A stretch of 64,000 nucleotides of DNA from Larkinella rosea (GTDB lineage: Bacteria; Bacteroidota; Bacteroidia; Cytophagales; Spirosomataceae). Position 1 is the stretch's first letter; the number at the start of each line of letters is the position of its first letter. The notes under the pieces were generated by a model. The model ran no database searches. It saw only the letters and a list, made by a program, of their open reading frames with translations, and was not told the DNA's origin. The stretch covers positions 1-64,000 of the forward strand of contig NZ_RQJO01000015.1 of assembly GCF_003858635.1 (NCBI RefSeq). The letters run 5' to 3'. The position numbers were made by a program, and so were the translations under genes. This document shows positions 1 through 64,000 of this stretch, piece by piece.

Positions 1-10
1 AGAGCTGGGA

Positions 11-120
11 TGGTGGCAAGGGTGCGGGGGAACACCTCTTCCCATACCGAACAGAGCCGTTAAGCCCCGTTACGCCGATGGTACTGGAGTCACTTCCGGG
101 AGAGTAGGTTGCCGCCACCA
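11..120 (+). rRNA. rrf: 5S ribosomal RNA
   Basis: The stretch has the conserved 5S core (CCCATACCGAAC around 41-52, GTTAAGCCCCGTTACGCCGATGG-type loop C/helix III sequence, GGGAGAGTAGG near the 3' end) and its two ends pair (TGGTGGC at 11-17 with GCCGCCACCA at 111-120). About 110 nt is normal. The exact 5' end is uncertain by a few bases. The 23S gene would lie upstream of the window. A strong terminator follows at 131-164, so this is the last gene of its rRNA operon. Confidence 0.95.
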
Positions 121-130
121 CAGAATACCG

Positions 131-164
131 AGTCCGCATCTAAACCAGATGCGGACTTTTTTTT
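131..164 (+). terminator. Rho-independent terminator of the rRNA operon
   Basis: A perfect 11-bp stem (AGTCCGCATCT at 131-141 with AGATGCGGACT at 147-157), 5-nt loop, then a run of eight T. Confidence 0.92.
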
Positions 165-353
165 GCATTAGGGAATAGTAAATATTCAAAAAATTATATT
201 TAATCCGTGATTTATAATGTTGATGCATCTTTGCAATGACTTTTGAATTCCGGTCGGTTTTCAGATTCTAAACTGCTAAAAACAGGCGCTTACCTTTCAT
301 CTTTGAAAAACCGCTAGTTCATCCGGAAAATCAGCCGCTTCGCGCCTTAATTC

Positions 354-384
354 TTGGTAAAAAACGCATTTACACCCACCTTTG
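354..384 (+). promoter_or_regulatory. Candidate promoter of the tetR-efflux operon
   Basis: TTGG (354-357), 19 bp, then CACCTTTG (377-384), which matches the Bacteroidota -7 consensus TAnnTTTG except for its first base. It lies upstream of the inverted repeat at 418-455 and of the tetR start. The rest of 165-480 shows no gene; a second weaker match, CATCTTTG, lies at 226-233. Confidence 0.4.
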
Positions 385-417
385 CTAAGCTATATCCACC
401 CTAATAGCCATCGAAAA

Positions 418-455
418 ACTCAGGAAACTATGAACTTAAAATTAGTTTCCTGAGT
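418..455. promoter_or_regulatory. Perfect inverted repeat upstream of tetR, candidate operator
   Basis: ACTCAGGAAACTA (418-430) is repeated inverted as TAGTTTCCTGAGT (443-455), 13 of 13 bases, 12 nt apart. It sits between the candidate promoter and the tetR start 27 bp downstream, where an autoregulatory TetR operator would be expected. No T run follows, so a terminator is less likely. Operator role is inferred from position only. Confidence 0.45.
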
Positions 456-481
456 TTACGACTTAAAATAGTCATATATCA

Positions 482-1114
482 TTGGAACTTAAAGAACGAA
501 TTCTGGTAAAGGCGGAAGCTTTGTTTTGGAAATTCGGTACCCGAAGTATTACAATGGATGATATCTCCCGTGATATCGGCATTTCCAAAAAAACACTTTA
601 CCAGCACTTTACCGATAAGGATGACATTGTTTACCAAGTCATGCTTTATCGACTGGATAAAAACCGGGAGAATGTAAGTTGTCAAATGGCAACGGCTCAC
701 GATCCGGTTGAGGAAATACTGCTCGCTTCAGAAATGATGCGCCAACACCTGGCCGAAATGAATCCGGCTTTATTAATCGATCTACAAAGGCATTATCCGA
801 GGGCCTGGGAGGTATGTACCGAATTCAAAGAAAAATTCTTGCTTGAATCGATTCGGGCCAATTTGAAAAGAGGGATTGAGGAGGGATTATACCGGCCTGA
901 GATCGATGTAGAGATAATGGCCCGTCTGCGTGTCGAAATGATGCGCGTGGCCTTTGACACTGAAGTGTTTCCCAGGGCATTGACAGGAATGATCGAGGTT
1001 CAGATTCAGTTGCTTCATCATTTTGTACGAGGGATACTTACTGAAAAAGGATTATTTATCTACAACCAATATGTTCAAAAACACCAGAATGAGCCAGCTA
1101 CTACGACCTTGTAG
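482..1114 (+). CDS. TetR/AcrR family transcriptional regulator
   Basis: A 210-residue TetR-type repressor. The N terminus (about residues 1-50) holds the canonical helix-turn-helix: DDISRDIGISKKTLYQHF followed by the KDDI stretch that starts helix 4. The remainder is the variable ligand-binding helical domain. The start is a TTG: an in-frame stop lies at 464-466 and the first ATG in frame would delete the start of the DNA-binding domain. It is the first gene of an operon with the three parts of an RND efflux pump and overlaps the next gene, so it probably controls the pump and itself, perhaps through the inverted repeat at 418-455. The inducer cannot be read from sequence. Confidence 0.9.
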   Translation: MELKERILVKAEALFWKFGTRSITMDDISRDIGISKKTLYQHFTDKDDIVYQVMLYRLDKNRENVSCQMATAHDPVEEILLASEMMRQHLAEMNPALLIDLQRHYPRAWEVCTEFKEKFLLESIRANLKRGIEEGLYRPEIDVEIMARLRVEMMRVAFDTEVFPRALTGMIEVQIQLLHHFVRGILTEKGLFIYNQYVQKHQNEPATTTL

Positions 1115-2480
1115 GCCTATTTATAGTTTCTTACTGACAATCGGTTTTTTGGCCCCGGCGATGGCCCAAACGCCAGGTGCGTTTTCGCTGAATGAAGCTA
1201 TCAATTTTGCCACTCAACAAAACATCAATGTCAAGAATACGCAATTAGATGCGCTAAGTGCGGAAGCCCGCATCAAGGAGCTCAAAGGATTGGCATTGCC
1301 CCAGGTAAACGTTGGCGGAACGGTTACCTATAACGCGATCATCCAGAAATTCATCTTCCCTGCCGGTGGATTTGGTGCACCAGCGGATTCGACCGGGGGC
1401 GGTGATAAAAATGCGGTAACGGCGATTCCGTTTGGGGTCAAACTTCAGGGAAATGTGGCCGCAACGGTTAATCAATTGATTTTCGATGCTTCCTATAAGA
1501 TTGGCTTGAAAGCTGCTTCTACCTACCGTGAACTGGCTCAGAAAAACATCACAGCGTCAAAAATCACGGTAGCCGAACAGGTAGCGAAGGCCTATTACGG
1601 TGTTCTGGTGAGCGAAGAAAGGATCAAGTTGCTGGATCTGAACGTATCCCGGGTTGATACCCTTCTGCGGGAAACGAAAGCGATGAACGGTCAGGGATTT
1701 GTTGAGAAGATTGATGTCGATCGGTTGGAAGTTCAGTTGAATAATTTGAAAACCGAACGCCAGAATGTGAAAAACCTGGTCGATCTGAGCTATTATTTGC
1801 TGAAGTTCCAGATGGGATTGCCAATCAATGCGACGATTCAATTAACAGACAAAATAGAATCGTATGGCCAGAAGGATTTAGATCAGGCAATGGTTTCGGA
1901 TGCCGCTTTTGATTACGGGCAACGGATTGAGTTCTCCACCTTACAGACTCAGGTCACGCTGGCCGATCTGGATTACCAGAATATTGGAAAACAATATTAT
2001 CCGCGCGTAACCGCCAGCGGAACGTATGGCCACAATAACGGTCGGAATAGTTTTGGCGATTTCTGGACGACGCAGTGGTTTAACTCGGCCGCGATTTCCC
2101 TGAACCTTAACATTCCGGTTTTCGACGGTTTTCAGAAGCGGTACGCGGCCCAGCAACGCAAAATAACGGTTGACAAGGCGCGGCAAAGCGGTGAATTACT
2201 GAAAAACTCCATCGATCTGCAAATCAAACAGGCGACGGTGGTTTTGTCGAATAACCTGCAAACGTTGCAAAACCAGAAACGGAACATGGATCTGGCGCAG
2301 GAAATCGTGCGGGTTACGCGAATCAAGTATAAAGAAGGTGTCGGTTCTAATATTGAGGTGTTGAACGCCGAGACGTCTTCGCGCGAGGCCCAAACCAATT
2401 ACTTTGCGTCCTTACTGGATTATATGATTACGAAAGTCGATCTGGATAAGGCATTGGGGAAATTATATACCGGTCAATAA
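1071..2480 (+). CDS. TolC-like outer membrane efflux protein
   Basis: About 469 residues, the usual size for the outer membrane channel of tripartite efflux systems. A signal peptide ends near residue 33 (cleavage after PAMAQ), followed by two OEP repeats rich in long amphipathic helices (for example residues around LNNLKTERQNVKNLVDL and the C-terminal EVLNAETSSREAQTNYFASL). Two start codons are possible, ATG 1071 and ATG 1089; both lie inside the end of tetR, so translation is probably coupled. The gene directly precedes its adaptor and RND pump partners. An upstream extension of the frame to 1023 is not needed because it would place the signal peptide too deep. Confidence 0.88.
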   Translation: MFKNTRMSQLLRPCRPIYSFLLTIGFLAPAMAQTPGAFSLNEAINFATQQNINVKNTQLDALSAEARIKELKGLALPQVNVGGTVTYNAIIQKFIFPAGGFGAPADSTGGGDKNAVTAIPFGVKLQGNVAATVNQLIFDASYKIGLKAASTYRELAQKNITASKITVAEQVAKAYYGVLVSEERIKLLDLNVSRVDTLLRETKAMNGQGFVEKIDVDRLEVQLNNLKTERQNVKNLVDLSYYLLKFQMGLPINATIQLTDKIESYGQKDLDQAMVSDAAFDYGQRIEFSTLQTQVTLADLDYQNIGKQYYPRVTASGTYGHNNGRNSFGDFWTTQWFNSAAISLNLNIPVFDGFQKRYAAQQRKITVDKARQSGELLKNSIDLQIKQATVVLSNNLQTLQNQKRNMDLAQEIVRVTRIKYKEGVGSNIEVLNAETSSREAQTNYFASLLDYMITKVDLDKALGKLYTGQ

Positions 2481-2534
2481 TCACAAGTTTCATCACATTC
2501 ACGCTGTTCAGGCATCATTATAGATTAACCAAAA

Positions 2535-3668
2535 ATGAAGACATACTACGTTATCGGATTGGCAACGGCCTTGTTAACATCCTGTTCTTCAGGAGAAAAG
2601 AAGACGGATCTAGCCTCCAAAAAGCAGGAATTGGCAGAACTGAAAACCCAGCAAACCGAATTGACCACCAAAATTAAGGCGCTGGAAGCCGAAGTTGGCA
2701 AACTTGATCCTACTCAGGCTGAGCAGGTTAAAATCAAGGACGTTGTGGTAGCCCCGTTAGCGGCAACAACGTTCAAACATTTTGTCGAGTTACAGGGGAC
2801 CATCGACGCCAAAAACAACGTGCAGGTAACGCCAAAATCGGGCGGAGCTGTGACGGCGGTTTATGTGAAAGAAGGCGACGCGGTTAAGGCCGGTACGGTT
2901 CTGGCCAAAATCGACGATCAGATTCTGCGCGAATCGGTTGAAGAAGTTCGCAATCAATTGTCATTAGCCAATACGGTATTTGAAAAACAGGCCAGTCTGT
3001 GGAAGCAGCAAATTGGAACGGAAATTCAATATTTACAGGCTAAAAACAACAAAGAAGGGCTGGAAAAACGGCTGGCGACCCTGAATGCCCAGCTCTCACA
3101 AGCGAGCGTAACCTCGCCGATTTCGGGCATTGTTGACAAAGTGAACGTCAAAACCGGCGAAACAGCAATGCCAGGCATGGGCATCGTGCGCGTGGTAAAC
3201 CTGTCGCAGCTGAAAGTTGCCGCTAAAGTGGCCGATACGTATGCGGGCAGCGTTCGGAAAGGCGACGCCGTAGTAGTGCGGTTTCCGGATATCAATAAAG
3301 AATTGACGACCCGCATCAGCTTTGTGTCGACAACCGTTGATCCGTTAAGCCGTACGTTTAGCATCGAAGCTCCGCTGCCGTCGGATAACAACTTGAAACC
3401 AAACATGCTGGCGCAGATTAAGATTAATGATATTTCGAAGAATAAAGCGATTGTAATCGATCAGAATCTGGTTCAGAGTACGGAAAACGGTCAACTGGTT
3501 TACGTAGCCGTTGCCGAAGGCAGCAAGAAACTGGCAAAAGCGCGTCAGGTAAAAACCGGGCTGAGCTACGGCGGACAGGTGGAAATCATCACCGGTTTGC
3601 AATCGGGTGATCAACTGATTACCCAGGGCTATCAGGAGTTAGTTGACGGACAACCGATAAATTTCTAA
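2535..3668 (+). CDS. RND efflux periplasmic adaptor (HlyD/MFP family) lipoprotein
   Basis: 377 residues. The N terminus is a lipoprotein signal with lipobox LLTSC (Cys about residue 17). Residues about 28-60 form a predicted coiled coil of Lys/Glu/Leu heptads, unusual ahead of the adaptor barrel but seen in Bacteroidota members. The biotinyl-lipoyl half motifs follow (GGAVTAVYVKEGDAVKAGTVLAKID and later ASVTSPISGIVDKVNVKTGE), then the beta-barrel and membrane-proximal domains. It links the inner membrane pump at 3676 to the TolC-like channel at 1071. The stop is only 7 bp before the pump gene, consistent with one transcript. Confidence 0.92.
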   Translation: MKTYYVIGLATALLTSCSSGEKKTDLASKKQELAELKTQQTELTTKIKALEAEVGKLDPTQAEQVKIKDVVVAPLAATTFKHFVELQGTIDAKNNVQVTPKSGGAVTAVYVKEGDAVKAGTVLAKIDDQILRESVEEVRNQLSLANTVFEKQASLWKQQIGTEIQYLQAKNNKEGLEKRLATLNAQLSQASVTSPISGIVDKVNVKTGETAMPGMGIVRVVNLSQLKVAAKVADTYAGSVRKGDAVVVRFPDINKELTTRISFVSTTVDPLSRTFSIEAPLPSDNNLKPNMLAQIKINDISKNKAIVIDQNLVQSTENGQLVYVAVAEGSKKLAKARQVKTGLSYGGQVEIITGLQSGDQLITQGYQELVDGQPINF

Positions 3669-3675
3669 CCAAACT

Positions 3676-6600
3676 ATGAAATTTGAACACTATAAAACCC
3701 TCGGCTTTACCAACTGGTGCGTAGAGAACCGGACGGCTATTTACATCTTCACGTTTATCATTACGATTGGCGGGTTGTTTGTGTACAATAACCTGCCGAA
3801 AGAGCAGTTTCCGGACATTAAAATACCGCAGATCTACGTCAATACGATCTACCTGGGAACGGCTCCGGCCGACGTTGAAAACACGATCAATAAACCGATC
3901 GAGAAACAGCTAAAATCCATTTCGGGCGTTAAGAAGATCAAATCGAATGCGTTGCAGGACGTTTCGGTGATTCTGGTCGAATTTAACCCGGATGTGCAGG
4001 TTTCGGATGCTTTGCAGCGGGTTCGGGATGCCATCGACAAAGCCAAGCAGGATTTGCCCCAGAAAATGGATGCGGGTCCAACGGCGCAGGACGTCAACTT
4101 TTCGGAGTTTCCGATCATGAACATCAACCTCGCCGGCAACTTTTCGCTCAAACGGCTGAAAGAATACGCCGAGGACATGCAGGACGCCATTGAAGCCATG
4201 CCGCAAATTAGCCGGGTGGATATTGTTGGCGCACTGGAACGCGAAATCCAGATCAACGTGGATCTGCCCCGCATGCAGTCGGCCGGTTTATCGTTTTTTG
4301 ACATTCAGCAGGCCGTTCAGGGCGAAAACATCAACGTATCGGGTGGTGAACTGAATGTGGCGGGTGTTCGCCGGACGTTGCGGGTGAAGGGTGAGTTCAG
4401 CGAAATGAAGCAGTTGGAAAACCTGCAGATCCGGACGTCAACGGGCGCTACGGTTCGTCTGGGCGATGTGGCTCAGGTGCAGGACAGCTTTGAAGAACAG
4501 CAGGATTTTGCCCGGCTGGACAACAAATCCGTGGTCACGCTGAACGTCATCAAACGGTCGGGAGCCAACCTGATTGCGGCCGCCGACCAGATTGAAGAAA
4601 CCATCAAAGAATACAAAGCAAACCGGTTTCCGGCGGGTCTGGACATTCGGGTAACGGCCGACCAGTCGGAACGTACGCGGGCCGATATTCACGATTTGAT
4701 CAATACCGTTGTGTTGGGCTTCATTTTCGTGGTACTGGTTTTGATGTTCTTCATGGGCGTGCGCGACGCCATTTTCGTCGGTTTGTCGGTACCGCTTTCG
4801 GCCCTGGTAGCCTTTGTCTGTATGCCAATCGTTGGACCGATGGTTGGAACCCTGTTTACCTTAAATACGATCGTACTATTCGGGTTTCTGCTCGGCTTGG
4901 GTCTGGTGGTGGATGATGCCATTGTGGTCATTGAAAACACGCACCGGTTATTCAATGAACACAAAGACTGGGACATTAAAATGGCCGTGAAATCGGCGGC
5001 TGGCGAAGTGTTCATACCGGTTTTTTCCGGTACACTGACGACCATCGCGCCATTCTTCCCGTTGTTGTTCTGGCCGGGTATCGTTGGGGAGTTTATGAAA
5101 TTCCTGCCGCTGACGCTGATTCTGACTCTGTTTGCTTCGCTGTTTGTAGCGTATGTAATGAACCCGGTTTTTGCCGTAACCTTCATGAAACGCCACGACG
5201 ACGACCATCACGAAGACAATCAGGGATTTGATACGATCCGTCGGCCGTTGCTGATCATAGCGGTTTTGGCCGGTTTGGGTTACGTGATCGATCGCGGTAT
5301 TGGCAACCTGTTCCTGTTTGTGCTGATCCTGTATGTGTTCAACCATTATGTGTTGACGCCCAGAATTATTGTGCCCTTTCAGGAACGATTGCTCCCGGCC
5401 CTAAAGCACGGGTATCGCTCCCTGATCTCGTGGGTATTGACGGGCTGGCGACCGGTTTGGACGATCATTGCGGTTTTTATGCTCTTGATCGGGACTTTTT
5501 TCCTGATGGGCGTTTTTCCGCCAAAAGTCATTTTCTTCCCCAGCGGTGAGCCGGATTACGTGTACGTGTATAATGTGATGCCCATTGGGACGGATTCCCG
5601 CGTGACGGACTCGGTGACCAAAGTTATTGAAAAGCGCGTATTCAAGGTGCTGGAAGACAACAAAGCCACGGATATTGTCAATTCGGTGATTGCGAACGTC
5701 GGTAAAAATGCGGGCGATCCATTCAACCCTGACCGCTCGGCCACTCCGCACAAATCGAAAGTGACGGTTGCTTTTGTCAAAGGCGAAGACCGGCACGGGC
5801 TTTCTACGCAGGAAATTCTGAACAAGGTTCGGGCCGCTATGCAGGGAATTCCGGGAACGGAGGTTTCGGTTGAACGCGAAAACAATGGACCACCAACCGG
5901 TAAACCGATCGCGATTGAGATTGCCGGGGAAGAATTTGCCACCTTGCAGAAACTGGAAAAACAACTCCGCCAGCGGATCACGGCATCCGGTATCAAGGGG
6001 ATCGACCAGTTAAAATCGGATTTGATTACCAACAAACCGGAAATTGTCATCAACATCGATCGCGATAAAGCCGAGCGCGAAGGTATTTCGTCGTCGCAGG
6101 TAGCCATGGCAGTTCGGACGGCCTTGTTTGGTCTGGAAGTGTCAAAATTCCGGGATGCGAAAGACGAATACCCGATTATGGTACGTCTGAAGCAGGATGA
6201 CCGCAGCCAGATTGAGCGGCTTTTGAGTCTGAATATCGTTTACCGCGATATGAATGCGGGCGGTCAGCTCCGTCAGGTTCCCATTCAATCCGTGGCCAAC
6301 ATCAGTTACTCGACCACCTTCAGCCAGATCAACCGGATCAATCAGGAACGGGTTATTACGCTCAGTTCGGATGTGGTAGCGGGGTACAACGCCAACGAAA
6401 TTGTTCAGCAAATTCAGGAGCTGGTCAACGATACCGAAGTACCGAATGGCTACACTGTTCGGATGGGTGGTGAGCAGGAAGATCAACAGGAATCGATGTC
6501 GTTTCTGATCTCGGCTTTCGGTCTGGCAATGTTGCTGATTTACCTGATTCTGGCTACCCAATTTAACTCGGCCGTCAAACCGCTGATTATCTTCTTCACG

Positions 6601-7101
6601 ATTATTCTATCGCTGATCGGGGTATTGCTGGGCTTCATGGTGACGGGCAAAACGTTCTCCGTGGTTATGTCCGGCGTCGGAATTATTGCCCTGGCCGGGA
6701 TTGTGGTGAAAAACGGTATTCTGCTCATCGAGTTCATCGAAGAACTTCGGGGCCGGGGTATTCCGTTGCGTCAGGCCATTATCGACGCGGGCGGTATTCG
6801 GCTAACACCGGTTTTGCTGACTGCTTCAGCCGCCGTTCTCGGTCTGATTCCGCTGGCGGTTGGTCTGACGGTCGACTTTGTGGGTCTTTTTCAGAATCTG
6901 GATCCCCACATCGTAATCGGTGGTGACAGTGCGGTTTTCTGGAACATCCTGGCCTGGACCATCATCTACGGGTTGACATTCTCGACGGTTTTAACACTCG
7001 TGATCGTGCCCTGTATGTACTGGGTGAACGAGCGAATTCGGGATAAATTCAAGGAAAGAATAGCGAAGAAGGAACGTGAACCGGAATTGGTAAACGATTA
7101 G
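3676..7101 (+). CDS. RND-family efflux transporter permease (AcrB/AcrD/AcrF type)
   Basis: 1141 residues, slightly longer than the common 1030-1050. TM1 is near residues 20-40, a large periplasmic porter domain follows, then the TM4 proton-relay motif GLVVDDAIVVIEN (two adjacent Asp) near residue 415 and, in the second half, the TM10 motif VVKNGILLIEF with the relay Lys. The extra length is largely an insertion after TM6 (about residues 495-570): a His/Asp-rich patch (KRHDDDHHED) and two additional hydrophobic segments before the second repeat. Substrate cannot be assigned; the lack of heavy-metal-type motifs and the TetR partner favour the HAE drug/lipophile class. It is the last gene of the operon, followed by a clear terminator. 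Confidence 0.93.
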   Translation: MKFEHYKTLGFTNWCVENRTAIYIFTFIITIGGLFVYNNLPKEQFPDIKIPQIYVNTIYLGTAPADVENTINKPIEKQLKSISGVKKIKSNALQDVSVILVEFNPDVQVSDALQRVRDAIDKAKQDLPQKMDAGPTAQDVNFSEFPIMNINLAGNFSLKRLKEYAEDMQDAIEAMPQISRVDIVGALEREIQINVDLPRMQSAGLSFFDIQQAVQGENINVSGGELNVAGVRRTLRVKGEFSEMKQLENLQIRTSTGATVRLGDVAQVQDSFEEQQDFARLDNKSVVTLNVIKRSGANLIAAADQIEETIKEYKANRFPAGLDIRVTADQSERTRADIHDLINTVVLGFIFVVLVLMFFMGVRDAIFVGLSVPLSALVAFVCMPIVGPMVGTLFTLNTIVLFGFLLGLGLVVDDAIVVIENTHRLFNEHKDWDIKMAVKSAAGEVFIPVFSGTLTTIAPFFPLLFWPGIVGEFMKFLPLTLILTLFASLFVAYVMNPVFAVTFMKRHDDDHHEDNQGFDTIRRPLLIIAVLAGLGYVIDRGIGNLFLFVLILYVFNHYVLTPRIIVPFQERLLPALKHGYRSLISWVLTGWRPVWTIIAVFMLLIGTFFLMGVFPPKVIFFPSGEPDYVYVYNVMPIGTDSRVTDSVTKVIEKRVFKVLEDNKATDIVNSVIANVGKNAGDPFNPDRSATPHKSKVTVAFVKGEDRHGLSTQEILNKVRAAMQGIPGTEVSVERENNGPPTGKPIAIEIAGEEFATLQKLEKQLRQRITASGIKGIDQLKSDLITNKPEIVINIDRDKAEREGISSSQVAMAVRTALFGLEVSKFRDAKDEYPIMVRLKQDDRSQIERLLSLNIVYRDMNAGGQLRQVPIQSVANISYSTTFSQINRINQERVITLSSDVVAGYNANEIVQQIQELVNDTEVPNGYTVRMGGEQEDQQESMSFLISAFGLAMLLIYLILATQFNSAVKPLIIFFTIILSLIGVLLGFMVTGKTFSVVMSGVGIIALAGIVVKNGILLIEFIEELRGRGIPLRQAIIDAGGIRLTPVLLTASAAVLGLIPLAVGLTVDFVGLFQNLDPHIVIGGDSAVFWNILAWTIIYGLTFSTVLTLVIVPCMYWVNERIRDKFKERIAKKEREPELVND

Positions 7102-7117
7102 AACTAACTGTAAACCA

Positions 7118-7156
7118 AAAACCCACAGTGTCTGTTAACGCTGTGGGTTTTCTTTT
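7118..7156 (+). terminator. Rho-independent terminator of the efflux operon
   Basis: AAAACCCACAG (7118-7128) pairs with CTGTGGGTTTT (7141-7151), 12-nt loop, followed by a T-rich tract up to the next gene. Confidence 0.88.
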
Positions 7157-7165
7157 TCTACCAAT

Positions 7166-8443
7166 ATGAACCGGATTGTTCTTTTCTTCATCGTATCTGC
7201 TATCCTGCTGCTGATCGACTGGTACGTTTTCCAGGCCATTAAAACCGTAACCCGTTCGGCCAGCGAATCCACGCAGCGGATTGTCATGCTGATTTACTGG
7301 GGTTTTACGTCGGTGACCATTCTGACCTATCTGACCATGCAGTTACTGCCGCCCGATGCCGTGGGCCGGGTCGCTCGTGGGTTTATCTGGTCGGCCATTC
7401 TGATTCCGTATTTTTCAAAAGTATTCGCCGTTCTATTCATTTTTGTGGATGATCTGGGCCGTTTTGTGCGCTGGGTGGCTTCCCTGTTCTACAGCCCCGA
7501 CATTCGGGCTGCGGTCAATGACACCAGCCAGTCCAACATTCCGGCGACGAATGTGATCCCGCGCTCCGAATTCCTGATGAAAACCGCCCTCATTGCGGGT
7601 ACGGTTCCGCTGGTTGCGTTTACGTACGGCATCGTTTCCGGCGCGCACGATTACCGCATCCGGCGCATCAAACTGCCCCTCAAAAACCTGCCATCGGGTT
7701 TCGACGGTTTGAAAATCGCCCAGCTATCGGACATTCACTCCGGGAGTTTTTTCAATAAAGTAGCGGTGAAAGGCGGGATTGAAATGTTGCTGCGCGAAAA
7801 ACCGGATTTGGTTTTTTTTACCGGCGACCTAGTCAACAATACCGCCGATGAGGTGGAGGATTACATCGATATTTTCAATAAAGTAAAAGCGCCGATGGGT
7901 GTTTTTTCGACGCTGGGTAATCACGATTACGGCGATTACGTCAATTGGTCGAGTCCGGAGGCCAAAAGGAAGAATCTGGAGACGCTGAAAGCCGCTCACA
8001 AGCAGCTCGGCTGGAACCTGATGATGGATGAAAACCACATTTTAGAACAAAATGGCGACAAAATCGCTTTAATTGGTATTCAGAACTGGGGCTCGGGCCG
8101 CTGGCCCAAATACGGCGATCTGGCGAAAGCCCGGAAAGGCACCGAAGACTACCCGGTTAAGCTCTTGTTATCCCACGATCCCAGCCATTGGGATGCGCAG
8201 GTACGGCCGCAATTCCCGGATATCGATGTGCAGTTTGCGGGACATACCCACGGCATGCAGTTTGGCGTCGAAATCGGCAGCATTCGCTGGAGTCCGTCGC
8301 AATATGCTTATAAACAGTGGGCAGGATTGTATCAGGAAGGTCAGCAATACCTGTACGTAAACCGGGGATACGGTTATTTGGGATATCCGGGCCGGGTTGG
8401 CATCCTGCCGGAAGTCACCATTTTTGAATTGAAGAAGGCCTGA
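7166..8443 (+). CDS. Membrane-anchored metallophosphoesterase (YkuE-like)
   Basis: 425 residues. The first ~165 residues hold about four transmembrane helices. The catalytic calcineurin-like domain follows from about residue 183 with all metal-binding blocks visible: LSDIHSG (D-x-H), FTGDLVNN (GD), LGNHDYG (GNHD), LLSHDPSHW (the H of block IV) and AGHTHGMQFG (GHxH). Family members with this architecture are cell-surface or membrane phosphodiesterases; the substrate here is unknown. It begins 10 bp after a terminator and so has its own promoter or relies on read-through. Its stop TGA is the first base triplet of the palindromic element at 8441. Confidence 0.88.
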   Translation: MNRIVLFFIVSAILLLIDWYVFQAIKTVTRSASESTQRIVMLIYWGFTSVTILTYLTMQLLPPDAVGRVARGFIWSAILIPYFSKVFAVLFIFVDDLGRFVRWVASLFYSPDIRAAVNDTSQSNIPATNVIPRSEFLMKTALIAGTVPLVAFTYGIVSGAHDYRIRRIKLPLKNLPSGFDGLKIAQLSDIHSGSFFNKVAVKGGIEMLLREKPDLVFFTGDLVNNTADEVEDYIDIFNKVKAPMGVFSTLGNHDYGDYVNWSSPEAKRKNLETLKAAHKQLGWNLMMDENHILEQNGDKIALIGIQNWGSGRWPKYGDLAKARKGTEDYPVKLLLSHDPSHWDAQVRPQFPDIDVQFAGHTHGMQFGVEIGSIRWSPSQYAYKQWAGLYQEGQQYLYVNRGYGYLGYPGRVGILPEVTIFELKKA

Positions 8444-8577
8444 ACTATGATTACGGTGATTTTCTTGATTACAGAGATTATAGTTCAATTCAACGAGCAG
8501 TGAAAATAGTCAATTCTGCGAACCCAGAAGCCGCAAATTAAAATCAACTTAATCAAGAAAATCACTGTAATCATAGT
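8441..8577. repeat. Palindromic intergenic element, GAACTATGATT family, copy A
   Basis: The arm at 8444-8470 and that at 8551-8577 are inverted copies (27 bp, one mismatch). A shorter complete unit, TGAACTATGATTA... ...ATTATAGTTCA, occupies 8441-8487. The left end supplies the TGA stop of the phosphoesterase; the right arm abuts the ATG at 8578. A second copy of the family lies at 29395-29473. It may act as an RNA hairpin. Confidence 0.8.
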
Positions 8578-9423
8578 ATGAAAAAGCTCTTACTCCTTGC
8601 CAGCGGACTATTCATCTCGCTGACATCTTTTGGTCAGGCCGCCTGCTGTGACCAGCCTGTGGCCGAGGTTTCAAACGATATGGCTTTGCTGGCCAGTAAC
8701 CATTCCTTTGTGATGTTGCATGAAGAACCGCTGCCGTTTACGTACCAGAGTGCGGCTGGCGAAATGGTAAAATTCAAAACCGCCGATGGCACCGAAGCCA
8801 GCGGTTTTCTGTTAAAAGCCCCCAATGCATCCAACAAATGGCTTTTTGTCTACCAGGAATGGTGGGGCCTGAACGACTACATCAAACAGGAAGCCGAAAA
8901 ACTCTACAATGATCTGAAGGATGTGAACGTGCTGGCGGTCGATATGTACGACGGCAAAGTGGCTACCACCCGCGAGGAAGCCTCAAAACTGGTTCAGGTG
9001 CCGCGCGAACGGCTGGGTGCCATCATGCAGGGCGCCATTGCGTACGCTGGCCCACAGGCGCAGATTGCCAATGTGGGCTGGTGTTTCGGGGGTGGTATGT
9101 CGCTGCAATCGGCGATTCTGGGCGGTAAGCAAACCGTTGGCTGCGTGATGTATTACGGACAGCCGGAAAAGAACATCGAAAGACTGAAAACCCTGAATAC
9201 CGACGTTTTGGGCATTTTTGGTGCAAAAGATACTGGTATTTCACCGGCTACGGTTTCCGAATTTGAGAAAAATATGAAGGAAGCGGGCAAAGAAACGTCC
9301 ATCAAAATGTACGACGCACCTCACGCGTTCGCCAATCCGAGTAATCCGGGATATAACAAGGAGGCTACCGCGGATGCGTACCAAATCACGCTGGATTATC
9401 TGAAAAAGCACCTGAAGGTGTAA
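8578..9423 (+). CDS. Secreted dienelactone hydrolase family protein
   Basis: 281 residues with a signal peptide (about residues 1-20, ending TSFGQA), so exported. The alpha/beta-hydrolase fold of dienelactone hydrolases is clear: nucleophile elbow GWCFGGG with Cys, a later Asp in FGAKDTGISP, and the His in DAPHAFANPS, giving the Cys-Asp-His triad of the family. The motif YQEWWGLNDYI matches the conserved active-site segment around the oxyanion region. Family enzymes hydrolyse lactones or esters; no aromatic-degradation genes are near, so a catabolic role cannot be inferred. Its ATG directly follows the palindromic element. Confidence 0.88.
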   Translation: MKKLLLLASGLFISLTSFGQAACCDQPVAEVSNDMALLASNHSFVMLHEEPLPFTYQSAAGEMVKFKTADGTEASGFLLKAPNASNKWLFVYQEWWGLNDYIKQEAEKLYNDLKDVNVLAVDMYDGKVATTREEASKLVQVPRERLGAIMQGAIAYAGPQAQIANVGWCFGGGMSLQSAILGGKQTVGCVMYYGQPEKNIERLKTLNTDVLGIFGAKDTGISPATVSEFEKNMKEAGKETSIKMYDAPHAFANPSNPGYNKEATADAYQITLDYLKKHLKV

Positions 9424-9534
9424 GCGGTTTTCCGCAGAAAATTCGAACAACTTTTTTGGTTTATGCGTTAAACCTATGTGAACCAACTCAGTCTAACGGT
9501 CATTGGAAGTTTGAAACTGTAGACTGTTAACATC

Positions 9535-9816
9535 ATGAAAACGCATAATCTGATTTCAATGCTGTTGGTTGCGATGATTGGTCTCTTTCTGACCAGTTGT
9601 GCGCCCACAGTAGGTGTAAGGGCCGATTATGGCTATGGGCCCAGTTATGGTTACGGATACAGCCCCTATCGGTACGGGTATCGTCGTCCGGTTGTTGTAA
9701 CGCCCCCGCCAAGAGTCGTTTACCGGTCGTATCCAAAGCGTCATTATTACCGGAATCAGTACCGGGCTCCGCAACAATATAGTTATCGTTCGCATCGGGG
9801 ACGTGGACCCCGGTAA
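9535..9816 (+). CDS. Small Tyr/Arg-rich lipoprotein
   Basis: 93 residues. Lipobox LTSC near residue 22, followed by a short low-complexity segment dominated by Tyr, Gly, Pro and Arg (YGYGPSYGYGYSPYRYGYRR). Such small lipoproteins are common in Spirosoma-type genomes, but I do not recognise a function. The intrinsically disordered, strongly basic and aromatic composition suggests a surface or envelope component. A terminator follows 6 bp after the stop, so it is probably monocistronic. Confidence 0.72.
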   Translation: MKTHNLISMLLVAMIGLFLTSCAPTVGVRADYGYGPSYGYGYSPYRYGYRRPVVVTPPPRVVYRSYPKRHYYRNQYRAPQQYSYRSHRGRGPR

Positions 9817-9821
9817 AAATA

Positions 9822-9853
9822 GAAAAACCGTCTCGAAAGGGGCGGTTTTTTGT
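9822..9853 (+). terminator. Rho-independent terminator
   Basis: AAAAACCGTCTC pairs with GGGGCGGTTTTT around a GAAA loop (some G-U pairs), followed by T residues. Confidence 0.82.
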
Positions 9854-9946
9854 TAAAGGGATGGTGATGAAAGAAAAACTTTCGCATCTTTATGTACTTT
9901 TTGAGTGACTACACGTTTAAAGAGGTGTAGTAGAGCAAAAACAACC

Positions 9947-10156
9947 ATGAAAAAGCTATTGGTGCTGGGTATAACCGTGAGTATGATGCTTCCGCTGGAA
10001 GCACCGGTGGAAGCGGCCGTTGTAAAATCAGCCACCAGTGAACTAAAAAGTGAGTTGATCTTTAAGCGGAAGAAAGCCCGCGGTTATCGGAAGAAAAAGG
10101 GCTTTATGTGGGGCTTATTCCGCGGAAAAAACTCCTGTAGTTGCCCCAAACATTAA
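9947..10156 (+). CDS. Small exported basic protein of unknown function
   Basis: 69 residues. The start is ATG 9947 because it opens directly into a signal peptide (MKKLLVLGITVSMMLPL..., cleavage likely after VEA near residue 24); an upstream in-frame ATG at 9905 would give an unnatural N-terminal extension. The mature part is only about 45 residues, very basic (KRKKARGYRKKKG), and ends in a Cys-rich C terminus (SCSCPKH). A terminator follows. I do not recognise a family. Confidence 0.62.
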   Translation: MKKLLVLGITVSMMLPLEAPVEAAVVKSATSELKSELIFKRKKARGYRKKKGFMWGLFRGKNSCSCPKH

Positions 10157-10183
10157 GTTTCACTTATCGTAAATTGTACTTAT

Positions 10184-10206
10184 AGCCGGGGCAACCCGGC
10201 TTTTTG
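10184..10206 (+). terminator. Rho-independent terminator
   Basis: AGCCGGG (10184-10190) pairs with CCCGGCT (10195-10201), GCAA tetraloop, then TTTTG. Confidence 0.88.
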
Positions 10207-10259
10207 TTTTTCAGTAGGTTAATAAATTGTAAAATACTGCTATTCAGCTAAAAATTCCG

Positions 10260-10267
10260 TATCTTTG
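10260..10267 (+). promoter_or_regulatory. Candidate -7 promoter element of typA
   Basis: TATCTTTG exactly matches the Bacteroidota -7 consensus TAnnTTTG. No good TTG element lies 19-20 bp upstream. It implies a leader of about 100 nt before typA; that leader contains a partial GAGACAAGAG-family repeat half (CTCTTGTCTCGACTC around 10340-10354). Confidence 0.5.
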
Positions 10268-10372
10268 CGGTTTAATTGAGAGGACAACAGAAACCATAGA
10301 ATAAATCCTTTTTGCGATCCAGCTGTCTCTGGTCCATTATCTCTTGTCTCGACTCTTTTATTCTAACATTGT

Positions 10373-12187
10373 ATGCAATCCATTCGCAACATAGCTATCA
10401 TAGCGCACGTTGACCACGGTAAGACTACGTTGGTTGACAAAATTATTCATGCATCCAAGCTCTTTCGGGACAACCAGGAGTTTGGCGATCTGATCTTAGA
10501 CAACAACGACCTGGAACGGGAACGCGGTATCACGATTGTTTCCAAAAACGTTTCGGTTCGTTACAATGATGTTAAAATCAATATCATTGATACACCGGGT
10601 CACTCCGATTTCGGGGGTGAAGTGGAGCGGGTACTGAAAATGGCCGACGGCGTCTGTCTGTTGGTCGATGCATTTGAAGGCGCCATGCCGCAAACCCGGT
10701 TTGTGTTGAGCAAAGCCCTCCAGCTGGGCCTGAAACCAATTCTGGTTATTAACAAAGTCGATAAGGAAAACTGCCGTCCGGAAGAAGTTCACGAAGAAGT
10801 ATTCGACCTGATGTTCAACCTAGGCGCCACCGAAGAACAGCTGGATTTTCCGACGGTTTACGGTTCGTCGAAACAGGGTTGGATGGGGCCGGACTGGAAA
10901 ACGCCGACTGACAATATTACGTACCTGCTGGATACCATCGTGGAAACGATTCCGCCTGCGCCAGTCGTGGAAGGAACACCGCAGATGCAGATTACCTCGC
11001 TCGATTATTCGGCCTTTGTGGGTCGGATTGCCATCGGTCGGGTGGTGCGTGGGACGCTGAAAGAAGGCGCGAACATGGCGCTGGTAAAAACCGGTGATGT
11101 GGTTAAAAAAGTACGGATCAAAGAACTGCAGACGTTCGAGGGGCTGGGCAAACAAAAGGTTTCGGAAGTACAGTGCGGGGATATTTGTGCGGTAACGGGT
11201 CTGGAAGATTTCGAGATTGGCGATACGCTGACCGACGCCGAGAACCCGGAAGCGCTGGAGCGGATTGCGGTGGATGAGCCGACGATGAACATGCTGTTCA
11301 CGATCAACAACTCTCCGTTTTTTGGCAAAGAAGGCAAGTTTGTAACGTCGCGTCACCTGCGGGAGCGGTTATACAAGGAAATTGAGAAAAACCTCGCTTT
11401 GCGGGTAGAAAATACCGACAGCGAAGACCGGTTTCTGGTGTACGGACGCGGTATTCTCCACTTGTCGGTATTGATCGAAACCATGCGTCGTGAAGGCTAC
11501 GAACTGCAGGTTGGTCAACCACGGGTATTGTATAAATACGATGACCACGGAAATCGGCTGGAACCGGTCGAAACGCTGGTGGTCGATGTTCCGGAAGAAA
11601 CCGCCGGAAAAGTGATTGAATTGGCGACACAGCGGAAAGGCGAGTTGCTGATTATGGAGCCGAAAGGCGATTTGCAACACCTGGAATTCGAAATTCCGTC
11701 GCGCGGATTGATCGGTTTGCGTTCCAACGTCCTGACGGCAACCTTTGGGGAAGCGGTGATGACCCACCGTTTCAAGAGCTTCGAACCGTATAAAGGAGCC
11801 ATTCCGGAACGGATTAACGGTTCATTGATTTCGATGACCAGCGGCTCCGCGACGGCCTATTCGATTGATAAATTGCAGGATCGGGGTGTTTTCTTCATCG
11901 AACCGGGCGACGAAATCTATACCGGTCAGGTAATCGGTGAACACAACCGGCAGAATGATATTGTGGTGAACGTGCAAACGGCCAAACAGTTGACGAACAT
12001 GCGGGCGTCCGGTTCGGATACCAACGTTCGGATTGCGCCGAAAATCTCGTTCTCACTGGAAGAGTCGATGGAATACATCCAGAAGGATGAATACCTGGAA
12101 GTAACGCCAAAATCGATGCGGATTCGCAAGATTTTCCTTGATGAAAACGAGCGGAAACGGAACCAGAGCAAATTTGAAATGGCCTAA
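10373..12187 (+). CDS. typA: Translational GTPase TypA/BipA
   Basis: 604 residues, the normal TypA length. The G domain shows all GTPase motifs: [12 protein letters not shown] (G1), RERGITI (G2 region), [12 protein letters not shown] (G3) and [13 protein letters not shown] (G4). Domain II (beta-barrel, about residues 205-295) and the elongation-factor-G-like C-terminal domains follow, with the TypA-typical segments [10 protein letters not shown] and TSGSATAYS. Ribosome-associated GTPase involved in 50S assembly and stress or cold adaptation in other bacteria. Monocistronic here, ending at a large bidirectional terminator. Confidence 0.97.
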
Positions 12188-12221
12188 AAACCGGCACATC
12201 GCCGATGCTTTTTTAGTTTCG

Positions 12222-12274
12222 TTTATAATAGAAAAGGGTTGACTGATTTTCAGTCAACCCTTTTCTATTATAAA
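12222..12274. terminator. Bidirectional terminator between typA and the convergent 12295 gene
   Basis: A 25-bp perfect inverted repeat (12222-12246 and 12250-12274) with a TTT loop separates the two convergent genes. Arms begin TTTATAATAG and end GTTGACTGA. A/T-rich at the base on both sides, so it can work on either strand. Confidence 0.88.
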
Positions 12275-12294
12275 CCGGGTATCAGTGTAGCGGT

Positions 12295-13266
12295 TTAGAG
12301 CTGCTTGATAACCTGCAAACCAATCGCAGAACCGGTTTCGACGGCAGGACTGTACACATTGACAGATACGGTTTTTAAACGCTGCATCTTTTTGTCGGCG
12401 GCCACATTCAAAATACTGAGCAAAGTCGTGGCCGCACCAGCACCGATGTTTACCATGGAAAGCGTCCGTTTCGACTTATTGCTGTAATCACCGCGATTGC
12501 CGTAATAATTCGTTTGATCATACGAAAACCGCTCAAGGTTTATAATACCCAGCGTTGTGGTGGCCAGCCCGGTCAGAATTCCCCACGTACCGATTCGTTT
12601 CGCATTCAGGCCGGGCCGGTTCATCAATTGTGCTCCGCTTAAGGCGACGTTCGTGCCGTTCAAAAGCGCCGACGAAATGGCGTATGAATTGGTGATCTTG
12701 TATTTATCCGGAATTTCCTGAGGAGTGGGCGGAGAATACGAAGGTTGAATCAACTGACACTCTTCGCGGGTCAGCCCGGATTGATCGATCCAGTCCAGCA
12801 GGTTTTGATCATCGATCTCAAAAATCGTCGCGTATTGATAGCGGGTATTGATTTTTTCGGCAACCTCCCGCCCGGCGGTTTTTTCGACGAGATAACCAAC
12901 GGCGCAAATGGCTCCGTCTTTATCGATAAAACACGGTTTCCGTTCGTCCGTATACGCTTCGTTTTTTGGGAAAACACCTCGCAGCCGGTATTCCCGCAAT
13001 TTATCCAGCAGGAAAAACCGCTTCTTTTGCTGATTGCCGCTCATCTCATCCGTTGGGCGTTTCCGCAGTAAAGCTTCCACGTATTCAAGGTGCGTCCGAA
13101 CCCGGAGGTGATCATCCGTCAGTGCATCAGGCTTGTGTCCAAACTTTTTCACAAAACTTTCGTCGCCAATCAGTGGATTGACCGTCGTCGAAAAGTAAAG
13201 TTGATTGAACCGTAACCCCGCGAAAGCCAGCAAAGTGCCTATTGCAATCAAAAGGAAAGATTTCAT
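12295..13266 (-). CDS. Exported protein of unknown function with a FIDKDG-CAVGYL motif
   Basis: 323 residues. N-terminal hydrophobic signal or anchor (MKSFLLIAIGTLLAFAG). The central part carries the conserved block PCFIDKDGAICAVGYLVEKT followed by an acidic-aromatic segment (ATIFEIDDQNLLDWIDQSGLTREECQLIQP), a pattern I know from uncharacterised proteins of Bacteroidota. The last third has small, alternating polar/hydrophobic stretches rather than a known domain. Last gene of a minus-strand run; 18 bp after the previous gene, so co-transcribed. No function assigned. Confidence 0.72.
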   Translation of the reverse strand: MKSFLLIAIGTLLAFAGLRFNQLYFSTTVNPLIGDESFVKKFGHKPDALTDDHLRVRTHLEYVEALLRKRPTDEMSGNQQKKRFFLLDKLREYRLRGVFPKNEAYTDERKPCFIDKDGAICAVGYLVEKTAGREVAEKINTRYQYATIFEIDDQNLLDWIDQSGLTREECQLIQPSYSPPTPQEIPDKYKITNSYAISSALLNGTNVALSGAQLMNRPGLNAKRIGTWGILTGLATTTLGIINLERFSYDQTNYYGNRGDYSNKSKRTLSMVNIGAGAATTLLSILNVAADKKMQRLKTVSVNVYSPAVETGSAIGLQVIKQL

Positions 13267-13284
13267 ACGGAAAGTAGTGAGTTT

Positions 13285-13875
13285 TTAAAAGCTGAGCCCG
13301 AGCCGAAACGCAAGTCGGTTATAAACCCGATTTTCAATCTTGTAGATTTCGTTCCAGGCCAGTGGCTTATCGGCTTCGGCTTCCTGCCGTTTATAGCTCA
13401 GTGACAGAATAAAATTGGCGTTCTGTGGTCGGCCGATCCGAAAACCAATGCCGGGCGCAATCACCCAGCCGCCCCGGGTTTCGTAGCCCGTCGGATCTTC
13501 GTTCAGCCACGTAAAACCGTAGCCCGTGTCGAGGCTGGTAAACACCCGCAGGTTCTTCTTTCCGGGCTGCGCCAGATCATAGCGGACGCCCGCACAAACC
13601 GGCATCAACAAGGCCGAATTGTACCAGTCGACGCCCACCGTAGCACCCAACGCCAGTTTGGGCCGTAGCTGAACGCCGTTGAAGGTCTGCGCAGTGATGT
13701 TCTGCCGTTTGCTGACGTTTTCAGAGATATTTGTGACGTTGTAGCGAACTTGTCCCAGCAAAACACCAAATTCAGTCATGTTCGTAAAAACGGGCTTAAA
13801 AGCGGTTTTTTGCGCGTAAACCGGGATGGCGATTAAACACCATAACCAGGCGGTTTTGCCAATGAGCTTTTTCAT
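13285..13875 (-). CDS. Exported protein, probably a small outer membrane beta-barrel
   Basis: 196 residues with a signal peptide ending YAQ (about residue 22). The mature protein alternates polar and hydrophobic residues in strand-sized segments with aromatic girdles and ends LAFRLGLSF, a typical outer-membrane C terminus with terminal Phe. Assignment as a beta-barrel rests on these features only. It lies 13 bp after the LVIVD lipoprotein gene and 18 bp before the 12295 gene, so likely one operon. Confidence 0.72.
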   Translation of the reverse strand: MKKLIGKTAWLWCLIAIPVYAQKTAFKPVFTNMTEFGVLLGQVRYNVTNISENVSKRQNITAQTFNGVQLRPKLALGATVGVDWYNSALLMPVCAGVRYDLAQPGKKNLRVFTSLDTGYGFTWLNEDPTGYETRGGWVIAPGIGFRIGRPQNANFILSLSYKRQEAEADKPLAWNEIYKIENRVYNRLAFRLGLSF

Positions 13876-13888
13876 ACGACTGCAAGGA

Positions 13889-15193
13889 TTAGCTGGCCGG
13901 ATACGGACGTTGAACGGGAATTTTGCTCAACAGCTTCAGCTTGCGCGGATTGCTGTAATCGTACTGGTAAAAACCGTCCTGGCCGATCAGCAGCAGCGAT
14001 TTACCCAACGGAATCACATCGTAGGCGTTAAATCCTTCCAGATGCTCCAGTTCGTCGATTTTCATCGCATCGCTGGCGTTGAATGTCTTCAGCCCATAAG
14101 CGCCTTCACAGATGAACAGGTTCGGAAAATCGATTCCCAAGCCGTGCGGATTTTTCATCGGATACGATTTCAGCAAGCGTGGGCTATACAGATTCGATAC
14201 ATCCACGACATCCAGTTGATTCGTAAAACCCTGACACGTTGTCCCTGAACGCAGCGTCACGTAGGCTTTGTCTTCGTAAACCACCACCGGATCGCAGACG
14301 CGGGCGTGGTCGAAAGTGGACATGCGCACCGGTTTTTCGGGATTGCTGTTGTCAAAAATCTGCATACCCGTTTGCGAACCGATAAATAGCTTGTCTTTGT
14401 ACGGGAAAATCGTTTCGATACCCCAGCCCATGCTGATTTTGTTGCCTTTTTTCGGATCAGCCGGGGTTTTGATGTCGAACAACTGCATGTCGGACTGGCT
14501 GACAGTATATAAATAATTGTCGTACAGCGTAAACCGGGCCATCGAGCCGCCCGTTCCGTTCGTACTCGGCGCGGGTGCATTAGAACCGCTCATGGTAGAG
14601 CTGAAATTTTGGACAAAACCGCCCCGGCTATCAAAAACCGCACAGTTGGCGCATCCACCGTTGGTAACACCACTTTCACAGTCTGTGCTAACGGTTTGGG
14701 TAACGTAGTCGACCTTCTGGTCGTTAATCAATTCCTGCTGGGCATTCAAACTCCAATACCCGCCATCGAACTGACCGTTCTGAAAAACATCCTTAACCCG
14801 GTTTAGTTCGCGGATATTTTGCGGATCACTGATGTCGAAGGCCACCAGGTCCATAAAGCTATCGGCGTAGAGAACGTTGTTGCGGATGGCCATATCGCCG
14901 TTGCCCGGAATGCGCAGAAAAGCGACGGTTTTAGGGGACGACGGATTGCGGTTATCAATTATGTGAATCCCTTCCTTGATCTCGTTGATCAGCAGAAAAC
15001 CGTCTTTGGTGTAAATTTTACCGGGATTAACGAGCGTTCGGGCCGGTTCGGCCTGCACGCCCATTCGAACCTGGGCAATGGTAAATGTTCTGGGTGTGAA
15101 TTGTCGGAAAGTGCGGGTTTCCTTGCATTTGTCGGTGCAGCCATTCAGCCCCACCAATACAATACCGAGCAGAAAGTAGAGTGTACGTCTCAT
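13889..15193 (-). CDS. LVIVD-repeat lipoprotein
   Basis: 434 residues, lipobox LNGC (Cys near residue 19). Contains repeated segments of the LVIVD beta-propeller type, e.g. GIHIIDNRNPSSPKTVAFLRIPG, LVAFDISDPQNIRELNRV, MQLFDIKTPADPKKGNKI, MQIFDNSNPEKPVRMSTF, LDVVDVSNLYSPRLLKSY. A Cys-rich insertion (DCESGVTNGGCANCAVFDSRGG) sits in the middle and may be disulfide bonded. Surface or periplasmic propeller of unknown binding partner. A terminator ends the preceding gene, so transcription probably restarts in 15197-15260. Confidence 0.85.
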   Translation of the reverse strand: MRRTLYFLLGIVLVGLNGCTDKCKETRTFRQFTPRTFTIAQVRMGVQAEPARTLVNPGKIYTKDGFLLINEIKEGIHIIDNRNPSSPKTVAFLRIPGNGDMAIRNNVLYADSFMDLVAFDISDPQNIRELNRVKDVFQNGQFDGGYWSLNAQQELINDQKVDYVTQTVSTDCESGVTNGGCANCAVFDSRGGFVQNFSSTMSGSNAPAPSTNGTGGSMARFTLYDNYLYTVSQSDMQLFDIKTPADPKKGNKISMGWGIETIFPYKDKLFIGSQTGMQIFDNSNPEKPVRMSTFDHARVCDPVVVYEDKAYVTLRSGTTCQGFTNQLDVVDVSNLYSPRLLKSYPMKNPHGLGIDFPNLFICEGAYGLKTFNASDAMKIDELEHLEGFNAYDVIPLGKSLLLIGQDGFYQYDYSNPRKLKLLSKIPVQRPYPAS

Positions 15194-15261
15194 AGTAACA
15201 GGTTGTTTAGGTATGTAATTGACAGACCCTGTCGGCTACGAAAGAGTTGGAATATACCAAC

Positions 15262-15296
15262 AAAAAATTGCCCGGCAGGCAGAGCCGCCGGGCAAT
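15262..15296 (-). terminator. Rho-independent terminator downstream of the 15322 gene
   Basis: On the minus strand ATTGCCCGGC pairs with GCCGGGCAAT (15287-15296 with 15267-15276, 10 bp, 10-nt loop), followed by six T. Confidence 0.88.
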
Positions 15297-15321
15297 CCGG
15301 TTTTGCACAATGAATCAGAGG

Positions 15322-15750
15322 TCAAAGTTTTCGATATTCGTACGTCGCGCCATCGGCCAGGACACCACCAATGGGCGCGCGTTCGTATAATCGTAGTATG
15401 TTTTCCTGAATCCGATACGGTTGATACGTCGTATTCTGGTAGTAAATGGCAGTGGTAAAACCGGCAATATTTTCAATGTTGGCGGTTGTAAACGATCCTT
15501 TCTCTTCTTCCTTTCCGTTCCTCAGCCGATTGAACGTTCCGTCGTTGTTGTAATTCAGCGTTTCGGTATAACCGGCTTCCTGCGGAGTTGCAACCTTGCC
15601 TGTCAGCCCATACCGGATTTGGGTCAATTCCCATTTTCCGCTTAACTGCGTATCCCGCTCCGGCGATGGCGAACCATCCTTCGATGGATTACAGGCCAGC
15701 GCGCCGAAGGTGAAGCCCACAATGAACAACGCATTTCGTAACTTTTTCAT
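15322..15750 (-). CDS. Lipocalin-like lipoprotein
   Basis: 142 residues with lipobox GALAC (Cys near residue 20). The mature part begins LSGKWELTQIRYG and continues with strand-turn-strand blocks (YNNDGTFNRLRNGKEEEKGSF, LRLYERAP, YEYRKL), the usual look of the small lipocalin-like (DUF4488/lipocalin_4-type) lipoproteins of Bacteroidota. Ligand unknown. Third gene in the serpin run, 67 bp after the META-domain gene, and followed by a terminator. Confidence 0.72.
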   Translation of the reverse strand: MKKLRNALFIVGFTFGALACNPSKDGSPSPERDTQLSGKWELTQIRYGLTGKVATPQEAGYTETLNYNNDGTFNRLRNGKEEEKGSFTTANIENIAGFTTAIYYQNTTYQPYRIQENILRLYERAPIGGVLADGATYEYRKL

Positions 15751-15817
15751 GATTAAAGAGTGGAGGAGACCGGCTGGTGTGGAGGTACCGGCCTCACTCG
15801 CTATTTTTCAGGTTGTA

Positions 15818-16276
15818 TCATTTCTCTTTTTCGTAAACCAGAACGCCCGGCGTTTCCCCTTCAACAAAAAGCCGTAATTGGCTGTCCGTCAGTTCGTACC
15901 GTTTGACTGCCTGTAGTTTCTTGAAATAAGCGGCTTCAAACTGCATGGCTTCCGGTGGTCCGGCCATCTTCGTACTTCCAATCGCACTCACCTGCACCTG
16001 ATCGGAGGCCGTAGTACCGATAATGGCTCCAAAGTACTGGTTAACCGACGAGCGCCCGCTAATCTGGTAAGCAATGCGGTTTTGTGCTTCGGTGTTGGCC
16101 GAATCGGGCGTCACCAGCAGGGTCACTTCGTAGTTGGAAGCTGGTTGAACCAGCTTATAGGCTCCGGCGGCATTGGTTGCTGACAACGGCTTAATGGTTG
16201 AATCCGAACTGGATTGACGGTTACAGGAAGCAGCCATGAACAGAATCGCCGAAACCAGCGTGAGAATCAGTTTCAT
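15818..16276 (-). CDS. META-domain (HslJ-like) lipoprotein
   Basis: 152 residues, lipobox AASC (Cys near residue 18). The C-terminal half fits the META domain of HslJ-type proteins: GSTKMAGPPEAMQFEAAYF, then LQAVKRYELTDSQLRLFVEG, the pattern TKMAxP...E..F...L..V..YxLxxxxLxLF. HslJ is an envelope protein linked to heat or novobiocin resistance in E. coli. Its start codon overlaps the serpin stop by 4 bp, so the two are translationally coupled and probably act together in the envelope. Confidence 0.8.
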   Translation of the reverse strand: MKLILTLVSAILFMAASCNRQSSSDSTIKPLSATNAAGAYKLVQPASNYEVTLLVTPDSANTEAQNRIAYQISGRSSVNQYFGAIIGTTASDQVQVSAIGSTKMAGPPEAMQFEAAYFKKLQAVKRYELTDSQLRLFVEGETPGVLVYEKEK

Positions 16277-17523
16277 GGCAGCGTCGTTTCCGGATTAACA
16301 ATTTTACCCATAAACAACACCGAGCCGGTTCCTTTCTCAGTAATCAGCACGACGAACGGGCGGTCGCAAAAGAGCGAAGGCCCCGCAGACGTTACTTCAA
16401 ACCCGATACTGGTTACAGCCGCGGCTTCGGTTCCCTTCTCATCGACGGCGACAAACGTGTTTTGCTTCACGTAACTTACTTTCAGTCCCTGGCCTTTACT
16501 GATCCCGGAAAAATCCGCTCCGTCCATAAAAGCCGTTGCCATGCCCATTTTAGCGAGTTCGTCGTTGAGCGTATTTTCGTATTCCAGCGTGAACTTCGGC
16601 AAACCCACCGCCACTTTACTTTCCTGCATGGTTTCCTGTAAACTGGCCCATTCCGTTGCGTTCAATGTGTTAATGACGGCATCAGCCGAGGAGTTTGCAG
16701 TCGGTAGCAAAACCGTCATCGAATAAGTACCATCGCCGTAAGGCAGCTCAAAAGCTCCGTATGTGGGCCGGAAAGCGTGACGAAGGTTGGCGGTCATGGT
16801 CATCATTTTGACCTGCTTTTCGGAACCCGAAACCAGTTTGAAAGGCGAATCGAACGTGTTCTTCGTTTCGAACTGGTATTTCCAGTCGCCTTTGAAATAG
16901 AGCGCGTTTAGCAAAAACAGAACCTGCTCGCCCTTTATTTCGGTAATGACCTTCTTGATTTTGGCGTTGGTATTGTCGCTGGCCCATTGATTGATTTTGT
17001 TGATAACCGGCGTCGGATTACTAAAATCCTCGCCGGAAATCTGGGCATTGAAGGTGTTTTTCGTCGCGTCGAGGTACGACGGCTCAACGGAAAAACCGTT
17101 GCGGTACCAAAGTGAATTGGCCAGTTTTGTTGTTACTTTCGGATCAGCGGTAGGCAATCCTGTCATTAAAAACTCATAGGTTTGGTTGGCATCGGCCAGC
17201 GAAACACCGTCTAGGTGCATCGCCTTTTTCATTTCATCCGCCGTCGAACCGCCAGCTCCGTTCAGCAACATACCGAGCGCCATGTGTAAACTCAGCGGAG
17301 AAACAAAAATGTTCTCATTCGGTTTTTGCTGTTCGTTGACGGTTTTTAGAAAGTCGAACGAAAAATCATTGGTTTTTTGAGCGAACAGCCGGGCTTCCGG
17401 ATTTGGCTTTAAACCGCCGGTTCCCGGAGCTTCGGGGACGCTATCGTTCCGGCAACCAGCTGTGGTCGCCCACAAAGCTGTTGCCATAAACAGGCTGGAA
17501 AAATAGGTTAATCGTCTCATCAC
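16273..17523 (-). CDS. Serpin family serine protease inhibitor, lipoprotein
   Basis: 416 residues, the normal serpin length plus an N-terminal lipoprotein signal (lipobox TAGC, Cys near residue 24). The serpin core is complete: FVSPLSLHMALGMLLNGAGG, NALYFKGDWKYQFETKNT, LPKFTLEYE, and the C-terminal signature DRPFVVLITEKGTGSVLFMGKI. The reactive-centre hinge is GTEAAAVTS, the small-residue pattern of inhibitory serpins. Counting from hinge Gly as P15, P1-P1' would be Thr-Ser. Anchored in the envelope it could protect against host or self proteases. Upstream 17524-17674 contains no clear promoter. Confidence 0.95.
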   Translation of the reverse strand: MMRRLTYFSSLFMATALWATTAGCRNDSVPEAPGTGGLKPNPEARLFAQKTNDFSFDFLKTVNEQQKPNENIFVSPLSLHMALGMLLNGAGGSTADEMKKAMHLDGVSLADANQTYEFLMTGLPTADPKVTTKLANSLWYRNGFSVEPSYLDATKNTFNAQISGEDFSNPTPVINKINQWASDNTNAKIKKVITEIKGEQVLFLLNALYFKGDWKYQFETKNTFDSPFKLVSGSEKQVKMMTMTANLRHAFRPTYGAFELPYGDGTYSMTVLLPTANSSADAVINTLNATEWASLQETMQESKVAVGLPKFTLEYENTLNDELAKMGMATAFMDGADFSGISKGQGLKVSYVKQNTFVAVDEKGTEAAAVTSIGFEVTSAGPSLFCDRPFVVLITEKGTGSVLFMGKIVNPETTLP

Positions 17524-17674
17524 AAATCGGTTTTGTTACACCAAGTTGAGCGCTCACTAACAAAGACCTGATCTGGAGTGAATTGGTTGGAAGAGAGTGA
17601 AAAAAAAGTGAAGAAAAATGAAAAAATGGGGATGATATCATTAATAAAGGAAGTCCACCGGATAAAAAACCGCC

Positions 17675-19486
17675 TTAGAAGTGATAATTCAATCCGAACC
17701 CGACGCCGATGGCTTGCGGGCGAACATTCAACTGGGCGTTCGATTCCGTGCCGTTCTGGAGTGCCTGCTGATAGGAGCCTGTTAACGAACCTGACCAATG
17801 ATGGGTGGGATGGTAATTGACCCGTAAGCCCGCCGTGCCAGCCATCGACAGGGGGCGGTAGATCTGGTCCTCCGGATTGACTTCCAGTGTACCGTTGATC
17901 GTATTTTTCAGGAATAGATTCGCCATCAGACCGCCCAGAATCGAGTAACTGATTTTGTGATCGGGCAAAATGTGATAACCGAGCTGAACCGGAATCTGCA
18001 TGTACTGAAAGTTGTTGGAAACAACCTGATCGGCCGGAGTAACGACCAGATTCGACGTATTGGATAAACCGTTTTTGTCGGCTACCAGCGACGATCCAAC
18101 ACCCTGATTATTCGCCGGAGCCGGAGAAGCCGCCAATGGAAGCTGAGGATTACTGTTGCGGATCGCATTGACAAGCACATTTTCCGTCTGGCTGGTAAAT
18201 ATATTCGTCACCGACGCGTTGTTCTGCGTCTGCGACCGACCGTTCAAATACTGAATTCCGGCTTCAACCGACCAGTGTTTGCTGAACTGAACGCCGGAAC
18301 TCGCCTGCCAAGCCATCGAAATCTGGGCCTGATTCTGAAGCAGGGTAGTACTAGGCAGTCGACTGGCGGCCTGAATGGAATTGTAGGCAACACTGGCCTG
18401 ATTAAGACTCGAATGAACAGCCGCCATCGGATTAAACGACATCGGTGTAGCCGTTAAAGCCGCCCAGTATTCTTTTTTACTTCCTTTGCCCTGCGGTTCG
18501 ATGGCTGCAACGGCCGTTTCGGGAACTCGATACCAGATAATCCGGCTGATGGGTGCCGGTTTTTTGGAAACCGGTAATTTACTCTTTACAAACGAAGCCT
18601 CATACGTCAGGCGTGTATCGGCTACCTGACTGGCGGTTTCGTCCGAAACTGCGGTAATCTCGGCCGTTGTCGTATTAGGTACGGTTTTAGAACTCCGGAC
18701 TGTGTTCCGCGCGAGCACCGGCTGATCGGGTTTAGATGCCCGATTCGTCCGGCGGTTTTCCGCTACCCGGACCGCGTCGGGCCGTTGTGCGTTCGAAAAC
18801 GCGGGCTTCGATCGACGTCCGGAGCTCGATTTGGCCAGCAACGGGTGTTTCGCAGCAGATTCCTCCCGAGTTGGAAACCGCTTCGCCGTTTGGTCGTCAT
18901 TCGGTTTTGACTCTAAACGAGCCAGTCGTTCATCGGTTTTCGGCAACCGTTTCACCGACCGCCGGGCCAGGCGCTGTTCGGTGTTAGCAGATTTTCTTTT
19001 TCCGGTCAAAACCGAATGATCCTTAATGATCCGGTCAATCGTGGTAGCGGTTTCCGAACGTTCCAGTTCCGGCACCGTACCGGACGTATTTTTACCAGTT
19101 CCAGTCCGGCGGGTAGCTGCCAGCATTTCCGGGGTATTACCGGACGTTAATTTCTCGTTGGATGAAGTGTTGGCTGGCAAGGAAGACGGGTTTTTCGTTT
19201 TTGCCAATTGCCCGGATTGAACGGTTTTGTCAGCCACCGGCCGGTTCGTGTCCGTACTTTCTATGTACTGCGTTGCCCACCAACCGACTAAAAGGGTAAT
19301 AATGGCCGCAGCCACACTGTACACCCAGGGTTTTGCGCGGGGCCAGAGTGGTATGACCGGTTCAGCTTCTTCCTCGTCTAATCGACGGGCAATGCTATCC
19401 CAAAGCCCCTCCGAGGGGCTTTCTTCAGCATTTTCGAAGATGCTTCGCCATTCTTCGTTTAACTGTTCTTCTTTAGAGAGACTCAT
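17675..19486 (-). CDS. Single-helix protein with a C-terminal outer-membrane-type beta domain, probable anti-sigma partner
   Basis: 603 residues. Residues about 1-50 are acidic and cytosolic in character (SKEEQLNEEWRSIFENAEESPSEGLWDSIARRLDEEE); one transmembrane helix follows (about 52-72). Residues about 75-310 are Thr/Ser/Arg-rich and disordered. From about 335 the sequence becomes strand-rich (WSVEAGIQYLNGRSQT, IPVQLGYHI, VGFGLNYHF) and ends in Phe like an outer membrane barrel. The start overlaps the stop of the ECF sigma gene by 4 bp, so it is co-translated with it. Sigma-anti-sigma pairing is inferred from this arrangement; a helix plus barrel in one chain is odd. Confidence 0.75.
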   Translation of the reverse strand: MSLSKEEQLNEEWRSIFENAEESPSEGLWDSIARRLDEEEAEPVIPLWPRAKPWVYSVAAAIITLLVGWWATQYIESTDTNRPVADKTVQSGQLAKTKNPSSLPANTSSNEKLTSGNTPEMLAATRRTGTGKNTSGTVPELERSETATTIDRIIKDHSVLTGKRKSANTEQRLARRSVKRLPKTDERLARLESKPNDDQTAKRFPTREESAAKHPLLAKSSSGRRSKPAFSNAQRPDAVRVAENRRTNRASKPDQPVLARNTVRSSKTVPNTTTAEITAVSDETASQVADTRLTYEASFVKSKLPVSKKPAPISRIIWYRVPETAVAAIEPQGKGSKKEYWAALTATPMSFNPMAAVHSSLNQASVAYNSIQAASRLPSTTLLQNQAQISMAWQASSGVQFSKHWSVEAGIQYLNGRSQTQNNASVTNIFTSQTENVLVNAIRNSNPQLPLAASPAPANNQGVGSSLVADKNGLSNTSNLVVTPADQVVSNNFQYMQIPVQLGYHILPDHKISYSILGGLMANLFLKNTINGTLEVNPEDQIYRPLSMAGTAGLRVNYHPTHHWSGSLTGSYQQALQNGTESNAQLNVRPQAIGVGFGLNYHF

Positions 19487-20028
19487 TTCGGAATCGGACG
19501 CTCGTTCTGAATCTTTTGTTGCAGTAGCATGCGGGCACGCGAAAACTGCGATTTAGATGTACCTTCTGAAATATCTAATAATTCCGCAATTTCGGGATGC
19601 GTATACCCCTCAATCGCGTACAGGTTAAATACGGCCTGACATCCCGGCGGGAGTTCCTGCACCATCTTCAGTAATTGCTGGTAGTGGAGACCCGACAGGC
19701 TATCTTCCGTCTGCGGCAGTGCGTTGGGTGTTACATCCTCCAGCTCGGCCTGGTTCTGCCAGGGCTTTTGCTTGCGGATGTGCTTCAGTGCCGTGTTAAT
19801 CACGATGCGTTTCAGCCAGGCTTCTAACGGACACTCAAACCGGAATGTATCAATATGTTGGAACGCTTTCACGAAGGAATCCTGCAGCACATCCTCGGCG
19901 TCGTCCCGGTTTTTGGTATACCGCTGGCTAACGACAAAGAGCTTCCGGGCGAATAACTCGTAGAGTTTTCGCTGAGCAGTTCGGTCCTTATGTCGACAGC
20001 CGTCAACTAACGCTCGTTCATCCAACAT
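19483..20028 (-). CDS. RNA polymerase sigma factor, ECF subfamily
   Basis: 181 residues. Region 2 is clear (YELFARKLFVVSQRYTKN, DDAEDVLQDSFVKAFQHI with the DAEDVLQ core-binding motif, then LEAWLKRIVINTALKHIRK). Region 4 has the helix-turn-helix GYTHPEIAELLDISEGTSKSQFSRAR. There is no region 1.1 or 3, as expected for ECF (group 4) factors. Directs core polymerase to a small regulon; the probable partner is the overlapping downstream gene. The start ATG 20028 fits the usual N terminus. Confidence 0.95.
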   Translation of the reverse strand: MLDERALVDGCRHKDRTAQRKLYELFARKLFVVSQRYTKNRDDAEDVLQDSFVKAFQHIDTFRFECPLEAWLKRIVINTALKHIRKQKPWQNQAELEDVTPNALPQTEDSLSGLHYQQLLKMVQELPPGCQAVFNLYAIEGYTHPEIAELLDISEGTSKSQFSRARMLLQQKIQNERPIPK

Positions 20029-20133
20029 ACTAATTCAAACAACTGACCCCGGTGCAGGCCCGACGGTTGGAAAGGGTCTAAAATATTTTTGGGGCTAACC
20101 CGTTGGCAAAGAGTGAATATGACTTTTAGCCAG

Positions 20134-20141
20134 TACTTTTG
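20134..20141 (+). promoter_or_regulatory. Candidate -7 promoter element of the 20166 gene
   Basis: TACTTTTG matches TAnnTTTG exactly, 24 bp before the ATG. No good -33 element at the usual distance. Confidence 0.45.
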
Positions 20142-20165
20142 AACAAAATCTATTCCTAAATACTC

Positions 20166-21044
20166 ATGAACCGACGCACTGCCCTTCGGCAAACCATGGG
20201 TTTCATTGGCTTAAGCACCAGTGTTTCCCTGTCCGCATTAAACTCTAAAATTAATTTAGAAAAGCCAAACAACCAACGTTTCCAGATCGGGGCCTGCGAT
20301 TGGTCGATCGGGCAATCCAGCAAAATCGAAGCCTTCGATGTCGCCAAAACCATCGGCCTCGACGGCATTCAGGTCAACATGGGTTCCGAAAAAAACGACA
20401 TGCACCTGCGGCAGAAACCCCTGCAAAAAGCCTGGCGCGAAGCGGCTAAACGAACCGGCGTAAAAGTCGGAGGTCTGGCGCTGGGCGAGATGAATAACAT
20501 CCCCTACAAATCCGATCCGCGGGCCGAGCAATGGGTTCAGGACAGTGTCGATGTTGCCAAAGCCATTGGGGCCAAAAATGTCCTGATGGCGTTCTTCAAC
20601 AAAGGGGATTTGAAAAACGATCCGCAGGGGACCAAAGTTGTTATTGAGCGGTTAAAAGCCGTCGCTCCGAAAGCCGAAAAAGCGGGCGTCGTTCTGGCCA
20701 TCGAATCGTGGCTGAGTGCCGAAGAGCACATGGCGATCATCGACGCGGTGGCGTCGCCCGCCGTGAAAGTATATTACGATGTTTGTAACTCCACGGTTAT
20801 GGGATATGATATTTTAAAGGAAATCCGGTGGCTCGGGAAGCAGAAACAGATCTGTGAATTCCACTTTAAGGAGAACAGCTTCCTGCTCGGGCAGGGGAAG
20901 GTCAACTATCCGGAGGTTCGGAAGGCCATTGATGATATTCAGTACGCCGGTTGGGTTCATATCGAAGGTGCTGTGCCTGAGGGGAAAAACATGTTGGAAA
21001 GTTACACTTATAATAATAAGTTTGTAAGGGAGATTCTGGCGTAG
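20166..21044 (+). CDS. Exported TIM-barrel sugar phosphate isomerase/epimerase-like protein
   Basis: 292 residues. The N terminus MNRRTALRQTMGFIGLSTSVSLSA resembles a twin-arginine signal, suggesting periplasmic location. The rest follows the AP-endonuclease-2 / xylose-isomerase-like TIM barrel: LDGIQVNMGS, NVLMAFFNK, VVLAIESWL with the metal-ligand Glu, VYYDVCNST with Asp, and CEFHFKEN with His near the C terminus. These are the usual metal ligands. Such proteins often accompany PVC-type cytochrome c proteins and oxidoreductases in sugar metabolism; here the next gene is exactly that type. Exact substrate unknown. Confidence 0.88.
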   Translation: MNRRTALRQTMGFIGLSTSVSLSALNSKINLEKPNNQRFQIGACDWSIGQSSKIEAFDVAKTIGLDGIQVNMGSEKNDMHLRQKPLQKAWREAAKRTGVKVGGLALGEMNNIPYKSDPRAEQWVQDSVDVAKAIGAKNVLMAFFNKGDLKNDPQGTKVVIERLKAVAPKAEKAGVVLAIESWLSAEEHMAIIDAVASPAVKVYYDVCNSTVMGYDILKEIRWLGKQKQICEFHFKENSFLLGQGKVNYPEVRKAIDDIQYAGWVHIEGAVPEGKNMLESYTYNNKFVREILA

Positions 21045-21132
21045 CTCAATTTGGCAACTGTTCCACGGTTTTCTACAATAGACACTTATTATAATAAGTT
21101 TATTAGTCCTTAAATGTTGTTTTTCAGGTAAT

Positions 21133-21148
21133 TATTCCACGTGGAACA
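21133..21148. promoter_or_regulatory. parS-like 16-bp palindrome
   Basis: TATTCCACGTGGAACA differs by one base from the symmetrical ParB target TGTTCCACGTGGAACA. A half site TGTTCCACG lies at 21059-21067. The palindrome lies before the chosen start ATG 21156. Alternative: an operator for the 21156 gene. Confidence 0.5.
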
Positions 21149-21155
21149 CTTGAAT

Positions 21156-24089
21156 ATGAAAATTGCTATTCCTAACCCGACCCGGTTTTTAAGTACATCC
21201 ATTCTACTCGGAAGTCTCCTTGGATGGAGTATTAAGGTACAACAATCAGGCCATTCGATCGGTACTGATCCGGAAATCGCCGGTCCCAATCGACGAGGTT
21301 CTATCGTCGCGGCCGACTCCAACAAGCTGTATTTGCCCGACGATCTGGAGGCTACGGTCTGGGCTGAAGCGCCGATGTTCTACAACCCGACCAACATCGA
21401 TGTCGACGCGCGCGGCCGGATCTGGGTGACGGAAGCGGTCAACTACCGCAACTTCAACAACAAACCCGAAACCCGGCTCGACCACCCGGAAGGCGAGCGG
21501 GTGATGATTCTGGAGGACACCAACGGCGACGGAAAGGCCGATCAGTCGAAGGTGTACGTCCAGGACAAAGACCTGGTTTCGCCCCTGGGTATTGCGGTCA
21601 TCGGCAACAAAACCATCGTCTCGGCGGCTCCAAATCTGATCATCTACACCGACGAAAACGGTGATGACAAACCCGATAAAAAGGAAGTTTTCCTGACCGG
21701 TTTCGGCGGCCTGGACCATGACCATTCGCTGCACGCGCTGGTGGCCGGGCCGGACGGAAAGTGGTACTTCAATACCGGAAACGCAGGTCCGCATGTCGTC
21801 AAAGATAAGGCGGGCTGGACGCTTCGGGCAGGTAGTATTTACACCGGCGGAACGCCCTATAATACCACCAACAAAGGCAACATGATCAGCGACGACGGCC
21901 GGATTTGGGTGGGCGGTTTAGCCCTGCGCATCAACCCCGACGGAACCGGCCTGAAAGTGATGGGTCATAATTTTCGGAACAACTACGAAACCGCCCTCGA
22001 TTCCTACGGCAACCTATGGCAGAACGACAATGACGATCAGGTCGTGGCGTGTCGGACGAGCTGGCTGATGGAAGGCGGTAACATGGGGTATTTCAGTCAG
22101 GACGGCACCCGGTTTTGGCAGGGCGATCAACGGCCGGATCAGGACATTCCAACCGCGCACTGGCATCAGGAAGACCCGGGCGTGGTTCCGGTGGGCGACA
22201 TCAGCGGAGCCGGTTCGCCAACGGGCATGGTTTTTTACGAAGGCGATGAGCTAGGCGCCAAGTACCGGGGTTTGCTGCTGAGTTGCGAAGCGGGCCGGAA
22301 TGTCATCTTCAGCTACCGCCCCGAACCGCAGGGTGCGGGGTACCGCATGCCCCGTACCGATTTTATCAGCACGTTTCCCAAAGTAGACGAAGACTACAAA
22401 TGGAACGACATTCGGGAGGACATCCGCAAATGGTTTCGGCCCAGTGATGTGGCCGTCGGAACGGATGGCGCACTGTACATCGCTGACTGGTTCGATCCGG
22501 TGGTGGGCGGTCACCAGATGAAAGACAAAAAAGGGTACGGTCGCATTTACCGCATAACACCCAAAGGCAAAAAGCTGAAGGCGCCGGTCATTAATACCGA
22601 CAAAACGGCAGGCCAGATTCTGGCCTTAACCAACCCGTCTACCAACATTCGCTTATTGGGTTTTGAGAAATTGAAAGCGCAGGGCGATAAGGCCGTAAAA
22701 CCGGTTGCCAAACTTCTGACGGCTTCCAATCCGTTCCACCGCGCTCGCGCCATCTGGCTGCTTTCGCAACTCGGGCCCAAAGGCCGGAAAGAAGTGGAAA
22801 ACTTGCTGAAGTCGGATCAGGTGGATTTGCGGATTACGGCTTTTCGGGCGTTGAAGCAGGTGCAACCCGACGTCGTGGCTTTGGCGCGGCAAATGGTCGA
22901 TGATCCGTCTCCGGCGGTGCGTCGGGAAGTGGCGATTGCGCTGCGTGATGTACCGTTTGAACAGTGCAAGGAGTTGCTGGTGAAGCTGGCCAACAGTTAC
23001 GATGGAACCGACCGGTTTTACCTGGAAGCTGTCGGTATGGCGGCTGATAAAAAAGAAGAGGCTCTGTATGCGGCCCTCAAGCCGTCGATTCCGGCCAACC
23101 CGATTCAATGGGATCAAAAAACCGCTAACCTGATTTGGCGGCTTCATCCGGCCAGTACGGCGGACTTAATGAAACAACGGGCACTGGCCTCAACGCTGAC
23201 CGCCGATGCCCGTAAACAGGCCATTGTGGCCCTTGGATTCATCAAAGATCCGGCGGCCGCCCAGGCAATGGTGGAACTGACGAAACAAGGCGATAAATCC
23301 ATTGCAAAACAGGCCGACTACTGGGTCGATTTCCGCCGGGCGAACGACTGGGCCAATTTGCTGGATTGGGAGAAGGTGATGCCATCCAAGTTGTCGAAAC
23401 CGGAGCAACAGGCGCTGGCGATGCGGCAAAAACTAATGGAGGAATACACCAGTGCGGAGGACAAAGTGAAGCTGGCGAAAGAAATGGCAGTGAATCCGGA
23501 AGGCGGAAAACTGCTGGTTGGTCTGGCTGCGGAGAAAAAATTGCCCGAAAACCTGAAACCGGTCATCAGCGAAGTGATTTTTACGAATCCGGATCAAAGT
23601 GTGCGGACGATGGCGGGCGACTATTTCACGCGCCCCGGCGGATCGGGAAATTTGTCCATGAAAAACATTACGGCTTTGAAAGGTGACGAAGCCGCCGGTT
23701 TAGCGGTTTTCAAAGCGAACTGTACCACCTGCCACCGGCACGGAAAACAGGGCAAAGACATCGGGCCGGAACTGACAAAGATTCACCAGAAGTTTGACCG
23801 GAACGGGTTACTGGATGCGATCCTGAATCCGAGTGCGGGTCTGGCGTTCGGCTACGAACCCTGGCTGATTACAACCAAAAACGGCCAGACGTACTACGGT
23901 TTTCTGATCAGCGACGGACAGGATGCCATCGTCGTGAAGGATGCCGCCGGACAGAAACACACCATCGCAACCGGCCAGGTTGTTTCCCGCAAACAATACA
24001 GCACCAGCCTCATGCCTGATCCGTCTTCATTAGGTCTGTCGGAACAGCAACTGGCGGATTTGGTGGCGTATTTATTGAAAGGAAATTAA
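21156..24089 (+). CDS. PVC-type heme-binding CxxCH protein (membrane-bound dehydrogenase-like)
   Basis: 977 residues from ATG 21156; a GTG at 21141 is in frame but would put the palindrome in the coding region. N-terminal signal or anchor, then a six-bladed propeller-like domain of the TIGR02604 kind (ATVWAEAPMFYNPTNIDVDARGRIWVTEA, FYEGDELGAKYRGLLLSCEAGRN, DGALYIADWFDP). The middle (about residues 465-700) is helical and HEAT-like (DPSPAVRREVAIALRD). The C terminus is a cytochrome c domain with a single heme site CTTCH near residue 856 and the TIGR02603 segment. Exported electron-transfer or sugar-oxidation protein; likely works with the isomerase-like gene upstream. Confidence 0.9.
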   Translation: MKIAIPNPTRFLSTSILLGSLLGWSIKVQQSGHSIGTDPEIAGPNRRGSIVAADSNKLYLPDDLEATVWAEAPMFYNPTNIDVDARGRIWVTEAVNYRNFNNKPETRLDHPEGERVMILEDTNGDGKADQSKVYVQDKDLVSPLGIAVIGNKTIVSAAPNLIIYTDENGDDKPDKKEVFLTGFGGLDHDHSLHALVAGPDGKWYFNTGNAGPHVVKDKAGWTLRAGSIYTGGTPYNTTNKGNMISDDGRIWVGGLALRINPDGTGLKVMGHNFRNNYETALDSYGNLWQNDNDDQVVACRTSWLMEGGNMGYFSQDGTRFWQGDQRPDQDIPTAHWHQEDPGVVPVGDISGAGSPTGMVFYEGDELGAKYRGLLLSCEAGRNVIFSYRPEPQGAGYRMPRTDFISTFPKVDEDYKWNDIREDIRKWFRPSDVAVGTDGALYIADWFDPVVGGHQMKDKKGYGRIYRITPKGKKLKAPVINTDKTAGQILALTNPSTNIRLLGFEKLKAQGDKAVKPVAKLLTASNPFHRARAIWLLSQLGPKGRKEVENLLKSDQVDLRITAFRALKQVQPDVVALARQMVDDPSPAVRREVAIALRDVPFEQCKELLVKLANSYDGTDRFYLEAVGMAADKKEEALYAALKPSIPANPIQWDQKTANLIWRLHPASTADLMKQRALASTLTADARKQAIVALGFIKDPAAAQAMVELTKQGDKSIAKQADYWVDFRRANDWANLLDWEKVMPSKLSKPEQQALAMRQKLMEEYTSAEDKVKLAKEMAVNPEGGKLLVGLAAEKKLPENLKPVISEVIFTNPDQSVRTMAGDYFTRPGGSGNLSMKNITALKGDEAAGLAVFKANCTTCHRHGKQGKDIGPELTKIHQKFDRNGLLDAILNPSAGLAFGYEPWLITTKNGQTYYGFLISDGQDAIVVKDAAGQKHTIATGQVVSRKQYSTSLMPDPSSLGLSEQQLADLVAYLLKGN

Positions 24090-24183
24090 CGTACCCACGG
24101 ACTAAAGTCCGTGTGATCCAGAGTGATGATATAGAATGTCACAAATTGGATGAAATCACACGGACTTTAGTCCGTGGGTACGT
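24089..24183. repeat. BIME-like double palindrome, CACGGACTAAAGTCCGTG family
   Basis: Two 29-bp arms (24089-24117 and 24155-24183) are perfect inverted copies, and each arm contains its own palindrome CACGGACTAAAGTCCGTG. The element fills the space between two convergent genes and may terminate both. Its organisation is the same as that of the CCGGAGC REP pairs at 33438-34858, but the sequence differs. Confidence 0.85.
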
Positions 24184-24184
24184 A

Positions 24185-25540
24185 TTATAATTCATGTAGC
24201 TTCAACCCGCCAAAAGTCCCCGAACTCATGAGCAGAAAAACCGTCGGCTGGCCGTTGGTCTGGTTTTTTAGAAAAGTCTCTAATTCCGACGAATCCGTAA
24301 AAACCTGCAAATCGGGTCGGTCGAAAGCCGTGGCAATGTCAGCCGCGTCGATCGGGTCGAGGTGTTTCACTTCCAAGGTGTGCGGGCTGTAGAAAACCAC
24401 GGCCACATCGGCTTTGTCCAGCTTGTCGCGATACTGGTTCAGGAAGGTTTTATTCAGGCTGCTGAACGTGTGCAGTTCGACGCAGGCCACCAGACGCCGG
24501 TTGGGAAACTGCGCTTTCACGGCGGCCGTGGTCGCTTCCACTTTGGAGGGCGCGTGGGCAAAATCCCGGAAGATCAGGGTCGAGCCGTCGTCCTTTACTT
24601 TTTCCAGCCGTTTGTGCGCCCCTTTGAAACTTTGAATGGCGGCATAGAACATCTCTTCCGTAATCGCCAGGTGATCACAGATGGCCAGCGCCCCGCTGAT
24701 GTTTTTCATGTTGTGTTCGCCAAAAACCAAAACCGGTATGTTGCCGTGGTTCTTCGTAACCAGAACGGTTTTGCCGTTTTCGATCCGGTACGGATGCACA
24801 TCATACGGCTGGCGGGTCACATCTTCCCGTTCTTTCAGGGCAATCACATCCAGCATGTCGTCCGTGTCGTCGAAAACAATCGTGCCGGATTTTGACATGG
24901 CATCGGCCAGCAACTCAAACTGGTGGACATACTGATCGTAGGTCGGGTAGAGATTGACGTGATCCCAGGCAATGCCGCTGATCAGCACCATGTGTGGGTG
25001 GTAATGCAAAAATTTCGGGCGGGGGTCGGTGGGTGAGGTACCGTATTCATCGCCCTCGATGACGATAACCGGGGCGTCGGTGGTCAATTTTACCATTGTA
25101 TCGAATCCTTCGATCTGCGCGCCAACCAGGTAATCGAACTGACGACGGTGAAATTGCAGAACGTGCAGAATCATGGCGGTGATCGTGGTTTTGCCGTGGC
25201 TACCGGCAATGACGATGCGCTGTTTGTTCTGACTTTGCCGGAACACAAATTCGGGGTACGAATAAACCGGCAGATTCAGTTCCTGCGCTTTCAGTAGCTC
25301 GGGGTTGTCGGCCCGGGCGTGCATGCCCAGAATTACCGCATCGAGACCGCCGTGAATGGCATCGGCGTTCCAACCGATCTGAGCGGGTAATAAACCGTAT
25401 TTTTCAAGTCGGGTCCGCGAAGGTTCGTAAATGTCGTCGTCGGAGCCGGTGATGTGGTGTCCCTGCTGGTGCAACGCAATGGCCAGATTATGCATGACGC
25501 TGCCGCCGATGGAAATAAAATGAATGGTCTGTGGCTTCAT
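24185..25540 (-). CDS. mpl: UDP-N-acetylmuramate:L-Ala-gamma-D-Glu-meso-DAP ligase (Mpl)
   Basis: 451 residues, normal for Mpl. It begins with the Mur-ligase Rossmann motif IHFISIGGSVMHNLA, has the ATP-binding P-loop IAGSHGKTTITAM near residue 110 and the substrate/metal residues EGDEYGTSP and GIAWDHVNLYPT, then the C-terminal ligase domain with the Mpl-type FRDFAHAPSKVEAT. Mpl reattaches recycled murein tripeptide to UDP-MurNAc in the cytosol, so the cell recycles peptidoglycan. MurC was considered; the N terminus and HARADNPEL motif favour Mpl. Monocistronic, facing the opposite direction to its neighbours. Confidence 0.92.
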   Translation of the reverse strand: MKPQTIHFISIGGSVMHNLAIALHQQGHHITGSDDDIYEPSRTRLEKYGLLPAQIGWNADAIHGGLDAVILGMHARADNPELLKAQELNLPVYSYPEFVFRQSQNKQRIVIAGSHGKTTITAMILHVLQFHRRQFDYLVGAQIEGFDTMVKLTTDAPVIVIEGDEYGTSPTDPRPKFLHYHPHMVLISGIAWDHVNLYPTYDQYVHQFELLADAMSKSGTIVFDDTDDMLDVIALKEREDVTRQPYDVHPYRIENGKTVLVTKNHGNIPVLVFGEHNMKNISGALAICDHLAITEEMFYAAIQSFKGAHKRLEKVKDDGSTLIFRDFAHAPSKVEATTAAVKAQFPNRRLVACVELHTFSSLNKTFLNQYRDKLDKADVAVVFYSPHTLEVKHLDPIDAADIATAFDRPDLQVFTDSSELETFLKNQTNGQPTVFLLMSSGTFGGLKLHEL

Positions 25541-25870
25541 TCTGTCTAATTTGTGGCGCTAAAAATACAAGTTCTTTTGGTTTGAAACCGAAAAGTCGAA
25601 AAACGACGTAGAGAAAACCGCCCGGTTTTGGCAGATTGTTTCAAGACAGGTGTAAAATTTAACATACATTCCGAATCAAAAACCGTGTTTTTTCGTTTTC
25701 ACTACTGCGAATAAACATTCCTTCAGCAGCTTGACAATCAGGCGCGCGCACTGCGTTACAGTTTGTTTTTGTAAACCGGTTCCTGCTCCGTTGCAAAGCT
25801 GCTCTTTTTATGCCATTTTCGCAGTCTTTTTTCAAAACCAACAAAACTCTTTTATGCTTCTGCCGAAAGG
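25541..25870. other. Intergenic region between divergent mpl and arginine decarboxylase
   Basis: No ORF with coding character. It must hold promoters for both divergent genes, but no good TAnnTTTG plus TTG pair is visible. A 16-bp palindrome AAAACCGCCCGGTTTT lies at 25613-25628; the identical 16-mer recurs at 27389-27404 on the far side of the decarboxylase gene. Confidence 0.6.
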
Positions 25871-27361
25871 ATGAAAAGCTACAACGACCTGATCGAACAG
25901 ACCTTTGAATTTCCGACTCTCGAGTTCAAAGTAGAAAACAATAACCTGCTGTTCAACAATGTTCCTTTGATGGATATCATCAAGCAGTATGGAACACCGC
26001 TCAAGCTGACCTATTTGCCCAAAATTACGGAGCATATTGAACACGCCCGGCTGTTGTTCAAGAACGCGATGAAGCGGTATAATTACAAAGGCACGTATAC
26101 TTACTGCTATTGTACGAAGTCGTCGCATTTTCGTTTTGTACTCGAAGAAGCTTTAAAAAATAAAATCCATATCGAGACTTCGTCGGCATTTGACATTCCG
26201 ATTATTCGGGAATTGTATAAAACCGGCAAGATTGATAAAAATACGTTCATCATTTGCAACGGCTACAAACGCCCGCTCTACACGCAGTACATCAGCGAAC
26301 TGCTGAACGAAGGTTATAACGTGGTACCGGTTTTGGATAACCTGAAGGAGATTGAAGCCTACGAAGATTCGGTAACCGCCGAAACCGTTAATCTGGGCAT
26401 CCGGATTGCCACGGATGAAGAACCGAACTTCGCTTTTTATACGTCCCGACTGGGCATTCGTTACAGCGACATCAATGAACTCTACCGCTCCAAAATTCAG
26501 AACAGCGATAAGTTCAAACTGAAAATGCTGCACTTTTTCATTAATACCGGTATCAAAGACAGCGCCTATTACTGGAGCGAACTGAGCCGGTTTATGTATA
26601 AATACTGCGAACTGCGCAAAATCTGCCCCGATCTGGATTCGATCGACATCGGTGGCGGTATGCCGATTCAGACGTCTTTTCAGTTCACGTACGACTACCA
26701 GGCGATGGTCGATCAGATTGTGGAAAGTATTCAATGGATCTGTAATAAGAGCAATGTGCCGGTGCCGCACATCTTTACCGAGTTCGGTAGTTATACGGTA
26801 GGAGAGAGTGGCGCCGTTATATATAAAGTGATCGACCAGAAATTGCAGAATGATAAGGAGTTGTGGTACATGATCGACGGTTCGTTCATTACGCAATTAC
26901 CGGATTCGTGGGGGTTGGGGCAGAAATACATCATGCTGTCGGTCAATAACTGGGATAATCCGTACCAGAAAGTCAATCTGGGCGGTTTAACCTGCGACTC
27001 GCATGATTTTTATAACACGGAAGCCCACAGCGCCGATTTGTACCTCCCGATTTTTGAACGGGATACGGAAGATCAGTATATTGGCTTTTTCCACACGGGC
27101 GCGTATCAGGAGTCACTGGGCGGCTACGGTGGCATTCAGCACTGCCTGATTCCGGCTCCGCAACACGTGATTGTGGACCGGGATAGCGAAGGCAAGCTGA
27201 CGACCCGGCTTTTTGCTCCTGAGCAGGACAGCGAGGTGATGCTCAAGATTCTGGGTTACCAGCAAACTGCCACACCAGTAACGCTGGACATTGATGCCGC
27301 GAAAGCCGCCGAAGCGGAAGAAGAGCAGCCCGTGGAAGAATTAGAAAAACAGGAAAGTTAA
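25871..27361 (+). CDS. speA: Biosynthetic arginine decarboxylase (PLP-dependent, Bacteroidota type)
   Basis: 496 residues, fold-III PLP decarboxylase. The PLP-lysine segment is YTYCYCTKSSHF (Lys near residue 85), the phosphate-binding glycine-rich motif is DIGGGMPI, and later come TEFGSYTVGESG and LGGLTCDSHD with the substrate Cys-Asp. The C-terminal ~25 residues are Ala/Glu-rich and probably unstructured. Makes agmatine from arginine as the first step of polyamine synthesis. The assignment to arginine rather than diaminopimelate is from overall resemblance to the Bacteroidota SpeA-like group; DAP decarboxylase motifs are not matched as well. Stands alone; the next gene is a tiny lipoprotein. 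Confidence 0.85.
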   Translation: MKSYNDLIEQTFEFPTLEFKVENNNLLFNNVPLMDIIKQYGTPLKLTYLPKITEHIEHARLLFKNAMKRYNYKGTYTYCYCTKSSHFRFVLEEALKNKIHIETSSAFDIPIIRELYKTGKIDKNTFIICNGYKRPLYTQYISELLNEGYNVVPVLDNLKEIEAYEDSVTAETVNLGIRIATDEEPNFAFYTSRLGIRYSDINELYRSKIQNSDKFKLKMLHFFINTGIKDSAYYWSELSRFMYKYCELRKICPDLDSIDIGGGMPIQTSFQFTYDYQAMVDQIVESIQWICNKSNVPVPHIFTEFGSYTVGESGAVIYKVIDQKLQNDKELWYMIDGSFITQLPDSWGLGQKYIMLSVNNWDNPYQKVNLGGLTCDSHDFYNTEAHSADLYLPIFERDTEDQYIGFFHTGAYQESLGGYGGIQHCLIPAPQHVIVDRDSEGKLTTRLFAPEQDSEVMLKILGYQQTATPVTLDIDAAKAAEAEEEQPVEELEKQES

Positions 27362-27380
27362 AATAGCACAGTTTTTGCCC

Positions 27381-27412
27381 TGTTCCCAAAAACCGCCCGG
27401 TTTTTGGGAACA
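27381..27412. terminator. Perfect palindrome after the arginine decarboxylase gene
   Basis: TGTTCCCAAAAACCG (27381-27395) and its exact inverse at 27398-27412. The stem would be 13-14 bp with a tight loop. No T run follows, so it is either a terminator of weak type or an RNA stabiliser for the upstream message. Confidence 0.55.
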
Positions 27413-27428
27413 GAAAAATAAACAACCA

Positions 27429-27560
27429 ATGAAAAAGATAGGTATTATTCTGGGCCTGATTGCCCTTGTATCGCTTGGTTCATGTGCACGCAGAGCGTGT
27501 CCGGCTTACGACAGCCAGTTGCAGCAGAAACAACCGGTTTCGTCGGAACAGGTAGCGTAA
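27429..27560 (+). CDS. Tiny lipoprotein
   Basis: 43 residues. ATG 27429 opens a lipoprotein signal (MKKIGIILGLIALVSLGSC, lipobox SLGSC), leaving a mature peptide of about 24 residues beginning CARRACPAYD. Peptides with this pattern (C-x-x-x-C-P-A-Y) are frequent in Bacteroidota and often overlooked. The gene ends 2 bp before the stop of the convergent phosphatase gene. Role unknown. Confidence 0.65.
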   Translation: MKKIGIILGLIALVSLGSCARRACPAYDSQLQQKQPVSSEQVA

Positions 27561-27562
27561 CG

Positions 27563-28084
27563 TTAGAACGTCGCGTTAACGACCATTTTCGAGGCTTCCA
27601 GCAAATTCGGCGCCTGTTGATCCCCAACAGGCTGTTCCGGTATTTGGTGGGTAATGTGCACCGTATGAACACCCACGCGCTTCCCCGCCAGAATGTCCCG
27701 TGGCGCGTCGCCGATCATCCACGACTGGGTGACGTCGATGTTGTATTTGGCAATGGCTTTTTCCAGCATCAATGAATCCGGTTTTCGTAGCAGCGACTGC
27801 GAATCGAAATCGGGGTGGTGAGGACAATAGTAAATGTCGTCAATCAGGTTGCCACATTGTTCCTGCAGGTATTGGTGACACCGCATGACATCGGTTCGGG
27901 AGTACAAGCCCCGCGCAATTCCGGCCTGGTTGGTCACCACGATTAACAGATAACCGGCGCTTTTCAGGAGTTGTAAACCTTCGACGACTCCCTTCGGAAT
28001 AATGAAATCTTCAATCCGGTAGACATAATCCGTCCGGTCTTCATTCAATACACCATCGCGATCCAGAAAAATACACTTGCTCAT
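27563..28084 (-). CDS. HAD-IIIA phosphatase, GmhB-like
   Basis: 173 residues from ATG 28084, which opens directly into the HAD motif I, FLDRDGVLNED. Motif II is VVTNQAGIARG, motif III is around RKPDSLMLEKA, and motif IV is MIGDAPRDILAGKRVG. This matches D-glycero-D-manno-heptose-1,7-bisphosphate 7-phosphatase. The zinc loop is degenerate: the first pair CPHH is present, but the second Cys-x-Cys normally just before RKP is replaced by SLLRKP. It may be a related phosphatase (histidinol-phosphate or another sugar phosphate). No heptose genes lie nearby. Confidence 0.8.
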   Translation of the reverse strand: MSKCIFLDRDGVLNEDRTDYVYRIEDFIIPKGVVEGLQLLKSAGYLLIVVTNQAGIARGLYSRTDVMRCHQYLQEQCGNLIDDIYYCPHHPDFDSQSLLRKPDSLMLEKAIAKYNIDVTQSWMIGDAPRDILAGKRVGVHTVHITHQIPEQPVGDQQAPNLLEASKMVVNATF

Positions 28085-28263
28085 TGTGTGGAAATGTGTT
28101 AGTTGGCGGCAATAATCGTAAAACCGCATGTAATTCTGTGCAAATTGAATTTTAATCTCAATAAATAGAAATAAAAGAATAAGTTTTTACTTTTTGTTAA
28201 CAAAAGGTATCTAAAACAGTGTTCCTGGCAGCGCTGTTATCTTAGTACAACGACCGAGATGTG

Positions 28264-29397
28264 ATGAATGACATGATGAAACGATGGTTATTGATGCTAT
28301 GGCTGGTCGGTCTGACCACTCGACTGGCTGCCCAAGGGCCGAAAATTGTCCAGCGCGATCTCAATCCACCGCAGCGGGATATAGAAGGGGGCGGAATGGT
28401 GACGAAGGTCGAATATACCAATCACAAGATGATTATTTATTTTGAATCGGAAAACCGGCAACGGAAGCGGCAGCAATTCGTACAAAGTTCTCAGACGGTT
28501 TATGGCCCCGGACATGCGAATGCCTGGCGGTTATACGATAAAAACGGAAATAAGGAATACGCACTATTGTACATTAAAAACATAAAGGCAACACTGGATG
28601 ATGGGCAAATTCGGGAGGTGGATTTACTGGATAAGCCAGAAGCCGCCCAATTCGATTTTGCGGATAAAATTTCCTGTGAAGCGCATTTTGAGCGACCCGG
28701 TAAAAATGTTAGCTCGGTTGATTTGATTGAGGAGGATGTCCGGCTTTACAGAAGTCCAAATCGGTCGCAGCAGCCGTATAATGTATATGACCTTCGTGTT
28801 ATGGTTTACAAAGACGATATGCGGAATTCTAAACCGCCCGTCCGGAAATCGTCTGTAAAACCGAAGCCTAATGCAACGATTCCGCCCGTCCGGAAACCGC
28901 CGGTAACGGCTAAACCCAAGCCCACGGCTCCGCCTGCCAAAAAACCGGTGACAACACCCGCGCCGAAAGATTCCGTGATTGCTGAGGTTCCGCCCAAAGT
29001 ATCACCAAAACCGGCTGAAAAAGTGGAAAACTTTGGCTCCAAAGTCGAAGCGGGCCGGACCTATCGCCTGAATAACCTGCTGTTCAAGCAATCGGCGTAC
29101 GAAATGGAACCGACGTCGTATCCCGAACTGGATTCGCTGGTCGCGATCATGAAGCGCAATCCGGAAATGGAAATTGAACTGGCGGGCCATACCGACAATG
29201 TGGGCGATCCGAAGCTGAATGTAGCGTTATCGCAAAAGCGCGTGGATGCCGTCAAGAGTTATTTAACCAACAAAGGAATTCAGCCCGCGCGGATTCAAAC
29301 CCAGGCTTATGGCGGTAGCAGGCCTATCGCCGATAATTCCCGTGAGGAAACCAAGCGGCTGAACCGGCGGGTGGAGGTGAGAATATTGAAGTCTTGA
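28264..29397 (+). CDS. OmpA-family peptidoglycan-associated protein
   Basis: About 377 residues. Several start codons cluster (GTG 28261, ATG 28264, 28273, 28276); any of these leads into a signal peptide ending LAAQ. The N-terminal third is a domain I do not recognise, the middle (about residues 180-260) is a Pro/Lys-rich linker of repeated KPxV-type motifs, and the C terminus is an OmpA domain with the peptidoglycan-binding segment AGHTDNVGDPKLNVALSQKRVDAV and final NRRVEVRI. Tethers the outer membrane to the wall. Its stop is part of the palindromic element at 29395. Confidence 0.9.
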   Translation: MNDMMKRWLLMLWLVGLTTRLAAQGPKIVQRDLNPPQRDIEGGGMVTKVEYTNHKMIIYFESENRQRKRQQFVQSSQTVYGPGHANAWRLYDKNGNKEYALLYIKNIKATLDDGQIREVDLLDKPEAAQFDFADKISCEAHFERPGKNVSSVDLIEEDVRLYRSPNRSQQPYNVYDLRVMVYKDDMRNSKPPVRKSSVKPKPNATIPPVRKPPVTAKPKPTAPPAKKPVTTPAPKDSVIAEVPPKVSPKPAEKVENFGSKVEAGRTYRLNNLLFKQSAYEMEPTSYPELDSLVAIMKRNPEMEIELAGHTDNVGDPKLNVALSQKRVDAVKSYLTNKGIQPARIQTQAYGGSRPIADNSREETKRLNRRVEVRILKS

Positions 29398-29473
29398 ACT
29401 ATGATTTAACTGATTTTTCTGATGAACATGATTAAATCAGTTGAATCAGAAAAATCAGTTAAATTATAGTTCA
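29395..29473. repeat. Palindromic element, GAACTATGATT family, copy B
   Basis: TGAACTATGATTTAAC... at 29395-29423 and its inverse at 29445-29473 (29 bp, one mismatch), the same start and core (TGATTTTTCTGAT) as the element at 8441. It separates convergent genes and ends 2 bp before the valS stop, so it probably terminates both. The left TGA is the stop of the OmpA gene. Confidence 0.83.
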
Positions 29474-29475
29474 GA

Positions 29476-32151
29476 TTACAATGCCGCCAGGTTTTCTTCC
29501 AGCGTCTTGATTTTGGTTTCGGCGTCGGCCAGTTTCTGCCGTTCACGTTCGATGATCTCCGGTTTGGCATTGGCGACAAACTTCTCGTTCGAGAGTTTTT
29601 TCAAAACCGATTCCAGAAAGCCTTTCGTATAAGCCAGATCTTTTTCGATGTTAGCGCGCTCCTGCTCCACGTCGATTTCGCCCGCTATATTGACAAAAAA
29701 TTCGGTGCTTTTGATCAGAAACGAAACGCCTTCGGCTTTTTCGGCAACGTAACTTACCTCGGAAACAATCGCCAGCTTCTGAATCAGACCTTCCAACGGT
29801 TGGAAACGGGCCGGATCGTCGGTTTTGATCGCCAGCGGCAGCGCGGTTTTCGGGCTGATCAGCTTGCTGTTGCGGAGATTCCGAACGGATGAAATGATGT
29901 CAAACAGGAGGTCAAAATCGGCCAGAACGGTTTTATCAACAATGCCGGCAGTCGGATAATCGGCCACACAGATGCTTTCGCCGGGTTGCCGTTCGCTGAC
30001 TTCCTGCCAGATTTCTTCCGTAATGAACGGCATGAACGGATGCGCCAGCTTCATCAATCGTTCGAAGAAGTCGATGGTGGCGTCGTATGTCACCTGATCG
30101 ATGGGCCGAACCTGATCCTGTTGCTCATACCCCGGTTTGATCATTTCGAGGTATTGCGAACAGAAATCGTCCCAAATCAGCTTGTAAACCGTATGCAGTG
30201 CATCCGACATGCGGTATTTGCTGAAATGATCTTCCAGTTCGATCAGCGTCTGGTTCAGTTTCGACTCAAACCACAAAACCGCTAACGGTTTTTCGGTAAC
30301 CGACGATTCCGGACTGACTTTCCAGCCTTTCACCAACCGAAACGCATTCCAGATTTTATTGCAGAAATTGCGGCCCTGCTCCACCAGTTTCTCGTCATAC
30401 AGCAAATCATTCCCCGCCGGTGAGCTGAACAACATGCCCGTCCGGACGCCGTCGGCTCCGAACTGCTCAATCAGATCGAGCGGATCGGGCGAGTTACCGA
30501 GCGATTTCGACATTTTGCGACCCTGCTTGTCACGGACAATCCCGGTCAGGTACACATTCTGGAACGGTTCGCGGCCTTTGTATTCGTACCCGGCAATGAT
30601 CATCCGGGCCACCCAGAAAAACAGGATTTCGGGGGCCGTCACGAGGTCATTGGTCGGGTAATAATAATCCAGGTCGCCCGGCGCAGCTTTGGGTTCGTTC
30701 GGGTCGTTCGACGGCAGAAAAACCGACATCGGCCAGAGCCAGGACGAAAACCAGGTATCCAGAACGTCCTCATCCTGGGTCAGATCGGTTTCACTCAGGG
30801 CAAACAACTGGAATTTATCGCGGGCAATCCGAAGGGCGTCTTTTTTGGTTTTGGCGACAATGATCGTACCATCTTTCATGTAAAACGCCGGAATCCGGTG
30901 GCCCCACCACAGCTGGCGGCTGATGCACCAGTCGTGCACGTTTTCCATCCACGAACGGTACATGTTCTTGAATTTCGACGGATGCAGCTGAATGGTGTCG
31001 TTCATGACGTTTTCCAGCGCCGGTTTTGAAATGTCCTTCATTTTCAGAAACCATTGCAGCGACAGCTTGGGCTCGATCACCGCGTTGGTCCGTTCTGAAA
31101 AACCGACGTTGGATTTATACTCTTCGGTTTTGACCAGATAACCCTTTTCTTCCAGGTCCTTGATAATGGCTTTCCGGGCGGCAAACCGGTCCTGACCGAC
31201 GTAAATCTGCGCTTTTTCGTTCAGCGTCCCGTCTTCGTTCAAAATGTCGATCACCGGCAGTTTATGCTTGATGCCGAGCTCGTAGTCATTCGGATCGTGG
31301 GCGGGCGTTACTTTCAGGCAACCTGTCCCAAAATCCATCGTGACGTACTCATCCGTAATGATCGGAATTTCGCGGTTGATCAGCGGAATTAAGGCTTTTT
31401 TGCCGTGCAAATGGGTATACCGCTCATCGTTTGGATTGACGCAGATGGCCGAATCCGCCATGATCGTCTCCGGCCGAACCGTCGCAATCGTGATGTAGTC
31501 AGGATTTTCGTCGCCCTCGGCTCCGTGCGCCCGGCTGTCTGCAATTTCATACCGGATGTAAACCAGCTTTTGCTGGACTTCCTTCGTGATAACTTCCTCG
31601 TCCGAAACCGCCGTCCGGCCCTGCGGGTCCCAGTTCACCATCCGGACACCCCGGTAAATCTGGCCTTTGTTGTACAGATCAACGAAGGTATCAATGACGG
31701 CATCGTACAAAACCGGCTCCATCGTAAACCGCGTCCGATCCCAGTCGCAGGACGCACCGAGTTTCCGCAGCTGTTTCAGGATGATGCCGCCGTATTTGTG
31801 CGTCCATTCCCAGGCATGCTCAATGAATTTCTCCCGGCCAATGTCCTTTTTATGGATTCCCTGATCCTTCAGCATCGCCACCACCTTCGCTTCCGTTGCG
31901 ATGGATGCGTGGTCGGTTCCGGGCACCCAGCAGGCGTTTTTGCCCTGCATCCGTGCTTTCCGAATCAGCACATCCTGAATCGTGTTGTTCAGCATGTGGC
32001 CCATGTGCAATACACCCGTGACGTTCGGAGGTGGAATTACGATGGTATACGGTTCGCGCTCGTCGGGAGTGGAATGAAAAAAGCGGTTTTCCAGCCAGTA
32101 CTGGTACCACTTTTCCTCGATGTCTTTCGGATTATACGTCTTTGAAATCAT
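29476..32151 (-). CDS. valS: Valyl-tRNA synthetase
   Basis: 891 residues from ATG 32151 (MISKTYNPKDIEEKWYQYW); an upstream ATG at 32205 would add 18 residues inside the palindromic region and is unlikely. The HIGH motif appears as VLHMGHML, the KMSKS motif as RKMSKSLGN, and the CP1 editing domain is present (ATVRPETIMADSA, FGTGCLKVTPAHD). A coiled-coil arm ends the protein (INIEKDLAYTKGFLESV... AKPEIIERERQKLADAETKI), the ValRS C-terminal tRNA-binding helix. Charges tRNA-Val in the cytosol. Preceded by a CAAAATTA (-7 on the minus strand) at 32258-32265. Confidence 0.97.
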   Translation of the reverse strand: MISKTYNPKDIEEKWYQYWLENRFFHSTPDEREPYTIVIPPPNVTGVLHMGHMLNNTIQDVLIRKARMQGKNACWVPGTDHASIATEAKVVAMLKDQGIHKKDIGREKFIEHAWEWTHKYGGIILKQLRKLGASCDWDRTRFTMEPVLYDAVIDTFVDLYNKGQIYRGVRMVNWDPQGRTAVSDEEVITKEVQQKLVYIRYEIADSRAHGAEGDENPDYITIATVRPETIMADSAICVNPNDERYTHLHGKKALIPLINREIPIITDEYVTMDFGTGCLKVTPAHDPNDYELGIKHKLPVIDILNEDGTLNEKAQIYVGQDRFAARKAIIKDLEEKGYLVKTEEYKSNVGFSERTNAVIEPKLSLQWFLKMKDISKPALENVMNDTIQLHPSKFKNMYRSWMENVHDWCISRQLWWGHRIPAFYMKDGTIIVAKTKKDALRIARDKFQLFALSETDLTQDEDVLDTWFSSWLWPMSVFLPSNDPNEPKAAPGDLDYYYPTNDLVTAPEILFFWVARMIIAGYEYKGREPFQNVYLTGIVRDKQGRKMSKSLGNSPDPLDLIEQFGADGVRTGMLFSSPAGNDLLYDEKLVEQGRNFCNKIWNAFRLVKGWKVSPESSVTEKPLAVLWFESKLNQTLIELEDHFSKYRMSDALHTVYKLIWDDFCSQYLEMIKPGYEQQDQVRPIDQVTYDATIDFFERLMKLAHPFMPFITEEIWQEVSERQPGESICVADYPTAGIVDKTVLADFDLLFDIISSVRNLRNSKLISPKTALPLAIKTDDPARFQPLEGLIQKLAIVSEVSYVAEKAEGVSFLIKSTEFFVNIAGEIDVEQERANIEKDLAYTKGFLESVLKKLSNEKFVANAKPEIIERERQKLADAETKIKTLEENLAAL

Positions 32152-32156
32152 GTCAA

Positions 32157-32245
32157 CTGAGAAGTGAGAGGTGAGACAAGAGAGTAAAGACCCATCGAAA
32201 CCCAAAGTCTATACGCTCTTGTCTCACTTCTCTTGTCTATTTCTT
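32157..32245. repeat. Inverted repeat of the GAGACAAGAG family without an ORF
   Basis: The left end AGAAGTGAGAGGTGAGACAA... (about 32159-32192) matches, with three mismatches over 33 nt, the reverse complement of the right end of the four-helix-bundle cassette at 63080-63113. The right side (CTCTTGTCTCACTTCTCTTGTCT around 32216-32238) is complementary to parts of the left side. It lies in the valS leader on the minus strand, between its -7 element and start codon. Confidence 0.7.
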
Positions 32246-32257
32246 CTATTTCTTCCC

Positions 32258-32265
32258 CAAAATTA
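32258..32265 (-). promoter_or_regulatory. Candidate -7 promoter element of valS
   Basis: TAATTTTG on the minus strand (CAAAATTA on plus), exact TAnnTTTG. About 107 bp upstream of the valS start, so the valS message would include the palindromic element. Confidence 0.42.
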
Positions 32266-32341
32266 GTCAATTCAGAACGGGCGCGAAAACGAAATACCGG
32301 GTTTGGTAGTTTTACGTTCGCACTACCATCACTTTTTGGAT

Positions 32342-33268
32342 ATGGACTTTGGAAAATTGCCTTCCGTGGATCAGGTCAACTTCACGCTGCCGCCTGATCA
32401 TGCCTTCAATCAAACGGTTTGGGAAAAGGTGGAGCCGACGGCTGTTCCGGAGGTATACATTGGCGGGCCGGTTTGGGCGAACAAAAATTACGTGGGTCGT
32501 ATTTATCCCTCCCAGGCCAAAGAGAAAGATTTTCTCCATTACTACACCCGGCAATTTAATACCATCGAACTGAACAGCACGCATTACCACAGTCCGACGC
32601 CGGGCATGATCGAGAAATGGAAAAGCGAAGCCGCTGACTCGCCGGTTCATCCCCGGTTTGTTTACTGCCCGAAATTTCCGCAGGCTATCAGCCACGACCG
32701 GGCGTTGGTGGCCGCTGAATTGATTACGGAAGAATTTGTCAATGCGGTTTTGAGTCTGGAGGAATTTCTGGGGACAACCTTTCTGCAACTTCCGCCGACG
32801 TTTGGGCCGGATAAATGGCCGGTTTTGGAAACTTACCTCAAAAACCTGCCCGACGATCTGGAAGTTGCCGTCGAGTTCCGGCATCCCGACTGGTTCAGCA
32901 AACCGGTAATCTGGCAACGAACGCTCGAAAAATTATCGGCGCTCCACCGCGATTTAGTCATCACTGACGTGGCTGGTCGGCGCGATGTGGTGCACATGAG
33001 CCTGACGAGCCCAACCCTGGTGTTGCGGTTTGTAGCCAACGAAGGCCATCCGACGGATTACAGCCGCGCGGATGCCTGGGTGAATCGACTCGCAACCTGG
33101 TTTGCAAACGGGCTGCAAAAAGCCTATCTGTTCATTCACGGCGGGGGCGATAACGATACCGCGCCCGAACTCATCCGTCATTGGGTGCGGCAACTGAATG
33201 CGGTTTGCGGGCTAAATTTGCAGGAGCCGACCATTCGCCCGGAAATCGTTCAGGGAAGTTTGTTTTGA
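32342..33268 (+). CDS. DUF72 (YecE-like) TIM-barrel protein
   Basis: 308 residues from ATG 32342; an upstream TTG at 32303 is in frame but has no support. The DUF72 hallmarks are visible: YIGGPVWANKNYVGRIYP, FLHYYTRQFNTIELNSTHYH, RFVYCPKFPQAISHDR, LEVAVEFRHPDWF and KAYLFIHGG. The family forms a TIM barrel of unknown enzymatic function. Its last bases form the -33 element of the histidine leader promoter, so the his operon is probably transcribed independently. Confidence 0.9.
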   Translation: MDFGKLPSVDQVNFTLPPDHAFNQTVWEKVEPTAVPEVYIGGPVWANKNYVGRIYPSQAKEKDFLHYYTRQFNTIELNSTHYHSPTPGMIEKWKSEAADSPVHPRFVYCPKFPQAISHDRALVAAELITEEFVNAVLSLEEFLGTTFLQLPPTFGPDKWPVLETYLKNLPDDLEVAVEFRHPDWFSKPVIWQRTLEKLSALHRDLVITDVAGRRDVVHMSLTSPTLVLRFVANEGHPTDYSRADAWVNRLATWFANGLQKAYLFIHGGGDNDTAPELIRHWVRQLNAVCGLNLQEPTIRPEIVQGSLF

Positions 33269-33294
33269 TTTTAGCATCAGCCGGTTTACATTTG
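33263..33294 (+). promoter_or_regulatory. Promoter of the his leader/operon
   Basis: TTTTG (33263-33267), 19-bp spacer, TACATTTG (33287-33294): an excellent Bacteroidota promoter. The leader peptide ATG begins only 4 bp after the -7 element, so transcription may start at or very near the A of ATG (leaderless). Confidence 0.72.
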
Positions 33295-33298
33295 TCCC

Positions 33299-33346
33299 AT
33301 GAATGCCGCAAAAACCGTTCGCAACCATCATCATTCTGTCTGTTAA
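33299..33346 (+). CDS. hisL: Histidine operon leader peptide
   Basis: A 15-codon ORF encoding MNAAKTVRNHHHSVC. Three consecutive CAT His codons lie at 33326-33334. It is followed by alternative RNA pairings and a terminator, then genes for histidine biosynthesis. This is the classic layout of ribosome-mediated transcriptional attenuation: scarcity of charged tRNA-His would stall ribosomes at the CAT triplet. Too short for ordinary gene calling; the role is inferred from this context and supported by the strong promoter and structure. Confidence 0.82.
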   Translation: MNAAKTVRNHHHSVC

Positions 33347-33437
33347 CACGGCAGAACGGATGCGTTTTTGGGGTTGAAGAAAGAAACAACGAATTCCCGA
33401 TACCAAACCCGGTTCTGCTTCAGAGCCGGGTTTTTTT
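33315..33437 (+). promoter_or_regulatory. His operon attenuator (antiterminator and terminator)
   Basis: Segment 1 CCGTTC (33315-33320) can pair with segment 2 GAACGG (33354-33359). Segment 2, as GCAGAAC (33351-33357), can instead pair with segment 3 GTTCTGC (33412-33418). Segment 3 also forms the left arm of a terminator: AAACCCGGTTCTG (33405-33417) with CAGAGCCGGGTTT (33421-33433), then T residues. Stalling at the His codons would cover segment 1 and favour 2:3, preventing termination. The pairings are seen by eye, not folded. Confidence 0.75.
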
Positions 33438-33515
33438 GTACGCCGGAGCGCTGCTCCGGTGATTTTTTAAGTTTAAAAACAAACCACTATTCACCGGAGC
33501 AGCGCTCCGGCGTAC
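33438..33515. repeat. REP pair 1 of the CCGGAGC family (left of RAYT)
   Basis: Arms GTACGCCGGAGCGCTGCTCC... (33438-33462) and the exact inverse (33491-33515), 25 of 25 bases, with a 28-nt A/T-rich spacer. Each arm carries its own palindrome CCGGAGC-nnn-GCTCCGG. The RAYT ATG is 3 bp beyond the right arm. Confidence 0.9.
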
Positions 33516-33518
33516 AGA

Positions 33519-34091
33519 ATGGAATACTACCGTAACCTGCCGCATTTTCAGCCGCTGGAGGCCGCTTATTTCATCACGATGCGGCTTTATGGGAGTATGC
33601 CAAAACATTTAATTGAATTGCTCAAAGAAGAGCAGGAAGTGGTCCGGAATCGGTTGTCCGCTTCGGAGGACACGGAAAGCGAGTTGTATCAACACCAGAA
33701 ACGATACTTTGCCCGGTTTGACTCGTTCCTCGACCGCCCGGATAACGGACCCTACTGGCTCTCGGAGCCAGCGATTGCGGAGATTGTGAAAGAAGCATTG
33801 CATCACCGGGCGGGCATGGAATACGGCCTGATCGCTTTTTGCCTGATGTCGAATCACTTACATCTGGTGATTCATACGTATGGGAATACCAAAGCCGATT
33901 TCTTCTTATACCGACTGCTTCAGTCGTTCAAGAGTTACACGGCGCGAAGGGCCAACCAGTTCTTGAAACGGGAGGGGCCTTTCTGGCATCCCGAGTCGTA
34001 CGACCACATCGTTCGGAATGGCGATGAGTTGAAACGGATTATTCTGTACACCCTAAATAATCCGGTAAAAGCAGGCCTGGTCGCCGATTGA
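33519..34091 (+). pseudogene. REP-associated tyrosine transposase (RAYT, IS200/Y1 family), C-terminally truncated by TGA
   Basis: 190 codons to the TGA. Y1-transposase features: the HUH metal motif in SNHLHLVIH (H-L-H), PFWHPESYDHIV, and the Tyr-containing helix IILYTLNNPVKAGLVAD, which carries the catalytic Tyr and the family NPVKAGLV signature. The frame after the TGA at 34089-34091 continues for 13 sense codons (QDWPHSYVNEVYW) to TAA 34131-34133, one base before REP pair 2. A TGG-to-TGA change would explain this (family C termini often read VxDWxDWPxS). The catalytic core is intact, so partial function is possible. Flanked by REP pairs on both sides: a self-contained REP-RAYT cassette. Confidence 0.88.
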
Positions 34092-34133
34092 CAGGACTGG
34101 CCGCACAGCTATGTCAACGAAGTGTATTGGTAA

Positions 34134-34205
34134 GTCCGCCGGAGCGGTGCTCCGGTGATTATTAATTTGCAAACAACTATTCACCGGAGCACCGCTCCGG
34201 CGGAC
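34134..34205. repeat. REP pair 2 of the CCGGAGC family (between RAYT and hisH)
   Basis: Arms GTCCGCCGGAGCGGTGCTCC... (34134-34158) and the exact inverse (34181-34205), 25 of 25. The loop bases of the inner palindrome differ from pair 1 (GGT versus GCT), with compensating changes in both arms, showing that the arms evolve together. The hisH ATG follows 3 bp later. Confidence 0.9.
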
Positions 34206-34208
34206 ACT

Positions 34209-34796
34209 ATGAAAACCGTCATTATCAAATACAACGCCGGAAATGTGCAGTCGGTGATGTACGCCCTGGAGCGCATCGGTGCCAGTTACCTGCTCACCGA
34301 CGATGAAGCCGAAATCCGTTCGGCTGATAAGGTGATCTTCCCCGGTGTAGGCGAGGCCAGTACCGCGATGGCTTATTTGCGGCAACGCGGTCTGGACAAG
34401 GTAATTCCGTCACTGAAGCAGCCGGTTTTGGGCACTTGTGTCGGTATGCAATTGCTTTGTCGGTATTCGGAAGAGGGCGATACGACCTGCATGGGCGTTT
34501 TCGATGTGGATGTCCGGCGTTTTCCGGCCCAGCCCGGATTTAAAGTGCCGCACACGGGCTGGAACAGCCTGAACAATCTGAAAGGTCCGTTGACCGGAGG
34601 CTTACCGGAGAATCCCTACGTGTATTTCGTGCACAGCTACTGCGCCGACATTTCCCCGGAAACCACGGCGGTTTGCGAATACGTCCGGTCCTTCAGTGCG
34701 ATGTTGCAGAAAGACAACTTTTATGCGGCCCAGTTTCACGCCGAAATCAGTGGCAACATCGGGCAGCGCATTCTGGAAAATTTTTTGAAATTGTAG
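34209..34796 (+). CDS. hisH: Imidazole glycerol phosphate synthase, glutamine amidotransferase subunit
   Basis: 195 residues from ATG 34209 (MKTVIIKYNAGNVQSV); an in-frame start at 34155 lies inside the REP and is rejected. Class I amidotransferase with nucleophile LGTCVGMQLL (Cys near residue 77) and the His/Glu pair in AQFHAEISG, where FHPE is the usual form. Provides ammonia to HisF, which closes the imidazole ring and releases AICAR. Preceded by the REP-RAYT cassette rather than by hisB, and followed by a third REP pair. Confidence 0.95.
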   Translation: MKTVIIKYNAGNVQSVMYALERIGASYLLTDDEAEIRSADKVIFPGVGEASTAMAYLRQRGLDKVIPSLKQPVLGTCVGMQLLCRYSEEGDTTCMGVFDVDVRRFPAQPGFKVPHTGWNSLNNLKGPLTGGLPENPYVYFVHSYCADISPETTAVCEYVRSFSAMLQKDNFYAAQFHAEISGNIGQRILENFLKL

Positions 34797-34798
34797 TA

Positions 34799-34858
34799 TA
34801 CACCGGAGCGTTGCTCCGGTAACGTTTTAACTAATCACCGGAGCAGCGCTCCGGTGTA
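34799..34858. repeat. REP pair 3 of the CCGGAGC family (between hisH and hisA)
   Basis: Arms TACACCGGAGCGTTGCTCCGG (34799-34819) and its inverse (about 34836-34858), one mismatch. No transposase adjoins this copy, so it is a dispersed REP pair mobilised within the operon. It would form two or one large hairpins in the his message. Confidence 0.88.
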
Positions 34859-34864
34859 CGGCAT

Positions 34865-35584
34865 ATGCACATCATACCCGCTATCGACTTAATCGAAGGC
34901 AAAGCTGTTCGGCTGACGCAGGGCGATTATAACCAGAAAAAAGAATACAACGCCCGCCCGCTTGAGGTGGCGCAGCAGTTTGAAGACGCCGGCCTGACAC
35001 GGCTGCACCTCGTCGATCTGGATGGCGCGAGGGCAAAACGGGTGGTCAACTGGAAAGTACTGGAACTGATTGCCGGAAAAACCGGGCTGCACATCGACTT
35101 TGGCGGGGGCGTCCAATCCGATGAGGATTTGCGAACGGTTTTTGAATGTGGCGCCAAACAGGTGACGGGCGGAAGCATTGCCGTTAAAAAACCGGATGTT
35201 TTTGAAAAGTGGCTGTCGCAATTTGGTTCGGAAGCAATCATTTTGGGCGCAGATGCCAAAAACGAGAAGATCGCGGTCAGCGGCTGGGAAGAAGATACGC
35301 AGGTCTGGGTCTATGATTTTGTGGAAAACTACGTCGAAAAAGGGGTGAAATACGTCATCAGCACCGATGTCGCCAAAGACGGTTTGCTGCAAGGCCCGTC
35401 GTTCGATTTGTACCGGAATTTGCAGGATCGTTTCCCGGATTTGAACCTCATCGCCAGCGGTGGCGTCAGCGGCATGCAGGACCTGGAAATGCTGGCGGAT
35501 ATGAACCTGTTCGGCGTTATAGTCGGCAAAGCGATTTACGAAGGGCGGGTGACACTGAAGGAGTTATCGAAGTTTTTAAAATGA
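34865..35584 (+). CDS. hisA: Phosphoribosylformimino-AICAR-P isomerase
   Basis: 239 residues, the HisA half-barrel repeat protein. Start IIPAIDLIEGKAVRLTQGDY with the catalytic Asp (IDL), second Asp in the later half (VISTDVAKDGLLQGPS), and phosphate-binding IDFGGGVQSDEDL and LIASGGVSGMQDLEML. Catalyses the Amadori rearrangement of ProFAR to PRFAR, the substrate of HisF. Its stop TGA is also the start of the next palindromic element. Confidence 0.96.
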   Translation: MHIIPAIDLIEGKAVRLTQGDYNQKKEYNARPLEVAQQFEDAGLTRLHLVDLDGARAKRVVNWKVLELIAGKTGLHIDFGGGVQSDEDLRTVFECGAKQVTGGSIAVKKPDVFEKWLSQFGSEAIILGADAKNEKIAVSGWEEDTQVWVYDFVENYVEKGVKYVISTDVAKDGLLQGPSFDLYRNLQDRFPDLNLIASGGVSGMQDLEMLADMNLFGVIVGKAIYEGRVTLKELSKFLK

Positions 35585-35675
35585 GTTATGTCGCGGGGTT
35601 GAGCGGAGAAATGCAGAATTAAGCAGAGAAAAATAACCTCCGCTTAACTCTGCATTTCTCCGCTCAACCCCGCGA
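35582..35675. repeat. Palindromic element, CGCGGGGTTGAGCGGAG family, copy A
   Basis: Arms at 35591-35624 and 35642-35675 are inverted copies (34 bp, one mismatch) with a 17-nt spacer. The left flank TGAGTTATG includes the hisA stop. A second copy lies at 41092-41200. It lies between hisA and hisF within the operon. Confidence 0.85.
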
Positions 35676-35691
35676 AACAATTCTCCGAAAT

Positions 35692-36453
35692 ATGCTAACC
35701 AAACGCATTATTCCCTGCCTCGACATCAAAGATGGCCGGACCGTGAAGGGAACGAATTTTATCAACCTGCGCGATGCGGGCGACCCGGTGGAACTGGGGG
35801 CCATTTACGCGCGGCAGGGCGCCGACGAACTGGTTTTTCTGGACATTACGGCCACGGTCGACGAGCGCAAGACGTTGATCGATCTCGTTCGGCGGGTGGC
35901 GCACGTCGTTAATATTCCGTTTACGGTCGGGGGGGGGATTTCGTCGAAGGCCGATGTGTCTGCGTTGCTTAACGCCGGGGCGGATAAGGTGTCGATCAAC
36001 TCGTCGGCCGTTCGCAATCCCGGGTTGGTGGACGAATTGGCGCAGGAGTTTGGTAGTCAGTGTATTGTAGTGGCCATCGATACGCGGTTTATGGACGACG
36101 AACATATCGTGCACACGCACGGGGGACGGAAACCGACCGCACTCCGGACGATTCCCTGGGCAAAGGAAATCGAAAACCGGGGCGCGGGCGAAATCCTGCT
36201 GACGTCGATGGACACCGACGGTACCAAAGCCGGTTTTGCGATTGAACTAACGGCGCAGATTTCAGGCTCGGCCAACATTCCGGTGATTGCGTCGGGCGGA
36301 GCGGGTTCGATGGAACATTTTGTGGATGTGTTCACGAGCGGAAAAGCCGATGCCGGTTTAGCCGCCAGTATTTTTCACTTCAAGGAAATTGAAATTCCAG
36401 CCTTGAAAGGCTACTTACGAAATAAAGGGATTGAAGTTCGTTTAACGGATTAA
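35692..36453 (+). CDS. hisF: Imidazole glycerol phosphate synthase, cyclase subunit
   Basis: 253 residues. Canonical HisF start [20 protein letters not shown] with catalytic Asp in CLDI, second Asp in [13 protein letters not shown], and phosphate sites [14 protein letters not shown] and [13 protein letters not shown]. Works with HisH as a heterodimer. 107 bp of palindromic element precede it; the next gene follows after 2 bp. Confidence 0.97.
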
Positions 36454-36455
36454 CC

Positions 36456-37061
36456 ATGAATACAGAAATAGATTTTACGAAAAACCCGGATCATCTTGTT
36501 CCCGCCGTCATCCAGGATGCTGAAACCGGTAAAGTGCTGATGCTGGGGTATATGAACCAGGAAGCCTACGAAAAAACCCGGGCCGAAGGCGTCGTGACGT
36601 TTTTTAGCCGCAGCAAACAGCGGCTTTGGACCAAAGGCGAAACCTCCAATAACTTCCTGCACGTCAGCGAAATCCGGGTGGATTGCGATGGCGATACGCT
36701 GCTCGTCAAAGCCCGGCCCGCGGGCCCGACCTGCCATACCGGCGCCGACACCTGTTTTAATGAAGATAACCGGGGCAAAGGTTTATTTCTCAATTACTTA
36801 CAGGGAATCATTCGTGATCGGAAACAAAATCCGACGGAAGGTTCGTATACGGCTTCGTTGTTCAAAAAAGGCGTGAACAAAATTGCCCAGAAAGTCGGCG
36901 AGGAAGCCGTCGAGCTGGTGATCGAAGCGAAAGACACCAACGATGATCTTTTCAGAGGAGAAGCCGCCGACCTGCTCTACCACTATTTGATCCTGCTCGA
37001 ACAGAAAAACATTGATCTGGACGAGGTGATTGCGGTTCTGCAGCAACGACACACGAAGTAG
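36456..37061 (+). CDS. hisIE: Bifunctional phosphoribosyl-AMP cyclohydrolase / phosphoribosyl-ATP pyrophosphatase
   Basis: 201 residues with both domains: HisI (about residues 1-105; VLMLGYMNQEAYEKT, FFSRSKQRLWTKGETS, the metal-binding DCDGDTLL and GPTCHTGADTCF) and HisE (about 110-201; IIRDRKQNPTEGSYTASL, KVGEEAVELVIEAK, DLLYHYLILL). These are the second and third steps of histidine synthesis. Last gene of the operon present here; hisG, hisD, hisC and hisB are not in this window. Confidence 0.97.
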   Translation: MNTEIDFTKNPDHLVPAVIQDAETGKVLMLGYMNQEAYEKTRAEGVVTFFSRSKQRLWTKGETSNNFLHVSEIRVDCDGDTLLVKARPAGPTCHTGADTCFNEDNRGKGLFLNYLQGIIRDRKQNPTEGSYTASLFKKGVNKIAQKVGEEAVELVIEAKDTNDDLFRGEAADLLYHYLILLEQKNIDLDEVIAVLQQRHTK

Positions 37062-37158
37062 GGCGGCAAACAATGCGCTAAAGTTTCCGGTTTGATGGTT
37101 GGAGTTGGGTATTTTTTCATACAACTTTAGCCGTCAAACTTTAACCTTTAAACGTGTT

Positions 37159-37494
37159 ATGGGCCTTATCATACGCATACTGATCAGCGCAGTCGCTGTT
37201 ATTGTTGCCAGTTATCTTATTCCGGGCGTTGGTGTCGACGGTTTCGGCACGGCTTTGCTCGTCGCTATCGTACTGGGTTTGCTGAATGCTTTTTTAAAAC
37301 CCATTCTGGTTTTTCTGACCATTCCCATTACCATCATTACGTTGGGACTTTTTTATCTGGTCATTAACGTACTGATGGTGTACCTGACCGATTATTTGGT
37401 GGACGGTTTCCGGGTGAGCGGTTTTATTGCGGCCTTATTGTTCAGTATTCTGGTATCCATCGTAACCTGGGTAATCGATTCAATTGTCGGTTAA
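37159..37494 (+). CDS. Phage-holin-IV/YvlD-type small membrane protein
   Basis: 111 residues from ATG 37159 (MGLIIRILISAVAVIV); an upstream ATG at 37099 would add an unlikely polar extension. Four transmembrane helices fill nearly the whole protein, with the pattern VASYLIPGVGVDGFGTALLVAIVLGLLNAFLKPILVFLTIPI typical of the YvlD/phage holin family IV membrane proteins. Not evidence of a phage: this family is common in Bacteroidota chromosomes. It starts 97 bp after hisIE and ends in its own terminator. Confidence 0.85.
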   Translation: MGLIIRILISAVAVIVASYLIPGVGVDGFGTALLVAIVLGLLNAFLKPILVFLTIPITIITLGLFYLVINVLMVYLTDYLVDGFRVSGFIAALLFSILVSIVTWVIDSIVG

Positions 37495-37511
37495 TTCGAT
37501 CTTATTCCTTG

Positions 37512-37540
37512 AAAAGCCAGGCTAAATACCTGGCTTTTTT
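37512..37540 (+). terminator. Rho-independent terminator
   Basis: AAAAGCCAGG (37512-37521) pairs with CCTGGCTTTT (37529-37538), 7-nt loop, and the T run continues to 37540. Confidence 0.9.
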
Positions 37541-37688
37541 GTTGCTCAGGCGGTTTCTTTTGGTGGAATCGCAATGTAAAATACCCGTTTTGGAATGAAA
37601 TAACGTAACCGGTTAATCGGCTAAAGAGCTAGTTTTGAACGACAAACATAACTTTTCCGGATTAAGCCAGTTGTTAAGAATGAATGAT

Positions 37689-37696
37689 TAGCTTTG
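37689..37696 (+). promoter_or_regulatory. Candidate -7 promoter element of the 37704 gene
   Basis: TAGCTTTG exactly matches TAnnTTTG only 7 bp before the ATG, giving a near-leaderless message. TTG at 37671-37673 leaves a short 15-bp spacer, so the -33 element is doubtful. Confidence 0.42.
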
Positions 37697-37703
37697 CAGC
37701 CAT

Positions 37704-38483
37704 ATGAAAAAACTACTGCCCATACTCCTTGTTATACAGATCGTTAGCCTCCAGCAACTGCACGCGCAGTGCGATCCGGCCACACCTCAGCAAAATGCCG
37801 CCTACGAAAAGGTAGTGAAAGAGTTACAAAATCAGTTTCGGAAAAATCCACCTTCGGGCGACTGGAAAATATTCGACGAGCGGAGTTCGCTCGGTAAACT
37901 GGAATTGAGTGATGAATACGGCAAGATTTTCCGCATTTGTGGGGATCGCTACGACCTGTCATTCCAGCGCACTTCGGCGGCCAATCAGCAGAAAGCGCGC
38001 GCCGACAGCGCCAAAGCCATTGGCGATACGATCACGCAGCAACAGCGTTCTTTCGTGATGAGCACGGATTCGGTGTATAAGGAATCGGACCCCAACCGGG
38101 CCAGTGACATGGCGCAATCGACCGTCGACATCAACGTGGAAATGAATGCCGGAAATTACCGGGTCGAAGAACCCATCAGCAACCGGTTTGCGGCATCTTA
38201 TAAAGTCATTCCCGTCAACGGCGCTCCATTGGCGCTTCAGATCCTACTTAAACCCAACGATGCCGGCATTGTAGCCCGGCCCGAAACCGTGGTGCTGTTG
38301 GGAAACTGGAAAAATAATCTTCAGAAAAATCCGCGGGGCGATAAACTCTACCATTATTCCTACAAAAAAGGGGGCACGTTGATCGAAAACCTGATTGTGA
38401 CCATCAAAGCGCCGGTTGATGTAGCCAATGAAATTGTCAGGAAAATTGACTGGCAGGCGCTAAGCAATACCTTAACGAAATAG
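37704..38483 (+). CDS. Secreted protein of unknown function
   Basis: 259 residues. Signal peptide MKKLLPILLVIQIVSLQQLHAQ. The mature part has short helices near the N terminus and beta-rich segments after residue 130 (STVDINVEMNAGNYRVEEPISNRFAASYKVIPVNGAPLALQILLK), ending in NEIVRKIDWQALSNTL. No domain recognised. It sits between a terminator and the LOG gene, and has its own near-leaderless promoter candidate. Confidence 0.75.
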   Translation: MKKLLPILLVIQIVSLQQLHAQCDPATPQQNAAYEKVVKELQNQFRKNPPSGDWKIFDERSSLGKLELSDEYGKIFRICGDRYDLSFQRTSAANQQKARADSAKAIGDTITQQQRSFVMSTDSVYKESDPNRASDMAQSTVDINVEMNAGNYRVEEPISNRFAASYKVIPVNGAPLALQILLKPNDAGIVARPETVVLLGNWKNNLQKNPRGDKLYHYSYKKGGTLIENLIVTIKAPVDVANEIVRKIDWQALSNTLTK

Positions 38484-38522
38484 TCGCGTGCAACAGGCGC
38501 GTGAAATACCGATTCACAATCG

Positions 38523-38530
38523 TATTTTTG
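38523..38530 (+). promoter_or_regulatory. Candidate -7 promoter element of the LOG gene
   Basis: TATTTTTG exactly matches TAnnTTTG and ends 4 bp before the ATG at 38535, the same geometry as the his leader promoter (TACATTTG, ATG 4 bp later). A -33 TTG at the usual distance is not clear. Confidence 0.5.
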
Positions 38531-38534
38531 CGGT

Positions 38535-39089
38535 ATGAAAAGCATTGTGGTTTATTGCGGGTCGAATCCCGGTACGAATCCCCTCTATCAAAAAGTAGCT
38601 GAAGAGTTAGGGCAGAAGTTTGCGGAAAAAGAAATCCGGCTTATTTACGGCGGGGGCAACATTGGGCTGATGCGGGCGGTTGCCGACGGCGTTTTGCAGA
38701 ATGGCGGGCAGGTAACCGGCGTTATTACCAACTTTCTGGCTGAACTGGAGGTCGCTCATGAAACCCTGACTGAATTGCATTTTGTTGAAACGATGCACGA
38801 GCGCAAGTTCAAGATGGTGCAGTTTGCGAAAGGCGTTATCGCCTTACCCGGTGGATACGGCACATTTGACGAATTGTTCGAGATCCTGACCTGGCGTCAG
38901 CTTCAACTCTATAACGGCCCGGTTGCGGTCCTGAACGTGAACGGTTTTTATGATTTGCTGTTGCTGCAACTGGATCGCATGGTGGCAGATGGTTTCCTGA
39001 AAGCCGAAAACCGGGAATTACTCATTGTTTCGGAAACAATCGAGGATATAATGCTAAAAATTGAAGAATTCTGGGAACAGGCGATTTAA
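38535..39089 (+). CDS. LOG family protein, probable cytokinin-type ribosyl-monophosphate phosphoribohydrolase
   Basis: 184 residues. Rossmann start IVVYCGSNPGTNPLYQKVAEELG, LIYGGGNIGLMRAVADGVL, the catalytic/nucleotide motif LPGGYGTFDELFEILTWRQLQ (PGGxGTxxE) and the Arg motif MHERKFKMVQ. This is the LOG (TIGR00730) group, which hydrolyses N6-modified or plain nucleoside 5'-monophosphates to base plus ribose-5-phosphate. Cytosolic. Its stop overlaps that of the convergent gene 39086-39310 by 4 bp, so transcripts of the two genes would overlap at their 3' ends. Confidence 0.92.
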   Translation: MKSIVVYCGSNPGTNPLYQKVAEELGQKFAEKEIRLIYGGGNIGLMRAVADGVLQNGGQVTGVITNFLAELEVAHETLTELHFVETMHERKFKMVQFAKGVIALPGGYGTFDELFEILTWRQLQLYNGPVAVLNVNGFYDLLLLQLDRMVADGFLKAENRELLIVSETIEDIMLKIEEFWEQAI

Positions 39090-39310
39090 ATATCGTAATC
39101 CGTCGGGTTTGAAAATTGTACGAGCAGAAAAAAGGTGAAAGCGGCAATCAATAACCACCCAATTATCAGACCATTCATCAGGTAGACAAATCCGAATACC
39201 AGCCCAATCAGGCACAGCGTAACGTTAATTAACAGACGCCAGAGTTCGCGCTGAGACGATACCGCGTGGAAAGGCGTGTACTTCTTTTTTCTTTTTCGAA
39301 AGGGATCCAT
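39086..39310 (-). CDS. Small two-helix membrane protein
   Basis: 74 residues from ATG 39310 (MDPFRKRKKKYTPFHAVSS). The basic N terminus is probably cytosolic; two transmembrane helices follow (LINVTLCLIGLVFGFVYLM and IIGWLLIAAFTFFLLVQF). A longer frame to 39442 contains a low-complexity extension and is not preferred. No function recognised. Convergent and overlapping with the LOG gene. Confidence 0.7.
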   Translation of the reverse strand: MDPFRKRKKKYTPFHAVSSQRELWRLLINVTLCLIGLVFGFVYLMNGLIIGWLLIAAFTFFLLVQFSNPTDYDI

Positions 39311-39506
39311 CTCACTAGATATAACTACGGGTATAAAGTTTGAAAAAATATTTATATTTCCTCGATTTACGTTGCCTATTTTATAAAAATTCGTAGCAAA
39401 AATTGAGCCGATAAATTTTTCTGGCATTGGGTTTGACTTCAACTCCTGGTAAACTAATCTGAATTAGTTCTTCGTTCTTATTCTACTAACTTCTACGCCG
39501 TAGCCA

Positions 39507-41084
39507 ATGAAATTTCGGGAGCATGTACTGATGGGGCTTTTTGTGGTATTAACATCTTTAGCGACTGCCCAGCAGACTACACCATCGAAAGCGGAAAATC
39601 TGGGAAATCAGGTCAATTCGGAATACAATGAGGTCAATCCGGTCATTTCTCCCGATGGGCGAACCTTATTTTTTGCCCGCATCAGTCATCCGCAAAATAC
39701 CCACGGCAACAAAGGCAGTCAGGACATCTGGTATTCGGAGTTGAATCAGGGGAACACCTGGGGGCCGGCCCGGCGGGTGGCTTCTCCGCTCAACAAAGAT
39801 GAGTATAACTGCGCATACAGCATCACGCCCGATGGTAACACCATGCTTATTAAGGGCGCTTACACCAACGGCAATTACGAAACGCGCGGTTTTTCGACCA
39901 GTAAGAAAACCGCTACGGGCTGGTCGGCCCCACAAAAACTCAATATTCCGGGCTACGAACGAATCAGCAAAGGGCAATACGATTGTGGGTATCTTTCGAC
40001 CGACGGCAAAGTGCTGGTGATGGCGTTCAGTGAGAAAAAGAACAGCAAGGAAGACGATATCTACGTCAGTTTTCGGCAGAAAGACGGTTCGTGGAGCAAA
40101 CCGTTAAATCTGGGCCCGGAAATTAATACCGACGGAACCGAAACCACGCCGTTTCTGGCGGCCGACGGCGCTACGCTGTATTTTTCCAGCGATCGGCCCG
40201 GCGGTTCGGGCAGTAACGACATTTACGTTTGCAAACGCGTCGATAAAACCTGGAAACATTGGTCAAAACCGGTCAATCTGGGCCCAACGATCAACACCGA
40301 CGGTTACGATGCGTATTATTCCGTGGCCGCTTCGGGCGAGTATGCCTACATGACGAGTTTTAAAAATACGCTGGGCAAAGGTGATATTGTCCGGATTAAA
40401 CTCATCGACACCGCCAACCCGAACGACAAAACCGTTCCGCAGGAAACGCGCCCTGATCCGGTGGCGCTGGTCAGTGGAAAAGTGATTGACCAAAAAACCG
40501 GTAAGCCCATTGAAGCCCGGGTCGTTTACCAGACCTTGCCCGACGGTGCCGAAGCCGGTGAAGCGACCTCCGACCCGGTGACGGGCGAATACAAAATTGT
40601 GTTGCCCTACGGGAAAATATACAGCATGCGGGCCATTGCGCCCAATTTTATTGCCGAGGGGGGAAATATCGATCTGAAAGAAGCCAAAGGCTTTCAGGAA
40701 ATCAGCGGCAAAGAGTTGAAACTGATCCCGATTGAAGTTGGCCGCGCCGTCCGGTTGAACAACATTTTCTTCGACGTGGGCAAAGCCACGCTCCGCGACG
40801 AATCGTTCCCGGAACTGGACCGGATGGTGACGACGTTCAACGAAAATCCGAAAATGGCGGTGGAGGTGGGCGGGCATACCGACAACACCGGTTCCAACGA
40901 AATCAACCTGAAACTCTCGCAGGATCGGGCCGATGCCGTGCGTGAATACTTCATCGGCAAAGGCATCGAACCCGACCGTGTGGCCAGTAAAGGCTACGGC
41001 GAAGCCAAACCGGTCGCCAGTAACGACACCGAGGAAGGCAAACAAACCAACCGGCGGGTGGAGTTTGTGATCAAGAAGAAATAG
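39507..41084 (+). CDS. PD40-repeat OmpA-family protein
   Basis: 525 residues. Signal peptide ending TSLATAQ (ATG 39507 or ATG 39531 are both possible). The N-terminal half has PD40/WD40-like propeller repeats (EVNPVISPDGRTLFFAR, YSITPDGNTMLIKGAY, YLSTDGKVLVMAFSEKK, TPFLAADGATLYFSSDRPGGSGSNDIY, YYSVAASGEYAYMTS). A small carboxypeptidase-regulatory-like domain comes next (ALVSGKVIDQKTGKPIEARVVY), then the OmpA domain (VGGHTDNTGSNEINLKLSQDRADAV). A common Bacteroidota outer-membrane protein that links envelope and wall. Its second gene neighbour is the palindromic element. Confidence 0.92.
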   Translation: MKFREHVLMGLFVVLTSLATAQQTTPSKAENLGNQVNSEYNEVNPVISPDGRTLFFARISHPQNTHGNKGSQDIWYSELNQGNTWGPARRVASPLNKDEYNCAYSITPDGNTMLIKGAYTNGNYETRGFSTSKKTATGWSAPQKLNIPGYERISKGQYDCGYLSTDGKVLVMAFSEKKNSKEDDIYVSFRQKDGSWSKPLNLGPEINTDGTETTPFLAADGATLYFSSDRPGGSGSNDIYVCKRVDKTWKHWSKPVNLGPTINTDGYDAYYSVAASGEYAYMTSFKNTLGKGDIVRIKLIDTANPNDKTVPQETRPDPVALVSGKVIDQKTGKPIEARVVYQTLPDGAEAGEATSDPVTGEYKIVLPYGKIYSMRAIAPNFIAEGGNIDLKEAKGFQEISGKELKLIPIEVGRAVRLNNIFFDVGKATLRDESFPELDRMVTTFNENPKMAVEVGGHTDNTGSNEINLKLSQDRADAVREYFIGKGIEPDRVASKGYGEAKPVASNDTEEGKQTNRRVEFVIKKK

Positions 41085-41091
41085 AGTTTGA

Positions 41092-41200
41092 TGAGTTATT
41101 TCGCGGAGTTGAGCGGAGAAAAAGAAGAGTTAAGCAGAGAATTTTAATAGAACCTCCGCGTAACTCCTTTTTTCTCCGCTCAACTCCGCGAAATAACCTC
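41092..41200. repeat. Palindromic element, CGCGGAGTTGAGCGGAG family, copy B
   Basis: Arms at 41095-41123 and 41169-41197 are exact inverted copies (29 bp), with a longer spacer that carries the imperfect inner pair AGAGTTAAGCAGAG / CTCCGCGTAACTC. The start TGAGTTAT-TCGCGG matches copy A at 35582. Lies between the convergent OmpA and DinB genes, where it may terminate both. Confidence 0.85.
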
Positions 41201-41201
41201 T

Positions 41202-41819
41202 TTAAATTTTCCCACCCTTCGGATAATTCGCGTGGGCTTTTATTTTCCGGATTTGCCGCAGATGCCGGTCGACGTGGCCCCATTGGTAGATGTACACCTG
41301 GTGCATGTTGCGCGGGTTGTCGCCAGCCGCTGTGAATTCGAATTGCGCCCGCATATCGACGTTGGTTTTTTCGGCAAAAGCGATAGCCTGTTCGCGGAGC
41401 CGCAGGAAAAAAGTCAGGTTATCTTTCCCCCGAATAAAACCGGTCGGTTTCGACAGGTCCGACGCCTTGTGGGGCGTATCTTCCATGATAAAATTCTGGT
41501 AATAGCTGTCGGGCCGACTGGTCTGGTTGAGTTCCGGCTGCGGTTTATTACGGGTTCCGACGCTAATTTCCCGCGCCCAGATAATCTCCCAAAGGGCCAG
41601 GTGTTCAACGACTTCGGCAATCGACCAGCGGTCGGGCGATTCGTGAAAGTGCCATTGGGCATCGCTCAGGTTTTCGGTTTCACGAACGAGCTCGTCGCGG
41701 GTTCGTTTCAGGTTTTCGACGGTATATTTCTGGTCGGCGTCGGTCCAGAGCCGGGATTGAGATTGAGCTAAAGCCGGAAGGCTCATCAGAAGAAGGCAGG
41801 TAATTACAACGTATTTCAT
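41202..41819 (-). CDS. Exported DinB-superfamily protein
   Basis: 205 residues from ATG 41819, which opens a signal peptide (MKYVVITCLLLMSLPALAQ); an ATG at 41852 would hide it. The mature part matches the DinB/DUF664-type four-helix bundle: LKRTRDELVRETENLSDAQWHFHESPDRWSIAEVVEHLALWE with the first metal-ligand His, and VYIYQWGHVDRHLRQIRKIK with the later His pair. DinB-fold proteins bind divalent metal and often act as thiol-dependent transferases. Export is unusual for the superfamily but common in Bacteroidota. A -7 element CAAAATTA lies at 41850-41857. Confidence 0.85.
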   Translation of the reverse strand: MKYVVITCLLLMSLPALAQSQSRLWTDADQKYTVENLKRTRDELVRETENLSDAQWHFHESPDRWSIAEVVEHLALWEIIWAREISVGTRNKPQPELNQTSRPDSYYQNFIMEDTPHKASDLSKPTGFIRGKDNLTFFLRLREQAIAFAEKTNVDMRAQFEFTAAGDNPRNMHQVYIYQWGHVDRHLRQIRKIKAHANYPKGGKI

Positions 41820-41978
41820 GGTGTGAATGAATGTTTTTGGTTTATGCTTCAAAATTACAACCCCTAGGAAAACCGGTATTGTAAAATTGCGACATTGTAA
41901 ACGCAGTGATTGGTGAGAATTTATGCGTTGGTTTAAAGAAGAGCGGTTTTGCGGTTTTCGTCAGAATTGGGATTTCAG

Positions 41979-41986
41979 TATCTTTG
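41979..41986 (+). promoter_or_regulatory. Candidate -7 promoter element of the GMC oxidoreductase gene
   Basis: TATCTTTG matches TAnnTTTG exactly, 30 bp before ATG 42017. It argues for that start over an upstream in-frame ATG at 41906. Confidence 0.5.
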
Positions 41987-42016
41987 ATTCAGGCGTTTTT
42001 AACACTTTTCAAATCG

Positions 42017-43729
42017 ATGTATCTTAACGGAAAGGCCAAAGAACAAGCAAGTTACGATGCCATTGTCATCGGGTCAGGGATCAGTGGAGGCTGGGCAGCC
42101 AAGGAATTGTGCGAAAAAGGGTTGAAAACGCTGGTATTGGAGCGCGGGCGCATGGTAAAACACGTGGCCGATTACCCGACCGCCATGGCGAATCCGTGGG
42201 ATTTGCCCCACCGAAACCGGATGCCCGACGCATTTGACGTGGAAAACCCGATTGCCACCAAATGTTATGCACTGGACGAGGCTACCCAGCAGTTTTTCGT
42301 GAAAGATGCCGACCATCCGTACATTCAGGAAAAACCGTTCGACTGGATTCGGGGCTATCAGGTGGGCGGGAAATCGCTGATCTGGGCGCGGCAAACGCAA
42401 CGCTGGAGTGATTACGAATTTCAGGCGCCCGCCCGCGACGGTTTTGCCGTCGACTGGCCGATTCGCTACGCCGATCTCGCGCCCTGGTACAGTCACGTCG
42501 AGAAGTTTGTCGGCATCAGCGGAAATAAAGACGGGATTGATACGCTACCTGATGGCGAATTTCTGCCACCGTTCGAACTGAACTGCGTCGAGAAACAAAT
42601 CCAGACAACCGTTAAAAACAATTATACCGACCGGCACGTGATCATCGGCCGCTGTGCGCACCTGACCAAACCGCAACCGATTCATTTACAGCAGGGGCGG
42701 GGGCAATGTCAGGCCCGGCATTTGTGCTATCGGGGGTGTCCGTTTGGTGGTTATTTCAGTTCCAATTCGGCGACATTGCCCTGGGCGGCTAAAACCGGTA
42801 ACCTGACGATCCGGCCCGATTCGGTGGTGCATTCCATTATTTACGACGAACAAAAAGGCAAAGCAACGGGCGTGCGCGTGATCGACGCCCATACGAAGCA
42901 ATCGACGGAGTATTTTGCTAAAATCATTTTCGTGAATGCTGCCTGCCTGAATTCCAATCTGGTTCTGCTGAATTCCACCTCGAAACGCTTTCCAAACGGG
43001 TTGGGCAACGACAACGGGTTGCTGGGTCGTTACGTGGCGTTTCACAATTACCGGGGTAGTTTGAACGCTTCGTTCGACGGTTTTCAGAACCAGTATTTCT
43101 ACGGCCGTCGCCCAACAACGGCGTTCATGCCCTCGTTTCGGAATGTAAAAAAACAGGAAACCGACTTTCAGCGGGGTTACATGGTGGCGTTTAGCGCCAG
43201 TCGGGCGGGTTGGCAACGGGGCAGTTCGCAGACTGGTTTCGGCGCTGAATTCAAGGAAAGTTTATTGACGCCCGGCGACTGGAGTGTGTACATGATGATG
43301 CAGGCCGAAACCCTGCCCAAACACGAAAACCACGTCCGGTTAAGTCCGGATCAGAAAGATCCGTTTGGGATTCCGCAATTGATTACGTCCATCGGTTACG
43401 ACGATAACGACGTCAAAATCCTGAAGGATTTTCTGATGCAGGGCGCCGAAATGCTCGAAAAGTCGGGTTGCAAAAACATCTCTTCGCACGACGACAACCG
43501 GAATCCCGGTCTGGACATTCACGAAATGGGCGGTGTTCGGATGGGCAAAGACCCCAAAACCTCCTTGCTGAATAAGTGGAATCAGTTTCACAACGTGAAA
43601 AACGTCTTCGTGACCGATGGTGCCTGCATGACCTCTGTCGGCAACCAAAACCCATCGATTACGTTCATGGCTCTGACCGCCCGGGCCGCCAATCATGCGG
43701 TTTCGGAGTTGAAGAAAGGGGCGTTGTAA
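42017..43729 (+). CDS. GMC-family oxidoreductase (FAD-dependent)
   Basis: 570 residues from ATG 42017. The FAD-binding motif AIVIGSGISGGWAAKEL starts near residue 16, and the GMC C-terminal block is present (HEMGGVRMGKDPKTSLLN, VTDGACMTSVGNQNPSITFMALTARAA with the FAD/active-site NP). A conserved central part carries many Cys/His (CAHLTKPQPIHLQQGRGQCQARHLCYRGCPFGGYF). This subgroup in Bacteroidota is often linked to sugar 3-dehydrogenation with a gluconate-2-dehydrogenase-like small subunit; no such gene lies next to it. No signal peptide is evident at the chosen start. Confidence 0.9.
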   Translation: MYLNGKAKEQASYDAIVIGSGISGGWAAKELCEKGLKTLVLERGRMVKHVADYPTAMANPWDLPHRNRMPDAFDVENPIATKCYALDEATQQFFVKDADHPYIQEKPFDWIRGYQVGGKSLIWARQTQRWSDYEFQAPARDGFAVDWPIRYADLAPWYSHVEKFVGISGNKDGIDTLPDGEFLPPFELNCVEKQIQTTVKNNYTDRHVIIGRCAHLTKPQPIHLQQGRGQCQARHLCYRGCPFGGYFSSNSATLPWAAKTGNLTIRPDSVVHSIIYDEQKGKATGVRVIDAHTKQSTEYFAKIIFVNAACLNSNLVLLNSTSKRFPNGLGNDNGLLGRYVAFHNYRGSLNASFDGFQNQYFYGRRPTTAFMPSFRNVKKQETDFQRGYMVAFSASRAGWQRGSSQTGFGAEFKESLLTPGDWSVYMMMQAETLPKHENHVRLSPDQKDPFGIPQLITSIGYDDNDVKILKDFLMQGAEMLEKSGCKNISSHDDNRNPGLDIHEMGGVRMGKDPKTSLLNKWNQFHNVKNVFVTDGACMTSVGNQNPSITFMALTARAANHAVSELKKGAL

Positions 43730-43731
43730 AC

Positions 43732-43794
43732 GAATAATGCCCAGTTAACAATGAAAACCGCCTTTCGCTATTCATTGTTAATTGGGCATTATTC
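43732..43794. repeat. Palindromic intergenic element, GAATAATGCCC family
   Basis: GAATAATGCCCAGTTAACAA... (43732-43755) and its inverse (43771-43794), 24 bp with one mismatch, in the gap between the convergent GMC and GLPGLI genes. Likely a bidirectional terminator. Confidence 0.78.
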
Positions 43795-43804
43795 ATTCAA
43801 AAAA

Positions 43805-44551
43805 TCAATACCGTATCGTCCAATACGGATTTTCCTGGGCTTTCATACTGGTTTGGATATGGTCTTTGATGATTTTATCGTAATCCGCCGATTTAATTTT
43901 TCTGCCTTTGATTTTCTTATTGGCGGTTAATTCTTTCGAGACATCCCGTAAGTCGATTTTACTGGCAGTAACTACCACATCGCCGTCGTTCAGATCCAAT
44001 TCCAGGATCAGACCTGGTAAACCCGAATACTGCTCCGGACCCGCCGGAATCGGAATATCCTGCGCAAACCAGGCCACTATTTTCTGTTGCTTAATCGGAT
44101 CTTCTGTTTCAGCCTTCATACAGATATGGCCAGCAATGTCTTTCAACTGATTCAGAATCTTCCACTTCGGTGTTTTTAGTGAATCATCGATGAGGTACGT
44201 TCTCCCCAACATTTCAATAACATCCGATTGGGTTTCCTGCTTGAAATCCCGACGGATGATGTAATCGCTGTTCCGGTACGACCACTGCCCGTTTTCACTC
44301 CGCCAGTATTCGTCTGCGTTGGTATATAGGCTCTGGTCCTCGTTGAAATACAACACCATTTGAGTCGGCTTGCTGCTGTAGTTCTTGTTGGTGGCCTTCA
44401 TCCGTTCTTTCTGATCCAGGCTCAGAAACGTCATCCGGGACATAATTTTAACATAATCCTGCGTGCGGTCATACGTAACCATGCCTTCCATTTTCTGGGC
44501 AATTGCCTGGATGCCGGTGATTGCAAAAAGAAATACCAGAAGCTTTTTCAT
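43805..44551 (-). CDS. GLPGLI family protein
   Basis: 248 residues. Signal peptide MKKLLVFLFAITGIQAIAQ. The family motif appears as YSGLPGLILELDLNDGD near residue 175 with the preceding AWFAQDIPIPAGPEQY, the hallmark of the GLPGLI proteins (TIGR01200). The family is confined to Bacteroidota, often next to TonB-dependent transporter-like barrels, as here (22 bp after the barrel gene). Function unknown. Confidence 0.93.
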   Translation of the reverse strand: MKKLLVFLFAITGIQAIAQKMEGMVTYDRTQDYVKIMSRMTFLSLDQKERMKATNKNYSSKPTQMVLYFNEDQSLYTNADEYWRSENGQWSYRNSDYIIRRDFKQETQSDVIEMLGRTYLIDDSLKTPKWKILNQLKDIAGHICMKAETEDPIKQQKIVAWFAQDIPIPAGPEQYSGLPGLILELDLNDGDVVVTASKIDLRDVSKELTANKKIKGRKIKSADYDKIIKDHIQTSMKAQENPYWTIRY

Positions 44552-44573
44552 TCTATTAGAAATATCATCGTGA

Positions 44574-47402
44574 TTAAAAGTAATTATTCTGCCGCATCTG
44601 CGACTTCAGGCCACGCAGGTTATACGAAAACGAGAGCATGAAATACCGCGCCAGCGTCTGAATCCGCTCCGTTTGAACGTAATTCTGGTAAGCCTGTTGT
44701 GAAATGCCCCGGTTTTTGTTGAAAACGTCATAGGCCGTCAACCGCACCTCCGCTTTGTTATCTTTCAGGAAAAGTTTGTAAACCGATAGGTTCAAAATCG
44801 GTAATTCCTGCCGAAAATCAAATTTGGGATTTTTGTAAATCATGTAGCTCATCCGTGCGTTGAAGAACACACCCTTTGGCAGCATGACGTTCATATTTCC
44901 GCCGTAGTTGTAATTGTAAATCGTCAGATTCTGCGCCTTATTGACGGAGTACTTCGTATCCGTGATGCTGAAGTTAAACGTCGGATAGAATGTAAACTTC
45001 TCACTGGGCGTCAAATCCAGGCTGGCGTACATGTTGTAACTATTGCTGTTGGTCTGGTTCAGCGCATTATTGATGTACGTCGGAAATTTGTTCAAGTTGG
45101 TGTAAAAGTTCGTATTTAAAACCGCTTTCGTTTTTTTCAACGGAAAACTAAAATAAATACTTCCGCCCTTTGTCGTTCCTCCGCTGATGTTTACCGGCTT
45201 GGTTGTGGTTACCAGCAATGTGTCAATCGTTTGATTATAAACAATTTGGTTGATGTTATAACCGTAGTTCAGGTTGACAAACACGTTGACGAAACTACCG
45301 GGATTAAAGACGCCAAAACCGCCACTGACCCGGTGCGTGAGCGCGGGCAACAAATCGGGGTTTCCTTCCCGAATGAAGCGTGGGTTGCTGTTATCGACCA
45401 CCGGTTGTAAATCACTGGTTTGGGGCTGGTTGACGTTTACATTGTAACCGGCATTGAAGCGCTTGTTTTTCCGGTTAAAATTCAGGCTGACGTTCGGAAC
45501 CAGGGAGAAATAACTGCGGTCGACCTTGGTAAAGCTTGAAGAAGCCTGATCCGACGCAAATTTCCCGGCCTGGTGGAACCACAGGGCCGCCAAACCGCCC
45601 GACACGTTGAATCCTTTGTCGGAATAGCGAATCAGGGAACCCACCCGGTTGTAGGTGAAATCATTGGTGTAATACCGGCTCAGCGTATTGTTCCGGACGG
45701 ATCCCTGGTCGCCAACATCGAATACATCGCGATCGACCTTGTCGTTCCGCAGACTAAAATTGTAAAACGTCTCCCAAAACGTGGTTTTCGACAGCGGCTC
45801 GATGTAATCCAGACTCGACTTGATTTCGGTTCGTAGGCTATTGGTGACGTTGTCCTGGTTGATACGGAAAATGGTTGGGGCACCGGTAGCAGTGGTGTCA
45901 TTGAAATAGGTGTTGGTCGAGCGTTGCTGGGCCGAACCGTCGGTATCGTTTACGTTGTAAGCGACACTGGCCGCGAAGTTGCGCCCTTTCTTCCGGAACG
46001 AATGCCGGAAAATGGCCGTTGTCGCCAGCTGAAATCCGTTGAACTGGTTGCGGTTATCGAATTGCGTCTGGCTGGTGCGCGTGGTCTGATTGACCCCCTG
46101 AAAGAAATTCTGATCGCTGAACAGGGCCGTGTTGCCGTTGTTGGCGCGCAGGTTACCAATCAGAACCAGTGTATTCAGCGAGTCGAGTTTTTGCTCAAAC
46201 CGGGCGCTTCCGCGGTGATTCCGCGTCAGGCTCCCCTGGCTTTTTTGATCGGTATTCAAAAAAGAGCTATTGGGCAGGAACGTTTCTTTTTCCAGGTCCG
46301 AACCAAGCGTCAAACCGCTCTGGTTGTAGAAATAATTGGAACTGAGTTTGGTTTTTTTCGTATCGTAATTATAGTTGGCACCACCGGCATAGTTCCGGGA
46401 AAAGCCCCGGTTGTTGCTCCCTCCACCCGTGATTGGAACGCCCATGCCATCATCACCCCCAAAGAAGTAAACCCCTCCGCTATAAAACCCAAAATCGCCC
46501 TGATCTTCCCAGTTGAAGGATTGGCTCCCCCGAAAATCCTGGTAATCATCGAAAGATAAACCGGTCTGGTTGATGTTGTTGCCCAGACCAATCACCGACA
46601 TTTGTTCCTTGGTATTGAAGCGATTGTAATTTCCCCGGAGCTGAAACCGGTCTTTATTCCCAATTCCCGCGGTTACTTTCCCAAAACCGCCCTTGCGGTG
46701 ACTTTCTTTCAGTTCGAGGTTAACGGCTTTTTCCCGCTTCCCGTCGTCGATGCCGGTCGTTTTGGCCGCTTCGGTTTTATCGTTGAACACCTGCACTTTC
46801 GAAATGGCGTCGGCGGGGAGGTTTTTAGTGGCTAATTTCGGATCTGAGCCAAAAAAAGTCTTACCATCTACGGTCACTTTCTTGACATCCTCGCCCTGCG
46901 CTTTGATGTTGCCATCCTGATCGACCTGCATCCCCGGGAGTTTCCGCAACAGTTCTTCCACCGTCGATCCGGGCGGTACTTTAAACGAGCTGGCGTTGTA
47001 TTCCACCGTATCGCCCCGAATGCTCAGGGGCGCTTTAGCGGTTTTAATGACCACCTCAAGCAACTCTTTCTGAATGGGTTTGATGGATAAGGCACCCAGA
47101 TCGGTTGCATCGCCGGCTTCGGGATTGACTTCCACCTGCAGCGGCAAAAAACCGACATACGACACTTTCAGAATATAGGGAGCGCGTCTTACGTTCCGGA
47201 ATTCGAAAGCGCCTTTGTCGTTCGTGCGTCCGAAATTGACCAGGGCCGAATCTTTCGGAGTCAGGAGCATAACCGTGGCGCCGGGCATCAAGGCTTTGGA
47301 GGTATCAGTAATGGAACCCCGGATAGAAATACGACCCGACTGTTGAGCAAAAACCGCACTACAACAAACCGTCAGGAACAGCAGCAGGAAAATTTTTTTC
47401 AT
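44574..47402 (-). CDS. TonB-dependent-receptor-like outer membrane beta-barrel protein
   Basis: 942 residues. Signal peptide ending AVFAQ, then a carboxypeptidase-regulatory-like domain (ISIRGSITDTSKALMPGATVMLL, about residues 23-110) and a plug-like region (VEELLRKLPGMQVDQDGNI, VTVDGKTFFGSDPKLATKNLPADAISKVQVF). The remainder is a strand-rich barrel of the OMP_b-brl_3 type ending FSYNLRGLKSQMRQNNYF. No TonB box is seen near the mature N terminus, so energy coupling is uncertain. Transcribed with the GLPGLI gene; substrate unknown. Confidence 0.9.
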   Translation of the reverse strand: MKKIFLLLFLTVCCSAVFAQQSGRISIRGSITDTSKALMPGATVMLLTPKDSALVNFGRTNDKGAFEFRNVRRAPYILKVSYVGFLPLQVEVNPEAGDATDLGALSIKPIQKELLEVVIKTAKAPLSIRGDTVEYNASSFKVPPGSTVEELLRKLPGMQVDQDGNIKAQGEDVKKVTVDGKTFFGSDPKLATKNLPADAISKVQVFNDKTEAAKTTGIDDGKREKAVNLELKESHRKGGFGKVTAGIGNKDRFQLRGNYNRFNTKEQMSVIGLGNNINQTGLSFDDYQDFRGSQSFNWEDQGDFGFYSGGVYFFGGDDGMGVPITGGGSNNRGFSRNYAGGANYNYDTKKTKLSSNYFYNQSGLTLGSDLEKETFLPNSSFLNTDQKSQGSLTRNHRGSARFEQKLDSLNTLVLIGNLRANNGNTALFSDQNFFQGVNQTTRTSQTQFDNRNQFNGFQLATTAIFRHSFRKKGRNFAASVAYNVNDTDGSAQQRSTNTYFNDTTATGAPTIFRINQDNVTNSLRTEIKSSLDYIEPLSKTTFWETFYNFSLRNDKVDRDVFDVGDQGSVRNNTLSRYYTNDFTYNRVGSLIRYSDKGFNVSGGLAALWFHQAGKFASDQASSSFTKVDRSYFSLVPNVSLNFNRKNKRFNAGYNVNVNQPQTSDLQPVVDNSNPRFIREGNPDLLPALTHRVSGGFGVFNPGSFVNVFVNLNYGYNINQIVYNQTIDTLLVTTTKPVNISGGTTKGGSIYFSFPLKKTKAVLNTNFYTNLNKFPTYINNALNQTNSNSYNMYASLDLTPSEKFTFYPTFNFSITDTKYSVNKAQNLTIYNYNYGGNMNVMLPKGVFFNARMSYMIYKNPKFDFRQELPILNLSVYKLFLKDNKAEVRLTAYDVFNKNRGISQQAYQNYVQTERIQTLARYFMLSFSYNLRGLKSQMRQNNYF

Positions 47403-47650
47403 GGGGATAGGAAACAGTTAACAGCGATGAGTCGGCAAATTGGAAAGAATTAACATTCATTGCTGAAAGTTAACAATTTTTAATAGTTACAACTACAAAT
47501 ATAGTTAAAAAAATAATTTTATAGGTAAAACTCCGGACAGGAAACCCGGCGAATAGGAATCTTGAATAGGGCAAAGAGGGTATTTTACAACGAAATGTTG
47601 CACGGATTTACCGCAGAACGCGCAAAAAACGATTTATGATATACCGTTCA
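47403..47650. other. Intergenic region upstream of the barrel gene
   Basis: A/T-rich; no ORF of note. A minus-strand -7 candidate TATATTTG (CAAATATA on plus, 47496-47503) lies about 94 bp upstream of the barrel start. Nothing else recognised. Confidence 0.55.
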
Positions 47651-48478
47651 TCACAATAATTCGTTGACCCGAACCAGATTGTAGTTTTTAGTCTGAAGAT
47701 ACCTGAGTAGTTCGTCGAGGTGCGCATAGAGCTTATCAGTACGATCGGGATGCGTACCGATGTGCAGCAACAGAACAAAACCGTTCAGTCCAGCCGGACG
47801 ATGCTGTTCATACTCATAAATAGACTTCAGAATGATTGCGCTGCTGCGGTAATTCGGCAGATCGGGGGTGGTGTAATCAGCGTGGCTGAGGGTTCCGGGC
47901 GTATACGAAATGAGTTGTAAACCCGCTTGGTGAGTCCAGGCGGCAATCGTGTCGTTATACCATTCGTAGGGAGGCAGAAAAAACCGGGCGTCTTTTTTCG
48001 AAATTCCATACTGCCGCATTTCCACATAATTCCGATCCAGATCAGTCCGAAACCGGGTTTGATCCACCAATAAACTGTCCCGCTTACGCCAGTCGCAATA
48101 CAACAAATGCTGATCGGAATGAGCACCAAGGTAATGACCGTCTTTTTTCAGGTTGCGAATCAGCGTTCGGAAATCCGGATTGCGGTAAAACCGGCCCGTC
48201 AGAAAGAATGACGCCGGAACCCGGTTTTTTGCCAACGTTTGCCGGATCGATTTGCCACCGTCGGCGTATTCATCACCGGTAAAAACAATAGCCAGCCGAC
48301 GGACTGTCGAATCGCCCCGAATGATGGCTCCGCGAATCCTCGTTTTTCCGTCCGGAATATATTTTTGATGATTTTTCCGTTCAGGTGCAACGCAACCAGG
48401 GGGAATTGCATCTTTCACACAATTATCGATCTCAGGAACGATAAACCAGCACAGAAAACACAACCAAACGATCAGCAT
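47651..48478 (-). CDS. Polysaccharide deacetylase family protein
   Basis: 275 residues with a hydrophobic N terminus that may be a signal or anchor. The NodB-like fold is recognisable: IVFTGDEYADGGKSIRQTL takes the place of the usual TFDDGP motif and keeps acidic residues, VPASFFLTG, GAHSDQHLLY has the metal His pair (HSxxH), FFLPPYEWYND is motif 3 (R/LxPPY), and LLLHIGTHP holds the last His. This form is common in Bacteroidota beside glycoside hydrolases. The GH9 gene is 380 bp away on the same strand, so both may act on a beta-linked polysaccharide. Divergent from the 48514 gene by 35 bp. Confidence 0.85.
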   Translation of the reverse strand: MLIVWLCFLCWFIVPEIDNCVKDAIPPGCVAPERKNHQKYIPDGKTRIRGAIIRGDSTVRRLAIVFTGDEYADGGKSIRQTLAKNRVPASFFLTGRFYRNPDFRTLIRNLKKDGHYLGAHSDQHLLYCDWRKRDSLLVDQTRFRTDLDRNYVEMRQYGISKKDARFFLPPYEWYNDTIAAWTHQAGLQLISYTPGTLSHADYTTPDLPNYRSSAIILKSIYEYEQHRPAGLNGFVLLLHIGTHPDRTDKLYAHLDELLRYLQTKNYNLVRVNELL

Positions 48479-48513
48479 AGCGGGACACCATTACACTCAA
48501 AAAACACCGTATC

Positions 48514-48846
48514 ATGAATTTGATGAACTCTTGGGCTACCCGGACCCCTATGGCGACTCCATTGAACACTTACACCGTTGACATGGAACACACCGGTTTA
48601 TCCGGTTGGATCAGCTACCGCGAATCGATGCTGACGCTACGGTTTTCCTATGAACGCATGCTGACATCGATCTACGTTTTCGTTCCGGGCGACGAGCAAT
48701 GGGCGGCTTACTGCCGGAGTGCCGGAGCCAAGACCGCTACCCCCCGCCGAACCGAAATTATCCACCGCATTGCCTCAGAACTCCGCAATCAGCAGGCGCC
48801 GTCGATGGTGCAAATTAATGAATTTGGAATTGAGGTAATGTTTTGA
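48514..48846 (+). CDS. Small protein of unknown function
   Basis: 110 residues; no signal peptide, no known motif. The centre alternates beta and alpha (GLSGWISYRESMLTLRFSYERMLTSIYVFVPGDEQWAAYC), then a helical, charged stretch (RRTEIIHRIASELRNQQ). Coding character is plausible but start choice is uncertain (ATG 48514, 48523 and 48550). It lies between two minus-strand genes, 11 bp from the GH9 stop. Confidence 0.55.
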   Translation: MNLMNSWATRTPMATPLNTYTVDMEHTGLSGWISYRESMLTLRFSYERMLTSIYVFVPGDEQWAAYCRSAGAKTATPRRTEIIHRIASELRNQQAPSMVQINEFGIEVMF

Positions 48847-48857
48847 GAAAACGATTC

Positions 48858-50819
48858 CTACCGCCGTCTTTTCTTTTTCTTCCCCGACGAACGGCTTGCC
48901 GAAGCCTTTTTCCGGCCGGACGATTTCTTCCGAACGGTTTTCCGGGATGAACTTTTCTTTTTCCCTTTGACTACTTTTTTCCCTTTAACACTTTTCGCTT
49001 TAGCCGGAGCGTCTGCGACGGTTGCTGCCGCTGTCGTTTCGCCCTGTTTGGCCGCCAGCAGGTAAATCAGCGACGCCGTACCGTCCATCGTCGGTTCGTT
49101 GGTGCTATAGTCGCCGTAATCGTCGTGGTAAACCACCAGATCGCTCTGAAACTCCGCATATTCGTCCGGTTCTTTCAATTCAATCCCGATCAGGTTTTTG
49201 TAAATCCGGCCGTACACCGGCCCGTCGACCAAACCGCCGTCAATAGGGAACTTGCCGAGGTGCGTAAAGGCCGAGTGTGGATCGGCGGGCGTGTCGGCAC
49301 CGGCGGGCAAACCGTATACGAAGCTCGTTCCCCACGGATTACAACCAAACAGCCAGTCGAAACACGCCTGTTCGAGCTGGAGATAGCGATTATCGCCGGT
49401 CAGTTTGCGGTACCAATAACACTGAATAGCAAACGACGTTGTCAGGTTGTTGCTGCACCAGATAAACGGAATGCCCCGATAAAACGCATTCGTTTGCGCT
49501 TTCTGCCAGATTTTCTCAATGCCGCTCCGGTAAAAACCGACGATGTGCTGCCGACGCGTATCGGCCACCCGTTTGGCTACTTCATAATGTCCGATATTGA
49601 TGAACGGATACCACTGATAATGCCGGGCGGTGTCGGCACCCAGCCAGGGCGTTTCCGGTTCGATCAAACCGTAGGCATAGGCGCTGTTGAGGTAATCGGC
49701 GGCTTTGTAGCCCTGAATGCGGGCGGCATTGTACATTTCTGCAGCCGCCAGTTCCATGTCATCGACGTAATTATCTTCCTCGTAAAAATAAGGTGACCGA
49801 CCCGGAGCCGTCTGACAAACCCCCGGTTTTTGTAACCCGAGCATGTAGGCGGATTGCGCTCGTTCCCACAATTTATCGGCATAATCCAGATCGCGTTTCC
49901 GGAGAACCTGAAACCCTAACGCAAACGCACTGCTGAACTTTCCGGCCGTCGAAGCGACGCCCGTTGCGCGGTTTTTGTATTTAAAAAGCCCCTGCGGTTT
50001 TCCGGTGGCAAAATAAACCGGTCGCTCGAAGCCTTTTCCGTAGAAGTCATCCTGTTTGGGAATCCGTAGCCCGGAATGATCGCGGTCGTCGGCCAGTTGA
50101 TTGAACATCCAGTCGTCTTTCGGGTGCATTTTCAACAACCAGTCGAGTCCCCAGCGCGCTTCGTCCAGCACGTCGGCCTGATTATTTGGGCCTTCCAACC
50201 CATTGGCCTGGTGCAAATCCCCAAAAACTTTGGGAAAATCGCGGTAAGCCGCTAATAAATGATAGGTCGCGTTGGCGGAGGTCGGAACGTATTGCAGGTA
50301 ATCGGAAGCATCGTGCCAGCCGCCCGAAACGTCGATGTGCGTGCTGTCGGGCATGGGGCCGTACATCGTGTAGCCGTCGTGCGTATGGCAGGAATCTTTC
50401 AGGAAAGGATTGTAGCCGCTGCGTTGCTGGCGCATGTACCGCAGGCAAAAATCGGCCGCTCCATTGTATACGTCGTCGGCAATCCGGAACTCCGGTGATT
50501 GAACCGAACCGGTTTTTAAGTAATATCTGCCCGGTTTTCGAACGGCCGAAAAATCAAGCCGGTAGGTTTGGGAGAACGGACCGTATGTACCAAAATCTTT
50601 TCCTACAGGATTTTCATAGACCACTTTCCCCGTCACGGCGTCGACAACCTGGAAGGGTTGTTCGAGCGTTTCCGCCGTTTTTCCGGCCCAGATGGCCACT
50701 TTCGGGCCGGTGGGCCGGTAGCCCAGAAAGTTGATTCGTATCCAGGCTTGCTCCTCTCCGGTGGATTTAAATGCGGCAATCCATACAACTAAACCAATCA
50801 GCAAAAATAATTTCCTCAT
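48858..50819 (-). CDS. Glycoside hydrolase family 9 with a strongly basic C-terminal tail
   Basis: 653 residues from ATG 50819, which opens a signal peptide. An Ig-like N-terminal domain (INFLGYRPTGPKVAIWAG) precedes the GH9 (alpha/alpha)6 barrel, with the catalytic Asp motif SGGWHDASDYLQY and the C-terminal catalytic Glu block HDDYGDYSTNEPTMDGTA, plus CNPWGTSFVYGLP. Endo- or exo-beta-glucanase of cellulase type, secreted. The last ~48 residues are nearly all Lys, Arg and Ser (KGKKKSSSRKTVRKKSSG), a histone-like tail not part of GH9; possibly an anchor to anionic polymers. Followed by the polysaccharide deacetylase gene. Confidence 0.92.
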   Translation of the reverse strand: MRKLFLLIGLVVWIAAFKSTGEEQAWIRINFLGYRPTGPKVAIWAGKTAETLEQPFQVVDAVTGKVVYENPVGKDFGTYGPFSQTYRLDFSAVRKPGRYYLKTGSVQSPEFRIADDVYNGAADFCLRYMRQQRSGYNPFLKDSCHTHDGYTMYGPMPDSTHIDVSGGWHDASDYLQYVPTSANATYHLLAAYRDFPKVFGDLHQANGLEGPNNQADVLDEARWGLDWLLKMHPKDDWMFNQLADDRDHSGLRIPKQDDFYGKGFERPVYFATGKPQGLFKYKNRATGVASTAGKFSSAFALGFQVLRKRDLDYADKLWERAQSAYMLGLQKPGVCQTAPGRSPYFYEEDNYVDDMELAAAEMYNAARIQGYKAADYLNSAYAYGLIEPETPWLGADTARHYQWYPFINIGHYEVAKRVADTRRQHIVGFYRSGIEKIWQKAQTNAFYRGIPFIWCSNNLTTSFAIQCYWYRKLTGDNRYLQLEQACFDWLFGCNPWGTSFVYGLPAGADTPADPHSAFTHLGKFPIDGGLVDGPVYGRIYKNLIGIELKEPDEYAEFQSDLVVYHDDYGDYSTNEPTMDGTASLIYLLAAKQGETTAAATVADAPAKAKSVKGKKVVKGKKKSSSRKTVRKKSSGRKKASASRSSGKKKKRRR

Positions 50820-50955
50820 CGTAGGCAAGTTACAACTTTTACCGGTTGCGACGGAAAATCCGAATAAATGAAATACACCCATCCCCGGCGACTTTCAACC
50901 AAAATCGGGAATGGGTGTATGTATGGATATAGTATTGTATCTCTACCGGAAAAAA

Positions 50956-51156
50956 TCAATAGCGCCGTTCGAGCATTTCGAGAATGCGCAACCAGGGCAT
51001 GCCACTGCGGATAAATTGATCCAGCGGTATTTCAGAAAGAAGATTAAAACGCTTTTCCAGGCTTTCTTCAATGGGTTGATCTTTTTTTGAAGAATGCTTA
51101 CGATAAAGCTCATCGCCCATCATGCTGGATAAGAGGTAGTAGCTATTGTACTGCAT
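50956..51156 (-). CDS. Small cytosolic protein of unknown function
   Basis: 66 residues (MQYNSYYLLSSMMGDELYRK...), helical and charged, no signal. Coding status is supported by a well-formed promoter just upstream (51182-51212) that points to this ATG, 25 bp from the -7 element. Not recognised. Confidence 0.62.
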   Translation of the reverse strand: MQYNSYYLLSSMMGDELYRKHSSKKDQPIEESLEKRFNLLSEIPLDQFIRSGMPWLRILEMLERRY

Positions 51157-51181
51157 AAGATTACTTACTTTTACGGTGACA

Positions 51182-51212
51182 CAAAGTTAGGCTACAAAAG
51201 TACTTTCTCCAA
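51182..51212 (-). promoter_or_regulatory. Promoter of the 51156 gene
   Basis: On the minus strand TTG (51212-51210), 20 bp, TAACTTTG (51189-51182), an exact TAnnTTTG. An overlapping second -7 match TACTTTTG lies at 51195-51202. Confidence 0.6.
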
Positions 51213-51368
51213 CCCGTTCAAACAGTTTATTCAAATCAACCTGCTCCTAATCAGGAGAAAACGGGGTATTTAACCGACTTGCGGGACGTTCGTGCCACCC
51301 GCTAAATTGGTGAGATATACTTAATAGACGCAACTTAGTTCTAAAAGTCACTTTTCGATTTTCTTTTG

Positions 51369-54300
51369 TTAGTTTGTGGTTATACTTCCTCCCCCCGAAT
51401 AACTCCGCAAACTGCCGTCATACATGGCATCTGCCGATACCGGCCCCAGTGAAAACCGCCCCTTCGACACGACGCGGACGAGGTAATAAAATGTTTTTTC
51501 GGTTGTTCCGGCCGAGGTAAAAAAGTGAATCCGGTCGTCGCGAACGTCGAAATGGTCGGGCGTTGAAGCACCCTTGATCCAGGGCATTTCGCGGGGTTCA
51601 TTCAGCCGTGGATTTTCGATCTCAAAACCGGCGGGCAACATGTCCGTCACAACCACATTAGTAACCGGAATACCGTTATCGCTCGCTAACGAAAGCCGCA
51701 CCACCACCAGGTCATTCTGTTTGAACGACGACATCGGTGCGCCATCGCGGTTCAGAAACTCCCGGCGAACCCGCAAACCGGCATCTTCTTCCGTGTAGTT
51801 GCCCGTTGCACTCAGGCCTTCCGTCTGGGCAAACCAGTACAGACTGCCGCTGCCCTGGGTCGCCAGCTTCAGTTTGCGGTTGGCAATCCCAGTCGTCAGA
51901 TTCAGGGTTTTTCCGGTAAACGCACCGACGGTTTTTCCATCCGCCGAAAGCGTGGCCGTAGCCGTCGACGTGGCGGCTTTTTTGGCAAATTTCCCCAGCG
52001 CCAGCACCGCAAAAACCGATTCCTGCGTGTTCAAATACGAACTGGTGTTCAAAGCCTGCGACAATTGCCGCGCCAGCGTCGGAATCTGCAGATTATCCGG
52101 CTCGGTTTCCAGTAAGGTGTTCAACACCAAGGCCAGGTTGCGAATGGGGGAGGCATAGCTGCCGCCCGATTGCCGCCGGTTGGTCGTGTTTGTGAATTTT
52201 TTTGGCAACAAGGCCTCGTAACTGCGGGTGTCGCCGGTCAGGTAAAACGTAGCCGCCAGCAGATACCGGCTGTCCGGGGTCAACATCGTTTCGTTCGGGC
52301 GCAGGGCTGCGGTTTTGTAGTAATTCATCGCCGGACGGTTGGGTTGGCCACCCAACGCCAGTGCATATAATCCGTACAAATTTTGCCGACTGATGATTTT
52401 ACGAACCGAGTTTCCGCTTTCGCTGAACGTCATTTCGTCTTCCAGCGCGGGGCTGCTCGTGCGGGTATTCAGCCGGTCGAGGGCTTTGCTATACACCGAT
52501 GGACTGATTTCAAACCCAGCGCGCCGGGCTTCGGTCAGGAAATGAACGGCATAGGCCGACGCCCAGCCGTCTTCGGTCGGCAAACCGGGCCACATGCTGA
52601 AACCGCCGTCGGCCAGTTGCATCGACTCCACGCGCCGGATGGCTTCCTGAACAGTGTAGGTCGGATTCAGATCGCTTTCGCCGGAACGCACGAAATACGT
52701 CCCCGGTTTTCCCATCGTTTTGAGCACTTCGGCAAAATACAACTGCGGAAACGCCTTGGAAATCGTTTGTTCCATGCACCCGTACGGATAACCCAGCAGA
52801 TACGACAGTTCCTTGCTCAACTGAATCATCGGCGACCGGCTGACGGTCAACTGACTGCGCACCGTGCCGGGAATAAATTGATTCGTCAGGTCGATGGTTT
52901 GCGATTGGTTGGCGGCCACTACGCCCGATTGGGCGGTTTTCAGCAATGAAGTTACCGGCCGAACTGTCAGGTCGATGCTTTCGCTGAACGTTTCGTTAAG
53001 CCCTTTCACCAAAACCGTGATGTTGCCGGTTCCGATGGCGGTTTTCGCTTTTACGCTAAATATCGCGCGAGCTTCCTGCCCCGGCTGGATGGTCAATTGC
53101 TGCGTGGCCGGGCCGTTCGCCAGCAGAGCGCCGGTCAGTTTCAGCGAAGCCGAAACATTCGCCGGTTTTTTGGTCGTATTGCTGATCGTGACCGGTAAAC
53201 TCAACTCGTCGTCCGGACTCAAAAACCGGGAGGCTCCAGTGCTGATCACGAGCGGATCGGCCACTTTCATATTTTTCGTCGCTGAACCAAACGCCTTATC
53301 CTTGTACGCGACGGCCATCACGCGTAAATCGCCCGAAAACTGCGGAATCGCGATGTCGAAACTGGCTTCTCCGCTGCCGTCGGCTTTCAGAACGCCACTC
53401 CACAAAGCGACTAATTTCACCCGCCCGTTGCTCAGCGGATTGATGCGTTTGCCCAGATTATAGCCGTCACCGCCGAACGACGAACTTCCGGCGATGTTTA
53501 ATTCGGGAAACAGAAACGAATACAAATCGTGACTGTTGACTTCCAGGGCGCGTTTCTGGTAAAAATAGCCGTGAATATCAGGCGTCTGAAAATTCTTCAG
53601 TTGCAGGATTCCCTCATCGACCACAGCTACCGTCAGCTCGGCATTCGGTTTGGTTTTGACCGAAATGTGCTGCTTTGTTTTGGAACGCGACTGACTTGCC
53701 ACCGCGATCTCGACCGGTAATTGCGTGTCCGGGTCTTCCACCAGGATCGGGGCAAAACCGTGGGCAACCATCAGCGGCAGATTGGACCCGTCGATGGGCC
53801 GGATCAGCGTGGCCGTCACATAAACCGTCGGCAAGTGTTCTCCGGACAGATTAAATGTTAGTTCAGCGGCTTTCTTGTCGGTTTCCAGCACCTGCGTTTC
53901 CAGCACTTTATTCCGTTCCAGCGTGACCAGCAACTTGCCTTCAAAGGGTGTTTTAAACAACACTTTCGCTTTGTCGCCGACTTTGTACTGTTCTTTGTCA
54001 AACTCCATCAACACTTGTCCTTCCGTGCTGACTTCGAACGACGAGCTTTGCGTGGTGCCAAAACCGTAAGCGTAATACGAAACCGCCGTGTAAGCTGCCG
54101 CCACCTCGCCGGATTTGCCCGACCGCCGGACGCGCACTTCGTATTCACCCGAAACCGTCGGTACGTAACTGAATTTGGCCCGGCCGTCGCCGAACGTCAG
54201 GTTATTGGTGTAAACGACCTTCTCGCGTTTTTTCGAAACGTACCGCAACTGCTCGTACTGTTTTTCGATCACCGTCTGGTATTCAAACCGGACCACTTCG

Positions 54301-56828
54301 GCCTGGGCCGTCGCGCCTTTCTGCAAATTGCCGTTTCGATCCACGGCCACGACTTCAACGGGCAGTGGCGCGTTGGTGCCAACGTAGGAATCGGCCAGCC
54401 GAATCCCGTAAAACGTTTCCTGCGTAAATACATCGAGTTGCTTCAAGCGATTGACCGGGCGGCTGTTTTCGTCAAAAACCGTCACGAATAATTTGCCTTC
54501 CAGCACGCCGATGTCGTGGTAGCTCGCCGAGATCGGAAACCGCTCGATGGCTTGTCCGTTGCCGTCGGTAACACCCTGCCGCAGGTTTTTCTCAAACGAT
54601 GTATTGCTCTCGATGGCAAACGTATAATCCGGGAACTGCTTGGCTGTAAACGCCCGCTGTTTTAGTTGCAGATCCATTTCGTAGGTGCGCCCGGTGGCCG
54701 GTGGACCGAACAGATTGGTGGCAGTCGCGGTCATCGTTACGGTTTCGCCGGTTCGGTAGGCATCGCGCTCGGTGCGGGCCTCTACCCGAATTCGATCCGG
54801 AATAAATTCTTCGATGCTGATGTTGCGCGACGCCAGCAGCACGTCGTTGGCGTTGTAAATTTCGGTGATGTAGGTTCCCGTCACGGCCGCCGGATCGATG
54901 GGCACGTCGGTGGCAACGGCGCCCTGTTCGTTGGTCGTCTGGCGCAGCACGCGGTATTCTTTCCCATTGGGCGACAACACTTTGATTTTCAGTGGAATCT
55001 CGCCGACGCTCTCCCAAACCGGGTTGCGAATGATCGTGTTGAAGTGAATCGTTTCGCCGGGGCGGTAAATGTTGCGGTCGCCGTAGACAAAGGCGTCAAA
55101 ACCGGTCGGATTGTCGCGTTTGCCTTCCACTTCAAAGCGTGAGGTCTCTACTTTCGCATCCTGCAACAGCAAATAATTGAAGTCGTCTTCGGTTTTGGCC
55201 AGCACCATCGCCAGTTTGGAACCGGGATTTTTGGCGGTTATTTTTTCAAAATGCGCCAGGCCCTTGCCGTTGGTCTGCACCGTCGCAATGACCTGGTTGT
55301 TGCTGCTAATCAGCGAGATATCGACATTTGCCAGCGGCTCGGCGGTTTTGATGGAATTGGCAAACACCCAGACTTCATCGGCGCCCTGTTTGGTAATCAA
55401 GCCGACGTCCGACACCGAAATCAGCTTGGTCGCGCTCACGTAGGCATCGTCTTTCGAACTGACCGTGACGAGGTAAATCCCGCGGGGCGGATTTGGGCTG
55501 GTGGTGGTTTGGTCGGGAAGCGACAGGTTCAGCGCTGAAACGCCTTTGGCTTTGGGCAGGTTGGCGGTTTCAACGGTTTTGTGCACGAGGACGTCACTGT
55601 AGTTCTCCTGCTCGTCGCTGTAATAATAATGCGTTCCCAGCGGCTGCCATTCCCCGTCGATTTCACCGGATTCTTCGTAGCGGCCCGAGCGGAGGTAATG
55701 CAGAATATTATTCTCGTAAATCTTCGCAATGGTCACATCCACTTTCGGCACGTTGACGATGTTGACGCCCACGTTTTTTGCCCCTTTCGACGAGAGATAT
55801 ACCGCCCGCTTGTTGACGAAGGAAATCCCGGCGGGCATTTTCCCGAAAAACACGTCTTTCGAAACCGCTTCGTCCAGTCTGGCACCCAGAACGCCCTTCA
55901 TCTGATCGGTCAGCGTCAGGACGTAGGTGTCGGTTTCGCTGAAGTTGCCGCGAATGATAAAACCGTTCTCGGTGGGTTCGGCGCGGGTTTCGGCTTCCGG
56001 TGCCAGTGTGTAATACGTGCTCAGTTGGCTGGCCTGCAACTCCTGCGTCGTAATGACCCGAATGATACCTTCGTTGTTCTCAAAACCGGTTTTCACGTCC
56101 ACTACATCGAGCGTATACTGGGAGGGCAGCACGGTTTTCTGTTCAAAATCTTCTTTGGTGCTGAAAGCCGTGTTCGGGACTTTCAGGCCTTTCCCGATCT
56201 GAATGGTCAGCGGAGTTTCGTTGCGGGCCGAGGGCGCGTTGGAAAGTGCCACCGGAATCGTCTCATTCAGCGAGGTTTGTAACACCTGCGTCGTCAGCGC
56301 CTTGTCGGTTTCGGCGTTGATTTTCAGCAACCCGGCCAGTTCGGCTCCGCTCACCGGGTAATTAAAATTCAGTTTCGCTTTGGCCACCGGGCGACCGGTT
56401 TCTCCGCGCGTCCACCAGAATTCGGTGTCGTTCAACTGGAGATAGGGCGTATGAAAGGCGATGGTTTCGTTATCCAGCGACAACTGCTCGTCTTTCTGCT
56501 GGCGAACCAGGGCATTGTTGAGTTCGGCCTTGTATTCCGTGGCCGGTTTGAAGGCTACTGCCGGAGAAAAAACCAGTTCGTTGGGCGCGGTCCACCGGAA
56601 GTTACCCGCTACCGCCGGTTCAAAAACCACATATTGCGTTGAATCCCATTCGTTCAGCCGCCCCTCCGGCACCAGATCCTTGCTGAATGTAAAGACCAGA
56701 TTCTGGTTCCGGGTGACTTCATCTCCGAAGTTTTGGTTGATCAGCCGGACCGAATTGCTAAGGTGTGAACAGGTGGTTAACAGAAAGAGCGCAGCCAGGG
56801 CTGCCAACGGACGCAGAAACGTCTTCAT
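51369..56828 (-). CDS. Bacterial alpha-2-macroglobulin lipoprotein with an intact thioester
   Basis: 1819 residues from ATG 56828 (lipobox LTTC, Cys near residue 19). MG-type beta-sandwich domains occupy most of the chain (e.g. YGDRNIYRPGETIHFNTIIRNP, the MG3 motif in GTYITEIYNAND). The thioester motif is YPYGCMEQT, Cys near residue 1351 and Gln three later, and the helical thioester domain follows (MQLADGGFSMWPGLPTEDGWASAYAVHFLTEARR). The macroglobulin receptor-like region ends the protein (GFEIENPRLNEPREMPWI). Family members trap proteases in the periplasm. The usual partner penicillin-binding protein PbpC is not adjacent here. Confidence 0.95.
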   Translation of the reverse strand: MKTFLRPLAALAALFLLTTCSHLSNSVRLINQNFGDEVTRNQNLVFTFSKDLVPEGRLNEWDSTQYVVFEPAVAGNFRWTAPNELVFSPAVAFKPATEYKAELNNALVRQQKDEQLSLDNETIAFHTPYLQLNDTEFWWTRGETGRPVAKAKLNFNYPVSGAELAGLLKINAETDKALTTQVLQTSLNETIPVALSNAPSARNETPLTIQIGKGLKVPNTAFSTKEDFEQKTVLPSQYTLDVVDVKTGFENNEGIIRVITTQELQASQLSTYYTLAPEAETRAEPTENGFIIRGNFSETDTYVLTLTDQMKGVLGARLDEAVSKDVFFGKMPAGISFVNKRAVYLSSKGAKNVGVNIVNVPKVDVTIAKIYENNILHYLRSGRYEESGEIDGEWQPLGTHYYYSDEQENYSDVLVHKTVETANLPKAKGVSALNLSLPDQTTTSPNPPRGIYLVTVSSKDDAYVSATKLISVSDVGLITKQGADEVWVFANSIKTAEPLANVDISLISSNNQVIATVQTNGKGLAHFEKITAKNPGSKLAMVLAKTEDDFNYLLLQDAKVETSRFEVEGKRDNPTGFDAFVYGDRNIYRPGETIHFNTIIRNPVWESVGEIPLKIKVLSPNGKEYRVLRQTTNEQGAVATDVPIDPAAVTGTYITEIYNANDVLLASRNISIEEFIPDRIRVEARTERDAYRTGETVTMTATATNLFGPPATGRTYEMDLQLKQRAFTAKQFPDYTFAIESNTSFEKNLRQGVTDGNGQAIERFPISASYHDIGVLEGKLFVTVFDENSRPVNRLKQLDVFTQETFYGIRLADSYVGTNAPLPVEVVAVDRNGNLQKGATAQAEVVRFEYQTVIEKQYEQLRYVSKKREKVVYTNNLTFGDGRAKFSYVPTVSGEYEVRVRRSGKSGEVAAAYTAVSYYAYGFGTTQSSSFEVSTEGQVLMEFDKEQYKVGDKAKVLFKTPFEGKLLVTLERNKVLETQVLETDKKAAELTFNLSGEHLPTVYVTATLIRPIDGSNLPLMVAHGFAPILVEDPDTQLPVEIAVASQSRSKTKQHISVKTKPNAELTVAVVDEGILQLKNFQTPDIHGYFYQKRALEVNSHDLYSFLFPELNIAGSSSFGGDGYNLGKRINPLSNGRVKLVALWSGVLKADGSGEASFDIAIPQFSGDLRVMAVAYKDKAFGSATKNMKVADPLVISTGASRFLSPDDELSLPVTISNTTKKPANVSASLKLTGALLANGPATQQLTIQPGQEARAIFSVKAKTAIGTGNITVLVKGLNETFSESIDLTVRPVTSLLKTAQSGVVAANQSQTIDLTNQFIPGTVRSQLTVSRSPMIQLSKELSYLLGYPYGCMEQTISKAFPQLYFAEVLKTMGKPGTYFVRSGESDLNPTYTVQEAIRRVESMQLADGGFSMWPGLPTEDGWASAYAVHFLTEARRAGFEISPSVYSKALDRLNTRTSSPALEDEMTFSESGNSVRKIISRQNLYGLYALALGGQPNRPAMNYYKTAALRPNETMLTPDSRYLLAATFYLTGDTRSYEALLPKKFTNTTNRRQSGGSYASPIRNLALVLNTLLETEPDNLQIPTLARQLSQALNTSSYLNTQESVFAVLALGKFAKKAATSTATATLSADGKTVGAFTGKTLNLTTGIANRKLKLATQGSGSLYWFAQTEGLSATGNYTEEDAGLRVRREFLNRDGAPMSSFKQNDLVVVRLSLASDNGIPVTNVVVTDMLPAGFEIENPRLNEPREMPWIKGASTPDHFDVRDDRIHFFTSAGTTEKTFYYLVRVVSKGRFSLGPVSADAMYDGSLRSYSGGGSITTN

Positions 56829-57231
56829 GGTTCGGGAATTGTTGCGGTAAAGAACGGCGTAAGGTCTTAAAAATAGTTGAAATTTTACCAAGCGAGTTTA
56901 TAATTGGCGGTTTTCGGCTGGTAATCAGGGCTCTTAAGGAAATGATAGGAGAGAATAACGGCGGTTTTTAATACTCACTCTTTCTCAACGTAATCAGGCA
57001 ATCTCCCACACACGATTAGTTGCGCTCATCAAGATTGCTGCTTCGCTGGTGATGGGCAAGACGATGGAGTAGAAGGTGAGCTATCAGTATAATTTCCGAC
57101 GGCTTTGCACGTTCTGAAATAAAACAATAAAGCCGACCGCGAATCCGCAGTCGGCTTATACAGTTTTGGTTTTTAGTTGTGAAGTTAATCGTTCGGTCGA
57201 CCGGTTTCTGAAACCGGTCGGCCTGCATTTC
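56829..57231. other. Intergenic region with two hairpins
   Basis: No convincing gene. Hairpins: AAGCCGAC (57130-57137) with GTCGGCTT (57150-57157), and CGACCGGTTT (57198-57207) with AAACCGGTCG (57211-57220), perfect 10 bp with a CTG loop. The second lies just after the stop of the acyl-CoA dehydrogenase gene and may terminate it, although no T run follows on the minus strand. An ORF on the minus strand at 57016-57228 spans both hairpins and is not credible. Confidence 0.6.
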
Positions 57232-59031
57232 TTAGAAAATATATTTGTTTTCCGCAATCATCGCATCGGCAATGCGACGGCGGGTATCTTTCAGATTCAG
57301 GGGGTCGATTTTCGTAAAACGTTTCAGGCCCATCAGCATCACGCGCATTTCATCACTCTCGGCAAAGGACGAAATCGCCGACCGCCCCGCGTTGTTGATT
57401 TTCTCGACGGCTTCGTGTAAATACACCAGCGCCAGATCTTTTTGCAAGGCCATGGCCGATTCACCCTTGACGGCGATTTGTTTCTCAACCCGCAGCAATA
57501 CCGACTCGGCCACGTAAACCTCAATCATCATATCGGCCAGATTCATCAGGATTTCCTGCTCCTCCGACAGCTTCATCATCAGCTTCTGAACGGCCGCACC
57601 GGCCACCATCAGAACGGCTTTTTTCAGGTTCCGCAACACTTTTTTCTCGGCTGCGAACAGCACTTCTTCTTCTTCGGTACTGAAATCGGGAATCGACATA
57701 ATTTCTTTGGAAACCGCCATCGCCGGACCCATCAGATCGAGTTCACCTTTCATCGTCCGCTTCAACGTCATATCGACCGTCAGCATGCGGTTGATTTCGT
57801 TCGTGCCTTCAAAAATCCGGTTGATGCGGGCGTCGCGGTAGGCCCGGTCCATGGGTGCGTCGGCCGAATAGCCCATGCCGCCGTAAACCTGAACCCCCTC
57901 GTCGACGACATAATCCAGAACTTCCGAACCGTGCACTTTCATCATCGCGCACTCGATGGCGAACTGCTCCAGCGCTTTCAGTTTCGCTTCCGCATCGGTC
58001 GTGCCACTGGCTTTCAGGCTTTCGATCAAATCGTCAATGTTTTGCCCGGCGCGGTAACAGGCGGTTTCGCAGGCATATACCTTCACCGCCATTTCGGCCA
58101 GTTTGTGCCTGATGGCTCCAAAACCAGAAATCAGTGTGCCAAACTGTTTGCGTTCGTTCGCGTACCGAATGGCGTTATTGATCACTTCTTTCGCACCGCC
58201 AACGGCGGCCACGCCCAGTTTAATCCGGCCAACGTTGAGAATATTGACGGCGATTTTAAAACCGTTGCCGCGCGTCGAAAGCAGATTTTCGACCGGAACC
58301 TGACAATCGTTGAAGAAAATCTGGCGTGTGTCGGAGCCTTTGATACCCATTTTGTGTTCCGGCTCGTTCATTGTAATTCCGCCGAAACTCTTTTCAACGA
58401 TAAAAGCACTTAGATTCTTGTCATCATCGATTTTGGCAAAAACAATGAACAGGTCGGCAAAACCGCCGTTCGTAATCCACATTTTCTGGCCATTGATGAC
58501 GTAATGCTTGCCATCTTCCGACAGGTTCGCTTTCGTTTTGCCCGAATTCGCATCCGAGCCCGAATCCGGTTCGGTCAGGCAATAAGCGGCTTTCCACTCA
58601 CCGGTAGCGAGTTTGGGCAGGTATTTTGATTTTTGATCGTCGTTGCCGTAATACACAATCGGTAAAGTGCCGATGCCGGTATGGGCCGATAGCGCCACCG
58701 AAAACGAATGCCCGGCGCCGGTTATTTCCGTGACCAGCATCGACGTGTTGAAGCTCATCCCAAAACCGCCGTATTCTTCCGGCACCGAGGTTCCAAGTAA
58801 ACCCAGTTCACCGGCTTTGTCCATCAACGACGCAATCAGCTCCGGTGACTTGGCCTGGTCGATTTCGTCCAGCCGGGTCCAGATTTCGCGCTCCAGAAAC
58901 TCGCGGCAGGTAGCGGCAATCATCTGTTGTTCTTCCGAAAACTCCTCCGGAATGAACACCTGCGACGCATCGGTTTCTTTAATTAGAAACTCACCGCCTT
59001 TAATTGATGCTTTAGGGTCTGTGGCAATCAT
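57232..59031 (-). CDS. Acyl-CoA dehydrogenase
   Basis: 599 residues; ~200 longer than the basic family and with a C-terminal extension (after about residue 420), the form common in Bacteroidota and very-long-chain enzymes. Motifs: PEEYGGFGMSFNTSML, the FAD-binding AYCLTEPDSGSDANS, MWITNGGFADLFIVFAK, and RIFEGTNEINR with catalytic Glu; VQVYGGMGYSADAP is the family C-terminal signature. First step of beta-oxidation. Transcribed leftwards from a promoter with two palindromes (59061, 59108). Separated from the thiolase and FadN-like genes by a plus-strand gene. Confidence 0.95.
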   Translation of the reverse strand: MIATDPKASIKGGEFLIKETDASQVFIPEEFSEEQQMIAATCREFLEREIWTRLDEIDQAKSPELIASLMDKAGELGLLGTSVPEEYGGFGMSFNTSMLVTEITGAGHSFSVALSAHTGIGTLPIVYYGNDDQKSKYLPKLATGEWKAAYCLTEPDSGSDANSGKTKANLSEDGKHYVINGQKMWITNGGFADLFIVFAKIDDDKNLSAFIVEKSFGGITMNEPEHKMGIKGSDTRQIFFNDCQVPVENLLSTRGNGFKIAVNILNVGRIKLGVAAVGGAKEVINNAIRYANERKQFGTLISGFGAIRHKLAEMAVKVYACETACYRAGQNIDDLIESLKASGTTDAEAKLKALEQFAIECAMMKVHGSEVLDYVVDEGVQVYGGMGYSADAPMDRAYRDARINRIFEGTNEINRMLTVDMTLKRTMKGELDLMGPAMAVSKEIMSIPDFSTEEEEVLFAAEKKVLRNLKKAVLMVAGAAVQKLMMKLSEEQEILMNLADMMIEVYVAESVLLRVEKQIAVKGESAMALQKDLALVYLHEAVEKINNAGRSAISSFAESDEMRVMLMGLKRFTKIDPLNLKDTRRRIADAMIAENKYIF

Positions 59032-59060
59032 GACGTATAGGTCGATAGGTTGTAGGGCAG

Positions 59061-59074
59061 GTATGCAGACATAC
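59061..59074. promoter_or_regulatory. Operator-like palindrome 1 (GTATGCAGACATAC)
   Basis: Arms GTATG and CATAC around CAGA, immediately downstream of the expected transcription start of the acyl-CoA dehydrogenase gene. Twelve of 14 bases match palindrome 2. Confidence 0.5.
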
Positions 59075-59084
59075 CTTTAAAATA

Positions 59085-59115
59085 CAAAGGTATAAAAAGC
59101 AAAAATAGTATGCAA
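59085..59115 (-). promoter_or_regulatory. Promoter of the acyl-CoA dehydrogenase gene
   Basis: On the minus strand TTG (59115-59113), 20 bp, TACCTTTG (59092-59085), exact TAnnTTTG. The start codon is about 54 bp downstream. Confidence 0.7.
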
Positions 59116-59121
59116 GCATAC
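59108..59121. promoter_or_regulatory. Operator-like palindrome 2 (GTATGCAAGCATAC)
   Basis: A perfect 6-bp-arm palindrome around AA, overlapping the -33 element. With palindrome 1 it brackets the promoter, the arrangement of a TetR/FadR-like repressor pair. Confidence 0.5.
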
Positions 59122-59235
59122 GAAAAAACTACAAAATGGTAGTTCAATCCCGATCGAACGGTTTCAGTAAACCTTTTTAATTAACCGGTTTTCGCGATTT
59201 AGTATCTAAAGGGTATAAAATAATTTTTTTATTGG

Positions 59236-59265
59236 TTGTACATATATTATTTTAGTATATCTTTC
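59236..59265 (+). promoter_or_regulatory. Promoter of the LysM gene
   Basis: TTG (59236-59238), 19 bp, TATCTTTC (59258-59265), one mismatch to TAnnTTTG. The start codon is 22 bp downstream. Confidence 0.6.
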
Positions 59266-59287
59266 GTCTGCGATTTGATTTGTAGTT

Positions 59288-61402
59288 ATGAAACAAGGAA
59301 GTAAATTCAAACAAGCGGTTTTCGGACAATTTCTGAATCCGGTGCCAGTTAAATGGCTGTTTGGATTGATTTTGGGTATTTTGCTTCAGGGTGGAACGGC
59401 CCGGGCGCAGGGTGTTCCCCGGATTGGTAACCGCCTGGAGTTTGCCGGAGTGACGATTCTTTTAACGTCGGCAACGCAACATCTGGTCCAGCAGGAAGCG
59501 GAATTGCTGTACGTGAACCGGGCTTTGGTGACGTCCCGGCTGGAACGAATGAACTTTTACTTTCCCATTATCAAGCCTTTACTGGCTCAGAACTCCTTAT
59601 CCGACGATTTTTTGTTCCTCGCACTGCACAGCCAGATAGCCGGTTCTGATGACGTTTTCCCCGAATTCTGGGCATTGGATAAAACCAGCCTGCATGAACT
59701 CCGAAACGATGTTTTTGTTGACGAACGTCGGCACCCCATTCGCTCGACGCTGGCAGTTATTCCCCGATTGAAACAGCTTTATAGCCGAAAACCCAACTGG
59801 GTGTCGGTGGTGCATCGCTACGATCAACTGCTGCGGGCCGATACCACCCGGCTTTGGTCGCAGGAGCCCGTCGATTCGAAAATCTACGCACTGAATGATC
59901 CGCGCGACACGTTTCTGATCCGGTTGCTGGCGTCTAAAATTGTTCTGGAACGAGCGCTGTCGGTTTATCATCCTCAAAAACAGCTGGTTCTGTTCCCCTA
60001 TGAAGAATCAAGGGGGAAAAATCTACGGCAGATTGCCACACTGTGTCAGGCCAGCCAAACCGCTGTTGATCAGCACAATACATGGCTAAAATCTTCCCGG
60101 GTTCCCGATCATGAAGATTATACGGTTTACGTGCCGACCACGCTGGAACACTATGCGGAATTGAAGCAGCAAGTCAGTTCTTCGGAAGAAAACCAGGCGG
60201 TTTTACAGGATGCCGGATTTCCGCTGTTGCAGAAAAGTACGGCTGAACCGGGCGATCGGGGAGGAGTGTTTTACCGGATCAACGGTAAAAAAGGCATTCA
60301 GGCGCAGTTGTTTGATAACCGGATTACGCTGGCTTATCAGGGTAAATTAAAAATCGATAAGTTTCAGAAATACAATGATTTGCGCAGTGACCGACCGATT
60401 GTAGCCGGTGAAATTTATTATTTACGGAAAAAAAGCAAACGGGCGAATGTACCGTTTCACATTGTCAGAAAAGGGCAATCGCTGTGGGCCATCGCGCAGC
60501 AGTACGGGATTCTGCTTGATAAACTGATTGAATACAATGATGTAAACCCGGAGCAGCAGCCCGCCGTGGCCCGGATTTTATGGCTTCAGAAGAAACGGCC
60601 GGCCAATCTGCCGGTTGAGTATTACCGCGGCCCGGTAAAACCGGGTACAACCGATCCCACCCCGAAACCGGAGCCGGTTCTGGCGGTTGCACAACCGGAT
60701 TCTGCTGATAAAAAAACGGTGCCCGAGCTGGCCGGGTCTTCGGAACGAATAGCAACCGAAAAACCGCCAGCCTCGGTTCCGGCGCGAAGTACGCTGGCTG
60801 CGTTGGATAGTATGATTGCGATGTTGAACGAACCGCAAATGCCGCTCATTCGCTCCAGTGCGGCAAAAATGATTGTGCCTGCCAGCCTGAATGAGAAGGT
60901 GATGCCCGCAAAACCGGTCGAGGAAGAACCGGAAGAAGTAAGCGGCCCGTTGGTGATGCACATTGCCGAAAAAACCGATACGTATGCGACGATTGCCCGG
61001 AAATACAATGTAACAGTTCAGCAACTGTACATCTGGAATAATCTATCAGCCCAAAAACCGCTGCGTCCCGGTCAGGCATTGTTGGTTGACCAGTCAAAAT
61101 CGCCTACCCAAAAAGGGTTAGTTCCGCTAGCTGCAAAACCCAGTCCGGTAAACCCAGCCGTGGCAAAACCGGCTTCGGTACCTGCTTCCAAGCCCGCAGC
61201 AATTAAGTCGGCGGTTGGTGTACCAACCGCACCACCAGTGGCCGGTTCGGGCGATGAACTCATTCATATTGTGCAGGCTGGTGAAAATATGTACCGGATT
61301 GGTCTGCGCTATAAAGTAAAACCGGAGCAGGTTCGGCAATGGAATAATTTACCGGATCTGACAGCGGTTGTTGGTGCCCGGTTGGTGATCCACAAAAAAT
61401 AA
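59288..61402 (+). CDS. Degenerate MltD-like lytic transglycosylase with three LysM domains
   Basis: 704 residues with a signal peptide ending TARAQ (about residue 41). The N-terminal domain follows Bacteroidota MltD in outline: GNRLEFAGVTILLTSAT, YFPIIKPLLAQNSLSDDFLFLAL, VDERRHPIRST, LLASKIVLERAL, then the WLKSSRVPDHEDYTVYVPT linker. But the catalytic ES of the family is HSQ here, and the adjoining SS-AVGFWQF block is missing, so the glutamate general acid is absent. LysM domains lie near residues 390-430, 556-600 and 657-700. Predicted non-catalytic peptidoglycan binder. Between the LysM domains are Pro/Ala-rich linkers. Confidence 0.85.
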   Translation: MKQGSKFKQAVFGQFLNPVPVKWLFGLILGILLQGGTARAQGVPRIGNRLEFAGVTILLTSATQHLVQQEAELLYVNRALVTSRLERMNFYFPIIKPLLAQNSLSDDFLFLALHSQIAGSDDVFPEFWALDKTSLHELRNDVFVDERRHPIRSTLAVIPRLKQLYSRKPNWVSVVHRYDQLLRADTTRLWSQEPVDSKIYALNDPRDTFLIRLLASKIVLERALSVYHPQKQLVLFPYEESRGKNLRQIATLCQASQTAVDQHNTWLKSSRVPDHEDYTVYVPTTLEHYAELKQQVSSSEENQAVLQDAGFPLLQKSTAEPGDRGGVFYRINGKKGIQAQLFDNRITLAYQGKLKIDKFQKYNDLRSDRPIVAGEIYYLRKKSKRANVPFHIVRKGQSLWAIAQQYGILLDKLIEYNDVNPEQQPAVARILWLQKKRPANLPVEYYRGPVKPGTTDPTPKPEPVLAVAQPDSADKKTVPELAGSSERIATEKPPASVPARSTLAALDSMIAMLNEPQMPLIRSSAAKMIVPASLNEKVMPAKPVEEEPEEVSGPLVMHIAEKTDTYATIARKYNVTVQQLYIWNNLSAQKPLRPGQALLVDQSKSPTQKGLVPLAAKPSPVNPAVAKPASVPASKPAAIKSAVGVPTAPPVAGSGDELIHIVQAGENMYRIGLRYKVKPEQVRQWNNLPDLTAVVGARLVIHKK

Positions 61403-61422
61403 AGGGAACCGTTGGCTCCCTT
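61402..61422. terminator. Weak terminator-like hairpin between LysM and thiolase genes
   Basis: AAGGGA (61402-61407) pairs with TCCCTT (61417-61422), with two more pairs inside after one mismatch. Convergent genes; usable on both strands, but weak. Confidence 0.42.
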
Positions 61423-61451
61423 CTGTTCAAATCATTCAAAAAGTTCTGTTT

Positions 61452-62627
61452 TTAAAGCCGTTCAAAAATTCCGGCGACGCCCTGACCTCCGCCGACACAG
61501 GCCGAAACCATGCCGTATTTCTGGTTTTGCCGTTCCATTTCATTCAGGAGTTGCACCGATAACCGGGCTCCCGTTGAACCGAGCGCATGACCGAGTGCAA
61601 TGGCGCCCCCGTTCGGATTGATCTTGCCGCGATCCAGTCCAAGTTCCTGAATAACCGCCAGCGATTGGGCCGCAAAGGCTTCGTTTAGTTCGATCTGGTC
61701 AATGTCGTCCTGCTTGAGACCGGCTTTTTTCAGTGCCAGCGGAATCGCGTTGACCGGCCCGATTCCCATGATTCGGGGCTCCACGCCCGCGGCTGCGTAC
61801 GACATCATGCGCGCTTTCGGTTTCAAACCCAGTTCGTTCACCAGTTTTTCCGACATGACAATGACAAAGGCCGCTCCGTCGGAGGTTTGCGACGAGTTCC
61901 CGGCGGTGACCGATCCGCCCGCGGCAAAAACCGGTTTTAGTTTATTCAGGGCTTCAAAGCTGGTGTCGGCGCGCGGGCCTTCGTCTTTGCCAACCGTCCA
62001 CTCGCGGGTTTTCTTTTTGCCCGAATCGGCGTCGAAATAGGTTTCTTTCACCGAAATCGGCACAATCTCACCGTCGAACTTTCCGGCAGCCTGAGCCGCC
62101 AGCGCTTTCTGATGCGATTCGTAGGCAAACTGGTCCTGCGCTTCCCGGTCAATTTTAAATTGCTCGGCTACCTGCTCGGCGGTTAGCCCCATGCCGATGT
62201 AATAATCCGGGTGTTTCTGCGCGATTTCGAAGTTCAGAGCGGTTTTCCAGCCCATTACCGGCACCAGCGACATTGATTCCGTTCCTCCGGCAATGATGCA
62301 ATCGGCTAGCCCCGCGTGGATTTTGGCCGAGGCAATGGCAATGGCTTCGAGTCCCGAGCCGCAATACCGGTTGATGGTCATCCCCGGCACACTTTTGGGC
62401 AGCGACAGCAAGGCAATATACCGGGCGATTTGCATGCCCTGTTCGGCTTCCGGCACGGCATTACCGACAATCAGGTCTTCCACGCGGGCGGGATCGAAAT
62501 TCGGAAGCTGCGCCAGCAAATGGTTGATGACTTCAGCCGCCAGGTCGTCCGGTCGGGTGAGTCGCAATCCGCCCCGGGGAGCTTTCCCGACGGCGGTTCT
62601 ATATCCAGCTACGATGTATGCGTCCAT
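61452..62627 (-). CDS. Thiolase, acetyl-CoA C-acyltransferase
   Basis: 391 residues. Nucleophile Cys in INRYCGSGLEAIAIASA (about residue 88), the C-terminal His in NPNGGAIALGHALGSTGAR and the Cys of VSACVGGGQGVAG complete the active site. Beta-oxidation thiolase (FadA-like) is favoured over biosynthetic thiolase by the FadN-like gene upstream on the same strand. Between the two lies the four-helix-bundle cassette, so the message would carry this as an inserted segment. Confidence 0.94.
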   Translation of the reverse strand: MDAYIVAGYRTAVGKAPRGGLRLTRPDDLAAEVINHLLAQLPNFDPARVEDLIVGNAVPEAEQGMQIARYIALLSLPKSVPGMTINRYCGSGLEAIAIASAKIHAGLADCIIAGGTESMSLVPVMGWKTALNFEIAQKHPDYYIGMGLTAEQVAEQFKIDREAQDQFAYESHQKALAAQAAGKFDGEIVPISVKETYFDADSGKKKTREWTVGKDEGPRADTSFEALNKLKPVFAAGGSVTAGNSSQTSDGAAFVIVMSEKLVNELGLKPKARMMSYAAAGVEPRIMGIGPVNAIPLALKKAGLKQDDIDQIELNEAFAAQSLAVIQELGLDRGKINPNGGAIALGHALGSTGARLSVQLLNEMERQNQKYGMVSACVGGGQGVAGIFERL

Positions 62628-62650
62628 GTTTTATTGAGATTAAAGAGGGT

Positions 62651-63095
62651 AGACAAGAGACAAGAGATATTCTCACATTTAGGAAGAAATCGGACTTTCA
62701 AACTTCTTATGCAGTGAGAATATCATTTTCTGGATCTCATGTAATCTCTGGGTTATTTCTAGAACAATAGTTTCTGTTAGAAAATTGAGACGATTTGCCA
62801 CGATTAGCTGTGTTTCTAATTCGTAAGACGAAGCGAGCGAAATAGATAAGAAACGAGCGAATTCTTTATTGCTTCCGCGTCCGGAGCCTTCCGCAATATT
62901 GGAAGGAATAGAAATCGCCGACCGCTTGATTTGAGAAATCAAACCGAATTTCTCTTCATTTGGAAACTGGGTAGTTAATAGGTAAACACTGGTCACAAAA
63001 TCTACCGATAACTGCCAAACTTTCAGGTTTCTAAAATTGTGTGTTTCCATTTTCTAAATGTGAGGTTACTGTGCAAGGTCTTTATTCTCTTGTCT
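62651..63095. mobile_element. Inverted-repeat cassette enclosing a four-helix-bundle ORF (IVS-like)
   Basis: Two matched arm pairs: AGACAAGAGA (62651-62660) with TCTCTTGTCT (63086-63095), and CTCACATTTA (62672-62681) with TAAATGTGAG (63055-63064). The outer right end also matches (33 nt, 3 mismatches) the palindromic element at 32157. The ORF fills the interval: ATG 4 bp inside one arm, stop codon inside the other. Sits between the FadN-like and thiolase genes. Confidence 0.68.
62679..63050 (-). CDS. Four-helix-bundle protein (S23/IVP family)
   Basis: 123 residues. The family signature is visible: FRNLKVWQLSVDFVTSVYLLTTQFPNEEKFGLISQIKRSAISIPSNIAEGSGR (the W, the FP..E.FGL..QI..A..S.P.NIAEG motif), then the ELETQLIVA segment. 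Proteins of this group are encoded in 23S rRNA intervening sequences and also as stand-alone genes in Bacteroidota; the Avd protein of diversity-generating retroelements has the same fold. Biochemical role unresolved (nucleic acid binding is suspected). Its stop codon lies in one arm of the surrounding inverted repeat. Confidence 0.9.
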   Translation of the reverse strand: METHNFRNLKVWQLSVDFVTSVYLLTTQFPNEEKFGLISQIKRSAISIPSNIAEGSGRGSNKEFARFLSISLASSYELETQLIVANRLNFLTETIVLEITQRLHEIQKMIFSLHKKFESPISS

Positions 63096-63115
63096 CACAT
63101 CTCGCTTCTAAAAAA

Positions 63116-64000
63116 TCAGTTTCTCGGCGGTTTTCCTCCGTTCAATAACCCCTGAAGCCGCTCCAGCGTCTTTTTCTCACCGGTTAAGGATAGAAAAGCT
63201 TCGCGCTCCAGATCGATCAAATACTGTTCGGATACGGTTTGCGGTGTGCTCAGATCACCTCCACAAATGACGTACGCCAGCTTTTCGGCGATTTTTTGAT
63301 CGTGGTCGGAAATGTAGCGACCCATGCGCATGGCCGTTATCCCGGCTTTGAACAACGCAATTCCGGTTTTGCCCTGTACTTTGATGTCGTTGCGTGGTTT
63401 GGGTTGCGTATACCCGTTTTCAGCCAGCTCGATGGCGACTTGTTTCGCTTCGGCAATCAGGCGGTTTCGGTTCAGCACTACCTGCGCCGAGGGCAGCAGG
63501 TAGTTCATCTCGCGGGCTTCCTGCGCCGAGGTCGAAACCTTCGCCGTGGCAATGTTCATGAAAATGCTTTGCAGAATGTTCAGTTCGGGATCACCGGTTT
63601 GGTAAAGATCGCTGGCGCGGGCGGCCATTTCCTTGGTTCCTCCCCCTGCCGGAATCAGGCCGACGCCCACTTCCACCAGACCCATGTACAGTTCTGAATG
63701 CGCCACCACGCGGTCGACGTGCAGATTCAGTTCACAGCCCCCGCCGAGCGCCAGCGAATGCGGAGCGCCGACGACCGGAATGGACGAATACCGTGCGCGC
63801 ATCATCGTTTGCTGGAATTGCGCAATCATGAGGTTGATCTCGTCAAATTCCTGTTCGATGGCAAACATAAAGAGCGTCGCCAGATTGGCTCCCGCCGTAT
63901 ACGCTTCCGACGATTCATTGCCGATCACCAAACCGCGAAAATCTTTCTCCGCCAGACTGATGGCTTTTTGAATGCCTTCGATTACCTCGGCACCCATCGT
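63116..64000 (-). CDS. 3-hydroxyacyl-CoA dehydrogenase/enoyl-CoA hydratase (FadN-like), C-terminal part only
   Basis: The gene runs off the window on its 5' side; about 294 codons are present. This portion is the enoyl-CoA hydratase domain: GLVIGNESSEAYTAGANLATLF, VVGAPHSLALGGGCELNLHVDRVVAHSELYMGLVEVGVGLIPAGGGTKEM (crotonase oxyanion and Glu motifs), and the end TLERLQGLLNGGKPPRN, typical of FadN-type proteins in which the 3HCDH domain precedes the hydratase domain. Catalyses hydration and oxidation of beta-oxidation intermediates. The methionine at 63997 is internal. Confidence 0.9.
   Translation of the reverse strand, partial: TMGAEVIEGIQKAISLAEKDFRGLVIGNESSEAYTAGANLATLFMFAIEQEFDEINLMIAQFQQTMMRARYSSIPVVGAPHSLALGGGCELNLHVDRVVAHSELYMGLVEVGVGLIPAGGGTKEMAARASDLYQTGDPELNILQSIFMNIATAKVSTSAQEAREMNYLLPSAQVVLNRNRLIAEAKQVAIELAENGYTQPKPRNDIKVQGKTGIALFKAGITAMRMGRYISDHDQKIAEKLAYVICGGDLSTPQTVSEQYLIDLEREAFLSLTGEKKTLERLQGLLNGGKPPRN

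What the first reader, a model, noticed from the sequence alone, without database searches (positions are those of the whole stretch)
62651..63113. Four-helix-bundle (S23/IVP) gene enclosed by complementary arms, an IVS-like cassette between fatty-acid genes
The ORF at 62679-63050 is tightly framed by two pairs of complementary 10-mers (62651-62660/63086-63095 and 62672-62681/63055-63064); the stop codon lies in one arm and the ATG 4 nt inside the other. 23S rRNA intervening sequences have exactly this layout: complementary ends forming an RNase III-cleavable stem with an S23 ORF in the loop. Here it is inserted in a protein-coding operon (FadN-like to thiolase), which suggests an IVS-type mobile unit that can use ordinary intergenic DNA, and whose message may be excised or cut. 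An ORF-less relative at 32157 shows the ends exist alone. Family identity is known biology; mobility and processing are inference.
Basis: partly seen in the sequence, partly recalled or inferred. Interest (0 to 1): 0.75.

Follow-up and report, generated by a model that had tools for sequence, protein, structure and literature searches.

The report
Small gene inside seven-base-repeat hairpin arms
A small, very common bacterial gene of unknown function usually sits inside matching DNA arms built of seven-base repeats, and short gene-less copies of such arms lie elsewhere in related genomes, which suggests an unrecognised kind of mobile element in the Bacteroidota.

Summary
In detail: the S23/IVP (PF05635) ORF at 62679-63050 is framed by two nested complementary arm pairs (0 of 20,000 shuffles give both). 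In Bacteroidota, S23 genes mostly sit inside inverted arms of degenerate 7-nt repeats: 85 of 105 loci are complementary against 113 of 840 mismatched pairs, with a sharp period of 7. Y1-transposase and DUF559 genes lack that period. Each S23 lineage has its own arm vocabulary. ORF-less hairpins with arms like those of congeneric S23 genes are dispersed in the window's genus. At the window's junction the cassette is in 4 of 9 congeners; another cassette has a nearly clean empty site, though its S23 is interrupted. So the ends are not fixed IVS ends. They are lineage-specific heptad arms, organised like RAYT-REP "REPtrons" but with a four-helix-bundle protein that is no transposase. Most S23 pairs compared show purifying selection. 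RNA-level excision is not shown; a G.U strand test gave no support. How the cassettes move is unknown.

The parts
62679..63050 (-). S23/IVP four-helix-bundle ORF, 123 aa
   Evidence: PF05635 E 8.7e-40; TIGR02436; PDB 2gsc E 8.2e-21; dN/dS 0.08, 0.10 and 0.08 against three congeners
63077..63109 (-). upstream arm, degenerate 7-nt repeats (AGAAGCG/AGATGTG/AGACAAG/AGAATAA/AGACC)
   Evidence: read; same family as the GTGAGACAAGAG matches; complementary to the downstream arm
62636..62669 (-). downstream arm, complementary degenerate 7-nt repeats (limits approximate)
63051..63064 (-). inner arm, ATG side
   Evidence: 14 nt, 93% complementary to 62672-62685
62672..62685 (-). inner arm, stop-codon side (overlaps the end of the ORF)
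61452..62627 (-). thiolase (acetyl-CoA C-acyltransferase), next gene downstream
63116..64000 (-). FadN-like 3-hydroxyacyl-CoA dehydrogenase/crotonase, C-terminal part, previous gene (runs out of the window; the naming model scores below its cut-off)
32157..32240 (.). ORF-less heptad hairpin of the same GAGACAAGAG family
10283..10348 (.). second candidate ORF-less element of the GACAAGAGA family in the window
   Evidence: motif clustering only

Best explanation
It is an S23 cassette: a 123-codon four-helix-bundle gene carried in the loop of a long palindrome whose arms are degenerate 7-nt repeats. Shown: this layout is the rule for the S23 genes sampled in Bacteroidota; each S23 lineage has its own arm vocabulary; short ORF-less palindromes with matching arms are dispersed in genomes of the window's genus; cassettes and short elements are present or absent at orthologous intergenic sites in congeners; most S23 copies compared are under purifying selection. 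Inferred: the S23 protein (a homopentamer in the solved Xanthomonas relative, PMC4990558) recognises its own heptad arms, in DNA or in RNA, and makes them spread and stay complementary, in the way RAYT transposases relate to REP palindromes. It would do so without a known nuclease domain, so a host replication, recombination or reverse-transcription activity would have to do the chemistry. In the window the cassette occupies the FadN-thiolase junction of a beta-oxidation gene cluster in sense orientation, so it is probably translated from that message.
For: Complementary flanks in 85 of 105 loci against 113 of 840 cross-locus pairs, 33 of 420 shuffles and 79 of 266 other genes of the same loci. 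Lag-7 identity 0.40 on both sides against 0.28-0.29 shuffled, none in the ORF or far flanks. All 31 loops of 350-650 nt between heptad arms hold an S23 ORF, five of them further S23 copies that the search had not brought in (four checked by BLAST, the fifth by Pfam); but all hits lie in S23-centred loci, none in 800 kb of congener stretches. Y1_Tnp (30) and DUF559 (18) genes lack the period. 29 of 36 ORF-less hairpins of six congeners match congeneric S23 flanks at score 16 or more; mean best 20.4 against 12.0 for random other S23 flanks, highest of 20 draws 14.2. S23 identity against arm similarity over 3548 different-site pairs r 0.33, permuted maximum 0.14. Empty sites: L315 cassette of 463 nt in G002 against 9-10 nt in G003/G007; L320 cassette absent from 8 of 8 other congeners, which have 37-132 nt there. 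dN/dS 0.03-0.16 in 14 pairs, two with saturated dS.
Against: No transposition was observed and no target-site duplication was identified. Six of 16 S23-bearing genomes (G024, G023, G012, G028, G045, G056) showed no period-7 short hairpin in the 100 kb sampled, so ORF-less copies are not an obligatory product. G003 and G007 have 86 and 90 matches to the L315 query; beside its two flanks those listed are arm matches, with no listed match to its S23 gene (list cut), so copies outlast or do not need that S23. The S23 of L315 itself has an in-frame stop, as have 7 of 132 loci in all. The S23-less against S23-bearing contrast (0,0,1,0,0,0 against 0-6.25 per 100 kb, p 0.02; Spearman with copy number not significant) is confounded by genus. 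20 of 105 loci score under 10. S23 distance and host distance are partly correlated.
Confidence: 0.53

Rival explanations
1. Intercistronic IVS: the arms work in RNA. The message folds them into a stem that RNase III or another nuclease cuts, separating the cistrons, as IVS are cut from pre-23S rRNA. The DNA family is a by-product.
For: The S23-bearing rRNA IVS of Coxiella has complementary borders and is excised by RNase III (PMC4990558, abstract and introduction). S23 is codirectional with both neighbours in 91 of 103 loci against 200 of 396. The RNA centroid, not the minimum-energy fold, pairs inner and outer arms; z -3.2.
Against: G.U pairs are not favoured over A.C in the sense strand (143 against 197). 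Loops invert between congeners. ORF-less hairpins are dispersed. No RNA data.
Confidence: 0.2
2. Passenger: heptad palindromes are host repeats spread by another machinery (RAYT-type transposase, template switching), and S23 genes merely settle in their loops.
For: Y1_Tnp genes are common (50 of 59 relatives). Some congeners have many arm copies without a listed match to the matching S23 gene. One DUF559 ORF (L155) also sits in heptad arms. Template-switch correction of quasipalindromes is known (recalled).
Against: Y1_Tnp and DUF559 flanks as groups lack the 7-nt period. Mid-size loops in the loci scanned hold S23. Arm vocabulary follows S23 lineage within one genus and across sites.
Confidence: 0.2
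3. Domesticated operon part: S23 with its hairpin is a regulatory or processing module kept by selection in metabolic operons such as beta-oxidation.
For: 36 of 112 loci lie directly between fadN and thiolase (27) or between thiolase and acyl-CoA dehydrogenase (9), in the orientation of those genes (four of the 27 are congeners' copies of the window's own site). dN/dS 0.03-0.16.
Against: Two different slots are used; slot A needs 12 changes on the tree, at least 4 forced by starred branches, and slot B 8; absent from 25 of 30 relatives' FadN loci; the 80 named loci were chosen for likeness to this copy.
Confidence: 0.15

Closest known systems
RAYT-REP REPtrons and TIRtrons (PMC3733652, start of abstract and passages)
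   Same: A gene flanked by palindromic or terminal inverted repeats whose ORF-less copies form a dispersed family; here gene lineage and repeat family go together.
   Different: The protein is a four-helix bundle of PF05635, not an HUH tyrosine transposase; the arms are 7-nt-periodic; Y1_Tnp genes in the same relatives have no such period.
23S rRNA intervening sequences with S23 ORF (Coxiella IVS, PMC4990558)
   Same: Same protein family; ORF enclosed by complementary ends in a transcribed unit.
   Different: Located between protein genes; heptad arms; several copies and ORF-less relatives per genome; most S23 pairs compared here are under purifying selection, whereas the paper reports reductive evolution of the Coxiella S23 ORF.
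Avd of diversity-generating retroelements
   Same: Related fold (bAvd 7.4e-6 in Pfam, below its cut-off; homology stated in PMC10053308, passages).
   Different: Scores below the Avd cut-offs; association with a reverse transcriptase was not tested here.
TAACTGA heptamer direct repeats of Beggiatoaceae, Cyanobacteria and five Bacteroidetes (PMC4679880, passages)
   Same: Intergenic 7-nt repeats.
   Different: Direct repeats of one fixed heptamer, not paired arms; the terms S23 and intervening sequence do not occur in its main text.

Membership tests
S23/IVP protein family (PF05635, TIGR02436) | profile score over the curated cut-off | tested here: met
   135.7 bits against 33.8; 125.9 against 24
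rRNA intervening sequence (IVS) | insertion in a 16S or 23S rRNA gene | tested here: not met
   between FadN-like gene and thiolase; no rRNA match in 61001-64000
rRNA intervening sequence (IVS) | complementary ends around the ORF | tested here: met
rRNA intervening sequence (IVS) | excision from the transcript by RNase III | not testable with these tools
   needs RNA; G.U strand test gave no support
REPtron/TIRtron | gene flanked by inverted repeats that belong to a dispersed ORF-less family | tested here: met
REPtron/TIRtron | encodes an HUH tyrosine transposase | tested here: not met
   Pfam finds PF05635 and, below cut-off, bAvd only
DGR Avd | score over the Avd model cut-off | tested here: not met
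   22.5 bits against 80 (NF033474); bAvd 26.9 against 40
mobile element in general | filled and empty orthologous sites | tested here: met
   window junction 4 of 9 congeners filled; L315 and L320 sites
mobile element in general | observed transposition or target-site duplication | tested here: inconclusive
   no clear duplication seen by eye at the junctions read; movement itself cannot be observed here

The most novel reading that the evidence does not exclude
S23 genes of Bacteroidota are the core of a phylum-wide class of mobile palindromic elements that spread without a dedicated transposase. A pentameric four-helix-bundle protein reads about four 7-nt repeats per arm (median arm 27 nt over the 100 of 132 loci with arms), and host enzymes copy the hairpin into intergenic hairpin slots. 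rRNA IVS would be the branch of the same class that landed in rRNA helices.
Probability: 0.33. Interest if true: 0.92.

Novelty: new variant of a known kind. Interest (0 to 1): 0.78.

Why it matters
Tying each S23 lineage to its own heptad arms gives the protein a concrete, testable partner, would explain a class of intergenic repeats in this phylum, and offers a common frame for rRNA IVS, Avd and REP-like elements.

Tried and rejected
Fixed IVS end sequence: rejected, because arm sequences differ between lineages and genomes; only the heptad design is shared.

Vertical inheritance of one old insertion at FadN-thiolase: not favoured as the whole story, because slot A needs 12 changes on the S23 tree, at least 4 forced by starred branches. 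The tree has only 122 columns, 50 of its 108 inner branches are open, one row (L003) is very long, and the 80 named loci were chosen by likeness to this copy; slot A is clustered (shuffled mean 24.4), so some vertical descent is likely.

RNA-level selection on the stem: G.U against A.C mismatches in 89 of 105 loci gave 143 against 197, opposite to the RNA expectation; base skew of the flanks may explain the direction.

Generic flanking of small mobile genes by palindromes: in Y1_Tnp 13 of 30 and in DUF559 7 of 18 loci have flanks scoring 10 or more, but period 7 is absent (12 of 30 DUF559 loci were dropped for long ORF or short flank). One DUF559 ORF in L155 (PF04480 E 6e-31) does sit in heptad arms.

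rRNA location of weak-arm S23 loci: Rfam on 8 loci (7 of the 20 that score under 10, and L168) found no rRNA.

Compensatory changes in 11 orthologous hairpins of equal length: 17 double changes in 274 pairs against 3.2 expected, but 11 come from one hairpin (128930) that looks misaligned by a base. Without it 6 (5 Watson-Crick) in 256 pairs, about 0.9 expected (recomputed by hand from the printed counts).

The reversed-sequence hairpin control printed is uninformative, because reversal keeps inverted repeats; I do not use it.

Other phyla: two searches centred on named loci were not accepted. L125 (Patescibacteria MAG), L178 (Omnitrophota MAG) and L114 (Chlorobiota MAG) carry heptad-like arms by eye, but binning errors cannot be excluded; L163 (Alphaproteobacteria MAG) does not.

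Full report
Observation. The ORF 62679-63050 (minus strand) is a PF05635/TIGR02436 protein between a FadN-like gene and a thiolase gene. The outer arm is part of a genome-wide family: GTGAGACAAGAG has 34 matches, 26 sites by my count, in 8.17 Mb against 0 for the reversed word. By eye the sites printed are mostly short hairpins between genes, like the one at 32157.

General rule. I collected 112 S23 loci: 3 from the own genome, 29 from relatives, 80 named loci. Six were dropped as near-duplicates or second loci and one (L179) for a short flank. In the 105 left, the 150-nt flanks are complementary (score 10 or more) in 85, against 113 of 840 cross-locus pairs, 33 of 420 shuffles and 79 of 266 other genes of the same loci. 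Of the 20 control genes scoring 12 or more, five are themselves S23 genes. The flanks have a sharp 7-nt period: lag-7 identity 0.40 on both sides against 0.29 (upstream) and 0.28 (downstream) shuffled; 7 is the best lag in 70 of 105 upstream and 62 of 105 downstream flanks. The ORF body and far flanks show none. Twenty loci score under 10.

Loop scan. In 2.16 Mb (the 80 loci, which are S23-centred, and 800 kb of six congeners) heptad-arm inverted repeats with loops of about 130-1500 nt were sought: 40 hits, all in the S23-centred loci and none in the congener stretches, where the window's own weaker arms also fall under the cut-off. All 31 loops of 350-650 nt hold an S23 ORF (three of them nested in L138). 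Five are further S23 copies that the search had not brought in (L103, L105, L116, L147, L178; four checked, the fifth). Of seven loops over 1100 nt six hold host genes between two hairpins and one (L170) an S23 ORF; two short loops in L138 hold nothing. A DUF559 ORF in L155 also has arms (score 29.5).

Specificity. Y1_Tnp genes (30 of 30 loci) and DUF559 genes (18 of 30) of the same relatives have complementary flanks in 13 and 7 cases, but no period of 7.

Lineage and arms. In the window's genus I compared 17 S23 copies. By eye they make eight lineages; between lineages identity is 4-52% and flank scores 6-14, while within a lineage flank scores are 20-113, though members of a lineage are often the same site. 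36 ORF-less heptad hairpins from six congeners match congeneric S23 flanks with mean best score 20.4, against 12.0 (highest of 20 draws 14.2) for random other S23 flanks; 29 of 36 reach 16. Over 3548 of 3655 pairs, at different sites, among 86 loci with arms of 18 nt or more, S23 identity and arm similarity correlate, r 0.33, permuted maximum 0.14. Own-genome family 2 (GACNNTTGACNNTTGAC) has 53 matches against 1 control; family 3 only 6 against 1.

Presence and absence. At FadN-thiolase the cassette is in G000, G002, G003 and G007 of nine congeners and in G033 of another genus; it is absent from 25 of 30 FadN loci examined. Three congeners (G001, G004, G006) have a PIN-domain ORF (PF01850 in the G004 copy; the others by likeness) there, G005 another insert, G008 70 nt. 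The G002 cassette L315 (463 nt; its S23 has an in-frame stop) is matched by 9 nt in G003, 10 in G007 and 26 in G008; G001, G005 and G006 have it; G000 and G004 have at the same place an ORF-less heptad hairpin of another family. The intact G007 cassette L320 is absent from 8 of 8 other congeners, which hold 37-132 nt there; of the four of these read, three hold some hairpin and one (G008) none, by eye. Among short elements, G003 47052 is one clear presence/absence case. At some other sites arms are rewritten or of another family, whole heptads differ, or the loop is inverted, while each copy still pairs with itself; several sites are nearly unchanged.

Place and orientation. S23 is codirectional with both neighbours in 91 of 103 loci, against 200 of 396 background triplets. 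36 of 112 loci lie in the fadN-thiolase-acyl-CoA dehydrogenase cluster: 27 in slot A (fadN^thiolase; four are congeners' copies of the window's site) and nine in slot B (thiolase^acyl-CoA dehydrogenase); L174 lies about 1.6 kb from fadN. This share is inflated, because the 80 named loci are those most like the window's protein. On the S23 tree slot A needs 12 changes (shuffled mean 24.4), at least 4 by starred branches; slot B needs 8 (shuffled mean 8.8, so not clustered). Both repeated gain or loss and some inheritance are involved.

Protein. S23 pairs have dN/dS 0.03-0.16 in 14 comparisons, two with saturated dS; 7 of 132 loci have an in-frame stop. The nearest solved structures are 2gsc and 2rld, each with five chains; the Xanthomonas one is described as a homopentamer. 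A pentamer reading heptads is inference.

RNA. The cassette folds with z -3.2, and the centroid (not the minimum-energy fold) pairs both arms. Arm mismatches do not favour sense-strand G.U (143 against 197). RNA processing is therefore open.

Dose. In 100-kb samples six of the nine S23-less relatives had 0,0,1,0,0,0 period-7 hairpins; 16 S23-bearing genomes had 0-6.25 per 100 kb (p 0.02; Spearman with copy number 0.24, not significant), but six of these are one genus and six S23-bearing genomes had none.

Literature. Ten searches listed no paper whose title or shown abstract joins S23/PF05635 to heptad arms or dispersed repeats; the library is open-licence PMC only and the longer lists were cut at 20. 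Papers: PMC4990558 abstract, outline and introduction; PMC4679880, PMC10053308, PMC5524665 and PMC3733652 passages; others listings only. A Flavobacterium columnare table shows a four-helix-bundle gene between guanylate kinase and nicotinic acid mononucleotide adenylyltransferase. Quasipalindrome correction and REPIN work are recalled.

Verdict. The evidence supports a lineage-specific S23-heptad element organised like a REPtron; RNA excision and the mechanism of movement remain unproven.

Noticed in passing
L368, L365, L371 (relatives G008, G047, G040): DUF559 genes are flanked by long G-rich palindromes (CCCCTCCTTACCAAGGAGGGG type), a gene-repeat pairing separate from the S23 heptads.
   Followed up: partly
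L155:2716-3094: A DUF559 ORF (PF04480) framed by heptad-style arms (score 29.5) in Adhaeribacter soli, on the same contig stretch as an S23 locus: possible cargo exchange.
   Followed up: partly
FadN-thiolase junction of G001, G004, G005, G006 (L078, L072, L077, L074): The same junction carries a PIN-domain ORF with a small ORF before it (three genomes) or another insert with a RelB-like ORF scoring below cut-off (G005) instead of S23.
   Followed up: partly
G003/G002 stretches L189-L196, L201-L208: Hairpins of different arm families share the loop motif GGCTGACGCA, and loops are inverted between congeners at some sites.
   Followed up: no
G000:C13:301888-302202 (L002): The second S23 copy of the own genome has an in-frame TAA; a 97%-identical copy in G004 (L316) has none.
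   Followed up: no
L057, L102, L103, L107, L108, L111, L143, L160, L177: S23 sits in the other slot of the same beta-oxidation cluster (thiolase^acyl-CoA dehydrogenase), suggesting this cluster is hit repeatedly.
   Followed up: partly
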